52,763 nt of DNA from Candidatus Termititenax persephonae. Lineage in GTDB: Bacteria > Margulisbacteria > Termititenacia > Termititenacales > Termititenacaceae. Below are positions 1 through 52,763 of this stretch, piece by piece. Where the stretch lies: contig BGZO01000005.1 of assembly GCA_003864475.1 (NCBI GenBank), positions 1 through 52,763 of the forward strand, read 5' to 3'. Under the pieces are notes generated by a model. That model was not told the origin of the DNA. It searched no databases and saw only the letters and a list, made by a program, of their open reading frames with translations. The number at the start of each line of letters is the position of its first letter. Position 1 is the first letter of the stretch. A program made the position numbers and the translations under genes.

Positions 1-2672
1 TCTATCCGTTTGTCGGTTGTAGGCACGCCGGGCTGGTCTTGGTCATGGTGATAAGCGAGGACGGTTTTCCAGTCGCCGCGATTGCCTGCCCTGTCCAAAG
101 CGGCCACTCGCAGAAAATAAACAGCGCTTACTGTCGGAGCAATATGGTAAGTGCGGTCTTGCTCTCTATTACCGGAGCAGAAAGAGGCCGTGTCCAGCGT
201 CTCGCCGCTGGGAGAAGTCCCCCAATAGAGATAATATCCCGCCACCTCTGAGCCGCCCGTGTCCGGCGCTTCATCCCAAGTAAAACTGGCGGTCGGAACG
301 TTCGTCCAATTGACGGTTATGGTGGAGCTGGATTGCCCGGGCTTGTCGCCGTCATAGCGATAAAGGGCGACTTGCTGATAATTGCTGCTGTTGCCCAGAC
401 TGTCTTCAGGGGCGACCCGCAAAAAATATTCGCCATTTTCATTTAAGGTAGGCGGGGTAAAACTGGCAGGTGTTTGATAGTTGGTGGTTACGCCATCTGC
501 GTCATTGCCCCAATACACATAATATTTGGCAGTGCCGGCATACCCGATGTCCTGCGCCTCAGCCCAAGATATGGCATCGGGATTTTTCTGGTTGGTCCAG
601 GCCAGCGTGCCGTAATTGGTGGAAACCGGGGGCGGCGGATTGTCATCATATTCCACGGCTCCACATTCGTAGCCTGTTTTTTGGAGATTGCGCGTTGCCC
701 CGTAATAATCTATAGGCAAGCCATAATCGGCCAGACCAGAATTAAGCACGGGAGATTCGCCGCTGGGCGCGTACTGAGAGTCGAGTTGCGGGTCGTCGGA
801 GAAGATATTTGTGCCGGACAAATTGTGCCGGGAAAAAGTATGCGCGCCGATAACATTAGCGACAAATCCGCTGTTGGCATTTTCGTCCCAGAGAATGCTG
901 TTGTAGAAAGCCGATTGCCCGACCGTATCTTGATGGAGGGTGCGGGTGTTGTCCAAAAAAGTTGAATGTTTGACCGTGAATTCCGCCAATTGCGCGTGGA
1001 GAGCGCTGTTTTCAATGGAACTGCCTTTATTTTGGGCAAAAATAGTGTTCTCTATTTCACCGCGGCCGCTTTCCAAATAGATTGCCGCGCCATGACTCCG
1101 GGAAGTATTGTTTTTAAAGCTGGAGCGTTTGATACTGAGGTCGCCCAGAAGATAAAGCGCCCCGCCCAAACCATTGGCCCCGGCGGTATGCGCGCGGGCT
1201 TGATTATTTACAAAATGGGATTTTTCTATTTCCGTGGCCCGGATGTTGTTCTTAAAAATAGCCCCGCCGCTGGAACGTTCCAAGCTGCTGTTTTTATTGT
1301 TGCCTTGGGTGTAATTGCCAGTGAAAAGCGAGTTTGCAATGGTCAACTTGCCGCTGTTTTCGTGCAGATAAATAGCCCCGCCGTAAGCGTGCCTGCTGTA
1401 GGTTTGATCGTCCTGGGCCTCGACGTAATTATCTTGAAATTGGGAGTCTTTAATCGTCAGCCTGCCCCGGTTTTGGTAAAGCGCCCCGCCATAACATTGC
1501 CAAGCGTAATCTTTGCTGGAATTTTTGCCGCGCTTATTGTAATTGCCGCGAAAAACACTGTTTTCGATAAGCGTGTCGGAGTTGCTATAAAGCGCCCCGC
1601 CCAATAAATTTACAAAATAATTGGCTTGATTGTAGTTGCGGTCAAAAACGGTATCTTGGATTAGGAGCTGTCCATTGCCGGAAAAATAAACCGCGCCGCC
1701 CGCGCCATGACCGCCGCCGCTGCTGTTATTATAGGTGCTGTTATTGCCGATAAAACTGGATTTGCTTAGGGTAAGGCTGCCGTTGCCGGAAAAATAAACC
1801 GCGCCGCCCGTACTGCTACTGCCGCTGCTTTGGCTGCTGTTATTGGTGAAACTGGAATTGCTGATAGAGAGGTCTCCATTGCCGGAAAAATAAACCGCGC
1901 CGCCCGCGAAAACCCGGGCATTGTTGGTAAAAACCGTGTCGGCAATGTCCAGATTGCCGTTGCCGCGGTGTTCTACGGCTCCGTTGGCATAGTTGGCAAA
2001 GTTCGCGCTGGCAATCTTTAAAACGCCTCCGTCCAGCGCCAGGGCGTTATAGCCCCTGTCGAACGTCGTGTTATAAATGGTCAGGCTTGACCCCGCGCCG
2101 TCGCTGAGTTGAATTTCTTTGCTGGTCTTGCCTTTGTTTTTGAAAAGAGAGTTGCTGATGGACAATTCATTGTGTCCGCCGCGCAAGACAATGGCGTTGC
2201 CGGTGCTGTTGATGAATTGTGAATTGTCAATAACGCCTTTGAAATATTGAGGCTCGCTCAGGAAATCAAGCGCCGCAGACATATTGTTTAAATCAAAAAG
2301 ACAGCCGCGGATGTCTAAAACGATTTGCCCGCTCTTGTTAATCTTTAGTCCTGCGCCGTTGCCCGCCTCAAATTTTAAGTCTTTCAGATTGAGACCGATG
2401 TTTTCTTGGGTAATGAGGATAACTCCTTTGATGGAATAGCGTTTGCCGTCCACTGATTTTAAGGTCAAATTATTTTTGGCCGGCCACGGCAGTCCTGGGT
2501 CAGGCAGGATTTGATTGCTCTGCAATTCAAGAACATCATTGGCTTGGGCTGCGGTAAGCGCGGTGGGCAAATCTTTGTGAACAGTATTGTCCCGTACGAT
2601 GCGCACGTTGGCTCCCGAACAGGTCAGCAGCAGCGCCGAGAAAATAAATATTTTTGTCAACAATCGCAACAT
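1..2672 (-). CDS. Pmp-like right-handed beta-helix surface protein (3' end outside window)
   Basis: The frame is open from an ATG at 2672 to the window edge, about 890 codons without a stop. The N-terminus (MLRLLTKIFIFSALLLTC) is a signal peptide with a possible lipobox cysteine. Residues of roughly 70-600 are beta-helix rungs with repeated GGAVYFSGNG or GGALY followed by SxFxxN. The GGA(I/V/L) plus FxxN pairing is the hallmark of chlamydial polymorphic membrane proteins. Near the window edge come two fibronectin-III-like modules (YYVYWG...GEYFLRV, YYLYWG...VYFLRVAALD), the same module type as in the giant protein at 12796. It is probably an exported, outer-membrane-anchored or secreted adhesin. 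The C-terminus, which would show the anchoring mode, is missing. The product class is fairly certain; the function is inferred. Confidence 0.8.
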   Translation of the reverse strand, partial: MLRLLTKIFIFSALLLTCSGANVRIVRDNTVHKDLPTALTAAQANDVLELQSNQILPDPGLPWPAKNNLTLKSVDGKRYSIKGVILITQENIGLNLKDLKFEAGNGAGLKINKSGQIVLDIRGCLFDLNNMSAALDFLSEPQYFKGVIDNSQFINSTGNAIVLRGGHNELSISNSLFKNKGKTSKEIQLSDGAGSSLTIYNTTFDRGYNALALDGGVLKIASANFANYANGAVEHRGNGNLDIADTVFTNNARVFAGGAVYFSGNGDLSISNSSFTNNSSQSSGSSSTGGAVYFSGNGSLTLSKSSFIGNNSTYNNSSGGGHGAGGAVYFSGNGQLLIQDTVFDRNYNQANYFVNLLGGALYSNSDTLIENSVFRGNYNKRGKNSSKDYAWQCYGGALYQNRGRLTIKDSQFQDNYVEAQDDQTYSRHAYGGAIYLHENSGKLTIANSLFTGNYTQGNNKNSSLERSSGGAIFKNNIRATEIEKSHFVNNQARAHTAGANGLGGALYLLGDLSIKRSSFKNNTSRSHGAAIYLESGRGEIENTIFAQNKGSSIENSALHAQLAEFTVKHSTFLDNTRTLHQDTVGQSAFYNSILWDENANSGFVANVIGAHTFSRHNLSGTNIFSDDPQLDSQYAPSGESPVLNSGLADYGLPIDYYGATRNLQKTGYECGAVEYDDNPPPPVSTNYGTLAWTNQKNPDAISWAEAQDIGYAGTAKYYVYWGNDADGVTTNYQTPASFTPPTLNENGEYFLRVAPEDSLGNSSNYQQVALYRYDGDKPGQSSSTITVNWTNVPTASFTWDEAPDTGGSEVAGYYLYWGTSPSGETLDTASFCSGNREQDRTYHIAPTVSAVYFLRVAALDRAGNRGDWKTVLAYHHDQDQPGVPTTDKRI

Positions 2673-2772
2673 GATTGCCAGACTTATACCCTGTTTTGGT
2701 TGCAAATATACTCTGCTAAAAAATCCGCAAGAAAATTAACAAGCGACAGATGGAGAGTTAGACTGATTGTTA

Positions 2773-2801
2773 TTGATTTTGCCGGACGCTTGTGCTAGTA
2801 T
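2773..2801 (+). promoter_or_regulatory. Sigma70-type promoter of the tRNA-Thr/tuf unit
   Basis: TTGATT at 2773-2778 and TAGTAT at 2796-2801 are separated by 17 bp. The predicted start of transcription lies about 15 bp before the tRNA. The site lies in the divergent gap between the beta-helix gene and the tRNA. Sequence match only. Confidence 0.5.
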
Positions 2802-2822
2802 TTGCTCCCGATTTGTGGGTGT

Positions 2823-2898
2823 GCCCACATAGCTCAGCAGGTAGAGCACATCCATGGTAAGGATGGGGTCACCAGTTCAATTCTGGTTGTGGGCTCCA
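2823..2898 (+). tRNA. tRNA-Thr (anticodon GGT)
   Basis: The acceptor stem GCCCACA pairs with TGTGGGC. The D arm has AGCTCAGCAGGTAGAGC. The anticodon stem CATCC/GGATG carries the loop ATGGTAA, so the anticodon is GGT. The T arm has GGTTCAA-type sequence (CCAGTTCAATTCTGG), and CCA is encoded at 2896-2898. It sits 60 bp before tuf. A threonine tRNA just upstream of an EF-Tu gene is a known bacterial arrangement (thrT-tufB in Escherichia coli), so co-transcription and processing are likely. Confidence 0.95.
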
Positions 2899-2958
2899 GA
2901 TGTATTGTGTTTAGCGGGGCGTTAGCCTAAAATAAGAAAAATTTTTGAGGAGGAAACA

Positions 2959-4200
2959 ATGGCAAGAGAAAAATTTAACAGGAGTAAGCCACACGTCAAT
3001 ATCGGTACGATTGGCCACGTTGACCATGGTAAAACAACTTTGACGGCCGCGATTACCACGGTGCTGGCGAAGAAAGGTTTATCACAGGCTCGTTCTTTTG
3101 AGCAAATCGACAATACCCCGGAGGAAAAAGCCAGAGGTATTACGATTTCGACTTCACATGTGGAGTACGAGACAGAAAAACGCCACTATGCCCACGTGGA
3201 CTGCCCGGGACATGCCGACTATGTGAAGAACATGATTACTGGCGCGGCGCAGATGGACGGGGCTATTTTGGTGGTATCCGCCGCGGACGGTCCGATGCCG
3301 CAGACCCGCGAGCATATTCTCTTGGCGCGTCAGGTCAATGTGCCGAGTATCGTAGTTTTCCTGAACAAATGCGATATGGTTGACGACCCAGAATTGCTGG
3401 AGCTGGTCGAAGAGGAAATCCGCGACCTGCTGACCTCCTATGAGTTCCCGGGCAAGGATATTCCGGTTGTCCGCGGTTCGGCTCTGAAAGCCCTGAACGG
3501 CGACGCGGCGAGCGAGGAAGCGATTATGAAGCTGATGGAGGCGGTGGACAGCTATATTCCTCTGCCGAAGCGTGATATTGACAAGCCTTTCTTGATGCCA
3601 GTTGAGGATGTGTTTACAATTACCGGGCGCGGCACTGTAGGCACAGGGCGTATCGACCGCGGCATTGTTCATGTCAATGACGAGGTGGAGATTGTCGGTA
3701 TGAAAGAAGAGCGTTCCACCACGGTTGTTACGGGCGTGGAGATGTTCCGCAAGACTTTGGACGAGGGTCAGGCCGGCGACAACGTTGGTCTCCTGCTAAG
3801 AGGCGTGGAAAAGAAAGACTTGCAGCGCGGCCAAGTGTTGGCCAAGAAAGGCACAGTCAATCCGCACACCGTTTTTGAGGCGCAGATTTACGTGCTGAAA
3901 AAAGAAGAAGGTGGCCGTACCACGCCGTTTTTTGACGGGTATCAGCCGCAGTTCTATATCCGTACCACTGACGTAACAGGTGTGATTATTTTGCGTACTG
4001 GCCTGTCTGCCGAGGAGATTAAAAAACTGGAGGACGGCACCATCGATAAGAATAAAGAAAAGATGGTTATGCCGGGCGACAATACGACCATCACGGTCAA
4101 GTTGATTGTGCCAGTGGCCATCGAGGAGCAGTTGCGTTTCGCCATCCGCGAGGGCGGCAGGACAGTCGGTTCGGGTGTAGTAACCAAGATTATCAAGTAG
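2959..4200 (+). CDS. tuf: Translation elongation factor Tu
   Basis: EF-Tu is the GTPase that delivers aminoacyl-tRNA to the ribosome. The 413-residue product has the full set of G motifs: GHVDHGKT at 19-26, DCPGH at 81-85 and NKCD near 136. Domains 2 and 3 follow ([14 protein letters not shown], then the C-terminal [10 protein letters not shown]). A strong ribosome site, GAGGAGG, precedes the ATG by about 6 bases. The length is slightly above the usual 394-400 because of small insertions in the GTPase and C-terminal parts. It is probably transcribed with the upstream tRNA-Thr. Identification is essentially certain. Confidence 0.98.
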
Positions 4201-4203
4201 GCC

Positions 4204-4237
4204 TCCGCGTAGCGGACTTTTCCCCTTGATTTGGGGA
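4204..4237 (+). terminator. Possible weak terminator after tuf
   Basis: Two small hairpins follow the tuf stop: TCCGC-GTA-GCGGA (4204-4216), followed by CTTTT, and TCCCC-N7-GGGGA (4221-4237). Neither has a long T tract, so termination would be weak. Confidence 0.35.
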
Positions 4238-4265
4238 GAAGAGTTAGAGAGGTAGTTTTTTATTT

Positions 4266-4323
4266 GCCCCCCTTTTTAAGGGGGGCTGTCATAATTGAGC
4301 GAAGCTAAATTATGACTGGGGGG
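4266..4323 (+). promoter_or_regulatory. Double hairpin covering the hisC leader
   Basis: GCCCCCCTT/AAGGGGGGC (4266-4286) forms a first hairpin. GTCATAATT/AATTATGAC (4288-4316, inner AGC-GAA-GCT) forms a second, nearly perfect one. GGGGGG at 4318-4323 directly follows and is the only Shine-Dalgarno-like sequence before the hisC ATG at 4328. The C6 arm of hairpin 1 could pair with this G6 instead of its own partner. This may be a translational switch, or only a mobile intergenic palindrome. Confidence 0.5.
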
Positions 4324-4327
4324 TAAA

Positions 4328-5380
4328 ATGCAGACCAAGGCAAACATTCAAAGCATCGCGCCCTATCAACCGGGGGTCTGGAAAGAGGGCGCGGTCAAGC
4401 TGGCCTCCAACGAAAACCCGCTGGGTTCAGCGCCGCAGGCTCTGGCGGCTGTTCAGGCAAAACTGTCTGCGCTCAATCTGTATCCCGACGGCGGTTGCGC
4501 GCGGCTCAGAGCGGCTTTGGCGGAGCATTACGGCAAAACACCGGAATATTTCCTGCCGGGTAACGGCTCGGATGAGATTTTTCATTTTATTACGGCGGCC
4601 TTTGTGCGTCCCGGCGAGCAGGTTTTGACTTCGACGGTAACTTTTTCGGAGTATACTTTTGCCGCCCGCCTTTTTGCCGGAACGGTGGAGTATGCGCCGC
4701 TGGCGGACGGCAAGTTTCAGCTCGCGGAGATAGCCAAGAGAGTTACGCCGCAGACTAGGGTTGTTTTTCTGGCCAATCCGAACAATCCAACTGGCACATA
4801 TTTTACGGCGGCGGAGTTTGCGGATTTTTTGCGGCAGATTCCTGAAGAGGTCATGGTCGTCAGCGATGAAGCCTACGCGGAGTATGTAACCGCCGCGGAT
4901 TATCCAGACTCTTTGGGGTTGCTGGAGCGGCACAAAAACCTGCTGATTACGCGCACTTTTTCCAAAATTTATGGCTTGGCGGGCTTGCGCGTCGGCTATG
5001 TGATGGCCAATCCCGAAGTGATTGCCTATCTCAATAAAACCCGCGAGCCTTTTAATGTCAACGCCTTGGCGCAAACTGCGGCGGCGGCGGCTCTGGGCGA
5101 CCAAGAGTTTGTGCAAAAATCACGTGTCAATAATGAAGCAGGTAAAAAATATCTCTATGCGGAGTTTACCCGGCTGGGACTGAAATATTTTCCGACGGAG
5201 GCCAATTTTATCTTTGTCTATATCGGACAGGATTGCGTGGCCGCCTTTCAAAAACTGATGGACAAGGGTGTAACAGTCCGGCCCTTGAAAAGTTTTGGGA
5301 TTTCTGACGCTCTGCGCGTAACCATTGGCACGCCGGAACAAAATCAGAAATTCATCGCCGCCTTGCAGGAGATACTTTAA
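4328..5380 (+). CDS. hisC: Histidinol-phosphate aminotransferase
   Basis: This PLP-dependent class I/II aminotransferase would convert imidazole-acetol phosphate to histidinol phosphate in histidine synthesis. The 350-residue length is typical of HisC. Visible motifs are KLASNENPLG near the N-terminus, NPNNPTGT (the cofactor-binding loop), SDEAY, and FSKIYGLAGLRVGY with the Schiff-base lysine at residue 213. Other his genes are absent from the window, so a broad-specificity aromatic aminotransferase role cannot be excluded. The next gene begins 2 bases after the stop, so the two are co-transcribed. The leader hairpins at 4266-4323 may control its translation. Confidence 0.85.
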   Translation: MQTKANIQSIAPYQPGVWKEGAVKLASNENPLGSAPQALAAVQAKLSALNLYPDGGCARLRAALAEHYGKTPEYFLPGNGSDEIFHFITAAFVRPGEQVLTSTVTFSEYTFAARLFAGTVEYAPLADGKFQLAEIAKRVTPQTRVVFLANPNNPTGTYFTAAEFADFLRQIPEEVMVVSDEAYAEYVTAADYPDSLGLLERHKNLLITRTFSKIYGLAGLRVGYVMANPEVIAYLNKTREPFNVNALAQTAAAAALGDQEFVQKSRVNNEAGKKYLYAEFTRLGLKYFPTEANFIFVYIGQDCVAAFQKLMDKGVTVRPLKSFGISDALRVTIGTPEQNQKFIAALQEIL

Positions 5381-5382
5381 TC

Positions 5383-6435
5383 TTGAAACACACGCCGCTT
5401 TACCCTGAACATCTCAAACTGGGTGCAAAAATGGTTGAATTTGCCGGCTGGGCAATGCCCCTGCAGTACAAAAGTCTCCTTGAGGAGCATAAGGCAGTGC
5501 GCGCGCGCGCCGGGATGTTTGACGCGGGACACATGGGCGTGGTCAAGTTCCTCTCTGCCGAGAAATTATTATCTGCCCAGCGGCGGATACTGACGCGCTT
5601 TGTTGATGATTTGGCAGTTGGGCAAATCCGGTACAACCGTATCCGCAATGCGCAGGACGGTATTGTCGACGATATTTTGGTTTACCGGGATTACGAGCAT
5701 TATCTCGGTGTTTTCAATGCCGCCAATACAGACAAGGACATCCGGCATTTAGCTGAAAATTTTGGTGTGGAGTGCGAATTGCTGGGCTTGCATATCATTG
5801 CCGTGCAGGGGCCGGGCGCCGAGGAAATCGTGCAGAGACATACCGAAGAGGACTTGGGCAAGCTAAAATATTACACGTTTATCCCGCTGGAGTTTCAAGG
5901 CTTTGACGTGCTGGCCGCCAAGACTGGCTACACGGGTGAGCGTGGTTTTGAGCTGCTGACCCCTGCGGAAAACTGTGCGGCGGTTTGGCGTGTCCTGTGG
6001 CAAGACGGTGTGGTCCCCTGCGGTCTGGGCGCGCGCGACACCCTGCGTATCGAGGCGGGCATGCCGCTCTATGGGCAGGAATTGCGTGAAACCTGGACTT
6101 CTGACCAGTCGGACGGCATCGTCGGCCTGAAAATACTGGACAAATTTGGCGTGCCACGGCAGGGCTATCAGGTCTATGACGACAGGGAAAGATTGATTGG
6201 CGAGATTACCTCCGGGACATTCTCCCCGACCTTGAATGAGCCTGTCGCCATGGCCTATCTGGAAAAACAAGACCCGGTGGTTTTCGTGAAGATTCGCGAT
6301 AAAATGGCGCGGGCGCAGATTGTCAGCCTGCCGTTTTACAGCAAGGTGCGCAAGACCGGACAGGCGGCGGAGACTCGTGAAGCGTCTGTCCCTGAACGAG
6401 GGCAAGACGGGCCTTGCGCCTGCGGACATGACTAG
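5383..6435 (+). CDS. gcvT: Aminomethyltransferase (glycine cleavage T protein)
   Basis: GcvT transfers the aminomethyl carbon of glycine to tetrahydrofolate in the glycine cleavage system. Family motifs include VEFAGWAMPLQY, FDAGHMG, TGYTGERGFEL and GLGARDTLRIEAGMPLYG. The start is a TTG, supported by GGAG about 11 bases upstream and by alignment of the KHTPLYPEH start to the family. Length is 350 residues. The family normally ends near LPFYxR, but here about 28 residues follow PFYSK and look unlike GcvT, suggesting a late frameshift or tail extension. gcvH and gcvP are not in the window. It lies 2 bases after hisC. Confidence 0.9.
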   Translation: MKHTPLYPEHLKLGAKMVEFAGWAMPLQYKSLLEEHKAVRARAGMFDAGHMGVVKFLSAEKLLSAQRRILTRFVDDLAVGQIRYNRIRNAQDGIVDDILVYRDYEHYLGVFNAANTDKDIRHLAENFGVECELLGLHIIAVQGPGAEEIVQRHTEEDLGKLKYYTFIPLEFQGFDVLAAKTGYTGERGFELLTPAENCAAVWRVLWQDGVVPCGLGARDTLRIEAGMPLYGQELRETWTSDQSDGIVGLKILDKFGVPRQGYQVYDDRERLIGEITSGTFSPTLNEPVAMAYLEKQDPVVFVKIRDKMARAQIVSLPFYSKVRKTGQAAETREASVPERGQDGPCACGHD

Positions 6436-6484
6436 CGGAGATTATCGCAGGTATATTTTCTTTATTTCTGGGTAATATTTTCTT

Positions 6485-8608
6485 ATGAAAAAGTTTTGGT
6501 TGATTTTTGGCCTCGGTGCCTTGCTGTCTCTCGGCTACTCTTGGCCGTCCGCTCAGCAGAAACCGGAGCCTGTCCAGACGGACGGCTTGTCTGCTACGGC
6601 GTATTCCGCGCCGTTGCCGTCGTATCACACGCTGATTGTGGTGGAGTCTTTGTTTACGGAGCTTGACACGGGGACAGACAGTCCCGTCTCGGAATCGGCG
6701 TTGGTCATTTCGGCGGCGGCCGTCTCTGAGTCAGCGGCAATTGTTTCCGAGTCAGTGTCAGCCTCGCAGTCCATAGCCGCGCTGGAGCCGTTAAAGCCTG
6801 CGCTGTCTGCCGCCGCGACAGAATCTGTGGCCGTGCAGTCGCTGGAGCCTACCGAGGCCTTTGTCTTTGTAAGAAAAGCTGCCTTGGCGGAGACACTGCC
6901 GCAAACGCCAGAGATTGTTCCGTCCACGGTCTCGCGGGAATTTGGCACATTGAATGTCCGTGATGCCTCCGGTGTGGAGTATCAGCCGACTGTCTATCAA
7001 GAGATAGGCACGGATGTTTCTAGGGCGGGTAGTTTTGCCAATAACGTCAAAGTATCATCCTATTTTATCCCGGCGGACAAAAAAATCACGCTGTCTTACA
7101 GCGGGCTGGTCAGCAGTACCGTGCGTGAGCTGGTCATGGACACCAGCCATACTTATCAGGTTGAGCTGGGTCGAATAGAGGTGGAGAGAAGTTATTTGGT
7201 AACAAAAAGTGTTGTCACACTGGAGAGCGTGATGGTAACCGTGGCGGCCACGGTGAAGGAAAAAAAGGAAGATATTTTTGCCGCTCTTGAAGATGATTTA
7301 GAAAATATTGTGGCAGCCATGGCCACCGCCAGTGTTCCTATCGTCCCGGAGGTTGTGGCCGAGAAAAAAATAGAGGAGACTGCCTCCGATAATGCAGACG
7401 CTTTGGCCGCAGTGGAAAATATCGCCGAGACTGCCGCCACCGCCAGCGTTCCGGCTGCTCCCGAGGCTGTGGCCGAGAAGAATGGCTTTAATCCAATTCT
7501 TTTGCCGGATGTCCCTGTCGCTCCCGATACTGTGGCCGAGAAAAAAGCGGAAGAGACAGTATCCGATAATGCAGACGCTCTTGCCGCAGTGGAAAATATC
7601 ACCGAGACTGCCGCCACCGCCAGTGTTCCTATTGCCGCCGAGGTTGTCGCCGAGAAAAAAGTGGAAGAGAAAGTGTCCGATAATGAAGACGCTCTTGCCG
7701 CAGTAGAAAATATCACCGAGACTGCCGCCACCGCCAGCGTTCCGGCTGCTCCCGAGGCTGTGGCCGAGAAGAATGGCTTTAATCCAATTCTTTTGCCGGA
7801 TGTCCCTGTCGCTCCCGATACTATGGCCGAGAAAAAAGCGGAAGAGACAGTGTCCGATAATGCAGACGCTCTTGCCGCAGTGGAAAATATCACCGAGACT
7901 GCCGCCCTTGCCAGTGTCCCTATCGTCCCGGAGGCCGTGGCTGAAAAAAAGGCGGAGGAGTCCGTATCCGACAATGAGGAAGATACTTTTGCCGCCGTTG
8001 AGGATATTGTAGAGGTTGAGGCTGTGGCCTTCGAGCAAATCTTGGTGGAGACTGTAACCATAGTTACGGAGACTTATACGGCTCTTGAACCAGTCGAAGA
8101 TGTGCTGATCACGGACGGCAGTTTATGGGGCAGGGAGAACGAATTGCCCGTAACGGAAACTTCTTACTACACGCTGATAATTGCCGAGGCCGTCTATGAC
8201 GACACGCCGCTGCAGGGCTTGTATTCCTTTGGGCATTTGTTGGTCGAGGACGTGGACACGGACGAGCCATACAAAACTTTTAAGCTGTCCAACCGAACAG
8301 ATACGAGCAGGATTGGCGGTTTCTATAGAAATGTGCGCCAGTACCAATACTTGATTCCCGTCGGCGACCGCACTTTGAGATTTAAATATATCGCTGGCCG
8401 CCGCCGCAATAATTTGCCAAAAATCGACTGCGATGAGCTGTATCCCAATCCATTGCTAAACTATGTGCTGGACGGCACGCTCGGTACTTTTGATGTAACC
8501 AAGCTGGTAATGGATAACAATTATAATATCCATATCCGCACCGGCTGGGGTAGCGTCGAGGTGCTTAATAAAAAATCTGAATCTGCTTTGTCCGCGCAGG
8601 CACGCTGA
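6485..8608 (+). CDS. Secreted repeat protein with duplicated terminal domains, function unknown
   Basis: The 707-residue product starts with a signal peptide (MKKFWLIFGLGALLSLGYS). An N-terminal beta-rich domain (about 140-245, with GTLNVRD and ELVMDTSHTYQVELGRIEVE) is matched by a C-terminal one (about 545-700, with GTFDVTKLVMD, GWGSVEVLNK and a YYTLIIAEAVY start), so the same fold seems to flank the centre. The centre (about 280-510) is rich in Ala, Glu and Val with repeats such as EAVAEKNGFNPILLPDVP and SDNADALAAVENI. The base composition matches the neighbours. The last 44 bases overlap the convergent gene at 8565. It was not recognised as a known family; a periplasmic or surface spacer-type protein is plausible. 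Confidence 0.75.
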   Translation: MKKFWLIFGLGALLSLGYSWPSAQQKPEPVQTDGLSATAYSAPLPSYHTLIVVESLFTELDTGTDSPVSESALVISAAAVSESAAIVSESVSASQSIAALEPLKPALSAAATESVAVQSLEPTEAFVFVRKAALAETLPQTPEIVPSTVSREFGTLNVRDASGVEYQPTVYQEIGTDVSRAGSFANNVKVSSYFIPADKKITLSYSGLVSSTVRELVMDTSHTYQVELGRIEVERSYLVTKSVVTLESVMVTVAATVKEKKEDIFAALEDDLENIVAAMATASVPIVPEVVAEKKIEETASDNADALAAVENIAETAATASVPAAPEAVAEKNGFNPILLPDVPVAPDTVAEKKAEETVSDNADALAAVENITETAATASVPIAAEVVAEKKVEEKVSDNEDALAAVENITETAATASVPAAPEAVAEKNGFNPILLPDVPVAPDTMAEKKAEETVSDNADALAAVENITETAALASVPIVPEAVAEKKAEESVSDNEEDTFAAVEDIVEVEAVAFEQILVETVTIVTETYTALEPVEDVLITDGSLWGRENELPVTETSYYTLIIAEAVYDDTPLQGLYSFGHLLVEDVDTDEPYKTFKLSNRTDTSRIGGFYRNVRQYQYLIPVGDRTLRFKYIAGRRRNNLPKIDCDELYPNPLLNYVLDGTLGTFDVTKLVMDNNYNIHIRTGWGSVEVLNKKSESALSAQAR
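7322..8023 (+). repeat. Tandem 291-bp (97-residue) coding repeat, 2.4 copies
   Basis: Copy 1 is 7322-7612, copy 2 is 7613-7903, and a partial third copy runs to about 8023. The identical landmark CCGGCTGCTCCCGAGGC lies at 7451 and 7742, exactly 291 bp apart. Each unit is made of a 38- and a 59-residue half that resemble each other, so the array grew by nested duplication. The near identity at DNA level suggests recent expansion. Confidence 0.9.
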
Positions 8609-10925
8609 TTTCTTCGCCATGATAAATCTGGCCGTCCACTAAAACTTTACGGTACGGCACAGGCACTACCCAAGCGATGCGGCGCGGGCGGCGCGTGAAT
8701 CTGGGTTGCAGCGTCAATGTCGCGCCCCGGGCGGAGCTGGCGATGGTGTAATTGAGTTCGCCAAAATAAGTTGCCGCCTTGCTGACCGAGATTTTTTCGC
8801 CTTTGTACCATCTGGCCGGGACGACTGGCGTGATGAGCAAATCGTTGTTTTCCTCCAGATAGAGCATGTTGCGGACGAGCAGGCAAAAATCCGCCGCCGC
8901 CCAGCCGTGATGCCCGTCGCCGATGGTACCACCGAGCGTGCGCGGGTGTATCGCTTCCGGCCAGCACCAAGTCGGGGAGGCGACTTTGAGCAGCCAGCCG
9001 AGAATCTCCAGAGCCTTGGCGGAACGCTGCCCGATATAGCACTGGGCGATGTGCATGGTCAGGTATGTGCCGTAGCCGGAATGGTTAACGTCGTGGAAAA
9101 AACCGCCGCGGATAAAACATTTTTCCTGCAAGTATTTTACGGTATTGACCAGCCGCTGGTCGTCAGCGGCGTAGACACGGCAGGGATAATAAGCGGACAG
9201 ACAGCCGACGGCCGCCGAATCCATGCGGCGGCTGGGCGAGATGGGCATGATAGGCTGACCGAGATGCGCCTCGGCATAGAGCAGCGAGGTGTTCACCGCG
9301 TTTTGCAGTTTGGCCAGGCCGCGGCTCAAGCTGCTGCCTTTTTTCTGTAACTCCTCGCAGGCCTGCACGGCGGATTGCAGACCCGCCAAGGACCAAAAAT
9401 CATCCCAGTAATAATAATCATTGAGGCCGAAATGTTCAGCGGACAAGCCCGGCGGCATGATGTTGCGGTAGCCGGGGTGGAGATTGAGATTGGTCTGTGC
9501 CTTGCCGATAATCCACTGGGCGCCGCGCTTGATGATATCGTAGTTTTCTTTTAAAAAATCTTTGTCGCCAGTCAGGCGGTAATGCTCCATCAGCGTCCAG
9601 ATTGCCTGCCCGTTGGAGTCCCACTCGCCCTGCTGAGAGTGAAATAAGCCGCTGGCGAGAATTCTTTTGCGGAAAGTGTTGAGGACATTGCGGGTCTCTT
9701 GATGAAAGCCCAGCTTGTCCAAACCGTTGAGCAGGTATGTCGCATCGCGAAACCAAAACTCGTGATAGGTAGAAGGTCCCGGCGTGATGTAGGTGTTGTC
9801 GTAGAACATCAGCATGAAAGCCTTGTTGGCCTCAAAGCAGTCTTGGATTTTGGCATCCGGCACGGCGATACGCAGTCCGCTTTGCATTTTCTTTTGCCAA
9901 TTGCCGAGATGTTCTTGGAGCAGAGCAGCATAATTGCCCTGCCGCACCTGTTCGCTGTAAGCCGCCGAGAATTTTTTCTGGCGCAGTTTTTGGACAATCT
10001 TTTTATCCACGGGCAGGCGGGCTTCAAAGGCCGCGCTCTTGCCCGGCGGCAGTGTAACATGATAAACGCAGAGGCCTGTCGCCATGCCGACGCGCGACTT
10101 GCGGTAGTCCGTGATTTTGCCGTTGCTCTTCGCCTCGTCAAAAAACAATTTCACGTCGCCGCGCGACAGGCTGGAAGTCGTAGTGCCATTGGGGATTTGC
10201 AAAATAACCGCCGCCAAAGAGCCGTTGATGTAGACATCGCCGTTATCGCGGAAATCCAGCGTTCTAATCAAGGCAATGCCGTCATTGTTGTAAGGACGGA
10301 AAGCCCAGCTGAAACAAAAACTCTGCGTGGTCTTGGTCAGATTCTTCAGCTCGGTTCTTTGGTAGGCGACGGTTTTGAGGTCGCCAAAATCCTTGGCGAA
10401 AACCGTGCTGGTCATTTGGATTTTTTTCTCATAGGCCGTGGTGGTTACCACTATCGGCAAATTGTGCAGGAGGGTTTGCTCGCAATGCTCTTCTTGCGCC
10501 GGCGAGTACACTTTGTCGCCGATTTGCAGCCAAGTGTCCAATGACCAGCTGTTGAAATACGGCGTGGTCAGGCCGCGCGGGTCTATCGTGGCTTCGTATT
10601 CGGAATCAAGGTCGCCAATGCCTGTCCAGTTGCGGTAATTGGTGTTGATGGACGCGGGATTGAAACCGCGCGCCGAGAAGCCCTCGGAGGTCGCGTAAAA
10701 CTGCTTGACCATCCAGTACGGCCAAATCCAATCAAGATTGGTGGACACGACGAAGCGCGTAAAAAGTCCGCGCACAATATTTAAGATATTGAAGTCCATG
10801 AGGACTTTGGGAATCGGCTCGCCGGACGAATAGCCGATGGAAAGAAACGCGAAGACATAATCAGAAATAAACCCTAAACCAACCAAATACAAAGCCTTGG
10901 CGATGAGAAATTCTTTGACGCGCAT
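8565..10925 (-). CDS. Glucosidase/glycogen-debranching-like protein with (alpha/alpha)6 catalytic domain
   Basis: The 786-residue product has a beta-sandwich N-terminal half (to about 330) and a helical-barrel C-terminal half. The latter has FWFRDATYLLNGLDKLGF, SQQGEWDSNGQAIWTLMEHY and a late TLGGTIGDGHHGWAAADF stretch, the style of GH15/GH63/amylo-1,6-glucosidase six-hairpin enzymes. Candidate acid residues are in FWFRD and GEWDSNGQ. No typical signal peptide is seen, although the first 35 residues are hydrophobic. AGGGGGT precedes the ATG. It probably acts on alpha-glucans in the cytoplasm or at the membrane; the exact family is uncertain. It overlaps the convergent gene by 44 bases. Confidence 0.6.
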   Translation of the reverse strand: MRVKEFLIAKALYLVGLGFISDYVFAFLSIGYSSGEPIPKVLMDFNILNIVRGLFTRFVVSTNLDWIWPYWMVKQFYATSEGFSARGFNPASINTNYRNWTGIGDLDSEYEATIDPRGLTTPYFNSWSLDTWLQIGDKVYSPAQEEHCEQTLLHNLPIVVTTTAYEKKIQMTSTVFAKDFGDLKTVAYQRTELKNLTKTTQSFCFSWAFRPYNNDGIALIRTLDFRDNGDVYINGSLAAVILQIPNGTTTSSLSRGDVKLFFDEAKSNGKITDYRKSRVGMATGLCVYHVTLPPGKSAAFEARLPVDKKIVQKLRQKKFSAAYSEQVRQGNYAALLQEHLGNWQKKMQSGLRIAVPDAKIQDCFEANKAFMLMFYDNTYITPGPSTYHEFWFRDATYLLNGLDKLGFHQETRNVLNTFRKRILASGLFHSQQGEWDSNGQAIWTLMEHYRLTGDKDFLKENYDIIKRGAQWIIGKAQTNLNLHPGYRNIMPPGLSAEHFGLNDYYYWDDFWSLAGLQSAVQACEELQKKGSSLSRGLAKLQNAVNTSLLYAEAHLGQPIMPISPSRRMDSAAVGCLSAYYPCRVYAADDQRLVNTVKYLQEKCFIRGGFFHDVNHSGYGTYLTMHIAQCYIGQRSAKALEILGWLLKVASPTWCWPEAIHPRTLGGTIGDGHHGWAAADFCLLVRNMLYLEENNDLLITPVVPARWYKGEKISVSKAATYFGELNYTIASSARGATLTLQPRFTRRPRRIAWVVPVPYRKVLVDGQIYHGEEISVPARTKQIQIFY

Positions 10926-10982
10926 TTTACCCCCTAAACAAAAAACGAATGGAATTAGTATAACAGATTTTTTGCTTTTTTT

Positions 10983-12194
10983 TTACAGATTTTTAATTAT
11001 CGCCTCCGCAAACTCGCGAGTGCCGACTTTGGTCGCGCCATTCATCTGGCGTTCCAAATCATAAGTAACGATTTTCTGCTGAATGGTTTTGGCGAGCGCA
11101 TCGGTGATTAATTGTCCGGCGGACCGCCAGCCAAGATAATCGAACAACATCACGCCGGAAAGAATAACCGAGCCGGGGTTGGCCATGTTTTTGTTAGCGT
11201 ATTTTGGCGCGGTGCCGTGCGTCGCCTCAAAGACCGCCACGTGGTCGCTGATGTTTGCGCCGGGGGCGAGTCCCAGCCCGCCGACCTGCGCCGCGCAGGC
11301 ATCGGAGATGTAGTCGCCATTGAGATTGGGCGTGGCTATCACGGAGTACTCGGTCGGGCGCAATAGTACCTGCTGAAACATCGAGTCGGCCAGCCTGTCC
11401 TTGATGAGAATCTTGCCGTCAGGGATTTTGCCGCCGTATTTTTCCGCCACTTCCTGCTCGCTGACGGTGGTTTCAGGAAAATACTCCCGGGCGGTCTGAT
11501 ACCCCCATTCCTTAAACGACCCTTCCGTGTACTTCATAATATTGCCTTTGTGCATCAGCGTTACGGATGGCTTGTGCTGACGGATGGCGTACTCGATGGC
11601 TTTTTTGACCAAACGTTGTGTGCCAAAGGCGGAGACAGGCTTGATGCCAATGCCGGAGCCGGGACGGATATTGGCTCCCAATTCTTGCCGTAAAAATTCG
11701 ATTACTTTGTCCGCTTCCGGTGTGCCGGATTTCCACTCAATGCCCGAGTATACATCCTCGGTATTCTCGCGAAAAATTATCAGGTCAATGTCCTGCGGGC
11801 GTTTGACTGGCGAGACTACCCCCTCAAAATAACGCACCGGGCGCACGCAGGCGTAGAGGTCAAGCTCTTGGCGGATGGTAACATTGAGGGAACGGATGCC
11901 GCCGCCGATAGGCGTGGTCAGCGGCCCCTTGATGGCTACGACATGTTCCTTGATGGCTTCGAGAGTGGCCGCGGGCAGCCATTCTTGGTGCCGGGCGAAG
12001 GCCGCCTCGCCCGCCAAGACTTCCAGCCACTCGATGCTTTTTTGACCGCCAAAGGCTTGGGCGACTGCCGCGTCCAGCACGAGCCGCATAGCCCGCATCA
12101 CGTCCGGGCCGATGCCGTCGCCCATGATGACCGGGATGATTGGCTGATTCGGCACATTTAGCTGGTCATTTTGAATAGTTATTTTGTTTCCCAT
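10983..12194 (-). CDS. icd: Isocitrate dehydrogenase (NADP type)
   Basis: The enzyme oxidatively decarboxylates isocitrate to 2-oxoglutarate. Motifs match the E. coli-type enzyme: [78 protein letters not shown] and [12 protein letters not shown]. The serine in RSLN is the site phosphorylated by AceK in E. coli. The start chosen is ATG 12194 ([10 protein letters not shown]), which lines up with the family N-terminus and gives 403 residues. The frame is open to 12419, but those 75 extra codons encode an unrelated hydrophobic stretch. No clear ribosome site is visible at the chosen ATG. Confidence 0.95.
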
Positions 12195-12508
12195 GGGGCA
12201 GAATAATAACAGGAATAGGAGAAATAGAAAAGTAAGTTTCCGGCCAATATTCCAAATATGCCAAATTTCCCTGCTGTTCGGATGTTTTTTTTGCAACAAT
12301 TTTCCGAAACTGACGATAACTATTAAGCAGAAATAAAGAAAAGCGAGTGAAAATGAAGGAGAAAGTGAGGAAAAATAGCGTAACTGCGCCAAAAACACGC
12401 TAGGAATAGCGGTGGACATGCTTTTTCTGAAAAAAAAGCACTTGCTTTTGTTAAAAAAGAGTTGTTACAATGGCTATCCTCAAAAGCTAAGAGTTGTACT
12501 TTTAGGTT
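12195..12508. other. Divergent intergenic region between icd and the surface operon
   Basis: 314 bp without a supported gene. The minus-strand frame upstream of icd stays open here but reads as a low-complexity hydrophobic stretch and is not considered coding. The plus-strand operon promoter lies near its right end (12434-12471). Confidence 0.6.
12434..12471 (+). promoter_or_regulatory. Promoter of the surface-display operon with overlapping palindrome
   Basis: TTGCTT (12442-12447) and TACAAT (12466-12471) are 18 bp apart. The -35 element lies in a perfect palindrome AAAAGCA-CT-TGCTTTT (12434-12449), a possible operator. The next gene encodes a MerR-like protein, so autoregulation is possible. 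MerR-family operators normally sit between -35 and -10, which does not match here. Confidence 0.45.
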
Positions 12509-12799
12509 TTGAGTAAGTGGGGGGAGAAAGAGGCAAAAAAAGCCGTGCGACCCTTGCCGACTAAAGATAAATTATTAAAAGCTGGCGAGCTGGCCAAATT
12601 GGCTGGTGTGCTGGTTTCAACAGTCCGTTTTTACACCAAGCTGGGTATGCTCTCCGCAGACGGCTACACCCCGGGCAAGTACAATCTTTACGCGCGCGAC
12701 AAGGCGCTCAAACGCTTGCAACGTATCGAGGGCCTGAAGAGACGAAGGCTTACTCTGGACGAGATTGTTGCCACGCTCGGTGTGAGGGAAGTCCGATGA
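12509..12799 (+). CDS. MerR-family-like DNA-binding protein
   Basis: The small protein (up to 96 residues) has a MerR-type winged helix: KAGELAKLAGVLVSTVRFYTKLGML, then an arginine/lysine wing (YNLYARDKALKRLQRIEGLKRRRLTLDEIVATLG). It has no effector domain or dimerisation coiled coil, unlike classical MerR. The start is uncertain. TTG at 12509 has little ribosome site, whereas GTG at 12545 follows AGAAAGAGG and would give 84 residues. The stop overlaps the next start (ATGA at 12796-12799), so it is translationally coupled to the giant surface protein and probably regulates this operon. Confidence 0.75.
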   Translation: MSKWGEKEAKKAVRPLPTKDKLLKAGELAKLAGVLVSTVRFYTKLGMLSADGYTPGKYNLYARDKALKRLQRIEGLKRRRLTLDEIVATLGVREVR

Positions 12800-15501
12800 G
12801 AAAATTTTGGGGCCATATTATTTTGCTCACGGCATTGCTTGTTCCAGCCTTGGCTTTTGAGTCTGGCGGCGCGAACAAAGTGTTTGCTACCTATAATATT
12901 TCCGGAGACAATGCTGTTTATACGAAAGACAGCAATAAAATCAACACGGCAACCTTAAAAATCGGGGCGCTGGCCGTCTCGCAAGGGTATCTTGGGCAGG
13001 GCGGCAGGGTAACGGTTACTTATACAGTGGAAAACACGGGGACTTTGGGAACAGCCAATATCACGTCTGGACTGAATTTCTTTAAATCAAGCTTGGGTGG
13101 CACGCTGGAAAACGCTAAGTTTACGGTAACACGCCTTGCGCCGTCGACTGCCACATATGCTCTGACGGGCGGGGCTTCCATACAAAATGTCTTTTTGGTG
13201 GAGGTCAAGGACGCTGCTCCGGGAGATGTTTATGTGGTGGACGGTACGCTAAGCAATGGCACTGTGGCGGACGGTTATTGGGCGGAGGCCAATATTTTAA
13301 GCGGCGTTCGTCAGCCCGGCGCGGCGGGAACTTCCAGCCTGTCTATTGTCCGGGGAGCTGTAACGATTAACAGCGGTATTGCTGGCCTGCCGGAATACAC
13401 AAACGCCCAGAATGTCGGTTTGACTATTGATTTTCTTACTGGCGGGACGGTTCTTAGCGGTGTGCAGATGGATATTAGCAATGACGGTATTAATTATTCC
13501 AGTAAAGTTCCGCTCGCTTCTGCTTATTCTTGGTCATTATCCTCCGGGGACGGCAAGAAAACAGTATACGTGCGTTTTAGCGACGCGTCCGGACGGGTTT
13601 TGGCTGTGGCTACCGACAATATATTCTTAGACGTTACTAATCCTAGTACGGTGGCCGCTCAGGGCATCACAACCGGAAATGTAACAAACAAAACGTTCAC
13701 TTGGCCGGCGGCCACGGACCCTACAGTAGGCGGCGTGGCCTCGGGCGTAACGACTTACAATATATATTGGGGTACTCTCAGCGGCGGTACGACTGCGATG
13801 ACCTCGGTGGCGGCGCAAAATCGGACTTACACGGCCACCAATATTTATCCTGACGGCACGTATTATCTGCGTATTCAGACGGTGGACGCGGTGGGCAATG
13901 CGAGCGGCTGGCAGACAGTTCACACCTATGTGCTGGACAGCACGGCTCCTGTCGGCAGTCTGGCCATCAACGCGGGAGCGGAATGGACGAGCCAGAATAA
14001 TGTTACGCTGACTTTGGATTTTTCCAGTGATGTAACGCTCATGACTATTATCACGAGCGGCGGGTCCCTGAGCGGCCAGCTAGCCGTGCCGACAAACAAG
14101 ACAATGGCATTTGCCCTGCTGGGCAGTGATGGCGAAAAGACTGTAACGATTACTTACTATGACATGGCCGGAAACGCCTCCGCTCCTGTCGTGGACACAA
14201 TCAAGCTGGACAAGACCAGCCCCGGGACGGTACCCGCCGGAGGGGTCTTGCCGCCGTCTGCCAATCTGACCCCGGTTTTAGGCTGGTCCCCGGCCACAGA
14301 TTCTGTGGTGGGCGGTGTGGCCTCAGGCGTGTCGACTTACAATATATATTGGGGCAATGCCACAAATGGTACGACGGTGGTGGCCTCGGTGCCAGCGGCG
14401 GTTAATGTTTACAATCCAAGCATAACCGGGGTTCAAGAGGCAACATATAACCTGCGGGTGCAGGCGGTGGACACGGTTGGCAATGTTGGCAATTGGCAGA
14501 CGGTCTGGGTGTATCCTTTTGATGATAATCCGCCGACCGGGAGAGTAACCATCAATGCCGGGGCGGAGTGGACGAGTCAGAATAATGTCGTGCTGACACT
14601 GGACTTTTCCGCGGATGTGGTGTCGATGAGTGTGAACGGTGGCGGTATTACGGCGGTTCCGCCCGGCAAGACAATGGATTTTACTTTGGCTGGTGGCGAT
14701 GGGGAGAAAGTCGTAACGATTGTTTACTATGACACGGCGGGCAACGCCTCTGCTCCAGCCGTAGACACTATCAAGCTGGATACAACTCTGCCGGATACGG
14801 TATCCGACCGCGATACCATAACCAGCAATATGAAAGAACCAGAGTTTACTTGGTCGGCGGCCAACGACCCGCTGGCTGGCGGTTCCCCGGTGGCCTCTGG
14901 CGTGACGGCCTACAATATCTATTGGGGCAGCGACGTGAACGGCGGGACCGTGGTTGCTTCGGTATCGTCGCAAAATCGGATTTACAAAGTGGCTCCGCCT
15001 ATCTCTACCGATGGCACATATTATTTGCGCCTGCGGACGGTAGACGCGGCGGGCAATATGAGCGCTTGGCAGACGGTGTATACCTATATACTCGACAGCA
15101 CGGCGCCGACCGGGGGAGTAACCATCAATGCCGGGGCGGAGTGGACGAGCCAAAATAATGTCGTGCTGACACTGGACTTTTCCGTTGACGCGGTGTCGAT
15201 GAATGTGAGCGGCGGGTCTCCCAGCGGCTTGATGGCAGTTCCGCCGAGCAAGACCATGCCATTTACCTTAGCGGGGGACGATGGCCTGAAGACAGTCAGG
15301 GTTGTCTATTACGATGCGGTGGGCAATGCTTCCTCCCCCGTAGAGGATGATATTAAATTGGATAAGACTCCGCCAGGGACGGTGGCCGACCACGGCATTA
15401 TAACCAGTAATGCGACAGGTTATACATTTGTTTGGTCGGAAGCCATTGATTCTCCGACGAATGGTGTGGCCTCGGGCGTAACGACTTACAATATTTATTG
15501 A
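12796..15501 (+). CDS. Giant Ig/FN3-repeat surface protein, N-terminal part (ends at in-frame TGA)
   Basis: The 901-residue product begins with a signal peptide (MRKFWGHIILLTALLVPALA). An N-terminal beta domain is followed by alternating modules. One type is FN3-like (YNIYWG...GTYYLRIQTVDAVGN...WQTVYTYVLDSTAP). The other is Ig-like (INAGAEWTSQNNV...LTLDFS...YYDAAGNASAPVVDTIKLDK). The stop TGA at 15499-15501 replaces the TGG of the invariant YNIYWG motif, and the same frame continues to 20160. This is therefore the front of a 2,455-codon gene broken by one base change, or a split gene. It is coupled by ATGA to the MerR-like gene. Confidence 0.85.
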   Translation: MRKFWGHIILLTALLVPALAFESGGANKVFATYNISGDNAVYTKDSNKINTATLKIGALAVSQGYLGQGGRVTVTYTVENTGTLGTANITSGLNFFKSSLGGTLENAKFTVTRLAPSTATYALTGGASIQNVFLVEVKDAAPGDVYVVDGTLSNGTVADGYWAEANILSGVRQPGAAGTSSLSIVRGAVTINSGIAGLPEYTNAQNVGLTIDFLTGGTVLSGVQMDISNDGINYSSKVPLASAYSWSLSSGDGKKTVYVRFSDASGRVLAVATDNIFLDVTNPSTVAAQGITTGNVTNKTFTWPAATDPTVGGVASGVTTYNIYWGTLSGGTTAMTSVAAQNRTYTATNIYPDGTYYLRIQTVDAVGNASGWQTVHTYVLDSTAPVGSLAINAGAEWTSQNNVTLTLDFSSDVTLMTIITSGGSLSGQLAVPTNKTMAFALLGSDGEKTVTITYYDMAGNASAPVVDTIKLDKTSPGTVPAGGVLPPSANLTPVLGWSPATDSVVGGVASGVSTYNIYWGNATNGTTVVASVPAAVNVYNPSITGVQEATYNLRVQAVDTVGNVGNWQTVWVYPFDDNPPTGRVTINAGAEWTSQNNVVLTLDFSADVVSMSVNGGGITAVPPGKTMDFTLAGGDGEKVVTIVYYDTAGNASAPAVDTIKLDTTLPDTVSDRDTITSNMKEPEFTWSAANDPLAGGSPVASGVTAYNIYWGSDVNGGTVVASVSSQNRIYKVAPPISTDGTYYLRLRTVDAAGNMSAWQTVYTYILDSTAPTGGVTINAGAEWTSQNNVVLTLDFSVDAVSMNVSGGSPSGLMAVPPSKTMPFTLAGDDGLKTVRVVYYDAVGNASSPVEDDIKLDKTPPGTVADHGIITSNATGYTFVWSEAIDSPTNGVASGVTTYNIY

Positions 15502-15519
15502 GGTGATAACGTAAACGGT

Positions 15520-18500
15520 GTGGGGACAGAGGTGCGCGCCTCGGCCAATCGAAATTATTCTGTGGCGGTCATCTCTCCCGATGGCACATATTATCTGCGT
15601 ATCCAGACGGTGGACGCGGTGGGCAATACGAGCGCTTGGCAGACGGTGTACACCTATGTCCTCGACAGTACTATCCCGACCGGGAGCGTAACCATCAACG
15701 CTGGGGCAGAATGGACGAGCCAGAATAGTGTTACGCTGACTCTGGACTTTTCCGCTGATGTGGTGTCGATGAATGTGGACGGCGGGACACCGAGCGGTAT
15801 TATGGCAGTTCCGCTGAGCAAGACTATGCTGTTTACCTTGGCGGGAGACGATGGGGAGAAGACCGTTACGGTTACTTACTATGACGCGGCGGGTAATACC
15901 GCCAATCCTGTCGTGGACACTATCAAACTGGACAAGACTAGGCCGGGAATGGTGGAGGCGGGCGGGATTTTGCCGCCCTCTACTAATCCGACCCCGGCCT
16001 TGAGCTGGACGGTAACAGAACCACTCGACCCGCTGGCAGGCGGCGTGGCCTCTGGCGTAACGACTTACAATATTTACTGGGGCGACGCTGAGGACGGCAC
16101 GGCAATAACCGCCGTCAGGTCGTCGCCGAATGTTACTTATAATCCGACCATCTCTGGTGGACAGGAGACGACGTTTAACTTGCGGGTACAGGTGGTGGAC
16201 GCGCTGGGCAATGCGGGCGATTGGCGGACGGTCTGGGTCTATCCTTTTGACGATAAACCGCCGACCGGGAGCGTGTCGATTAACGTGGGCTTCAATGAGT
16301 CATTTACGAATAGCAGTTTGGTTACTTTGAATCTGGCTTACTCGGCGGATGTGGTATCTATGAATATCGCAGACGATGACGGGCAGGTCTCCGCGAACTT
16401 GGTGCCGAATGCGGTTTACCTGTGGAATTTCCAAGCGGATGGAGAAAAAATAATAACCGTTATTTTCTCTGACGCGGCGGGCAATAGTTTTACCGCGACG
16501 GACAGCATCAAGGTTGATGCTTATCCACCCAATTTAGATGCGGCCTACTATATAGATTCCACCGCCCCGACGCAGAATTTTGCGCTGGCTCTGGAATTCT
16601 CGGAAGAGATGCTTGATACAGCTGTTCCGCTATTTTCCTTTGACGCGGCGGGCGGAGTGGGGCTTGACGCGGCCAGCGCGTGGAATGCTGTCAGCCTTAA
16701 TTTTTATGATTTGCTCCTTGACGTAAGCGGTGCGACGGGCTGGGTAACGGTTAATCTGACTGGCGGAGCCAAGGATTTGGCAGGCAACGCGGCGGTGCCG
16801 AGTCCCCATTTTGCGGTCTTCTATATTGATGCTATTGCGCCGAGCGGCGGGGTGGTCATCAATTATGGCGAGGCTTTGACTGGCAACCCGGAAGTCATCA
16901 TCCTGCTTGACCCGCGCGACGACCATTCCTTGCCTGGCGAGATGTTCTTTATGCTTGTTACGCCGGATTCGGAGGTGTCCGATAATGCCGGGATTACGGT
17001 CAATGAATGGTTGCCCTATCAGCCGACTTTTTCGGTCAATCTTGAGGAAACACTTGGCACGAAAAATATTGCCGTACGCTTCAAGGACAAAGGGGGCAAT
17101 GAGAGCGGCCTGATTACGGCGAGCATTGTTTTGGATGACAGCGCGGTGCTTTGGTTGCTTCCGACATTTAATGTCGTGCTGGACGGCAATGCTGTCCGCG
17201 TGGTCAGCAGTAATGCTGATACGGAATTCCGTTTCAAGTCGCCGTATGCCTCAGGCGGGGCGGATTTTTATGTGAGCGTCAATGGCCTCTTGCACTTGAT
17301 TACCGCCAATATTCCGCCCGACCAATCTGGAGTTTACACTTACGCTTGGGCTACTTTGCCGCTGGTGAGTTCAGGTTCGACGGCGGCAGTGGAGTTCTAT
17401 GCCGCGGTTACTAAAGACGGCCAGTCCGTCCTGTGTGATAACCCCCTGACGGTGGGCGTGGACAAGGCCGCGCCGTCCGTAACCATCAATGTTCCCAATT
17501 CGCTGGCGATTAATTACGTGCCTACAGGCAGTGTGATTATTTCCGGCACGGCGACGGACAATGAGCAAATCACGGCAGTGGATTATGTGCAGGTGGATAT
17601 TTATCAGCCAGACGGCACCTTGGCTCATTCGGCTAAAGTGCCGTCAGCCTCTTTTGCCGACGAGGTTTGGGAATATACAGGCTGGACTATTCCTGCCCTG
17701 CCGAGCATTAACGCCACTTACAATATCGAGGCGCGGGCTTATGATTTGCTGGGCAATGTTTCGCTGGTGGCTACGTCCAGCGTGGTCAAGACGGATTTGT
17801 ATACCCGGATTTACCTTGATTCGCCGCCGACCGCCGCCGTGTCTCCGCGGGTCTGGTTGAGCAATCCTATCGTGGCCTCCGGTACGGTGGAGACCTTTGT
17901 CGAACTGGACCGCCTAGAGGTTACGTTCAACAATAGTATTTTCGGCAATACAGTCGGCACGGACAATTGGACGGTATCAATCAATCCGTCCGCCAGTGAT
18001 TTTACCCAGTGGACTGAAAATCTCAATCCGTCGACTTTGACTTTGAGCGCGGTTTCCATAGACAACCCGCCGAAAATCAGTAGCCAAGTTTTCCAATTTT
18101 GGCTGGACGGTGTGCCGCCGAATCTCGTAACTATTAATGTTACGCCAAATTATCATACGGCGGGGACGCTGAATATCACCGGTAATTTTGCGGATGCGCA
18201 CTCCGGTGTGTCGGCTGTGCTGGTCAGCGTGAACAATGCCACGACGACTATCAGCAGTGCGGCGAATTTTGCCTATGTGGTTAATCTGTCAGCGGCTGTG
18301 CCGGAAATGCTGATTGACTTCCGCGCCCTCGACAGCGCTTATCCGACACCCAATGAGTCCGCTTGGCTGACCTACAAGCTGGTTTATGACGAGGTGTTAC
18401 TGCCGACGGCTATGATAACCAGTCCCGTCTCCGGCTCTTATGTCAATAACGTCATGACGGTAACTGGTACGGCCGCGGTCAAAGACGGAAGCTCGGTCGC

Positions 18501-20160
18501 GGGTATCTGGCTGGATTTTGGTACGGGCTGGGTAACGGCGCAGATTACCGACAAGACTGCCCACGCGGCGGACTGGCAGTATCTTTGGAGCGTGCCGTCG
18601 GCTGACCCGGATGGGCAAACGTATTTTGTCTCGGCCAGTGTCTTGTCCGCCGCTGGTATGCGGTCGGAAGTTTCCCCAGCGGTGCTTGCGGTTTATCACA
18701 AGGATAGTTCCGGTCCGACAAGTAATTTTCTGAATCTGGCCCATGGTATTTTCCTGTCGCAGAGTCAGTTTATGGTGGCCGCGGAAACGCTCACGGAACG
18801 GGCAAAAATCCAAGAGGCTTATTTTATGGTCGATGGCGTAACCCAAAATCCTCCCTTCACGCTGGCTCCCGGCGCGTCCCGGTCAAATGACAATGTTTCT
18901 TGGAATTATTCTTGGGCGTGGAACAATCAGACGCATGAGGTTTTCATCCGCGCCGTGGACACGGCAGGCAATTGGACGGACTCGCCAACCATCTCTGTCC
19001 GCAGCTTCTCCGATGTTTTGACCGACCCTCTGCCGCCGGATGGGCTTATCCGCTTCCCCAATGACAAGGTTTACGCGACCAGTGTCAATAACGTAGCGCT
19101 GGATTTGCCTTACGACCCGGCGGCCAAGGTCAGGGTGTCTATCGCTGGTAGCGCCGCGCCGCCGCTCCCAGCCGTTATCGCCGATGACGGCAACGGTCGA
19201 CTCCGGGTCGAGCTGGATTCGGCCGCGCAGGAGACAGTGTATCTCATTAATATCTTGAATCCCGATGACACTTTGGCTTATCAGCAGTTGGTCATGTACG
19301 ACATTACGCCGCCGCGGGTCATCTATGATTTGGCGGCTCTGCAGAAGTACTATCAAGGCGCGATATTTTCGCTGGACAAGGATTTGGAATTCGAGATTCG
19401 GCTAGTGGACCGGGTTGCCTCCAGCAATAATAAATTTGCCCTATTGCCGCGCGGTAGTGGGTTTAATGCGCCGAATTTTGCCGACATCACGGGTGCTGAT
19501 TTGGCTGGAGCCGCCGCCAATACAGTATTGTTTTCTATATTCCAGGGTGGCACGACGGTCAATCAATCCGTGGCGGACAAGCGGTACGACCAGCGGAGCG
19601 AGACGCTGAGTTTCAAAGCCAGTTTGGGCAAAGGAACTTATGATTTGGCCTTGTTTGCGGTGGACAATGCCGGCAATAGAATGGATGTTGATTTTGATTT
19701 GCACAATATTTTGGACGTTGACCAGAAGAAAAATGACAATCTCCTGACCATGCTCGATGACTTGGGTACCACCAACAATATTTTTGTGATTAAAGGCTTG
19801 TCCATTGATAAGATGGCTATAAGCGAGTCGGGCGGTTTGGATAAAAAGAAATTCATCACGGCTTATCCTAATCCTTGTGATCCGGGCAAGGACGACCTGT
19901 TCTTTACCTATCACTTAAAGGACAATGCTTCCCGCGCCAGAATCATGATTTACAATCAAATTGGCGAGTTGCTTCACGTCATTAGCGTGGATGAGCCGGG
20001 TTTGGACGGCACGCGCGTCGGCTATAACCAAGTGTCGTGGGACGCTCTGGATAGGCACGGCCGTCTGCTGTCCAACGGTGTGTATATTTACATGATTGTG
20101 ATTGAGGGGAGCAAGGAACGGACATTTGCCAAAGGCACGCTGGTTGTGATTAGGAGATAA
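15520..20160 (+). CDS. Giant Ig/FN3-repeat surface protein, C-terminal part with FlgD-like sorting-type domain
   Basis: The same frame as 12796-15501 continues after the TGA. The first start codon is GTG 15520, and GAGGTG at the stop could serve as a weak ribosome site. The 1,546 residues continue the FN3/Ig alternation. They then have bacterial Ig-like domains, including an SbsA-type one near 16560-16800 (ALEFSEEMLDTAVPLFSF), and end in AYPNPCDPGKDDLFFTYHL...NGVYIYMIVI. That last domain resembles the FlgD Ig-like and type IX secretion C-terminal sorting domains. The whole would be a long fibrous cell-surface or secreted protein. Whether the fragment is made without readthrough is unknown. 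Confidence 0.85.
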   Translation: MGTEVRASANRNYSVAVISPDGTYYLRIQTVDAVGNTSAWQTVYTYVLDSTIPTGSVTINAGAEWTSQNSVTLTLDFSADVVSMNVDGGTPSGIMAVPLSKTMLFTLAGDDGEKTVTVTYYDAAGNTANPVVDTIKLDKTRPGMVEAGGILPPSTNPTPALSWTVTEPLDPLAGGVASGVTTYNIYWGDAEDGTAITAVRSSPNVTYNPTISGGQETTFNLRVQVVDALGNAGDWRTVWVYPFDDKPPTGSVSINVGFNESFTNSSLVTLNLAYSADVVSMNIADDDGQVSANLVPNAVYLWNFQADGEKIITVIFSDAAGNSFTATDSIKVDAYPPNLDAAYYIDSTAPTQNFALALEFSEEMLDTAVPLFSFDAAGGVGLDAASAWNAVSLNFYDLLLDVSGATGWVTVNLTGGAKDLAGNAAVPSPHFAVFYIDAIAPSGGVVINYGEALTGNPEVIILLDPRDDHSLPGEMFFMLVTPDSEVSDNAGITVNEWLPYQPTFSVNLEETLGTKNIAVRFKDKGGNESGLITASIVLDDSAVLWLLPTFNVVLDGNAVRVVSSNADTEFRFKSPYASGGADFYVSVNGLLHLITANIPPDQSGVYTYAWATLPLVSSGSTAAVEFYAAVTKDGQSVLCDNPLTVGVDKAAPSVTINVPNSLAINYVPTGSVIISGTATDNEQITAVDYVQVDIYQPDGTLAHSAKVPSASFADEVWEYTGWTIPALPSINATYNIEARAYDLLGNVSLVATSSVVKTDLYTRIYLDSPPTAAVSPRVWLSNPIVASGTVETFVELDRLEVTFNNSIFGNTVGTDNWTVSINPSASDFTQWTENLNPSTLTLSAVSIDNPPKISSQVFQFWLDGVPPNLVTINVTPNYHTAGTLNITGNFADAHSGVSAVLVSVNNATTTISSAANFAYVVNLSAAVPEMLIDFRALDSAYPTPNESAWLTYKLVYDEVLLPTAMITSPVSGSYVNNVMTVTGTAAVKDGSSVAGIWLDFGTGWVTAQITDKTAHAADWQYLWSVPSADPDGQTYFVSASVLSAAGMRSEVSPAVLAVYHKDSSGPTSNFLNLAHGIFLSQSQFMVAAETLTERAKIQEAYFMVDGVTQNPPFTLAPGASRSNDNVSWNYSWAWNNQTHEVFIRAVDTAGNWTDSPTISVRSFSDVLTDPLPPDGLIRFPNDKVYATSVNNVALDLPYDPAAKVRVSIAGSAAPPLPAVIADDGNGRLRVELDSAAQETVYLINILNPDDTLAYQQLVMYDITPPRVIYDLAALQKYYQGAIFSLDKDLEFEIRLVDRVASSNNKFALLPRGSGFNAPNFADITGADLAGAAANTVLFSIFQGGTTVNQSVADKRYDQRSETLSFKASLGKGTYDLALFAVDNAGNRMDVDFDLHNILDVDQKKNDNLLTMLDDLGTTNNIFVIKGLSIDKMAISESGGLDKKKFITAYPNPCDPGKDDLFFTYHLKDNASRARIMIYNQIGELLHVISVDEPGLDGTRVGYNQVSWDALDRHGRLLSNGVYIYMIVIEGSKERTFAKGTLVVIRR

Positions 20161-20162
20161 AA

Positions 20163-21257
20163 ATGAGACGCTGGATAGGGCTATTGTTAATTTGTGCCGC
20201 GAGTTTCGCCGCTTTTGAGGTCAATGGCGACGGTGCGCCCGTGGACTTTACCAAAATCGGCTCATCCGCGCGTTTCTGGGGCATGGGCAAGGCAGGCGTG
20301 GCTTTGGCAAACGATTCGGGCGCCTTGCTGCTCAATCCCGCGTCGATGGCGCTGGCGCATTCGTTGGAGCTCAGCGCGATGCACACGCAGACACTGGGCG
20401 TGAGCAATTATACTTTGTTTAACGGTGTTCTGCCTTTCAATAATAAAAATTTGATTTTTGGTTTCTCGTTTATTCATGAGGATGCGGGGACAATATATGA
20501 AACTAACGGTCTGGACGCAAACGGCTATCCGCTCAAAGGTGGCACGATTGACAACAGCAATGTTGTCGCCAGCCTCGGCTTTGGCGGCAAACTGTCCTTG
20601 TTTGGTGGACAACGGAATACCTATCTCGGCCTGCTCCTAAAGAATCATCAACGCCACTTGGGCGAACTGACTGCCGGCGGCACGGCGTTAGACTTGGGCG
20701 TGATTTATCGGCTAGGCCACATTTTTTCGCTGGGACTCAATGTGCGTAATGCTTGGCAGAGCGGTCTGAATTATTCTGTTTCTGAGCGGAGCGGTTTTGA
20801 GCATTATCCGACGGAGTATGTGGCGGGTTTTGCCTTGACGATGCTGGATAATAATCTGATGCTGGCCCTTGACAAGGCGATTAGCGAAACGGACAGCAAA
20901 ACATACTTCGGCTTGGAATATATAATTGCCGAGACGGTCTCCCTGCGTTCTGGTCTGGCGGATAAGGATATGACGCTGGGCTTAGGGTTGCGCCTGGTGG
21001 ATTTGCAGTTTGACGTGGGGTATCGTTATCAAGACGCGCCGCTGGACAATCAGCTTTATTTTTCGATTACTTACGGCAATGCGCGTAGCCTGTTTATGGA
21101 TGTGCCGACGGACTTGGAGATTATTGACGCGCCGCGTGCGGAACCGGAGAAGATTGTCGTTTACCCGCCGCCTGTTGAGCCGCCGCCTCAATCCACGTAT
21201 AATGATAAGCGGACTAACGTTGCTATAGAGAATCGTCCAGAGGAGATTACCTTATGA
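20163..21257 (+). CDS. PorV-like outer-membrane beta-barrel protein
   Basis: The 364-residue protein has a signal peptide (MRRWIGLLLICAASFAAF) and the family N-terminus VDFTKIGSSARFWGMGKAGVALANDSGALLLNPASM, as in PorV/UPF0164 proteins (GARAxGMGxAxxAxADDxxAxxxNPA). Alternating amphipathic strands follow. A proline-rich tail (EKIVVYPPPVEPPPQ) extends from the barrel. In type IX secretion, PorV carries cargo with C-terminal sorting domains; here the upstream protein ends in such a domain, so a partner role is plausible. It starts 2 bases after the giant gene and overlaps the next gene by ATGA. Confidence 0.75.
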   Translation: MRRWIGLLLICAASFAAFEVNGDGAPVDFTKIGSSARFWGMGKAGVALANDSGALLLNPASMALAHSLELSAMHTQTLGVSNYTLFNGVLPFNNKNLIFGFSFIHEDAGTIYETNGLDANGYPLKGGTIDNSNVVASLGFGGKLSLFGGQRNTYLGLLLKNHQRHLGELTAGGTALDLGVIYRLGHIFSLGLNVRNAWQSGLNYSVSERSGFEHYPTEYVAGFALTMLDNNLMLALDKAISETDSKTYFGLEYIIAETVSLRSGLADKDMTLGLGLRLVDLQFDVGYRYQDAPLDNQLYFSITYGNARSLFMDVPTDLEIIDAPRAEPEKIVVYPPPVEPPPQSTYNDKRTNVAIENRPEEITL

Positions 21258-23509
21258 CGAAAAAGTTAAGGTTTTTGCCGCTCATTCTGTTGCTGACTCT
21301 GGCGCTGACGGCCGAGCAGATTACCTATACGGCCAAGGAAAAAATTTCCCTGCAAGGCAAAGCTAATAGCAATGTATTGATTGAAGTTTATGTTAATGTC
21401 AAAAAGGTAGCGGAAACCAGGACGAATGATAACGGCGAGTGGGTGGCCTACAATATCCCGCTCAACCTCAATACCAAGAATGAACTGTATGCCGTGGCGG
21501 TCAGCAGTGATGGCATGCGCAGCAAGACTTCGACCAAATTGACTATTATCAATGACACGACCATTCCTAAAATTTATAGTGCGGTGCTGGAGCCGCCGCG
21601 TGCTAAGCCAGGCGATACGGTCAAGATTTATGCCAAAGTAGAGGACACAGTTATTACAGCGCGGGCAATCATGCCGGACAATGCCTTGGTGGCCCTGCTC
21701 CCGCCAACCAACAGCAATATCGACGACAATTGGACGGGCGAGTGGAAAGTTCCCGAAAAAATCACGGGCGGGACTTACAAAGTGCTGGTCGGCGCGGCCA
21801 ATCGTGTTGGCACGCAGGCGCAGAATAGTGAAATAGACCTTTTGATTGATGCTAAGGCAAGTGTGCTTGTCCAAGCCCCCTTGGACGGTGCGCGGATTTA
21901 CGATGACACGCTGGTTGTGAGCGGCGTGGCACGCAATAGCGTGCAGGTCGAGGCCGGAGTTGAGCGGCTGGATTTACAGCCTGACGGGTCTTTTTCAGGC
22001 CTTTACCGTATCCCCAAACCGGGGCGCAATCAATTGATTGTAACGGCGCGGGACAGGTCAGGCAGTACTGTTGAGCAGGCCGTCAGTTTTATCAAGCTGA
22101 TTACGTTCCCGGATATTCAAAATCATTGGGCGAGAGCAGAAATAGAATACTTGGCGACGCTGGGCTATATTCAGGCTTATGAGAGCGGGGCTTATGCTCC
22201 CGATAACGGCATTTCGCGTGCTGAACTGGCGACCTTGCTGGTCCGGGCGCGGCAAATGTCCACGGCACAGTATTCCGCCTATACCACCTCTTCATTTCTG
22301 GATGTGCCGAAAGGCTACTGGGCTTTGGGCTATATCGAAGCGGCGGCGAACAGCGGCATTGTCGAGGGTTATCCCAACCGCACGTATAAACCGACCAATC
22401 CTGTAACTAGGGTAGAGGCCGCCGCGCTCTTTATCCGTTTTGCCAATATCCCTCCTGCTGATGGTCGTGCCGCGGCGGATATCGATGTGGGCGATAGGCA
22501 TTGGGGGCGGGGCATAGTCTCGGCGTTCAAGTCCTCAGGCTTGATGCCTGACCAGTGGAAAAGCGAGCAGAGGTTTCAGCCCAATCGGGCGATTACCCGC
22601 GGCGAAGTAGCCGCTATTTTGGCCAGAGTGAAGAGCGTCAATGTGGACATTGAAAATATGCTTGGCCGCCCGACTACGTGGGCCAGCGGCGGCTCGGTCT
22701 TGCCCCAAGCCTTTGTTTCTAACGAAAACACCGCTCTTTCCGAGGCAACGACGGACGGCTCATCGGTTATCATGGCAGTTGTCCTGCCGCGCGATGTTTT
22801 GCCCGGCAATGACGTGATTATTTCGGTGGCTTGTATGCAAAAAATGCGGCAAGTGTCCGTGATTTTACCGGACAAGCGGCATTTGCCCCTGCAGTACAAC
22901 GCGACTTCCGACCTCTGGGAAAATAGCTGGCGTATCCCCAATGATTTAAGTTCGGGATTGTATCAGCTGCCAGTCAGGGCGTTGGCGGATAGTGGTACGA
23001 TATTTGCGGCACAGACTGACCCTTTTGCTGTAACCAACGCCCAGAAAATAAATCAGCCGTATCTGCCGCAGGAAACCCCGCAGACTTTTCCCGAACAGCA
23101 GACGACGGTTTTCAGCGGCGACGGCTATGTGTATCCGCCCGTAGTAGCGGCGGCGGCTCAACCTCGCGCTGACGGTGTGTCTGCCCCGGCTCCGGCGGCG
23201 GGCGGCACCTTGACCAGAGCGGCGGCGGCGGCTATTTTAGCCAAACATGGTTATCTGCGGCAGGCCAAAGTTTCTGCCCCGCCCGCCAAGGATGTCGCCT
23301 TGACGCATCCGCAGGTGCAGGTTATCAAGTCGGCTATTGTTACGGGTCTAATCCCGAATAAAAAACCCGGTTACTTCCTGCCCAACGACCACTTGACTTA
23401 TCCCGAAGCGGCGGCCATCCTGCAAAGAGCCAAAATCAGCGGCAGTGTGCCGCCAGGCCAGGGCAATATCTCTCCCGCTGAGTTTGAAGACTTGGTTACA
23501 CGTCGTTAA
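21254..23509 (+). CDS. Secreted Ig-like protein with three SLH domains
   Basis: The 751-residue protein has a signal peptide (MTKKLRFLPLILLLTLALTA). Bacterial Ig-like domains fill residues of about 25-275. Three SLH repeats follow at about 276-480: FPDIQNHWARAEIEYLATLG, FLDVPKGYWALGYIEAAANSG and DVGDRHWGRGIVSAFKSSG. Another Ig-like domain comes next (about 500-595), and a degenerate SLH-like end (TRAAAAAILAKHGYL, TYPEAAAILQRAK). SLH domains bind peptidoglycan-linked polymers, so it probably ties the outer membrane or surface fibres to the wall. It is coupled to the barrel gene by a 4-base overlap. Confidence 0.8.
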   Translation: MTKKLRFLPLILLLTLALTAEQITYTAKEKISLQGKANSNVLIEVYVNVKKVAETRTNDNGEWVAYNIPLNLNTKNELYAVAVSSDGMRSKTSTKLTIINDTTIPKIYSAVLEPPRAKPGDTVKIYAKVEDTVITARAIMPDNALVALLPPTNSNIDDNWTGEWKVPEKITGGTYKVLVGAANRVGTQAQNSEIDLLIDAKASVLVQAPLDGARIYDDTLVVSGVARNSVQVEAGVERLDLQPDGSFSGLYRIPKPGRNQLIVTARDRSGSTVEQAVSFIKLITFPDIQNHWARAEIEYLATLGYIQAYESGAYAPDNGISRAELATLLVRARQMSTAQYSAYTTSSFLDVPKGYWALGYIEAAANSGIVEGYPNRTYKPTNPVTRVEAAALFIRFANIPPADGRAAADIDVGDRHWGRGIVSAFKSSGLMPDQWKSEQRFQPNRAITRGEVAAILARVKSVNVDIENMLGRPTTWASGGSVLPQAFVSNENTALSEATTDGSSVIMAVVLPRDVLPGNDVIISVACMQKMRQVSVILPDKRHLPLQYNATSDLWENSWRIPNDLSSGLYQLPVRALADSGTIFAAQTDPFAVTNAQKINQPYLPQETPQTFPEQQTTVFSGDGYVYPPVVAAAAQPRADGVSAPAPAAGGTLTRAAAAAILAKHGYLRQAKVSAPPAKDVALTHPQVQVIKSAIVTGLIPNKKPGYFLPNDHLTYPEAAAILQRAKISGSVPPGQGNISPAEFEDLVTRR

Positions 23510-23524
23510 GAAGGATATCATCTC

Positions 23525-23878
23525 ATGAAATACCTGCCCAAGCTACTTTTGCCGCTGGTCGTTTTTTTCTCTGGGTTGTCCGCGTTTCCCGGCGGCGAAT
23601 TGGTTTTGTTTCCCTCGCCGGCTACAGACAATATTAATATCTGCTATGAATTGAAATCCGCGCAGAAAGTCAGCCTCTTGATTTACAATCTCAACGGGCA
23701 AATGCTTTTGCGGCGTGATTTTAACAGCAACCAGCCGGGCGGCCATGCCGGATACAATCAAGTCAAGGTCGAATTAAATACGCCCCACGGCAGGACTTTG
23801 GGTAATGGAGTTTACGTCGCTGTTCTGAAGAGTAGAAACAGCGTTCCCGTGCGGGTCAAATTCAGCATATTAAGATGA
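23525..23878 (+). CDS. Lone FlgD/T9SS-type C-terminal domain with signal peptide
   Basis: The 117-residue protein is a signal peptide (MKYLPKLLLPLVVFFSGLSA) plus a single beta-sandwich. FPSPATDNINICYEL, VSLLIYNLNGQML, GYNQVKVEL and LGNGVYVAVL match, in order, the conserved elements of the last domain of the giant protein (AYPNPCDPGKDDLFFTYHL, RIMIYNQIGELL, GYNQVSWDA, LLSNGVYIYMI). A free sorting-type domain could be a decoy, adaptor or subunit of the export machinery. Its stop overlaps the next gene's start (ATGA). Confidence 0.7.
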   Translation: MKYLPKLLLPLVVFFSGLSAFPGGELVLFPSPATDNINICYELKSAQKVSLLIYNLNGQMLLRRDFNSNQPGGHAGYNQVKVELNTPHGRTLGNGVYVAVLKSRNSVPVRVKFSILR

Positions 23879-26187
23879 AAAAGATATTAAGCCTTATTCT
23901 CCTGATGTCCCTGAGTTTGTCCGCCGAGGTGGTAACGGAGTTGGACGGTTATTTTTTTTCGCCGCGCACGGTCGCGCTCGGCATGGCTGGGACGGCGGAT
24001 AAAGCGACAGATATTTTTGTCAGCCAATACGGCTTGGCGGGGCTAAAAGATTTTGGTCTGGCGCTTTCCGGCTACCAGTTCTTCACTGACACCGATTATC
24101 TAAACGCGGCGGTCTATTTTCCGCTCGGAAGCGTGGGCATAGGCTTGGGTTATCGTCTGCGTTCTGTGCCGGACGTTTTGGTTACGCTGCCGGATATTAT
24201 CGGGGCGAATGGCCGTCCTGACCCCAGCCGTTTGGCACACCTGACCTATCAACAGAGTACATTTTATCTGGCCTTGGGTATTCCGCTGGGCAGTATGTTT
24301 GACCTCGGGCTGGCTTACAAAAGTTATTCGATAGGCAATGATTATGCTGCCCTGTCCAAATTGTCCGCGCGGGGCAATAATCTCGACGCGGGTTTACTCG
24401 CCAAGCTGGGTAAAGTCTGGTCAGTCAGCCTGCTGGGGCGCAATGTGCTGTCCGGTCAAGGCGTGAATGGCGCACTGGTCTGGGGCAATGACTCGGTTGA
24501 ACGTCCGCTCCAGTCGGTCGTGCTGGGGAACAAGCTGGCTTTGGCGGACGAGAAGGTGTTGTATTTCCTTGACGTGGAGCAGTATGCCGATGATTATTAT
24601 CCGGCGCTTTGGCGGACGGGGGCGGAATTTGTTTTGAGCGATTACTTGACTTTACGCTGGGGATTGCGCCAATACACGGTTTTGACCGGAGAAGAATCAC
24701 AGCGGATTTCTGTGGCAGGCTCTGGCGGTCTGCGCCTGACTCCTAGGCGCGGCTGGCATCTGGATTATGCCTACTATACAGGCGACAATCAGACCTTGGC
24801 GGCCATGCATTATGCTGGCTTAGCGGTGAATCTTGCCGCCGTTAGTCCACCCCAGCCGGAAGAGCCAACCTCGAAAGAAGAAAGGGCGGCAGTCGGCGTG
24901 GATAATGTGAGCGCCTCTCCGTCCCGGCCTGCGGGGGGCTGTTCTTTTCCAGATTGGCAGGAATCCTGCGCCGCAATCCGCGACAAGGATTTGACTTATT
25001 TAGTTTTTACGCCCGAGTGGCGGCAAAATTTTATCAATACCCGGCTGGGGCTGGAGGAGTTCGCGCCCTATGCCGTGCAGACACTGGATTTGGTTTTGCC
25101 GGATGAGTTGAACGAGGCGGTCGAGCCAGTGGATGTTCTTTATTTTTATAATTTGCTGGGCGGTCCGACGGAGGGTGTGTTTACCATAACGCGGTTTGGG
25201 CGTTTTACGCTGGGGCATTTGGCAGAGATACTGGCGCGGGTGGAGGGTTACGGCGCGGCTTTGGACGCGAGTCCCGACCCGCAAGAGCAGGCGGTGGCCG
25301 TCTTGGCGGCGGGCGGACAATACTCCGCCGCGGATTTTGAGCCGCGCGCTGGCGAGATAACCTTGGCCAAGGCGGAGTCTTTGCTGCTGCGGACGACCAG
25401 GGCGCGCCACCGTCTCGCCGAACAGTATGGCGCGGCGCCGCTGGCTTGGCTGGACCGCGCGGAGCAAAATCAAGGCAGGCTCGCCCTGCGATTTTATAAC
25501 ACAGAATGTTTAAGCGGTTATAGCTGGGTTAGCGGCGGGCAAAATTTTGCCGCCTCGCTCAATGCGGAAGGACAGGCCGTGGTATGGATTACGCCGGACA
25601 GCTCTGCCCCGCTGAGGATTACGGCTTATGACAAACTAGCTAAGGCTTGGCATTTTACGGTTAATTGGCGGCGGCGCACGGCGGAAAATGCCGATTCTAT
25701 TGCCCGACCCTTGGCAGGTGCGGAGGCAAGTGTCCGCCAGCCGCCGCCGGACGAGGTGCGTGTGCAGACAGTGATTGCGATTGTCTTGGACAAGGAATAC
25801 GCGGGGCGGCCAAGCCAGACAGACGGCGGGCAGAGCCAGAGCCGCGCTACCACAATTAAACCTGCTCCCCCGCCGCAGCTGAAGCCGCCTGTCCCAGCTA
25901 AAAAAAGGCGTTTGAACAAGGCTTATTATCCGGTGGAGATTAAGTTTTCGCCGGCTCGGCCACGGCCTGGACAGGTTTTATTAATTACCGCCAAATATGA
26001 TTCCGCCAAGATTCGCAAAGTGTCCGCTTTGATTAAGGGTCAGCAGATTCCCCTGCGCCGGGCGGCGGGCGGGGTCTGGCAAAGACAATACAATTTGCCG
26101 CCGGGGCATCAGACTTTGTACATCAAGATTTTTTGCGAGGACGCGCAGGGGAATCTGTCGATGACCGAGAAAGTGCTGACGTACTGA
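23875..26187 (+). CDS. PorV-like outer-membrane barrel with Ig-like C-terminal extension
   Basis: The 770-residue protein has a signal peptide (MKKILSLILLMSLSLSAEV). A PorV/UPF0164-type barrel covers about 20-320 (FFSPRTVALGMAGTADKATD, then paired strands ending near MHYAGLAVNLAAV). A linker and an Ala/Glu-rich helical part follow (about 360-540, perhaps SLH-derived). Then comes a small beta domain, a Pro/Gln-rich linker and an Ig-like end (PGQVLLITAKYDSAKIRKVS...LPPGHQTLYIKIF) that resembles those of the SLH protein at 21254. It is the last gene of the operon. Its 3' end overlaps the convergent membrane-protein gene by 65 bases. Confidence 0.75.
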   Translation: MKKILSLILLMSLSLSAEVVTELDGYFFSPRTVALGMAGTADKATDIFVSQYGLAGLKDFGLALSGYQFFTDTDYLNAAVYFPLGSVGIGLGYRLRSVPDVLVTLPDIIGANGRPDPSRLAHLTYQQSTFYLALGIPLGSMFDLGLAYKSYSIGNDYAALSKLSARGNNLDAGLLAKLGKVWSVSLLGRNVLSGQGVNGALVWGNDSVERPLQSVVLGNKLALADEKVLYFLDVEQYADDYYPALWRTGAEFVLSDYLTLRWGLRQYTVLTGEESQRISVAGSGGLRLTPRRGWHLDYAYYTGDNQTLAAMHYAGLAVNLAAVSPPQPEEPTSKEERAAVGVDNVSASPSRPAGGCSFPDWQESCAAIRDKDLTYLVFTPEWRQNFINTRLGLEEFAPYAVQTLDLVLPDELNEAVEPVDVLYFYNLLGGPTEGVFTITRFGRFTLGHLAEILARVEGYGAALDASPDPQEQAVAVLAAGGQYSAADFEPRAGEITLAKAESLLLRTTRARHRLAEQYGAAPLAWLDRAEQNQGRLALRFYNTECLSGYSWVSGGQNFAASLNAEGQAVVWITPDSSAPLRITAYDKLAKAWHFTVNWRRRTAENADSIARPLAGAEASVRQPPPDEVRVQTVIAIVLDKEYAGRPSQTDGGQSQSRATTIKPAPPPQLKPPVPAKKRRLNKAYYPVEIKFSPARPRPGQVLLITAKYDSAKIRKVSALIKGQQIPLRRAAGGVWQRQYNLPPGHQTLYIKIFCEDAQGNLSMTEKVLTY

Positions 26188-26569
26188 GAATCAGAATCAA
26201 CAGGGCAATTAAGAACGAGACAGGGACAGTCCAAGTGCGCCAGCCAGTCAGGAAGCCCAGACCCAGCGCGACGACATGTCGCTTCTCCCGCAAAGGCGAG
26301 AATGTTTCACTGAGCAGGGCCAGCAGACAGCCGCAGAATAAGACCAACGGACTGTCCAGCCAGAAATTACCGAGCAGGCAGAGCAACCAGCCTTTGCCCA
26401 AGAAGATAAAATCAATCAAGACATTCAGCCAAGCCAGCCAGACCAAGATTGCCCCGGTCTGGGGACGCACCGCCCGTTTGGGAAAAAGCCGGACGGCGTA
26501 ATGCTCAATCGGTAAAAAACAAAGACCGCAACAGGCGGTCAGATAGATAAGCAAATAGAGCATGAACAT
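26123..26569 (-). CDS. Small membrane protein, possibly a degenerate PlsY relative
   Basis: 148 residues with about four hydrophobic segments. The order of features (LIDFIFLGKG, then a hydrophobic segment, SETFSPLREKRHVVALGLGF, then two more segments) resembles glycerol-3-phosphate acyltransferase PlsY (LxDxxKG, GHxFPxFLxFKGGKGVAT). The catalytic GNIGATN, GH and GGKG motifs are missing. If related, it has lost acyltransferase chemistry. The start directly abuts the upstream stop (TAAATG), so the two genes are coupled. The C-terminal part overlaps the convergent barrel gene. Confidence 0.45.
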   Translation of the reverse strand: MFMLYLLIYLTACCGLCFLPIEHYAVRLFPKRAVRPQTGAILVWLAWLNVLIDFIFLGKGWLLCLLGNFWLDSPLVLFCGCLLALLSETFSPLREKRHVVALGLGFLTGWRTWTVPVSFLIALLILILSTSALSRSSTDSPARPRKKS

Positions 26570-27280
26570 TTAGACCCTAGCCAATCGATGAGTTTTTCGC
26601 TGGGCGTTGATTTTCTCATAGACAAAATCTGCGGACAATAAAGGGTCAAGCCGCTGGGCTATTTCCAGATTGGCTAGGCGGTGTTCTTGGCGGCGTTCGT
26701 TTTCCTCGGCGGTTTCTTTGTTGTTTTTGATTCTGATTTTTAAGACTTCCGCGTCAGCCAGATTAGTTTCCTTATAAATCTCCGCGGCCTGCAGGGCATC
26801 TTTTTTAGCCAGCAAATCTTGGACAGAGACGAAAGCAATCGGCGGTCTTTCGCCAAAATAATTAACCTTGGCGTGAGGAGAATTGTTCGTGGCGAGCCTA
26901 GGGTCGCTTTGCCGCAAAATATTGACCGCCAAATCGACAATGGTTTCTTCGGGATGCGCTTTTCGGCGTTCCAGCATTTGCGTAAAACTAATGCTCCTGC
27001 CGTCTTGATTGTATTTTTGAATGATGCCGAGGGCATGTCCGACAACTAAATCCATGATAAGGATTACGTCTTTTTCATTCTGGGCATTGTATTTAGCCAC
27101 CGCGTCGGCAATCTCTTTATGAGTATGGCCATTGAGATATTCCGTGGTGGTCAAGCCGCGTTGCTTAGCTTGATTGGCGGCGGTCAAGGCAACCAAATTT
27201 TCCACAATCTCGCGCTGAGACCGGGTGTTGGCGGCTTGATAATCTTGTATATTTACTGCTTGTAAATTACTGAGGGACAT
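26570..27280 (-). CDS. Unknown helical soluble protein
   Basis: 236 residues, strongly charged and predicted helical, without a signal peptide or membrane segments. The start MSLSNLQAVNIQDYQAANT follows AAAGGA by about 9 bases. Landmarks are HTHKEIADAVAKYNAQNEKD, VNILRQSDPRLATNN and a C-terminal charged helix (NNKETAEENERRQEHRLANL). It was not recognised as a known family. Its codon use is like that of the neighbours. It is divergent from the glycosyltransferase gene and coupled with the membrane protein downstream. Confidence 0.65.
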   Translation of the reverse strand: MSLSNLQAVNIQDYQAANTRSQREIVENLVALTAANQAKQRGLTTTEYLNGHTHKEIADAVAKYNAQNEKDVILIMDLVVGHALGIIQKYNQDGRSISFTQMLERRKAHPEETIVDLAVNILRQSDPRLATNNSPHAKVNYFGERPPIAFVSVQDLLAKKDALQAAEIYKETNLADAEVLKIRIKNNKETAEENERRQEHRLANLEIAQRLDPLLSADFVYEKINAQRKTHRLARV

Positions 27281-27370
27281 GTTCTAGGTCCTTTCTTCCC
27301 CCCTAAAAGCATATCCTTCTAATCTTATATTTCTATATCGATGGAATTCGGGCAAAACTTGCATGACTTG

Positions 27371-27395
27371 GTATAAATTTCTGAAAACAGGGTAT
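27371..27395 (+). promoter_or_regulatory. SigB-type promoter of the glycosyltransferase gene
   Basis: GTATAA (27371-27376), 13 bp, GGGTAT (27390-27395). The Bacillus SigB consensus is GTTTAA-N12-15-GGGTAT. It is one of five such sites in the island. The ATG at 27405 lies only 10 bases past the -10, so the transcript would be nearly leaderless for that start. Confidence 0.6.
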
Positions 27396-27476
27396 TATAC
27401 ATATATGTATTTTTGTGGGAAAAATATTGCTTTTGCGAAAGCTGACGGCATGGCTTCTTCGCCCTTTATATTTACT

Positions 27477-27485
27477 GGGGGGGGG
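27477..27485 (+). repeat. G9 homopolymer tract at the 5' end of the glycosyltransferase
   Basis: Nine consecutive G followed by TAA. Reading from ATG 27405 (or 27450) the frame ends at this TAA. One more G, or two fewer, would fuse it to the glycosyltransferase frame. Slippage-prone G tracts of this length are classic phase-variation switches. A sequencing error cannot be excluded. Confidence 0.8.
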
Positions 27486-27589
27486 TAACAACTTCCTCTG
27501 AAGCCTACAAAAATATCACGTTAGACCTAAAACCTAATGTTGAGATACACCCAATACAGCAAAGCATCAATGACTATAGCGCACAAAAT

Positions 27590-29275
27590 GTGCTGCCTAA
27601 GTTGCAGGAAACTTTTTGGGGTTCTCCGGGTAAGAAATTCTGGTCGACAACATTTTTAACAACTTTAGTGAGGAATGTTAGCGTCTTGTCAGCAAGTCTT
27701 GAAGTGTCAAGTAGTATTGTAAGTAAAAATGTTTTTGAAATTTCTCCGCTGATTTGGGGAGTGAGTTTAGGCTCGGCCAGTTTGTCTTCTTTATTGAATT
27801 TAGCTGTCTTAACAGATTTTTTTAGTCCTGCCGCAAACAGAAACGATGTCGAAAAAAGCAAACCCTGGCTGGCTCCTGCGGAGTTGCCGCAAATCACTAT
27901 ACAAATCCCCTGTCGTAATGAGCCGCTGGATGTAGTCCAAAATGGTTCGCTAAAAAGCGCGTTGGCACTCAATTACCCCAAAGACAAATTAACTATTCAG
28001 TTAGTGGACAATAGCGAACAAGGAAAATATGAAGAACTGGCCGCTTATTGTGAGGAACAAGGGGTGCATTTTATTCACCGCGAGGGCCGGGACGGCGGCA
28101 AGGCCAGAAATCTAAATATAGGCTTAGGTTTATGGCCTGTGAACGGACAACGCTATGAGCCGCAAAGTGATCTTTATTTTTTAGTGGACGCGGACATCAC
28201 TTTTGAACCGGACACGCTCCAAAAACTTTTACCAGAATTCAAAGCCAATCCCAGACTGCCTTTTGTGGTTTGTGAGGCGGAGTCCAGCGGCGGTAATTTA
28301 TTTACCGATGCCATAGCCGCGACGCATCTGCCTAGGTTGTACCGCAGAACTAATACCGAGAAATACGGTTTTGCCAATTCCACGGGATTTGGCCTGCTCT
28401 ACAATAGACACGCTTGGAGTGAGATACAGGGCTGGCCGGAAGACAGCATTAGCGAGGACTGGGCGGCCAGTATGACAATCCGCGCCCGTTCGGAATACTG
28501 GACGAAAGGCCACAGAGTGAATTATGTGCGGCTTAGCGATCCCGTGCCGGCCAATCTGGAACGCTATAAAATACAGCAGGCGCGCTGGGTGCAGGGTACC
28601 CTAGAAAATATACGCTGGTATTTATGGCCTTTGCTCAAAGCCAAACATATTCCTTGGAATGAAAAGGTTGATGTGTTTTTCAAGGCTTGGGGTTACCCTC
28701 AGCAGGCAATGGCGCAGGTAATAATACCGCTCATTACTGTGAGCAGCGGTATTAGCGTTATCGACAACTATCTTTTGCTCAATAATGCCTCCGCCTGGCT
28801 GCAATCTCTAAGCAGCGTCGTCAGCCTGTTTATCATACCCTTTGTTTTGCTGGCCGGAGTGCCGATTGTGTTTCTTAAAATTAAGCAAGGTTCGGAATCA
28901 GCCGGGCATTATTTTCGGCATTTATTGACCGGGTCGCTGGCTGGCATCAGCGCCGGATTGGCGATAACGCGCGGAGTCGGGAAAGGTTTGTTCGGTGCCA
29001 AGAACGCGCTGTTTAATGTTACGCCTAAAGGGAATGTTCCCCAAGAAAATGCTTTATTAAGAACATTCCAGAAAAACTGGAAAGAAATTGCCTTTGGTTC
29101 GGGGATAGTGTTGTCCAGTATTTTCTTGCTGCCGGGCTATTTAGGACTGGTAAGTTTTTTCGGGCTGGGTTTTATAATTACGCCATTTATGTCTTTGATA
29201 AAATTCAAAAAATCAGAAAAAACGGATTTTCCAAAACAACAAGAAACTCAAGCGGACAAGCCCCACGATATGTAA
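27590..29275 (+). CDS. Processive family-2 glycosyltransferase (cellulose-synthase-like), possibly phase-off
   Basis: A membrane beta-glycosyltransferase that would polymerise a sugar nucleotide into exported polysaccharide. Motifs in order: IQIPCRNEP, the substrate Asp in LVDNS, DAD in FLVDADITFEPD, EDWAAS (the TED-type acid) and QQARWVQG (the QxxRW motif). Hydrophobic segments precede (about 20-75) and follow (about 365-540) the catalytic domain. The only standard start in this frame is GTG 27590, without a ribosome site. Protein-like sequence extends upstream to the G9 tract, so the true N-terminus probably begins at 27405 in another tract state. The substrate is unknown. A copy of its last 85 bases lies at 33895-33977. 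Confidence 0.8.
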   Translation: MLPKLQETFWGSPGKKFWSTTFLTTLVRNVSVLSASLEVSSSIVSKNVFEISPLIWGVSLGSASLSSLLNLAVLTDFFSPAANRNDVEKSKPWLAPAELPQITIQIPCRNEPLDVVQNGSLKSALALNYPKDKLTIQLVDNSEQGKYEELAAYCEEQGVHFIHREGRDGGKARNLNIGLGLWPVNGQRYEPQSDLYFLVDADITFEPDTLQKLLPEFKANPRLPFVVCEAESSGGNLFTDAIAATHLPRLYRRTNTEKYGFANSTGFGLLYNRHAWSEIQGWPEDSISEDWAASMTIRARSEYWTKGHRVNYVRLSDPVPANLERYKIQQARWVQGTLENIRWYLWPLLKAKHIPWNEKVDVFFKAWGYPQQAMAQVIIPLITVSSGISVIDNYLLLNNASAWLQSLSSVVSLFIIPFVLLAGVPIVFLKIKQGSESAGHYFRHLLTGSLAGISAGLAITRGVGKGLFGAKNALFNVTPKGNVPQENALLRTFQKNWKEIAFGSGIVLSSIFLLPGYLGLVSFFGLGFIITPFMSLIKFKKSEKTDFPKQQETQADKPHDM

Positions 29276-29276
29276 G

Positions 29277-29301
29277 GTATATTTATAAGGGAAAAGGGTA
29301 T
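29277..29301 (+). promoter_or_regulatory. SigB-type promoter of the transglutaminase-like/TPR gene
   Basis: GTATAT (29277-29282), 13 bp, GGGTAT (29296-29301), starting right behind the glycosyltransferase stop and 24 bases before the ATG at 29325. Confidence 0.55.
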
Positions 29302-29324
29302 ATATTTTGTATAGGAAGATAATT

Positions 29325-30899
29325 ATGCGTATATTTTACTGCAACCTTAATATAAATAAAATTAATGGAAAACCTCTTTCATTAAATTTAGGTATGCCTA
29401 AAACCAAAGATGCAGCGAGTGGGATAACGAAAGCAATACCTCAAACGGAAAATTCTTTTTTACAAGATTTTGTTAATAATCCACAACAAATTACAGTGGA
29501 CTATCAGTGTTCTATAACCACAGATGGCTTCGTTGGGTTTGGTTCCGAAAATAATATCAATGGTTTATTTCAGATAGAGCAAGACAGCGGATTTGTGTCT
29601 GCAGCCGATATTGAGACTGCCAAACACAATTTAGATGAATTGTTGAAGGCTATTAAACGGGAATTATTAAAACATCCAGAAAAACCTCTTGGCGACAAGA
29701 TTCTCCTTGCTTATATGGTTATCGAAGATAGTTTTGGTGGTTATATTGACGGGGTTAATAGTCCACTTTTAACCCACGCGTTGCTTAATAAAGAAATAGA
29801 TTGTGATACATCATCTCTGATTATATTAGCTTTGGCAGAGGAATTGAAGAACGACGATCTGGAATGGTCAAGCATTGGCATGGTTCTTATGCCTAATCAT
29901 GCCAGCTTACAATATGGCGATAGTTATTATGATAAGGGAGAAAAAATAGATAAGTCCAGATATGAGCGGCAATTTGGTATTCCTCAAGATATTGCTGATA
30001 ATCCGCTTAGAGAAAATGTTTTTGCGATTTTAGCTAATACAACTTGTGGCATCTTGGCAGGACGTAAAAATAATTATCAGAAATCCATTCAGTATTATGA
30101 CCAAGCGTTAGCGCTGAGTGCTTATAACTTTATAGCTTATTATAACAGAGGCATTAATCATTTCTCGCTAGCGCAAGACAAAGCTATCGAACTTGATTTA
30201 TTTAAAAATAAAGATATTGTCCCGTCCATGGCAGACAGAGAGTTTATTTTACAGCACTATACAAAAGCTATTGTTGATTACACACAGGCGAGTCAGATAA
30301 CGAGTAAATACGCCGGTTCCTATTATGGTATAATTGACTGTTGTATTGATTTAATAGATCTGAATATTGAGCCGGAAAAATATGGGCAGTTAGCCCTCGC
30401 TACTCATGCAGAAAAGACACGTGTGTATGGTGAAGACATGGATTCGCCTATAGAACGAGCAGCTGTCTATATGCACTTGCAAAACTATGTAATGGCAGAA
30501 CAAGAATTATATGCATCATTGAACGGATGGCGTAATGATGGTTATTTTCCGCGTACAATGGTAAAGGTGTATAAATTATTGGCGGAAGCTTTACGCGCAC
30601 AAGGCAAGGAAAGTGAGGCGGCGCGATTCGATTCGTATACAGTAGAAGATCTAGACGTGGATCAATTATTTCAACAGACTTTAGATAGCTTAAAGGCCAA
30701 GGATTATGACGGCGCTGAGACAAGTTTTCTGAATATGAAAAATGTTTTGGCTAAACATTATGGATTTACTGTGCATAGGTATTTTGCGGAAGATTTATTT
30801 TATGCAAAACCTGAATTTACAGAACAAGATAATATTCGTGCCATGGAGTTATTAGACGCTTGGGGCAACTTGCTTTTGCAGAACATGGAGACACAATAA
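29325..30899 (+). CDS. Transglutaminase-like (SirB1-type) and TPR protein
   Basis: 524 residues from ATG 29325, chosen because AGGAAG lies 6-7 bases upstream (a TTG at 29307 is in frame). No signal peptide. The front half has KEIDCDTSSLIILALAEEL followed by MVLMPNHASLQY and an Asp-rich turn. This resembles the Cys-His arrangement of SirB1/transglutaminase-like proteins (GNCxSLSxLxxALAE...PxHxxxRY). TPR-like helical repeats follow (YQKSIQYYDQALALSAYNFI, and two further pairs). The substrate is unknown. Its AT-richness is higher than in the core genes. It lies in the SigB-type promoter group. Confidence 0.6.
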   Translation: MRIFYCNLNINKINGKPLSLNLGMPKTKDAASGITKAIPQTENSFLQDFVNNPQQITVDYQCSITTDGFVGFGSENNINGLFQIEQDSGFVSAADIETAKHNLDELLKAIKRELLKHPEKPLGDKILLAYMVIEDSFGGYIDGVNSPLLTHALLNKEIDCDTSSLIILALAEELKNDDLEWSSIGMVLMPNHASLQYGDSYYDKGEKIDKSRYERQFGIPQDIADNPLRENVFAILANTTCGILAGRKNNYQKSIQYYDQALALSAYNFIAYYNRGINHFSLAQDKAIELDLFKNKDIVPSMADREFILQHYTKAIVDYTQASQITSKYAGSYYGIIDCCIDLIDLNIEPEKYGQLALATHAEKTRVYGEDMDSPIERAAVYMHLQNYVMAEQELYASLNGWRNDGYFPRTMVKVYKLLAEALRAQGKESEAARFDSYTVEDLDVDQLFQQTLDSLKAKDYDGAETSFLNMKNVLAKHYGFTVHRYFAEDLFYAKPEFTEQDNIRAMELLDAWGNLLLQNMETQ

Positions 30900-30913
30900 A
30901 AATTTACAAACCG

Positions 30914-31013
30914 CTAATTATTCTTCGCTCAACAAAGCTAGCAGAGCCGCCAGATTGGCCTGCCAATTAATGGCCACTTCATTGGTCGACCAAGAATTTT
31001 GGTCATCGGCGTA
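30914..31013 (+). repeat. 100-bp perfect direct repeat, left copy (3' end of GH9 gene)
   Basis: Identical to 34614-34713 over 100 bases, same orientation, exactly 3,700 bp apart. It contains the last 96 bases (stop side) of the GH9 gene without the rest of that gene. The gap 30900-31115 otherwise shows nothing recognisable. Confidence 0.97.
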
Positions 31014-31115
31014 TAACAGTAAAAACAACAGAAACCTACCACCAAAACCCACCAGTAAAAATCAACGCATTGTTAATGCTTTCCCAAACGATACTTTCTT
31101 TATGTGAGGAAAGTT

Positions 31116-33188
31116 ATGCATGTTGTCCCGCTAATCGATAACCATACAATTTCGCAAAAAAACAGTTCGTTGCGCCAATACACTCCGGCAAATCCGAATA
31201 TTGTTTCGCCAGAAGAACATGATTATTTTAAACCCAAACCCGCAAGCCTAGAAACGATCCTGTCGCCGGTCAGATACACCCTGCCTCTGCCAGGGTTCCG
31301 TACCCTGCCAGACATAATCCCGGAAACAGCATCCCCGGCTAAACCAAACCAGCCCCAAAATATTTTACTGAGCGTCGACGGCCAGCAAATACGCGGCGTG
31401 TATTGCGCGGAAGCGACCCAGCCGCTGACCATAGAAACCCCGGCTGACACCAGACAAAAGAATTTATCGGAATGTTTTACAGCCGCATTGCGCGGTGAAA
31501 CAACCAGCGTGGTCATCGGCGGCCTGTATTTTGACCTGACGTATGACACGGCAGTCGGACAATTTTCTCTGGCCAATGACGATACTGTCTACCACCTGCC
31601 TCTTGGTCCGGTTGAGCAAAAACCACCATTGTCAGAATCTCAAAATATTACCGCGCAAAACATAGGCTACACCGTCGACAACGCCCCCAAGCAGGGATTT
31701 GAAATATTAAAATCAATTATCTCCGCGATCAAAGACCACCCGGACGGAGACGCTGCCGCTATTCTATCTGATGTTCTGGACGGGTTAAAAACCATAGGCA
31801 AAGACCGCGCCATTGACCTACTAAATGACCTGTACTCCGCGCAGAAAAACAATCCTATCGATATTATCTTTCAACGCCGGATATCCGCCATTATCTATGA
31901 CGCAATTTATGCCCTGGAAACACTGGTTTATAAGGACAAGCTGGCCGCCGACAAAGCCGAATTTCAGGTAGCCGCGGCTGATATTGATGTCATAGGCCAA
32001 ACACGCAAACTAATGGAAATCCAACAGAGGTGGCAGCAAGAAATAGACAAATTGCCCAATGTCTCTAAGCGAGAGCCTCAGCAAAAATTATTGCACACAA
32101 AACTGCTAAATGAATTCTTGCTTAAAACTTTTATCGAGGAGATATTTTTGCCTGACTTATTCGACAAATATCCGCGCCTAGAGAATTCTATGTTCATGTT
32201 CGGTTTCGGCCGTTTATTGTCCGAAAACAACAAACTGGGAGCTTCGGCCGGCTCGGATATGGACTCCAATGTTATTGTCGGCTCCGGGCAAGGGACCGGC
32301 TCGATAATCTGTGAGAACGAAGCTGATGTCGAGACCATAAAACAGGAATTAAAAATCGCTCAAGAAGTTTTGGACGCTTATTTGCATCTGAATATGGAGA
32401 TCGATGATGAATTTACAGTTAGAAGTTTTGATGAGTTTGAGGAATCAATTTCTCCAGAAGGAAAAAACTTAGAAAATGACCCAGAAAAATCAACACAATT
32501 TTATATATCTATACTAAGAGATTATTATCAGTTTCATGAGCCAAATGAAAGGATTATATTGGACTTTCATAACGCTATTAATATTTCTGCTAAAAAATTT
32601 GACATAAGCTCGCCTATCCAAGCAATTTTTGAAGAAAACTTAAACGATTCTAGTAAGTACTCTATAGGCATGGCACATGGAGACGATCCCTTGCCTTTGG
32701 GCAATAAAAGATATACCGATAAAGTTATCGGTAGCGGCAACGAACAACCGGACAACTGGTATTTCTCCATGAAATACACGGTTAACCGCTTTTATGATTT
32801 TCTCTACAAACTGGAAAGTCTCAAAGGAACACCAGATGAAGTGAGTCTGTCTGCTGTTGGATTGAGCGAAAAAGACGCTTTGTTCATTAAGAATGTCAAT
32901 AATATGATGCTAGCTTTACAAAATTATGCTCTCAAGCTACATCCAGAAAACTGCGGCTATTTGTCCGCCGCTGACTTTCAAGAATTATATGCCCGCCCGG
33001 AATTCCGTCAGGAATTCAAGATAATTGCTGAAAAATTGAGTATTCAGCCGGGACTACTTGAAAAAATCAGTTCATCTTTTAACCAAGATTATAGAAAACT
33101 AGGCCATACATTTTTTAAAAGACTAGATGAAAAAATGTTTGGACTTCACCAAAAGATAGCCGCGGCTGACGCGCTAAAAAACCATTAG
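31116..33188 (+). CDS. Large protein with possible nucleotidyltransferase-type motif
   Basis: 690 residues from ATG 31116, chosen because AGGA lies 6 bases upstream (GTG 31104 is in frame). No signal peptide or membrane segment. The first 190 residues are Pro-rich and beta-like; the rest is helical. FMFGFGRLLSE...GASAGSDMDSNVIV, with D381 and D383, resembles the G-GR...D-x-D signature of GlnD/DUF294-like nucleotidyltransferases (GSEGRxEQTxxTDxDNAL). The helical C-terminal half could be the substrate-binding part. If so, it would transfer a nucleotide to a protein or small molecule. Low confidence in function. Its stop overlaps the convergent gene by 4 bases. Confidence 0.5.
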   Translation: MHVVPLIDNHTISQKNSSLRQYTPANPNIVSPEEHDYFKPKPASLETILSPVRYTLPLPGFRTLPDIIPETASPAKPNQPQNILLSVDGQQIRGVYCAEATQPLTIETPADTRQKNLSECFTAALRGETTSVVIGGLYFDLTYDTAVGQFSLANDDTVYHLPLGPVEQKPPLSESQNITAQNIGYTVDNAPKQGFEILKSIISAIKDHPDGDAAAILSDVLDGLKTIGKDRAIDLLNDLYSAQKNNPIDIIFQRRISAIIYDAIYALETLVYKDKLAADKAEFQVAAADIDVIGQTRKLMEIQQRWQQEIDKLPNVSKREPQQKLLHTKLLNEFLLKTFIEEIFLPDLFDKYPRLENSMFMFGFGRLLSENNKLGASAGSDMDSNVIVGSGQGTGSIICENEADVETIKQELKIAQEVLDAYLHLNMEIDDEFTVRSFDEFEESISPEGKNLENDPEKSTQFYISILRDYYQFHEPNERIILDFHNAINISAKKFDISSPIQAIFEENLNDSSKYSIGMAHGDDPLPLGNKRYTDKVIGSGNEQPDNWYFSMKYTVNRFYDFLYKLESLKGTPDEVSLSAVGLSEKDALFIKNVNNMMLALQNYALKLHPENCGYLSAADFQELYARPEFRQEFKIIAEKLSIQPGLLEKISSSFNQDYRKLGHTFFKRLDEKMFGLHQKIAAADALKNH

Positions 33189-33763
33189 TTATAATCATAT
33201 TCGACCCTATCTTCTAAAATTTTAGTGATTTTGCCGGTTTCGGATATCTCAATTACATTAAAATATTCTCCTTGAGAACTTCTTACTCTGTTTAGCCAAA
33301 TTCTTTTGGGTAATCCATTGTCTTCATAAAAAGTCACTGTATCTCCTTTGTATAACATAAGCTGTTCGCCAGCATCGGTAAGATTTATTTTTATTTCATC
33401 TTTTACGGAGAACCGTTCTAACTTGCCGCTGTGATAGAAAAAAATTCCCCTTGATAAAGGGAACTCTTGGCCTCTATGTTCGTACTTGTAGCTGTCATTG
33501 TAATTCTTATTGTGTAAACCAGTTCCGTGGAATTTTCCATCTTTGTATAAATATATCCTTCCATCTATGGGGATTGTATGTCCTTGATAAGTTATCACTG
33601 TTAGTTCTATAGCAAAACTTTCCAATTCGCCGGTCGGATGATAATGCGGACGTATTAACGGAAATGTCTGCCCAAAAATCTCCACAGTGTTGCCGGAGAT
33701 TTTGGCGATGGAATCATCTGCTCCGATTAGCTGTTCAGAGTTGCTCATAAGTTTACTTTGCAT
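33185..33763 (-). CDS. MORN/YwqK-like beta-hairpin repeat protein
   Basis: 192 residues from ATG 33763, chosen because AGGTG lies 6 bases upstream. Repeated hairpins of the type GRIYLYKDGKFHGTGL, GIFFYHSGKLERFSVK and TVTFYEDNGLPKRIWL recall MORN and YwqK-type antitoxin repeats. No signal peptide. A SigB-type promoter lies 23-48 bases upstream. The role is unknown; an accessory or immunity-like protein next to the large protein at 31116 is possible. Confidence 0.55.
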   Translation of the reverse strand: MQSKLMSNSEQLIGADDSIAKISGNTVEIFGQTFPLIRPHYHPTGELESFAIELTVITYQGHTIPIDGRIYLYKDGKFHGTGLHNKNYNDSYKYEHRGQEFPLSRGIFFYHSGKLERFSVKDEIKINLTDAGEQLMLYKGDTVTFYEDNGLPKRIWLNRVRSSQGEYFNVIEISETGKITKILEDRVEYDYN

Positions 33764-33785
33764 AACTTTCACCTGCGTATATTAT

Positions 33786-33811
33786 ATACCCAATTTCACC
33801 GGGGATTATAC
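33786..33811 (-). promoter_or_regulatory. SigB-type promoter of the MORN-like gene
   Basis: On the minus strand GTATAA (33811-33806), 14 bp, GGGTAT (33791-33786), 22 bases before the ATG at 33763. Confidence 0.55.
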
Positions 33812-33854
33812 ATGTGTTTTTCATGCACAGTTCATGCACAGTTTTTCATGCAAA

Positions 33855-33977
33855 GAAGTAAGTCTGTCCGCTGTTGGATTGAGCGCCAAGAACGCGCCGT
33901 TTATGTCCTTGATAAAATTCAAAAAATCAGAAAAAACAAATCTCCCCCAACAGTCCGAAAACTCAAGTGGACAAGCC
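33855..33977 (+). pseudogene. Mosaic remnant of neighbouring genes
   Basis: 33855-33885 matches 32838-32868 of the large gene with about two mismatches (EVSLSAVGLS in both). 33895-33977 matches 29181-29263, the 3' end of the glycosyltransferase (FMSLIKFKKSEKT in both). The two are fused in one frame without an obvious start. A short tandem of TTCATGCACAG lies just before (about 33817-33850). Confidence 0.8.
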
Positions 33978-34298
33978 CAATAACTCCAGATAATTGCGCC
34001 GCGCGGCTAAAACACGGTGAATAATCACTTGTTTCAGTGTTTCATCGGTTACATAAAAAATCAAATAATTATCCACTGGTAAAATACGAAACCCTTGTTT
34101 ACGCAAAAACACATCTTTTACTAACGAATGTCTCTTGGGCAGGAACGTCAAATTAGAAATAGTTTTATAGAGTTTTGCCACTAATTTGACCGCCGTGTCC
34201 GGTGCGCTTAATTGCCGGGCTATATATTGAAATATTCCTCCCAAATCTTGATCCGCGCTGGGCGTAACTGTTACGGCGTACTTATTTGGCTTGCCCAT
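33963..34298 (-). CDS. RelE/ParE-family toxin
   Basis: 111 residues from ATG 34298 (MGKPNKYAVTVTPSADQDL). It has the ParE/RelE plan: YAVTVTPSADQDLGGIFQYI, an Arg/Lys-rich middle, then GFRILPVDNYLIFYVTDE and IHRVLAARRNY at the end, which is typical of ParE. The family either cleaves ribosome-bound mRNA or poisons gyrase; which applies here cannot be read from sequence. It overlaps the upstream antitoxin gene by 17 bases, so the pair is coupled. Confidence 0.88.
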   Translation of the reverse strand: MGKPNKYAVTVTPSADQDLGGIFQYIARQLSAPDTAVKLVAKLYKTISNLTFLPKRHSLVKDVFLRKQGFRILPVDNYLIFYVTDETLKQVIIHRVLAARRNYLELLGLST

Positions 34299-34554
34299 AT
34301 TGCGCCTGATACTTGGCAAACACTGTGTCCAAAGGCAGCAATTTTTGGCCGGAGGCGACTTCCGCTTGCGAAGCGGCTAATTTGTCGTAAATTTCCAATC
34401 TAGCCAAACGCTGTTCATAATCTTCCGCGCTCAAAACCACTAAGTCGGCATAGCCGTTTTTGGTAATGAAAATCGGCTCATGCTGGGAATGTGCCAGCTT
34501 AGCGATTTTTGTAGTATTTGTCCTTAATTCGGATAAAGGTTGTATGGTTGGCAT
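34282..34554 (-). CDS. Phd/YefM-family antitoxin
   Basis: 90 residues: PLSELRTNTTKIAKLAHSQ, EPIFITKNGYADLVVLSAEDYEQ, then an extended charged C-terminus that would wrap the toxin. The N-terminal fold binds the palindrome upstream of its own gene in this family. AGGGAG precedes the ATG. It forms a type II toxin-antitoxin module with the gene at 33963. The module lies between the two copies of the 100-bp direct repeat. Confidence 0.9.
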   Translation of the reverse strand: MPTIQPLSELRTNTTKIAKLAHSQHEPIFITKNGYADLVVLSAEDYEQRLARLEIYDKLAASQAEVASGQKLLPLDTVFAKYQAQYGQAK

Positions 34555-34570
34555 AGTTGAATTACTCCCT

Positions 34571-34612
34571 AAATTAGTATATGTATTATATTACTAATTT
34601 GTATATAGTCAA
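34571..34612 (-). promoter_or_regulatory. Promoter/operator of the toxin-antitoxin operon
   Basis: On the minus strand TTGACT (34612-34607), 16 bp, TATAAT (34590-34585). A perfect 9-bp inverted repeat, AAATTAGTA (34571-34579) and TACTAATTT (34592-34600), flanks the -10 element, as expected for Phd-type autorepression. Confidence 0.7.
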
Positions 34613-34613
34613 T

Positions 34614-34713
34614 CTAATTATTCTTCGCTCAACAAAGCTAGCAGAGCCGCCAGATTGGCCTGCCAATTAATGGCCACTTCATTGGTCGACCAAGAATTTT
34701 GGTCATCGGCGTA
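34614..34713 (+). repeat. 100-bp perfect direct repeat, right copy
   Basis: Identical to 30914-31013. This is the copy in its native place: it covers the last 96 bases of the GH9 gene plus 4 bases beyond the stop. Confidence 0.97.
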
Positions 34714-37161
34714 AATACGCATCGCCGGATAAGTCTGAATGGACATGGCTATAGTGTCGCCGGAATACGCCACGCTGTTCGGGCCGCCGACCAGCAAGCC
34801 GTCCGGAGTAGGATATTGGCCGGACATAGATGGCCGGAAATGCGGCTGGCGCACTGATTTTTCGCCAAAACCAGTGATATAGGAAATACCGTTAGGATTT
34901 TTACCCAACAGATAATCCACTATTTTCAGTGCGCCCTGTTTATATTTAAGATTGCCAGTCTGTTTATAGATATACATTAACTCCAACCCGGCGGTGGCCG
35001 CTACGGAATTGGAACCCCAGTCAAATCCAGCGCCGATTCCGGCAAAAGCCAGACCGTAAGGATTTTCAGCCTGCCGCGCCAGCAAAGCATCCGCGTATTT
35101 AATTAACGCGCTCTCTATCTTCTGCTGTAATTCAGGGTCGGCGTTGGAATTGCGAGTATAAGAAAACAAGGCCAAATAATTGACGTTGCCCCAGTCCGGC
35201 GCGTTGTCGCCAAAGCGGTCTTGCGTCAACAGAGCGGGTAAATTGTCTTTAATATATTTTTGATATTTTGCTTCACCAGTGGCGTTAAAAAGCTCCACTG
35301 CCGCCCACAATCTTTCGTCTTGGTCTTGGTGGTCTGTGTAAGGCCCGCCGTATCTATGATTGTCATAAGTTTCCGCGGTCATAATTAAATCAGGATTTTG
35401 GACTAGAAAAGCCCAGGCTTGTTCCGCGGCGGCCAAATATTGCGCGGCCATAATTCTATCCTCGGCGACGGCGGAGTTTTTGTACTCGGCGTAGCCCAGC
35501 GCCATGGCCGCCGCGAAGTCTGCCGTGGCTGTGGTGGACACCGGAAGAACAGTTTTGAGCTGCGCATCGTCTTGCGGCGCGACTTCCGAAGCCAGCCATT
35601 CTGCCGCCGTTGCTTTATGATAGCAGGCTCCGTCCGTGCGCTGCATTTTGAGCAGAAAATCCAGTTCGTGTTTGACGATAGAGAGATAATCCGCCCGCGC
35701 CGCATTTTCGCGCGGCACCAGACCAGCGTCGTAAGCCAAATCATTGTCCGCATATTTTTTATTGACCAGCAGCAGACCCGCGCTGTAAGCGCCGTTGACC
35801 GTATATTTACCGTAATCACCGGCATCATGCCAGCCCCCAGAGACATCGATAGTCGTTTCAGAACCGTAAATTGGCGTTTCTTTATCCTGTTCATGAATAT
35901 TTCCGTAGGGTCCGTGTTCGCCGTCGGTAAACCATTTGAAGGCCAGTAAAGCGGCGTTACGTGTCGCGGACAGCCCGGCGGCGGGATTTTCTTTAAGGAC
36001 GACGGGTGTTTTTAATTCGCCGCTAATGCCGTTTTGTTGCGGCACAATCAGCGTGTATGTTCCCGGCTGTTCCAGCGCTGAAAAATCCAAAACCATTACT
36101 TTGGCTCCGGCATCTTTATAGACTTGATTGTAAGTTGACCTGCCAGTCCAGACGGCCTCTCCCTGTGTATTCTGTACCGAAAACTCCAGGCTGTCTACCG
36201 CACTATCCGCGGGAAGTTCCACAATGGCGGTCTTGGCAAAACCGCGGATATAACCGATTTGATTGCTCTGTATAGTTTGGTCATTGACTTGCGGCGCGGG
36301 TTCCGGCTGGACTACGATTTCAATATTGCTGACTCTGGCAAAATAATTTGTTGCTCCAGCGGTCATAAAAGCCAGCACGCCGATATTTTGCATCTCTTTA
36401 GGCACAATAAATTCATAAACGCCGTCCTGCGGCGGCACGAAGCCTTTAAGGTCGCTACCAAAATCCAGTTCAAAATTGCCGGGTTTCAGTTCAATTCCGT
36501 TCAGGGTTACTTGAAAAATTTTTTGCCCCCATAAAGCTCGAAAATCCTGTCCCACCTGTAAAGTCAGACGTAATGTTTTCTCGCCATAGTCTATGGTTTT
36601 ATTAACTACTACCGCGAACATTTCGCAATCGGCAAAACTGCTGTTGAGCCGTGGATCATAAATTTCAAAGCCGCCGGGAACCCGCCGACCCTGTAAACGG
36701 TTTTTGTCCCACAATGGTTCAATATGAGCCACGTTAATTTTTAAGACTTTTTCGTTTTCCGCCAAACCGCGGACAGGCTCCGTTATTGGACGAACCGCGT
36801 TATGCGCGGCATCCGGCTCCGGGTTTGGCTCAGAAACAATCGGCGCTTGAGCGCTGTAAACCAACTCTTTTAATAAATCTTCTTTGGTTTGGAAATGTTT
36901 CATTAGTTCGGCGACAGCGGCCTCAACTTCCGGCGTGTCAATAATATCGTTAAAAGCCGTGTCCTCGCGGCTTTGGGTGTCCACGAATTGCCGCAGAGTT
37001 CTCTGGTATTTCTGCGGCAGCTCGTCGATAGGCCGACCCTCTAGGATTAACTGCAAAGCTTGTTTTATTTCCTGCTCGGAATCAATCTCGCCGCTAAAAT
37101 CCGCGTCCGCGCGGCGCAGCTCTCTTTGATAGAATGCGGCATTATCAATGTTAATACCCAT
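34618..37161 (-). CDS. GH9 endoglucanase with EF-hand-like N-terminal domain
   Basis: 847 residues. Residues 1-100 have two EF-hand-like loops (DADFSGEIDSEQE at 19-31; DTAFNDIIDTPE near 67). About 130-290 is a beta-sandwich, probably carbohydrate binding. About 297-395 is the Ig-like CelD_N domain (SNQIGYIRGFAKTAIVE). The GH9 barrel follows, with GGWHDAGDYGKY (nucleophile/base Asp 446 and 449), RQPHFRPS and WSTNEVAINWQA (acid Glu 828). The enzyme would hydrolyse cellulose-type beta-1,4-glucans by inversion. No Sec signal peptide is present, which is odd for a cellulase. AAAAGGAG precedes the ATG. It lies 13 bases after the binding-module gene, so the two form an operon. Confidence 0.92.
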   Translation of the reverse strand: MGINIDNAAFYQRELRRADADFSGEIDSEQEIKQALQLILEGRPIDELPQKYQRTLRQFVDTQSREDTAFNDIIDTPEVEAAVAELMKHFQTKEDLLKELVYSAQAPIVSEPNPEPDAAHNAVRPITEPVRGLAENEKVLKINVAHIEPLWDKNRLQGRRVPGGFEIYDPRLNSSFADCEMFAVVVNKTIDYGEKTLRLTLQVGQDFRALWGQKIFQVTLNGIELKPGNFELDFGSDLKGFVPPQDGVYEFIVPKEMQNIGVLAFMTAGATNYFARVSNIEIVVQPEPAPQVNDQTIQSNQIGYIRGFAKTAIVELPADSAVDSLEFSVQNTQGEAVWTGRSTYNQVYKDAGAKVMVLDFSALEQPGTYTLIVPQQNGISGELKTPVVLKENPAAGLSATRNAALLAFKWFTDGEHGPYGNIHEQDKETPIYGSETTIDVSGGWHDAGDYGKYTVNGAYSAGLLLVNKKYADNDLAYDAGLVPRENAARADYLSIVKHELDFLLKMQRTDGACYHKATAAEWLASEVAPQDDAQLKTVLPVSTTATADFAAAMALGYAEYKNSAVAEDRIMAAQYLAAAEQAWAFLVQNPDLIMTAETYDNHRYGGPYTDHQDQDERLWAAVELFNATGEAKYQKYIKDNLPALLTQDRFGDNAPDWGNVNYLALFSYTRNSNADPELQQKIESALIKYADALLARQAENPYGLAFAGIGAGFDWGSNSVAATAGLELMYIYKQTGNLKYKQGALKIVDYLLGKNPNGISYITGFGEKSVRQPHFRPSMSGQYPTPDGLLVGGPNSVAYSGDTIAMSIQTYPAMRIYADDQNSWSTNEVAINWQANLAALLALLSEE

Positions 37162-37174
37162 GGCCGGGCTCCTT

Positions 37175-37897
37175 TTAGTTTTTCAGCTCAACCTGGACAG
37201 TCATTTTAAAACCATTGTTTACAAAACCTTTAATGCCAACCCAGATATCTTTCATACCGGAGATGTCATAAACTAATTCGTCGCCGGCATCGAGGCTTTG
37301 CTCAATGTAACTATCGTTAACGGTAAAGCCTTCCGGCTCCGGGAAAGCTCCCATTACAGGATTGTGATTGTAGGTGTTTTGGGGGTCATAAGGTCCTTCG
37401 TTCAAGCCAAAGCCCACAGCTTTGCCGCCCCAAATAAGTTTGTCTTTCCCTTCTATGGATGTTACCGTAACCACCAGTTTGGTATAGCCAGAGGGATTGA
37501 TTTTGCCGAGAAATACTCCCGAAGCTTCGCCCCTAGTACCGGAACCGTCAATAGTTAAAGTGTTGCCATTGACCGTATATTTGCCGGGACCCCAGACCAC
37601 TTCCGGTTTCTTCAGCAGCGCGACAGGTTTGCTGTCGGACTGCACGGCCTGTGTCGCCTGCACCGCATTGTTTTGCCCCAAGGCCACCCGGCGCAAATAG
37701 CTTTCCGCTTCCGACACGGAGCTGCCGTTGAATTTTTGCGCAGCCTCTTTGGACACTTCCTGGGCAGCGTTAAGCAATTCCTCATTTGTGTCTATGCTAC
37801 CGTTGTAGGCTTTGTCTCCATTGCCTGCATCCGCTCTGCGTAAAGCGCGCTGATATTGTGGTAACGCTTCTGAAATCTTTAATGAAAATCCGCTCAT
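37175..37897 (-). CDS. Carbohydrate-binding-module-like protein with EF-hand-like N-terminus
   Basis: 240 residues. The N-terminal part (ALPQYQRALRRADAG, then DKAYNGSIDTNEEL, an EF-hand-like loop) is related to the N-terminal domain of the GH9 and GH8 proteins. The rest (about 95-240) is a beta-sandwich: VVWGPGKYTVNGNTLTIDG, SGYTKLVVTVTSIEGKDKL, GDELVYDISGMKDIWVGIKG. It resembles a non-catalytic carbohydrate-binding module. No signal peptide. AAAGGAG precedes the ATG. It is first in the operon with GH9, behind an unusual leader with poly-C tracts. Confidence 0.7.
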   Translation of the reverse strand: MSGFSLKISEALPQYQRALRRADAGNGDKAYNGSIDTNEELLNAAQEVSKEAAQKFNGSSVSEAESYLRRVALGQNNAVQATQAVQSDSKPVALLKKPEVVWGPGKYTVNGNTLTIDGSGTRGEASGVFLGKINPSGYTKLVVTVTSIEGKDKLIWGGKAVGFGLNEGPYDPQNTYNHNPVMGAFPEPEGFTVNDSYIEQSLDAGDELVYDISGMKDIWVGIKGFVNNGFKMTVQVELKN

Positions 37898-38028
37898 AAT
37901 TTTTCTCCTTTACTGTTTTTATTTTTTTGAAATACAAAATACGATCAAGATGACAATTTAAAGAGGTCTACATAGGCAACACCTCCTTCTTAAGATTTAT
38001 CTATGAAATATTTGTCTATAAATTTTAC

Positions 38029-38048
38029 GGGGGGGGGGGGGGGGGGGG
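38029..38048 (+). repeat. G20 tract (C20 on the transcribed strand)
   Basis: Twenty G followed by nine T. On the minus strand it lies inside a short frame starting ATGTTAATA, giving a run of prolines. It is extremely prone to slippage, and its exact length in the assembly may be wrong. Confidence 0.85.
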
Positions 38049-38094
38049 TTTTTTTTTATTAACATTTTCTCTTTTTAAATTTCCACCATTTTGT

Positions 38095-38119
38095 ATACCC
38101 TCTTTTTTAAAAATTATAA
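38095..38119 (-). promoter_or_regulatory. SigB-type promoter, proximal unit of the CBM-GH9 leader
   Basis: On the minus strand TTATAA (38119-38114), 13 bp, GGGTAT (38100-38095), followed by GGTGG and an ATG 32-34 bases on. Confidence 0.5.
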
Positions 38120-38154
38120 TTTATTTTGTTTAATTTTTTTTTTTTTTTTTCTCT

Positions 38155-38165
38155 GGGGGGGGGGG
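38155..38165 (+). repeat. G11 tract
   Basis: Eleven G preceded by a 17-T run and CTCT. On the minus strand it is a C11 tract inside the frame that starts ATGAATGATTATTAC, again coding prolines. Confidence 0.85.
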
Positions 38166-38211
38166 TAATTGTTAAGTAATAATCATTCATTTTCAACTCC
38201 TACCATATTGT

Positions 38212-38236
38212 ATACCCACTTTGTTAAAAATTATAC
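38212..38236 (-). promoter_or_regulatory. SigB-type promoter, distal unit of the CBM-GH9 leader
   Basis: On the minus strand GTATAA (38236-38231), 13 bp, GGGTAT (38217-38212), followed by TAGGAG and an ATG. Confidence 0.6.
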
Positions 38237-38267
38237 ATATATGTTGTCAAGATTTTTTCTTTATTTT

Positions 38268-40430
38268 TCAAATCCCATATTTTGCCTTAAATAAATTTAA
38301 CGCAAAGGCGATAAGGTTGCTGGTGAAGTAGTCGTCGGCATCAGTTGTAAAATGTCCAGCGGTATAATTCTCTTTTAATAATTTATAACATTTCAGGGCA
38401 TTGGCTTGATCGTCCCGCGCGCAAAATACAGCCAACGCAATGCCCATGCCAAACGGCGTGCTTTTGCTCTGCGCACCGCGGCGGTTATTCTCCGGCAAAG
38501 TGCCGTCTACATTGTAGGCGTTATATATCCAGTTGTTTTTGGCCAGTTCGTCTGCGAAAAATTTGCCGGCTTTGTCCAGCAGAGTTTTGGACTGTGCGTT
38601 GCCATTCTGCACATAATCATAGGCCGCCCAGGTGTAAAGCCGCAAAGCGTCCCAACTGCTCAAGTGCGTGTCCTGCGCTTCCCCGCTGGCAAAAGAGTCC
38701 CAAGTGCCGTAAGCGCTGGTTAAGCCCTCGACCGTGAAAGCGTTCCAGTCCGGCACTAAAACGCCGTTGCTGCGATACTCGCGTCCGCCGGGTTTGGCAT
38801 CGCGGTAAGGCACAGCGCGACTCAGCGCGGCATCCACATTTTTATAACTCTCGTTAAATAAGCGTCCCCAATCATGTGCGCGGTCAACCTTGCTGAATTC
38901 CGCCAGCGCAAAAGGCATAAAGTAAGAAAGATTAAAAACGTTGCTGCCCTTATTGTTGGCAGAGATGAACAGATGTTCGGCGGCAGGGGCGGCGACTGTT
39001 TTGCGGTTTAAGTGAATGTCGGTGATGGTCAATATCACGCCGGCTCGGTCGCTTTGCATAGCAAAGTTGTCGAGTGTAGCCTTGCCAGGGATGCGCACGG
39101 CTGGAGATTTGTAGTTCCAGTCGCCACTGGTGTGCCGCTCTTTGAACGCGCTGATTGGCACTATGTTTTCTCCGGGTTTTAAATTGTAATCGCAGGCGTA
39201 GTCCGGTTGGCCGCCTTTGCCCTGAAACATCAATTTTACAGCGCAGGCTTTCTCCGCCTGAATAGTTATGGATTGATAGGTGTCAGCGAAATCCGCCAGA
39301 GCCAGACTATGCACGCCGTAACTGCTGTAGGGTTGATGAAAGGAAATCGTGGTTTGGCCGTTCGCAAAACTGGCCGTGGCCGCCGGATTGGGTGTGCTGG
39401 CGTTCTTAATGTTGGTGTCCCAAACATGCTCATTTAATTTCAACGCCACTTCCGCGCCGCCAGTCCTGATCGACAGCACACAGCTTTGCCAAACATCATT
39501 TAGTATTTGCAAGGCCAGGCCTTTATAGTTTTTATTGCCGCTGGTGCTGCCCCATTTTTTGTCGGCCAGCAGTAAAGTGTAAGCAATCAGAATGTCCGCA
39601 TCCGGCGCGGCATCATATCCGTCAAACCAAACGCTGGGGTCATTGGGGTCCCATTGATATTGAAAAACTCCGGTGTGCTTGCCAAGCTGTTGGGAAAGCG
39701 CCGAACCTTGTCCGACATAACGCCAGGCGGCCAGATAATCACGCGCCTCCGCGTCAATATTTTCACGCTTGTTGATGGAATACACGCGGCGCAGGCTCGC
39801 GCTGTCATGATAAATATTGGCTCGCGCCCAATCCCAGACCTGATCAAAAGTTTGGCGGTCGTTGTTATTGATGGCCTGAAACATGACGTAAGAAACTGTT
39901 TCCGAAAAAGTATTATTGTCGTCGCCAAGTGGCCGACCCGTAGCCGCGTCAATCTTGGCAGTTTTGTAATGCGCCCAGATTTCGGGGATTGTTTTAGCTA
40001 TATCTTGGAGCAAGTCGGCAAAAGAAGTGATCTCCGTACGGCCAGAGGCCGCTGAGGCAACGCTGTCGATTTTTGGCGCAACGTCCGCTTGAGCAATATT
40101 TTTAGAGTTCATATTGTTTGTTCCGTAAACAAAATCTTGGAGCAAGTCTTCCTGTGTCCGATAATGCTTGGACAATTCGGCAACGGCAGCCTCGACTTCC
40201 GGCGCATCAATAATATCATTGAAAGCCGTATCTTTGTGGCTTTGGGTGTCCACGAATTGCCGCAAAATCCTCTGGTATTTCTGCGGTAGCTCGTCGATAG
40301 GCCGACCCTCTAAGATTAACTGCAAAGCTTGTTTTATTTCCTGCTCGGAATCAATCTCGCCGCTAAAATCCGCGTCCGCGCGGCGCAACTCTCGGGCATA
40401 AAACTTGGCGTTGTCAATATTTATAGTCAT
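38268..40430 (-). CDS. GH8 endoglucanase-like protein with EF-hand-like N-terminus and inserted beta-domain
   Basis: 720 residues. Residues 1-100 are nearly identical to those of the GH9 protein (RRADADFSGEIDSEQEI, then the second EF-like loop). The GH8 helical barrel begins near 135: TFSETVSYVMFQAI with the candidate acid Glu 177, and DAAPDADILIAYTLLLADKKW with candidate Asp 277/279. A beta-rich stretch (about 330-470, including HSLALADFADTYQSITIQAE and DWNYKSPAVRIPG) interrupts the barrel, which resumes with FNLSYFMPFALAEF and SSWDALRLYTW. It would cleave beta-1,4-glucans or related polymers. No signal peptide. GAGGAG precedes the ATG. Confidence 0.85.
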   Translation of the reverse strand: MTINIDNAKFYARELRRADADFSGEIDSEQEIKQALQLILEGRPIDELPQKYQRILRQFVDTQSHKDTAFNDIIDAPEVEAAVAELSKHYRTQEDLLQDFVYGTNNMNSKNIAQADVAPKIDSVASAASGRTEITSFADLLQDIAKTIPEIWAHYKTAKIDAATGRPLGDDNNTFSETVSYVMFQAINNNDRQTFDQVWDWARANIYHDSASLRRVYSINKRENIDAEARDYLAAWRYVGQGSALSQQLGKHTGVFQYQWDPNDPSVWFDGYDAAPDADILIAYTLLLADKKWGSTSGNKNYKGLALQILNDVWQSCVLSIRTGGAEVALKLNEHVWDTNIKNASTPNPAATASFANGQTTISFHQPYSSYGVHSLALADFADTYQSITIQAEKACAVKLMFQGKGGQPDYACDYNLKPGENIVPISAFKERHTSGDWNYKSPAVRIPGKATLDNFAMQSDRAGVILTITDIHLNRKTVAAPAAEHLFISANNKGSNVFNLSYFMPFALAEFSKVDRAHDWGRLFNESYKNVDAALSRAVPYRDAKPGGREYRSNGVLVPDWNAFTVEGLTSAYGTWDSFASGEAQDTHLSSWDALRLYTWAAYDYVQNGNAQSKTLLDKAGKFFADELAKNNWIYNAYNVDGTLPENNRRGAQSKSTPFGMGIALAVFCARDDQANALKCYKLLKENYTAGHFTTDADDYFTSNLIAFALNLFKAKYGI

Positions 40431-40491
40431 TCTTTCTCCTCATGTCATATAATCGTAAGGAAAAAATTTCGGTTGCATTTATTTTTACTGT

Positions 40492-41040
40492 TTAGAAAAA
40501 GCAGTCTAAAGGCAAATCTTTTAACCGCGGATTTTGTCGGTCTTTGGCCGAGACCAGCGGCGCGGCAACTGGCCAGTCGATTTTTAAGTCCGGGTCATTC
40601 CAGAAAATGCCGACCTCGGCCTGCGGCGCGTAATAAGCGTCGCATTTGTACTGGAACTCCGCGCTGTCCGACAGTACGGCGAAACCATGGGCAAAACCCC
40701 GGGGTATAAAAAACTGTTTTTTGTTTTCCGCCGAGAGCGTAACGCCCAGCCATTGCTGAAAAGTCGGCGAGTCGCGCCGCAAATCGACAGCCACATCATA
40801 AACCTGCCCGAAAGTACAACGCACCAGCTTGGCCTGTGCCAGACTGCCTTTTTGAAAATGCAAGCCGCGCAGGGTGCCTTGCCGGGACTGAGAATGATTG
40901 TCCTGCACGAAGATATTGTCTAAACCTGCGGCGGCCAGAGCTTTTTGACTGTAGCTTTCATAAAAAAAACCGCGCTCGTCAGGGAAAACCTGGGGTTCGA
41001 TAATAAGCAGGCCGGGCAGCGCAGTTTTGATGATGTTCAT
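40492..41040 (-). CDS. rfbC: dTDP-4-dehydrorhamnose 3,5-epimerase
   Basis: 182 residues, the normal RmlC length. It epimerises dTDP-4-keto-6-deoxyglucose on the way to dTDP-rhamnose for surface polysaccharide. Motifs are FPDERGFFYESY, QDNHSQSRQGTLRGLHFQ with the catalytic His, VYDVAVDLRRDSPTF, and FIPRGFAHGFAVLSD. The start overlaps the end of trpS by 4 bases, so the two are co-transcribed. Other rhamnose genes are not in the window. Confidence 0.93.
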   Translation of the reverse strand: MNIIKTALPGLLIIEPQVFPDERGFFYESYSQKALAAAGLDNIFVQDNHSQSRQGTLRGLHFQKGSLAQAKLVRCTFGQVYDVAVDLRRDSPTFQQWLGVTLSAENKKQFFIPRGFAHGFAVLSDSAEFQYKCDAYYAPQAEVGIFWNDPDLKIDWPVAAPLVSAKDRQNPRLKDLPLDCFF

Positions 41041-42002
41041 AAGAATGCGCCCGTTTTCTCCCGCACGGCTTGGAGAGTTTTGGCTATTTCCGCGCGGGCT
41101 TTGTCCGTGCCTTTTTGTAAAATCTTTTGCACGGCATCGAGATTTTGGGACAGCTCGGCGCGCCGCTCACGGTACGGCCGGAAGTATTCCCAGAGCAGGG
41201 CGAAAGTTTCTTTTTTGGCCTCGCCGTAGCCGTAGCCGCCCGCGCGGTATTTTTGTGCCAGCGCCAGCTTTTGCTCCGCTGTGGCCAAGAGCGCGTAGAT
41301 TTTGAAGACATTGCAGGTTGCGGGATTTTTCGGCTGTTCCAGCGGTGTGGAGTCGGTAACGATATTCATTACTTGTTTGCGTAGGACTTTTTCTTCGCCG
41401 AAAATCTCAATGGTGTTGCCGTAAGATTTGGACATTTTTTGCCCGTCCGTGCCAGGCACGATGGCGACCCCTTCTTTAATCAGTGCGTCCGGCACTTGGA
41501 AAGTTTCGCCAAATTCATTGTTGAATTTTATGGCGATATCGCGGGTAACCTCGAGATGCTGTTTCTGGTCTTGGCCGACCGGCACGATGTCCGACTGCAC
41601 GGCCAAGATGTCCGCCGCCATGAGCAGCGGATAATTGAACAGCCCAGCGTTGGCGGGCAGTCCCTTGGCCAGCTTGTCCTTGTAGGAATGACAGCGCTCC
41701 AGCAAACCCACTGGCGTAATATTGCTAAGGTACCAAGCCAGTTCGTTAATCTCCGGGACGGTAGACTGCACCCAGAAAACGGCCTTGTCCGGGTCGATGC
41801 CCAGCGCCAAAAAATCTAACGCGGCTTGGAGCGTCTTGGCACGCAGGTCAGCTCCGCGGTTGAGCGAGGTCATGGCGTGCAGGTCGGCCAGAAAACAAAA
41901 CAATTCGTTTTGGGCCTGCAGTTCAATCATCTGCCGCATCATGCCGAGATAATTGCCGATGTGCAGAGTGCCGGACGGTTGTATTCCTGAGAGGACACGC
42001 AT
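41037..42002 (-). CDS. trpS: Tryptophanyl-tRNA synthetase
   Basis: Class I synthetase charging tRNA-Trp. 321 residues, typical for the bacterial enzyme. The HIGH-type motif is HIGN in SGIQPSGTLHIGNYLG, and the KMSKS motif is intact (GTDGQKMSKSYGN). The conserved DILAVQSDIVPVGQDQKQHLE is also present. A TGTTATAAT extended -10 lies only 10 bases before the ATG and no ribosome site is visible, so the mRNA may be leaderless. Confidence 0.97.
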   Translation of the reverse strand: MRVLSGIQPSGTLHIGNYLGMMRQMIELQAQNELFCFLADLHAMTSLNRGADLRAKTLQAALDFLALGIDPDKAVFWVQSTVPEINELAWYLSNITPVGLLERCHSYKDKLAKGLPANAGLFNYPLLMAADILAVQSDIVPVGQDQKQHLEVTRDIAIKFNNEFGETFQVPDALIKEGVAIVPGTDGQKMSKSYGNTIEIFGEEKVLRKQVMNIVTDSTPLEQPKNPATCNVFKIYALLATAEQKLALAQKYRAGGYGYGEAKKETFALLWEYFRPYRERRAELSQNLDAVQKILQKGTDKARAEIAKTLQAVREKTGAFL

Positions 42003-42011
42003 GTTGCCAAG

Positions 42012-42020
42012 ATTATAACA
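42012..42020 (-). promoter_or_regulatory. Extended -10 promoter of trpS
   Basis: TGTTATAAT on the minus strand (42020-42012). A start about 7 bases downstream would leave only about 3 bases before the ATG at 42002. Confidence 0.55.
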
Positions 42021-42082
42021 TAAAAAATCAATTCAACTTTGGGGAGAAACTTACGAAATCCAAGTGAAGGGAGTTGATTTTT

Positions 42083-42352
42083 ATGAAAAAAATAATTTTA
42101 GGACTTTTGATTCTGGGAGCGGTGCTCAGTGCGGATAAGATTTATTTGACTGATGGACGGGAAGTATCCGGCGATTTGGCGATTCGCGCCAATAGTTTTG
42201 TGGTGCTGGGACAGGAGATTGATTTGGTTTGCCCGGAAAGCATAGTCGACGCGGTGGAAAAAGACGGCGTGAAATATACTCCGCGGCAGTATCTGAAGAT
42301 GCGCCTGCTGGACGAGACAACTGACCCGGCGGATGTTTGGTTCGCCGAATAA
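42083..42352 (+). CDS. Small exported protein, unknown
   Basis: 89 residues from ATG 42083, with AAGGGAG about 9 bases upstream (a TTG at 42074 is in frame). The N-terminus MKKIILGLLILGAVLSADK is a signal peptide. The rest (IYLTDGREVSGDLAIRANSF, then a charged tail) is a small beta domain that resembles short Sm-like or ribbon proteins but was not assigned to a family. It lies alone between divergent trpS and the convergent ABC gene. Confidence 0.65.
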   Translation: MKKIILGLLILGAVLSADKIYLTDGREVSGDLAIRANSFVVLGQEIDLVCPESIVDAVEKDGVKYTPRQYLKMRLLDETTDPADVWFAE

Positions 42353-42381
42353 AACGCCGCTGGGCTTTTCAGGCCAAGAGT

Positions 42382-43188
42382 TTAGGGTTTGAGACTGAGC
42401 GAGTAATAGCCATTATTTTTCTCAACACGCAACGGCAAATGGAAAGTTTTGGACAGGAGGGAACTCCGTAAAATCTGATCTTTTTCTCCGTCGGCTAAAA
42501 TTCTGCCATTCTGGAGAATGATGACGCGTGTTATTTCCGGGATTATTTCTTCCAGCAAGTGCGTAACCATAATGATACTGCGGCCGTTCCGCGCCAAATG
42601 GCGGATATTTTGCAGGAACTGTGTGCGGGCTTTGATGTCCAGCGAGACGGTCGGCTCGTCGAGGACGATAATCTGCGGATTATTGATTAGGGCCCTGCCG
42701 ATGAGGAAGCGGCGCAACTCTCCGCTCGACAGGGAACCGACGGTCTGGGCGAGGAGTTTGCTCAAGCCTAATTCTTGGGCGATTTGCCGGGCTTGTTTTT
42801 TTTGTGCGCTGGAGATTTGCTGATTGGCGCGCAAACCGATACTGCCGAAAAGCCCGGACAAAATCAGGTGCAGTCCTGGGCAGTCGGGCTGACGCTGCTG
42901 CTGTTCCAGCAGGGCGGGGGAGATGACCGCCAGCCTGCTGCGCAGGCTGAATAAATCCCAGCGGGCTTGGCCGAAGAGACGGATGGCGGGCTGCGCACGG
43001 TGCAGCGGATAAATATCGCCGGAGAGCATTTTGAGCAGGGTGGATTTGCCTGCGCCATTGGGTCCTATGATGGCCACCTGCTCGCCCAGCCCTATTGCCA
43101 GCGAAAGGTTTTTGAGAATAGCCTGACCGCCGCGCACGACGGAAGCTTGGCGGAGTTGTAAGAACGGCGGCATGTTCAATCTTAACAT
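42382..43188 (-). CDS. ABC transporter ATP-binding protein
   Basis: Single ATPase domain: Walker A GPNGAGKST, signature LSSGELRR, Walker B IIVLDEPT and switch His in IIMVTHLLEE. Compact ABC of the iron/siderophore or YlmA-like type (YPLHRAQPAIRLFGQ after Walker A). No permease lies beside it, so substrate or non-transport function is unknown. The start is uncertain: ATG 43188 and 43173 are both plausible and GTG 43209 is in frame; none has a clear ribosome site. The promoter region overlaps that of divergent mraY. Confidence 0.88.
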   Translation of the reverse strand: MLRLNMPPFLQLRQASVVRGGQAILKNLSLAIGLGEQVAIIGPNGAGKSTLLKMLSGDIYPLHRAQPAIRLFGQARWDLFSLRSRLAVISPALLEQQQRQPDCPGLHLILSGLFGSIGLRANQQISSAQKKQARQIAQELGLSKLLAQTVGSLSSGELRRFLIGRALINNPQIIVLDEPTVSLDIKARTQFLQNIRHLARNGRSIIMVTHLLEEIIPEITRVIILQNGRILADGEKDQILRSSLLSKTFHLPLRVEKNNGYYSLSLKP

Positions 43189-43222
43189 GGATAATCTGCG
43201 GCAATCCACGCCCCCAGTTTTG

Positions 43223-43231
43223 TGTTATAAT
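43223..43231 (+). promoter_or_regulatory. Extended -10 promoter of mraY-murD-ftsW
   Basis: TGTTATAAT at 43223-43231, identical to the trpS element. The mRNA start would be near 43238, leaving room for the AGAGGGGGG ribosome site at 43241-43249. Confidence 0.55.
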
Positions 43232-43253
43232 TCCACGGCAAGAGGGGGGTAAA

Positions 43254-44231
43254 TTGACAGTTCCTGGCATTTTGCTGGCCGCGCTGATTATCAGCATTTT
43301 GCTCAATTTTCTGGGTCTCCAGATTTTGAAATATTTTCAATTAAAACAGACCGTGCGTGAGTGCGTTCCACAGAATCACCAGGCTAAGACCGGCACGCCG
43401 ATTATGGGCGGTCTGATAATTATCGCCGCGCTGGATATTTTAGCGGTTTTATTTTTGCCCCGGCTCAGCGGTCTGCCGCGCCTGACCAACGAAGTGATTA
43501 TCTTGCTGACGCTGTTCACGCTGACCGGGGTGATTGGTTTCTTGGACGATTGGCTGATTGTCGTGCGCGGCAAAAATAACGGGCTGAAGCCGCGCTACAA
43601 ATTGCTGGGGCAACTGATTATCGCGGCTTTGTTCTGCGCCTATCTGCTCAAAAATAATTTTCATCTTCTCGTTTCGCCCTTTTTGCATATTCTGGGTATG
43701 CACCAGCCCGTGCTGTATGTGCTGTTTTCTTCTTTCATTGTCGTGGGCGTGTCTAACGCTGTCAATCTGACCGACGGGCTGGACGGCTTGTCGGCGGGAG
43801 TGTCCATCATTGTCCTGCTGGCCTTGGCTTTTATCGCCCAATATAGTTTTCACAATAGTCAGTTAATGTACTTGGCTCTGCTGGCGGCGTTGGCGATTTT
43901 GGGTTTTCTCTTTTTTAATTACAATCCCGCGAAAATGTTCATGGGCGATGTTGGGTCTCTGTCGCTCGGCACGCTCTTGGCGGGTTTCGCCTTGCTCCTG
44001 CATGCTGAATTATACTTGGCCTTGGTGGGACTTGTTTTTGTCTGGGAAACACTTTCGGTAATTTTGCAAGTGGGTTATTTTCGCTTGACCAAGGGCGGAC
44101 GGCTTTTCAAGATGTCGCCCTTCCATCATCACTTGGAGTTGTGCGGCTGGTCGGAGAGAAAAATCGTCCACAGCGCCTGGCTGATAACGGCGGTTCTGGC
44201 ACTGGTGGCGATAATTTTTCGGATTAGATAA
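43254..44231 (+). CDS. mraY: Phospho-N-acetylmuramoyl-pentapeptide-transferase
   Basis: MraY makes lipid I at the inner membrane in peptidoglycan synthesis. 325 residues with about ten membrane helices. Motifs are TPIMGGLIII, FLDDWLIV (the Asp pair), NAVNLTDGLDGLSAG, NPAKMFMGDVGSLSLG and the histidine loop SPFHHHLELCGWSE. The start is TTG 43254 behind AGAGGGGGG. murD starts directly after its stop. Confidence 0.96.
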   Translation: MTVPGILLAALIISILLNFLGLQILKYFQLKQTVRECVPQNHQAKTGTPIMGGLIIIAALDILAVLFLPRLSGLPRLTNEVIILLTLFTLTGVIGFLDDWLIVVRGKNNGLKPRYKLLGQLIIAALFCAYLLKNNFHLLVSPFLHILGMHQPVLYVLFSSFIVVGVSNAVNLTDGLDGLSAGVSIIVLLALAFIAQYSFHNSQLMYLALLAALAILGFLFFNYNPAKMFMGDVGSLSLGTLLAGFALLLHAELYLALVGLVFVWETLSVILQVGYFRLTKGGRLFKMSPFHHHLELCGWSERKIVHSAWLITAVLALVAIIFRIR

Positions 44232-45350
44232 ATGCCAAAAGTCGCGGTGCTGGGCAAAGAAGGTAAGACGGGACAGGCGGTGCTGGCTAGATTGGCCAAG
44301 CCGGGCGCTTATCAATACGTGGAGGATTTGCGCGAGGCGGATTTGCTGGTGGTCTCGCCGGGGATTCCGCCGCAAAAATATCCGGCGGTCAAAATTCCGA
44401 TTATCAGCGAGATTGAGCTGGCTTACCGCCTCAATCCCTCGCCGATTATCGCGGTTACCGGCACCAACGGCAAGACGACCACCACGACTTTGCTTGCTTT
44501 ATTGCTTGATGTGCCTGCCGTCGGGAATATTGGTCGGCCCTATATCTCGGTGGAAAAAGAATATCCCTATCTGGCGGTAGAGGTGTCCAGTTATATGCTG
44601 GAAAACATTGTTTTTTTTCGCCCCAAAATCGCGGTAATTTTAAATCTGACGGCGGATCATTTGGAACGCCACGGCGATTTGGCTGGATACGCCGCCGCCA
44701 AGAAGAGAATACTGCTGAATCAAACGGCGGAGGATTATGTCGTCTACAATGCCAAGGATAAATATGTCTGTGCGCTGGTGCAGACGGCCTCGGCGCAAAA
44801 AGTGCCGTTCACCGCGCCGCAACGATTGCAGGAAAATTTTGCGGCGGCCCGCGCGGCGGCGCGGCTTTGCGGGCAGACCGACACGCGGATTGACAAGGTG
44901 TTTGCGGAGTTTACGGGCGTGGAACATCGCTTGGAAAAAGTCGGCGTGTACGGCGGCATCCGGGTCATCAATGATTCCAAAGGCACGAATGTTGACGCGA
45001 CGGTCGCTGCCTTGGAGTCCGAACCTCTCCAGGGGCATATTATTTTGCTGGCCGGGGGGCGCGACAAATTAACTGCGCTAGAGCCCTTGGCGGCGGCTTT
45101 GCGGGGGCGGGTCAAAAAATTGATTTTGCTGGGCGAAGCGCAGGCCAGGTTTTCCCGTGAATTAAAAGATTTTCCGCAGATTTTGGTCAAGGATTATGCC
45201 GAGGCGGTGCGGGAAAGTTTTCGGTTGGCGCGGAGCGGGGATTTGATTTTGCTGTCGCCGGCCTGCGCCTCGTGGGACATGTTCCAAGATTTTGCGGAGC
45301 GCGGCAGGTATTTCAAGGAACTGGTGCGGAAATATGCTCCGCAGGGTTGA
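44232..45350 (+). CDS. murD: UDP-N-acetylmuramoyl-L-alanine--D-glutamate ligase
   Basis: Adds D-Glu to UDP-MurNAc-Ala. The ATP loop is VTGTNGKTTTT, followed by NLTADHLERHGD and the MurD-type NDSKGTNVDATVAALES and ILLAGGRDK. Length is 372 residues, shorter than the usual 430-450: the N-terminal UDP-binding domain is reduced. It starts at the base after the mraY stop and overlaps ftsW by 17 bases. Confidence 0.93.
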   Translation: MPKVAVLGKEGKTGQAVLARLAKPGAYQYVEDLREADLLVVSPGIPPQKYPAVKIPIISEIELAYRLNPSPIIAVTGTNGKTTTTTLLALLLDVPAVGNIGRPYISVEKEYPYLAVEVSSYMLENIVFFRPKIAVILNLTADHLERHGDLAGYAAAKKRILLNQTAEDYVVYNAKDKYVCALVQTASAQKVPFTAPQRLQENFAAARAAARLCGQTDTRIDKVFAEFTGVEHRLEKVGVYGGIRVINDSKGTNVDATVAALESEPLQGHIILLAGGRDKLTALEPLAAALRGRVKKLILLGEAQARFSRELKDFPQILVKDYAEAVRESFRLARSGDLILLSPACASWDMFQDFAERGRYFKELVRKYAPQG

Positions 45351-46419
45351 CGGCTACCTTTTGTGGCCGGCGGTCGCACTGCTGGCGGTCGGCGTGCTGA
45401 CGCTGTTTTCGGTTACGCCGATTTCCGGTGCGCAGTATTTTCAGAATGAATTTTATTTTGTCATCCGGCAGTCCGTGGCTCTGCTGATTGGTGGCGTGCT
45501 TTGCCTGCTGGCTTCGCGCTGGGATTATCGGAAACTGCGAAAGCTCGCGCCGTTTGGTCTCCTCTTGTCTGTTTTTCTGCTCCTGCTGACTTATCTCCCC
45601 GGCGTTGGCGTAATGGTCGGCGGGGCTTCGCGCTGGCTGGGCTATGGCTCGCTGAGTTTTCAGCCCTCGGAGCTGGCGAAGTTTTGCTTGATTTTGTATG
45701 TGGCCGCCGCCTTGACCAATAAAAAAAATGGCCTGCGCAGTTTTTGGCAGGACACTTTGCCTATCTTGACGGTTTGCGGCGCGGTAGTCTTGGCAATCTT
45801 GCGGCAGCCAGATTTGGGAACCAGCTTGGTGGTGCTGGCGACGATTTTGGCCATGCTCTTCGTGGGCGGCAGTAATTTTACGGATTTGCTGATTTTGGGT
45901 TTGCTGGGTTTTCGTGCGCTGGTCTATCTGGTTGCGCACACCCCGTATCAATGGCGGCGCTGGACGGCGTTTCTGGACCCCTTGGGCGACCGTTTTGGCG
46001 CGGGGTTCAACACGATTCAGTCCTTGATTGCGGTCGGCTCGGGCGGGCTGTTCGGCGTGGGCATGGGCAATAGCCGCCAAAAATTTGCCTACCTGCCCCA
46101 GCATTATACGGACTATATTTTTGCCATGATTTGCGAGGAGCGCGGTTTTATTTTAGCGGCGGCGGTCGTGCTGTTGTGGGCTTTTTTAGTTTTGCGCGGC
46201 ATCCGTTTGGCTTCGCGGGTCGCCGACCCTTTTGGCGCGTTTTTAGCCCTAGGCTTCTCGCTCTGTCTCGGCATCCAATCTCTGGTGCATATTTTGGTGG
46301 TGCTGGGCTGGATTCCTGCCACGGGCATCACTTTGCCGTTCATTTCTTACGGCGGCAGTTCGCTGGTTACTTCTCTGCTGATGTTGGGAATTATTCTGCG
46401 GATTTCGCGCGAGGAGTGA
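45334..46419 (+). CDS. ftsW: FtsW/RodA-type peptidoglycan polymerase
   Basis: SEDS-family glycosyltransferase of septal wall synthesis. 361 residues from ATG 45334 (an upstream in-frame start at 45292 lies inside murD). Motifs are GASRWLGYGSLSFQPSELAK, RQPDLGTSLV, then the GGLFGVGMGNSRQKFAYLPQ and HTDYIF-like loop (HYTDYIFAMICEERGF), ending with LPFISYGGSSL. About ten membrane segments. The order mraY-murD-ftsW is the standard dcw cluster order, but murG, murC and ftsZ do not follow here, so the cluster is broken. Confidence 0.94.
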   Translation: MLRRVDGYLLWPAVALLAVGVLTLFSVTPISGAQYFQNEFYFVIRQSVALLIGGVLCLLASRWDYRKLRKLAPFGLLLSVFLLLLTYLPGVGVMVGGASRWLGYGSLSFQPSELAKFCLILYVAAALTNKKNGLRSFWQDTLPILTVCGAVVLAILRQPDLGTSLVVLATILAMLFVGGSNFTDLLILGLLGFRALVYLVAHTPYQWRRWTAFLDPLGDRFGAGFNTIQSLIAVGSGGLFGVGMGNSRQKFAYLPQHYTDYIFAMICEERGFILAAAVVLLWAFLVLRGIRLASRVADPFGAFLALGFSLCLGIQSLVHILVVLGWIPATGITLPFISYGGSSLVTSLLMLGIILRISREE

Positions 46420-46536
46420 GCCAAGGCCAGATAAAAATCCGGCGGATAAATCATTGGCAAAAAAATGCGGGACGACCCCCTTGCCTAAAAAGCCCAAGCG
46501 GTGTACAACATTCTGGCGGGGCAAAGGGGTGTGGCG

Positions 46537-47361
46537 GTGCAAACTTATAAATTAAATAACGGTCTGGAAATTCCGGCGGTCGGTTTCGGCACTTGGCAGA
46601 CTCCGGCGGGAGAGGTAACGGTCAAGTCCGTGCGCGAGGCTTTGCGTGTCGGCTATACGCATATCGACACGGCGGCGGCTTATGAGAATGAGGCGAGCGT
46701 CGGTAAGGCGATTCGGGAGAGCGGCTTGCCACGCGAAAAACTTTTTATCACGACCAAGCTTTGGAATTCTGACCGCGGCTACGACCGTACCTTGGCCGCC
46801 TTTGACTGGAGCCTAAAAGAACTGAAGCTGGATTATCTCGACCTCTATCTTATTCACTGGCCGGATGCCAAGGACAAGGAAAAAAATATCAGCTCTTGGC
46901 AAGCTCTGGAGCGGCTGTGCAAAGAGGGGCGGGTTAAGACCATCGGGGTCAGCAATTTTAAGCAACAACATTTGCAACCGTTGCTGGATGCGGCGGAAAT
47001 AAAACCAGCCGTCAATCAGATTGAATATCATCCGGGTTTTCGTCAGCCAGAACTGGTGGATTTTTGCCGTCAGAATGATATCTTAATCGAGGCTTGGAGT
47101 CCGCTCGGTTCTGGACGGATATTGCAGGATAAAAATCTCCAGGCAATCGCGCAGAAATATAACAAGTCTGTCGCGCAGATTTGCCTGCGCTGGTGTCTGC
47201 AGAACGGGACATTGCCGTTGCCCAAATCGGTTACGCCAGCGCGGATTAAAGAAAACTATCAGGTCTGCGATTTTGTCATAGCGGCGGAAGACCTGCAATT
47301 TATCGACGCTTTGCCGGAGTTCGGCTGGTCGGGGCTGAATCCCGACAGCGTACCTTTTTAA
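46537..47361 (+). CDS. Aldo/keto reductase
   Basis: 274 residues from GTG 46537, chosen because AAAGGGG lies 7 bases upstream (GTG 46501 is in frame). NADPH-dependent reductase of the AKR5-type: GFGTWQTPAGE, HIDTAAAYENEASVG (catalytic Asp and Tyr), FITTKLWN (Lys), YLIHWPDA (His), GVSNFKQQHL and LPLPKSVTPARIKEN. The substrate is unknown, usually small aldehydes or ketones. Four bases separate it from the next gene. Confidence 0.93.
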   Translation: MQTYKLNNGLEIPAVGFGTWQTPAGEVTVKSVREALRVGYTHIDTAAAYENEASVGKAIRESGLPREKLFITTKLWNSDRGYDRTLAAFDWSLKELKLDYLDLYLIHWPDAKDKEKNISSWQALERLCKEGRVKTIGVSNFKQQHLQPLLDAAEIKPAVNQIEYHPGFRQPELVDFCRQNDILIEAWSPLGSGRILQDKNLQAIAQKYNKSVAQICLRWCLQNGTLPLPKSVTPARIKENYQVCDFVIAAEDLQFIDALPEFGWSGLNPDSVPF

Positions 47362-47365
47362 GCAA

Positions 47366-48511
47366 ATGGCCGAGCCTTACGTTTTTGTCTTGGCTGGCGG
47401 TTCGGGGACGCGGCTGGCTCCCTTGTCCTTGACTAGTCCGGGCAAGTTGCCCAAGCAGTTTTTGGCCTTAGTCGGCAGGCAAACCATGCTTCAGCAGACT
47501 ATCGAGCGCGTCCCTGCCGGACAGGTCGTCGTTGTGCCGGAGGAGCGTTATGTCTCCGCTATCCGTGAGCAATGCCGGGATTTGCCGCGGCAAGTCGAGA
47601 TACTGGCCGAGCCTTTTGGCTGTAATACCGCCGCGGCGGTTGGTCTATGCGCCCGGTACGCCCAATGGCGGACTGGCGACGAGCAGACTGTGCTTTTTTT
47701 CCTGCCAGCGGATCACCTCATGGACAGGGCTGTTTTTGGCGAGCTGTTCGTGCAGGCCGTGGAACGCGCCTTGACGGGCAGGATAGTAACCATCGGCATC
47801 ACGCCCGACCGTCCAGAGACCGGTTACGGCTACATCCAGACCAGCGCGGCGGAGGGTAGATTGGCGGTGCGGGCTTTTGTGGAAAAACCCGACCTGCCGA
47901 CCGCGCAAAAATACTTGGCGGCGGGCGGTTATTTTTGGAACGCCGGGATGTTCGTGATGCAGGCTGATACGGCCTTGCGGGCTTTGGAGCGCGATGCGCC
48001 GGAGATTTACAATGCCCTGCTCGGCATTGATTTTGCTCAGGACTGGCTGACGGAGATTGCGCGTCAGTATCAGATTATCAAGGACAAAAAGCAGAATATT
48101 TCCATCGACTATGCCGTCATGGAAAAAGAAGCGGCCAATCTGGAACTGCTACCCGCGCCGACCGCGCTGGAGTGGAATGATGTTGGCGGCTGGATTGCGC
48201 TCAAGAAATATTTTCCGCCGGACGCGCAGAATAATTTACTTCTCAATTATACACCAGACAAAATAAAGCTGGCTGGTCTGCGGGAGATGCTGGTGGTCGA
48301 TACGGAAAATGGTATTTTGCTCTGTCCGCAGGCGCAGGCGCAGAGAGCCAAAGAAATCATCGCCGGACTGGAGAAAAAACTGACCGCGGAAACTATAGAC
48401 TGCCAAGGGGTAAGCATCGAAAACCACACGGCGCGTTATATCGGCGCTATTGGCCTGCAAAATATTAAGGTTGTTTATGACCATGGAGAGTTAAATATTT
48501 CCAGCCTTTGA
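47366..48511 (+). CDS. manC: Mannose-1-phosphate guanylyltransferase
   Basis: Makes GDP-mannose from mannose-1-phosphate and GTP for surface glycans. 381 residues with the nucleotidyltransferase motif FVLAGGSGTRLAPLSLTS, PKQFLAL, FFLPADHLM, FVEKPDLPTAQKYL, YFWNAGMFV and WNDVGGW. The C-terminal cupin (isomerase) domain of bifunctional ManC is absent; a short tail (about 285-381) is present instead. It probably supplies glycan synthesis. Confidence 0.92.
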   Translation: MAEPYVFVLAGGSGTRLAPLSLTSPGKLPKQFLALVGRQTMLQQTIERVPAGQVVVVPEERYVSAIREQCRDLPRQVEILAEPFGCNTAAAVGLCARYAQWRTGDEQTVLFFLPADHLMDRAVFGELFVQAVERALTGRIVTIGITPDRPETGYGYIQTSAAEGRLAVRAFVEKPDLPTAQKYLAAGGYFWNAGMFVMQADTALRALERDAPEIYNALLGIDFAQDWLTEIARQYQIIKDKKQNISIDYAVMEKEAANLELLPAPTALEWNDVGGWIALKKYFPPDAQNNLLLNYTPDKIKLAGLREMLVVDTENGILLCPQAQAQRAKEIIAGLEKKLTAETIDCQGVSIENHTARYIGAIGLQNIKVVYDHGELNISSL

Positions 48512-48551
48512 GCTGGTAAAGTTTCTGGTCTGGAGTAACGCTCATTATTCG

Positions 48552-48591
48552 TTGACAATTGTATCACAATAATATACACTCTTTAAAAGAG
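48552..48591 (+). promoter_or_regulatory. Promoter/operator of the antitoxin-PIN toxin operon
   Basis: TTGACA at 48552-48557 with TACACT about 17 bp on (48575-48580). A palindrome CTCTTT-A-AAAGAG (48579-48591) sits just before the start at 48599, suiting autoregulation by the antitoxin. Confidence 0.5.
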
Positions 48592-48598
48592 GGTAATT

Positions 48599-48892
48599 AT
48601 GAATTTTTACACAGCGCGGGATTTACGGACGATTCCCAAGAATATTTGGGGCAGTTTGGCTGATGACAATGAAGTGGTCATTACCAATAACGGTCGCCCT
48701 ACCGCCTTAATGCTGCCTGTTTCGGAGACAAATTTTGACGAGACGCTTAAAGCCATACGTCAGGCCAGAGCCATGATTGCTTTCAATAATATGCGCGGTA
48801 AGGCTGCCCAGCAGGGTTTCCTGACCGTTAAGGAAATTGCCGCCGAGATAGACGCTTGCCGCAAGGAACGCCGCGCCGCCGCGCACAAGTAA
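48599..48892 (+). CDS. Phd/YefM-like antitoxin of a PIN toxin
   Basis: 97 residues: ARDLRTIPKNIWGSLAD, NEVVITNNGRPTALMLPVSE, then helices to the end, with a basic tail ERRAAAHK. This is the Phd-type DNA-binding fold with a toxin-binding C-terminus. Its stop overlaps the toxin start (TAATG), as in vapBC-type operons. Ribosome site GAGGG precedes ATG 48599. Confidence 0.85.
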   Translation: MNFYTARDLRTIPKNIWGSLADDNEVVITNNGRPTALMLPVSETNFDETLKAIRQARAMIAFNNMRGKAAQQGFLTVKEIAAEIDACRKERRAAAHK

Positions 48893-49287
48893 TGCAGGTT
48901 GTTTTAGACACTAATGTTTTGGTTTCCGCGCTCTGGTCGCGTCAAAGTGAACCGGCCAGGGTACTGGCTCTTGTACAAAATGGAAAAATCACACCCTGCT
49001 ATGATTACCGAATCTTGACCGAGTACCGGGAGGTACTAAGCCGGGCAAAATTTAATTTTGCCGCGTGGGAAGTCCAGGCGCTCTTGGCTTTGTTCGTCCA
49101 GGATGGTTGGTCTGTGGTACCCAAAAGTCTGTCGGTCGCTTTTACCGACCCTGACGACAGGCCATTTTACGAGACCGCAAAATATTGCCAAGCCAAATTG
49201 ATTACTGGTAATAAAAAGCATTTTCCACCGGATTCACTGGTCGTTGCGCCAAGAAAATTTCTGGAATCTTTTGGCGAAGGGCAATGA
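48892..49287 (+). CDS. PIN-domain toxin (COG1569-type)
   Basis: 131 residues from ATG 48892. PIN-domain ribonuclease with VVLDTNVLVSALW (first Asp), LTEYREVLSR (Glu), AFTDPDDRPFYETAKY (Asp pair) and LITGNKKHF (late acidic position). The family cleaves RNA in a Mg-dependent manner; the RNA target is unknown. A frame upstream is open but lies in the antitoxin gene. Together with the gene at 48599 it forms a second toxin-antitoxin module. Confidence 0.9.
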   Translation: MQVVLDTNVLVSALWSRQSEPARVLALVQNGKITPCYDYRILTEYREVLSRAKFNFAAWEVQALLALFVQDGWSVVPKSLSVAFTDPDDRPFYETAKYCQAKLITGNKKHFPPDSLVVAPRKFLESFGEGQ

Positions 49288-49343
49288 TTCAAAGGCGGAG
49301 AAGCAAAAGCGATAATTGCCAGCAGGCCCGTAAATATATTTGC

Positions 49344-50381
49344 TTATGGAAGCTTGGCTTGTTGGCTGGGCAATTCCCAATTCGGCAGGGCGGAGATGTT
49401 CAGCGGCGCAAAATTTTTGCTTTGCCATTTGGCTAGCGCTGCGCCGGCAATCATGGCCGCGTTGTCGGTGCAGAGTGCGGGCGGCGGAAAATGGATTTGC
49501 CTGCCCTGAGCCTGTCCCGCCGCGCCCAGCGTCCGGCGCAGCCCTTGGTTGGCGGCCACGCCGCCGGCCAGATAAATATGCTCACTGCTGTATTTTTGCG
49601 CGGCGGACAGCGTATGTTCCGTCAAGGTCTCGGCGACAGTTTTTTGAAAAGCGGCGCAGACATCTGCCGGGCGTGCCGCGGGATTGCGGCGGCAATAATT
49701 TAGCACATTGGTTTTTAAACCGCTGAAACTAAAATCAAACTTGCTTTCCGGCGCGCGCAACCGCGCCTTGCTAAAACTGATAGTGCCGCTGGCGCCGTCC
49801 TGCGCCAGCCTGTCCACGAGCGGCCCGCCGGGGTAACCGAGTTTTAGTATCCGCGCCACCTTGTCATAAGCCTCCCCTGCCGCGTCATCGATGGTCTGTC
49901 CGACGGTCTGATACTGCCCGGGTTTTGCCGAAATTATTAGTTGCGTATGCCCGCCGCTGACCAGCAGGCACAGGAAAGGATAAGGTATGTCCATTTTTTC
50001 CTGCGGCGCCATGGAGATAAAATTGGCGAAAATATGCCCCTCTAAGTGATTGACGGCGATGAGCGGTTTTTGGTGGATGTAGGCGAGGGTTTTGGCGGCC
50101 TGCAAGCCTATTAACAAGGCGCCGAGCAGGCCCGGCCCTTGCGTTACAGCCAGGGCGGAGATATCGCCCATATTTTTCGCGGCCTCTTGCAGGGCTTGTT
50201 CGATGACAGCATTTATCGCCTCGACATGCATCCGCGAGGCGATTTCCGGTATCACGCCGCCGTAAGCCTTGTGCGTGTCGATTTGCGTGGCGATGACATT
50301 GCTGTGTACCACGCCGCGGGTGTCGACCACGGCGGCGGCGGTCTCGTCGCAGGAAGTCTCGATGCCGAGAATGTAGTCCAT
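49344..50381 (-). CDS. tsaD: tRNA N6-adenosine threonylcarbamoyltransferase
   Basis: Transfers threonylcarbamoyl to A37 of ANN-decoding tRNAs. 345 residues, typical. Motifs are LGIETSCDETAAAVVD, VIPEIASRMHVEAI and NHLEGHIFA (metal-binding His residues), LLVSGGHTQL and DDAAGEAYDKVAR, and YLAGGVAANQGLR. It stands alone here; tsaB, tsaE and tsaC are not in the window. Confidence 0.97.
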   Translation of the reverse strand: MDYILGIETSCDETAAAVVDTRGVVHSNVIATQIDTHKAYGGVIPEIASRMHVEAINAVIEQALQEAAKNMGDISALAVTQGPGLLGALLIGLQAAKTLAYIHQKPLIAVNHLEGHIFANFISMAPQEKMDIPYPFLCLLVSGGHTQLIISAKPGQYQTVGQTIDDAAGEAYDKVARILKLGYPGGPLVDRLAQDGASGTISFSKARLRAPESKFDFSFSGLKTNVLNYCRRNPAARPADVCAAFQKTVAETLTEHTLSAAQKYSSEHIYLAGGVAANQGLRRTLGAAGQAQGRQIHFPPPALCTDNAAMIAGAALAKWQSKNFAPLNISALPNWELPSQQAKLP

Positions 50382-50464
50382 ATACTATAAGAATAACACA
50401 AATCTGGCTCAAGCTTCTCTCGTCCTGGCCCAAAAAATGGCGCACACCCCCGCCCTCGGTCGCG

Positions 50465-50508
50465 CTCCGTAGCTAGGTTATTTTGGGCGCGGGGTAAATA
50501 TCTTTACC
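50465..50508 (+). repeat. Intergenic repeat, copy 1
   Basis: CTCCGTAGCTAGGTTATT followed by TGGGCGCGGGGTAAATAT and TTTACC. About 85-90 percent identical to 51244-51288. Both copies lie near AAAAAATGGCGCAC. Confidence 0.8.
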
Positions 50509-50544
50509 GCCGCATTCGACCTTAAAAAAAGTTAAATTCATTAG

Positions 50545-50955
50545 CTAATTATCCTTAAACGGATTGAAATAACCCAAAATCCGTTCCGGATTTCTCACAC
50601 AAATTTGGATGTGATTTTTTTCTCTAAAAGATGCCGATGGATAAAGCGCTTGGCCTTCCCAAAACACACCGCGCACAGTGTCGTAAGGTTTTTCTTCAAG
50701 CAAATTTAAACAATTTCCCAGACTGATAATAGCCCCAATTACTGCCGGATTTTTCTTGTGTTCTTTTGCCCACTCCCAAGCCCTTTGGGGATTGGCTTCC
50801 CAAAAATATATTCCCGTGCCGAGCCAGTCCCAAGTGTTTTCGCTTTTACTCAAATGAGGAATTTTACCCAATATCACATCATAAGCACATTTTTCATCTG
50901 TGCCATGAAAACCGTATGCGATTACCGGAGAAGCAGAGTACTCATGCTTGTACAT
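50545..50955 (-). CDS. ADP-ribosyltransferase-like protein, apparently shortened
   Basis: 136 residues from ATG 50955 (a TTG 15 bases upstream is in frame). YGFHGTDEKCAYDVIL, then DWLGTGIYFWEANPQRAWEW, then YDTVRGVFWEGQALYP and HIQICVRNPERILGYF. The HGT, IYFWE and FxEG order recalls the H-Y-E pattern of ADP-ribosyltransferase-fold proteins and a common hypothetical family of about 220 residues. The stretch of about 80 residues normally expected between LGNCLNLL and YDTVRG is missing, so an internal deletion is likely. It lies 4 bases after a small partner gene. Confidence 0.6.
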   Translation of the reverse strand: MYKHEYSASPVIAYGFHGTDEKCAYDVILGKIPHLSKSENTWDWLGTGIYFWEANPQRAWEWAKEHKKNPAVIGAIISLGNCLNLLEEKPYDTVRGVFWEGQALYPSASFREKNHIQICVRNPERILGYFNPFKDN

Positions 50956-50959
50956 AAAG

Positions 50960-51100
50960 CTAGGTGGCAAATTCCTTTTTCAAACTTCCGTCTGCGTTAT
51001 GAACGCCGGTGGACAAAAAATATTTTTGCAAGGCCTTTTTGTCAGTCAAAAGTTTTTTGACGATGGCATCACTTTTCTGCTGTATGTCTTTCGGTGTCAT
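50960..51100 (-). CDS. Small helical partner protein
   Basis: 46 residues (MTPKDIQQKSDAIVKKLL, KKALQKYFLSTGVH, NADGSLKKEF). AAGGAG lies 8 bases before the ATG at 51100. It stops 4 bases before the start of the ADP-ribosyltransferase-like gene, so the two form an operon. The pattern of a lysine-rich helix followed by GxxxxDGxLxK looks like short ORFs I would expect next to such genes, possibly a cognate regulator or antitoxin. Confidence 0.6.
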   Translation of the reverse strand: MTPKDIQQKSDAIVKKLLTDKKALQKYFLSTGVHNADGSLKKEFAT

Positions 51101-51243
51101 AATCAAAACTCCTTGGCTAATATTATGCTACTTTTTGGCTTAAAAGCAAGGGAGCAATTACCGTAATTTCCCGATTTTCTTGATAATTTCTGCTTTTGAA
51201 GGTCCCAAATGTTTTACTAATAGGTATTCCCAGCGCAGTCGTA

Positions 51244-51288
51244 CTCCGTAGCTAGGTTATTCTAGGCGCGTGGATAAATATTTTTACC
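51244..51288 (+). repeat. Intergenic repeat, copy 2
   Basis: Matches 50465-50508 (CTCCGTAGCTAGGTTATT, then TAGGCGCGTGGATAAATAT and TTTACC). The copies bracket the two-gene ADP-ribosyltransferase-like module. Confidence 0.8.
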
Positions 51289-51432
51289 CCGCGCACAACT
51301 TTAAAAAATGGCGCACAAGAGGACAGAAATAAAAGAACACAAAAAGAACACAAAAAATTGCACGAGAAAAGAACGGAAAAATTCGATGCAAGTATCCGCG
51401 CGCCCCCGCCGATAGTTGAGTCGGACAAGGTA

Positions 51433-51464
51433 TTGACACTCGTGGTAAGATAACAAGATAAAAT
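51433..51464 (+). promoter_or_regulatory. Possible promoter of the micro-ORF
   Basis: TTGACA at 51433-51438 and TAAAAT at 51459-51464, but the 20-bp spacing is long (AGATAA at 51456 would give 17). Confidence 0.35.
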
Positions 51465-51523
51465 ATTTTGGACAACCCGCCGCGGAGACACGCAAGACGC
51501 ACGGCATGACAAGGAGACATCCC

Positions 51524-51649
51524 ATGGTTAGTGGCCAGACACTCGGACATTCAGATAATCGCGCGGCGGACGCGGGGTTTCCGCGCCGTTCCGGCGTTGT
51601 GTTAAGTAATACTTACCCCCCCCCCCCCCCCCCACAATTTTTGGCTTAG
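51524..51649 (+). CDS. Micro-ORF with a poly-proline (C18) tract
   Basis: 41 codons from ATG 51524, with an ideal AAGGAG 7 bases upstream. It reads MVSGQTLGHSDNRAADAGF, then RRSGVVLSNTY, a run of six prolines, QFLA and stop. With one C fewer the frame would run on to 51740 through the terminator; with one more it would end at 51666. It is not recognised. It could be a real short peptide, a leader, or the front of a tract-controlled gene. Confidence 0.5.
   Translation: MVSGQTLGHSDNRAADAGFPRRSGVVLSNTYPPPPPPQFLA
51616..51633 (+). repeat. C18 homopolymer tract
   Basis: Eighteen C inside the micro-ORF, preceded by ACTTA. The minus-strand tract at 38155 has a similar TTA-A-C context. Confidence 0.9.
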
Positions 51650-51695
51650 GTACGCCAAAAACATAACATATCCTTACGGCGCAATGAACAAATGG

Positions 51696-51728
51696 ACCCG
51701 CCCGGGCCTGGCTCGGGCGGGTTTTTTT
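51696..51728 (+). terminator. Rho-independent terminator
   Basis: CCCGCCCG (51697-51704), a 9-base loop, CGGGCGGG (51714-51721) and seven T. Strong GC stem with a T run, just before the tail-fibre gene. Confidence 0.9.
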
Positions 51729-51769
51729 GCGCTCGGGAGATGAAAAAATAAAACACAGGGGGGCATATC

Positions 51770-52763
51770 ATGGCGAACGCGGGCGACTACAATGACGGCA
51801 CGGACACGGACTTCACGGGGGCGACATACAAAATAAGCACCAACGAGAAAATCTCGGCGGAGGGGATGCGGAACGCCCTGCACACCAAGGAGAAGGTTGC
51901 GAACAAGCAGGTGGACTCCACCGACGCCACGGGGACGCTGACCGCCAGCAGCAGCGACACGTACTACCCGTCGTCCAGGCTGGCGGGGAGAAACCTCGAC
52001 AAGAAAGTGAGCAAGAGCGGGGACACGCTGAGCGGGAGGCTGACCGGGGCGAACCTGAAGGGCGCTTGGATAGACACGTTCACGACGAACACGGCGCTCT
52101 ACGTCCCGCCGAACGACGCCACGGGTTCCGCGGCGCAGGGGGTGCTGTCTTGGCGCACGGCGCAGGGGGACGGGTACGCCATCAACAACCTCAACGGTGA
52201 GAACAGGACGAGGCTGCAGTACGCCACGAGCGCGAACATAACCAGCGGCACGAACACCACGGCAGACGTTCTCACCATCACGGGCGGGGTGGTGTCCTTC
52301 GCGGCATCACCGACCGTGCCGGGCAAGGAGAACCCGGCCTCGGCCAGCAACAAAACGGTCATCGCGACTGAGGCGCAGGTCGCGCTCAAGCAGGACAAGA
52401 TAGCTGCGGCCAGCGGCACGGCGGACGGGCTGATGAGCGCGGCTGACAAGACCAAGCTGAGCGGGATAGCGGAAAACGCCAACAATTACACGCACCCGAC
52501 GGCGACGGAGTACACGTCCGGGCTGTACAAGGTTACGGTGGATGGCCTTGGTCATGTGACGGCGGCCACCGCCGCCACCAAGGCTGACATCACGGCGCTC
52601 GGAATCCCGGGTTCCGACACAACGTACGCGCACCCAACGGCGACGGAGTACACGTCCGGGCTGTACAAGGTTACGGTGGATGGCCTTGGTCATGTGACGG
52701 CGGCCACCGCCGCCACCAAGGCTGACATCACGGCGCTCGGAATCCCGGGTTCCGACACAACGT
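51770..52763 (+). CDS. Phage tail-fibre-like protein (3' end outside window)
   Basis: Open from ATG 51770 to the window edge, 331 codons, with AGGGGGG about 7 bases upstream. It starts MANAGDYNDGTDTDFTGATY, then has KSGDTLSGRLTGANLKG and ADGLMSAADKTKLSGIAENA, and tandem repeats YTHPTATEYTSGLYKV...GLGHVTAATAATKADITALG. These are phrases typical of phage tail-fibre and structural proteins. It is clearly more GC-rich, with fewer T-ending codons, than the rest of the window, so a prophage or laterally acquired origin is likely. The C-terminal part, where host binding or a chaperone domain would be, is missing. Confidence 0.75.
   Translation, partial: MANAGDYNDGTDTDFTGATYKISTNEKISAEGMRNALHTKEKVANKQVDSTDATGTLTASSSDTYYPSSRLAGRNLDKKVSKSGDTLSGRLTGANLKGAWIDTFTTNTALYVPPNDATGSAAQGVLSWRTAQGDGYAINNLNGENRTRLQYATSANITSGTNTTADVLTITGGVVSFAASPTVPGKENPASASNKTVIATEAQVALKQDKIAAASGTADGLMSAADKTKLSGIAENANNYTHPTATEYTSGLYKVTVDGLGHVTAATAATKADITALGIPGSDTTYAHPTATEYTSGLYKVTVDGLGHVTAATAATKADITALGIPGSDTT
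52487..52762 (+). repeat. 138-bp (46-residue) coding tandem repeat at the window end
   Basis: Copy 1 is 52487-52624 and copy 2 is 52625-52762, nearly identical at DNA level. The window stops at the end of copy 2, so more copies may follow. Confidence 0.95.

What the first reader, a model, noticed from the sequence alone, without database searches (positions are those of the whole stretch)
27405..27600. G9 tract appears to switch a processive glycosyltransferase on and off
From ATG 27405 (10 bases after a SigB-type -10) the frame passes ATG 27450 and ends in a TAA right after nine G. With ten G (or seven) it would run straight into the glycosyltransferase frame, which is open and protein-like from the tract onward and otherwise has only a GTG without a ribosome site. 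Poly-G slippage in surface glycosyltransferase genes is a known phase-variation mechanism in Campylobacter and others.
Basis: partly seen in the sequence, partly recalled or inferred. Interest (0 to 1): 0.75.

Follow-up and report, generated by a model that had tools for sequence, protein, structure and literature searches.

The report
Poly-G switch in a symbiont glycosyltransferase
A run of nine G's near the start of a sugar-polymer enzyme gene, in an uncultured termite-gut bacterium, puts the gene out of frame, and relatives carry similar slippery runs at the same place, so the gene is very probably one of a dozen or so in this genome that flip on and off at random.

Summary
ATG 27405 opens a 27-codon frame that ends in TAA right after G9 (27477-27485); a tract of 7, 10 or 13 G would join it to the open glycosyltransferase frame (623 aa). 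The host is a Candidatus Margulisiibacteriota MAG. Four glycosyltransferase genes in three species carry a mononucleotide tract between a short N-terminal leader and the conserved LDLKPxxEIxPIQQSIN stretch: G9 (window), G16, C13 and C14, all assembled out of frame. A fifth homologue, which keeps the window's divergent neighbours, has no tract and is open from the ATG equivalent to 27405. The GTG 27590 codon is GTA or GTT in three of five homologues, so it is not the start. The genome holds 39 G>=9 tracts; several lie near the start of surface-type genes (GT2, methyltransferases, DUF5672, subtilase). This is classic slipped-strand phase variation, apparently unreported for this phylum. Not shown: tract-length mixture in reads, or switching. 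Unexpected extras: 74% of own-genome tracts are followed by TA on the G strand, whichever strand is coding; promoter-leader-tract modules recur before different genes; and the C18 tract at 51.6 kb looks like a phase-variable attenuator.

The parts
27371..27398 (+). candidate promoter: GTATAA (27371-27376), 13 nt, GGGTAT (27390-27395), or a sigma-70-like -10 TATTAT (27393-27398); start codon 6-9 nt downstream, so possibly a leaderless mRNA
   Evidence: consensus only
27405..27476 (+). N-terminal leader MYFCGKNIAFAKADGMASSPFIFT, ATG 27405 (second in-frame ATG 27450)
   Evidence: KNI and neighbouring residues shared with L066, L067 and the tract-free L074
27477..27485 (+). G9 tract; ON at 7, 10 or 13, OFF at 9 as assembled
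27486..27488 (+). TAA stop that ends the OFF frame (27-aa peptide)
27488..29275 (+). glycosyltransferase frame: GT2, cellulose-synthase-like, QxxRW, C-terminal hydrophobic segments; 623 aa from ATG 27405 when in frame
27590..27592 (+). GTG codon, first ATG/GTG/TTG after the tract in the GT frame; rejected as the start
   Evidence: GTA or GTT in three of five homologues

Best explanation
The G9 tract is a slipped-strand contingency switch. Translation starts at ATG 27405 (or 27450), reads a 24-codon leader and meets the tract. When the tract is 7, 10 or 13 G long, the ribosome continues in frame into a membrane-bound, processive-type GT2 glycosyltransferase of 623 aa (ON). At any other length it stops within a few codons of the tract (OFF). 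DNA-polymerase slippage changes the length by +1 or -1 at high frequency, so a clonal population holds both states. The likely result is on/off production of an extracellular or cell-surface polysaccharide. The gene belongs to a larger set of tract-controlled surface-modification genes in this genome. Shown: the frame logic, the equivalent tracts in homologues, the coding conservation on both sides, the tract-free open homologue, and the genome-wide tract set. Inferred: the actual switching, the polymer made, and the benefit (evasion of phage, or changing contact with a protist or spirochaete host).
For: Frame logic. Four homologous GT genes in three species carry tracts between leader and core: G9, G16, C13, C14. 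The tract is on opposite strands in homologues, and in two GT clades (68-80% and 55% identity within each), so it was probably acquired more than once. The tract-free homologue in G007 has the same divergent neighbours as the window and is open from the equivalent ATG. Between tract and GTG 27590, window against L067 differs 10/6/20 at codon positions 1/2/3, with 14 synonymous and 10 non-synonymous codon changes. Other start-proximal tracts in the genome sit on GT2, FkbM methyltransferase, Methyltransf_24, Methyltransf_25, DUF5672 and subtilase genes. Near-identical leader copies in relative G001 differ in tract length (C6, 8, 9, 10, 11), and copies in the own genome range from C12 to C20, showing that tracts vary faster than their flanks. 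Six tracts lie within 30 nt of a contig end against 0.27 expected, as expected if reads differ in length there, though other causes are possible.
Against: No reads or second strain of this species were available, so length mixture at this tract is not shown. G9 is at the short end. All four tract-bearing homologues are assembled OFF (chance of this about 0.2 if one third are ON). L066 has stop codons just after the tract in its GT frame and would need a second change at its A9 run, so that copy may be decaying. A MutS family protein is present, so mismatch repair is probably not absent, unlike in Campylobacter (own knowledge).
Confidence: 0.86

Rival explanations
1. The tract does not switch at the DNA level. 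RNA polymerase (or the ribosome) slips on it, so a fixed OFF-length gene still yields a constant minority of full-length enzyme.
For: All four tract-bearing homologues are assembled out of frame, yet the GT frame stays conserved at the protein level.
Against: Tract length and even tract strand differ between homologues, which a length-tuned recoding site would not tolerate. A tract-free homologue exists. Four OFF out of four is not unusual.
Confidence: 0.06
2. The frame is broken only by an assembly error or a fixed single-base deletion; the gene is an ordinary constitutive gene or a young pseudogene.
For: MAG assembly; tract lengths pile up at 20-22 across the genome, hinting at assembler limits; L066 has extra stops after its tract.
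Against: A G9 run is short for such errors; three further homologues carry longer tracts at the same place; the rest of the gene is intact and under coding constraint.
Confidence: 0.06
3. Translation starts at GTG 27590 (or another downstream codon), and the tract lies in an untranslated region.
For: GTG 27590 is the first conventional start codon in the GT frame after the tract; L066 also has GTG there.
Against: The codon is GTA in L067 and L074 and GTT in L073; protein-level conservation runs upstream through LDLKPxxEIxPIQQSIN; L074 is continuously open from the upstream ATG.
Confidence: 0.02

Closest known systems
Poly-G/poly-C contingency loci of Campylobacter jejuni (e.g. wlaN/cj1139, cj1144, cj1420-cj1437 of NCTC11168)
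   Same: Mononucleotide G/C tracts inside surface-glycan genes; +/-1 changes toggle the frame; dozens per small genome (29 tracts of 7 or more in NCTC11168, PMC4965091; here 39 of 9 or more in 1.83 Mb); glycosyltransferases are targets in both.
   Different: Different phylum, uncultured; tracts here reach 20-22 as assembled; strong TA bias on the 3' side of the G strand; leaders shared between different genes; in C. jejuni the flanking sequence was reported not to affect slippage (PMC4965091). Switching not measured here (C. jejuni cj1426: about 2e-2, PMC8437040).
Processive GT2 synthases (BcsA cellulose synthase and relatives)
   Same: Pfam GT2 families, sequence match to BcsA, conserved D, DxD-type, ED and QxxRW motifs, C-terminal hydrophobic segments.
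   Different: No PilZ hit in the Pfam scan, no bcs operon seen next to it; product unknown; close relatives found only in the same family of this phylum.
Phase-variable attenuator of the Streptococcus gallolyticus pil1 pilus (PMC3894217)
   Same: Applies to the second tract at 51.6 kb, not to the glycosyltransferase: leader ORF, repeat tract, intrinsic terminator, and one reading frame that runs through the terminator.
   Different: Mononucleotide C tract instead of GCAGA repeats; at least five complete copies in one genome; untested.

Membership tests
Slipped-strand (simple sequence repeat) contingency locus | Repeat tract longer than composition predicts | tested here: met
   runs of 7-8 rare, 39 tracts of 9 or more in the genome; G9 alone is modest (0.2 expected in the window), homologues have 13-16
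Slipped-strand (simple sequence repeat) contingency locus | One-unit change moves an intact gene in or out of frame | tested here: met
Slipped-strand (simple sequence repeat) contingency locus | Tract upstream of, and in translation continuity with, the functional domain | tested here: met
   leader and post-tract coding conserved, tract-free homologue open throughout
Slipped-strand (simple sequence repeat) contingency locus | Tract length varies between cells or strains | tested here: inconclusive
   Varies between species (9/16/13/14) and between near-identical leader copies elsewhere (C6-C11); no reads for this tract
Slipped-strand (simple sequence repeat) contingency locus | Reversible change of expression or phenotype | not testable with these tools
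   needs reads, RNA, protein or cells
Processive GT2 glycosyltransferase (cellulose-synthase-like) | GT2 catalytic domain with D, DxD, ED and QxxRW | tested here: met
   VDNS, VDAD (D-x-D), SEDW, QQARW in the window protein, the key residues conserved in the alignment
Processive GT2 glycosyltransferase (cellulose-synthase-like) | Membrane-embedded synthase with channel helices | tested here: inconclusive
   hydrophobic segments visible in sequence; the AlphaFold model is too poor to use (mean pLDDT 36)
Processive GT2 glycosyltransferase (cellulose-synthase-like) | Known polymer product | not testable with these tools
   enzymology required

The most novel reading that the evidence does not exclude
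In this bacterial family the G/C tracts are not just slippage products of ordinary G-runs. They are installed next to TA, or moved between genes, as part of small portable switch modules: promoter, short leader ORF ending in TTA, then a C tract, often followed by a 25-bp palindrome. A repeat-associated or recombination process would keep equipping genes with on/off switches. The glycosyltransferase, with its tract on either strand in different homologues, would be one recipient.
Probability: 0.2. Interest if true: 0.82.

Novelty: new member of a known kind. Interest (0 to 1): 0.55.

Why it matters
It shows by comparative genomics that an uncultured, host-associated lineage (Ca. Margulisiibacteriota, termite gut) very probably runs a Campylobacter-scale set of poly-G/C switches on surface-glycan genes. 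No report of this turned up in the papers searched. It predicts cell-to-cell surface variation in a bacterium that lives among protists, spirochaetes and phages, and this can be tested directly on existing metagenome reads. The non-random flanks and the shared leader modules make the rarely addressed question of how new contingency loci arise testable by comparing related species.

Tried and rejected
GTG 27590 as start: rejected. Loss of mismatch repair as the cause of tract abundance: a MutS family protein is present in the own genome and most relatives. Literature: no paper linking Margulisbacteria or Termititenax with phase variation by tracts. AlphaFold of the GT gave an unusable model, so no fold search was made. 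Rfam on the window found only a tRNA, so the palindrome and leader repeats are not known RNA families. The sigma-70 scan did not support a plus-strand promoter at 27390; the SigB-like reading rests on eye and three-species conservation. Poly-G sequencing artefact (dark cycles of two-colour machines, own knowledge): rejected for internal tracts, which sit at equivalent positions in different species and have unique flanks on both sides; it could contribute to tracts at contig ends.

Full report
Observation. The sequence is as described: ATG 27405, in-frame ATG 27450, nine G at 27477-27485 and TAA at 27486-27488. The glycosyltransferase (GT) frame is open from 27488 to 29272 and contains no ATG, GTG or TTG before GTG 27590. 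In-silico length changes show that G7 and G10 join the leader to the GT frame and the other lengths tested stop early. In the window, G or C runs of seven or eight are absent while runs of 9, 11, 18 and 20 occur. The whole genome (1.83 Mb, 201 contigs) has 39 distinct G>=9 tracts. Outside the family most genomes of the phylum have far fewer, although some have up to 27.

Host. The closest homologues of the GT are in 'Candidatus Margulisiibacteriota bacterium' MAGs (Gx481_bin108, Kf353_bin111, Pcl387_bin129). That these are termite-gut bins is my reading of the bin names and of the lineage (own knowledge).

The comparative test. L066 (81% identical over the match) has G16, L067 (68%) has C13, and a 44% paralogue in the same genome as L066 (L073) has C14, all between a short leader and the conserved LDLKPxxEIxPIQQSIN stretch. 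The assembled lengths are out of frame in all four; C14 for L067 and C13 or C16 for L073 would be in frame. In L066 the GT frame has stop codons just after the tract, so a second change at its A9 run would also be needed: that copy may be decaying or may use two tracts. A fifth homologue (L074/L072, genome G007, split over two contigs) has no tract. It starts MFILCWKNIIYKEK, which aligns with MYFCGKNIAFAKAD, MNIFCFKNITYTEI and MQLYRKNISFTEA, and runs open into the enzyme. Its upstream divergent neighbours match the window's 26570-27280 and 26123-26569 genes (35% and 42% identity). This locates the true start upstream of the tract and suggests that a tract-free gene is a viable state. The codon at GTG 27590 is GTA or GTT in three of five homologues. 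Between the tract and GTG 27590, differences between window and L067 fall 10/6/20 on codon positions 1/2/3, so the region is translated.

The tract is G-sense in the window and L066 but C-sense in L067 and L073, and the genes form two clades (window/L066/L067 and L073/G007; identities). At least two, probably three, separate acquisitions or replacements of a tract at one gene position are the simplest reading. This is what selection for a switch would give.

The enzyme. Pfam GT2 families (E down to 2.6e-12), a sequence match to bacterial cellulose synthases and the D, DxD, ED and QxxRW motifs conserved across homologues indicate a processive-type GT2. The polymer is unknown. It is found in four of the eight family-level genomes searched and in none of the 87 other genomes searched at E 1e-30.

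The wider set. Allowing one base more or less, other tracts near gene starts connect to long frames. Their products include GT2 (C22), an FkbM methyltransferase (C20), a Methyltransf_24 protein (C20), a weak Methyltransf_25 match (G10), a DUF5672 protein (G19), a subtilase-domain surface protein (G21) and a transglutaminase-like protein (C13). This resembles the targets in C. jejuni, whose strain NCTC11168 has 29 poly-G/C tracts of seven or more (PMC4965091; PMC8437040). Lengths of 20-22 pile up and may be lower bounds set by the assembler.

Mechanism and limits. The best explanation is slipped-strand phase variation of translation of the GT. Shown: anatomy, position-equivalent tracts, coding conservation, tract-free orthologue. 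Inferred: length change in living cells, polymer, ecological role. No reads could be examined, and no second genome of this species was found. Indirect support for instability is that near-identical leader copies in G001 have C6, C8, C9, C10 and C11, repeat copies in the own genome have C12-C20, and six tracts lie within 30 nt of a contig end against 0.27 expected.

Unexpected features of the tract class. (1) In the own genome 25 of 34 tracts (74%) are followed by TA on the G strand, against 6-10% for runs of 3-6 G. In the family it is 90 of 193, with 19 for the mirror image; outside the family 49 of 342 (Fisher p about 1e-15). The bias holds whether the gene reads the tract as G or as C, so it is not explained by a need for stop codons. 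Some tracts belong to one repeat family and are not independent, but those with unrelated flanks show the same trend. (2) A family-wide dispersed 25-bp palindrome (TTTTTGGCGTACCTAAGCCAAAAAT and variants) lies within a few bases of nearly every tract where it occurs. (3) A promoter-leader-C-tract module (TATAATTACACYCATGGCAGATAAAGACAAAATTGTAACTATTA-Cn) precedes lipoprotein genes in G001 and a methyltransferase gene in the own genome, with homology ending at the tract. These observations leave open that tracts are spread or exchanged as modules. I put this at 0.2. The GT itself shows only the TA flank and neither the palindrome nor a shared leader.

Second tract of interest in the window. At 51524-51770 a leader ORF with a good ribosome site runs into C18 (51616-51633), the palindrome and an intrinsic terminator. 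In five complete copies in this genome two frames stop 14-33 nt after the tract, and the third continues to +93 to +141, past the terminator or hairpin region and close to the ATG of the next gene. One copy, L035, lacks a T-run. This is the layout of the S. gallolyticus pil1 attenuator (PMC3894217) with a C tract instead of GCAGA repeats. The copies are homologous, so the shared frame pattern is not five independent observations, and codon-position bias in the leader is weak (28/55/70).

Verdict. It is a new member of a known kind, in a phylum where I found no earlier report, embedded in a tract system with unusual flanks.

Noticed in passing
window 51524-51770 (+); copies L035, L057, L058, L059 and partial L046, L060: Leader ORF (MVSGQTLGHSDNRAADAGFPRRSGVVLSNTY), C18 tract 51616-51633, palindrome 51637-51661, strong intrinsic terminator about 51697-51728, then a gene from ATG 51770 that runs off the contig (weak head-fibre match, E 0.002). 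Only one of three frames reads through the terminator: candidate phase-variable attenuator like S. gallolyticus pil1, repeated at least five times in the genome.
   Followed up: partly
genome-wide; window tracts 27477, 38155, 51616: Long G tracts are followed by TA on the G strand in 74% of cases in this genome (6-10% for short G-runs; 14% outside the family), independent of which strand is coding. No explanation found.
   Followed up: partly
window 51637-51661; L105-L127: A 25-bp palindrome (TTTTTGGCGTACCTAAGCCAAAAAT and variants) is dispersed in five of six family genomes searched and almost always lies within a few bases of a G/C tract; possible small mobile palindromic repeat.
   Followed up: partly
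L114, L118, L120, L124, L126 (relative G001) and L053 (own genome): Near-identical promoter plus leaderless-looking leader ORF (MADKDKIVTIT and variants) ending in a C tract (C6-C20) stands before lipoprotein genes in G001 and before a Methyltransf_24 gene in the own genome; homology stops at the tract.
   Followed up: partly
window 38029-38190 (-): Two short minus-strand leader-like ORFs, one with C11 followed by A17 (MNDYYLTITPPP...), one with C20 (MLIKKKPPP...); a related leader (M[NP]..YLTVT-P) recurs in other loci (L043, L052, L079, L087, L100).
   Followed up: no
window 29325 (+): The next gene downstream (TPR protein) begins MRIFYCNLNINKINGKPLSL, vaguely like the GT leader MYFCGKNIAFAKADG; a shared N-terminal signal is possible.
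   Followed up: no
contigs C18, C24, C25, C33, C83, C84 of G000: Six tracts lie within 30 nt of contig ends (0.27 expected), and assembled lengths pile up at 20-22, suggesting that tracts break or limit the assembly.
   Followed up: partly
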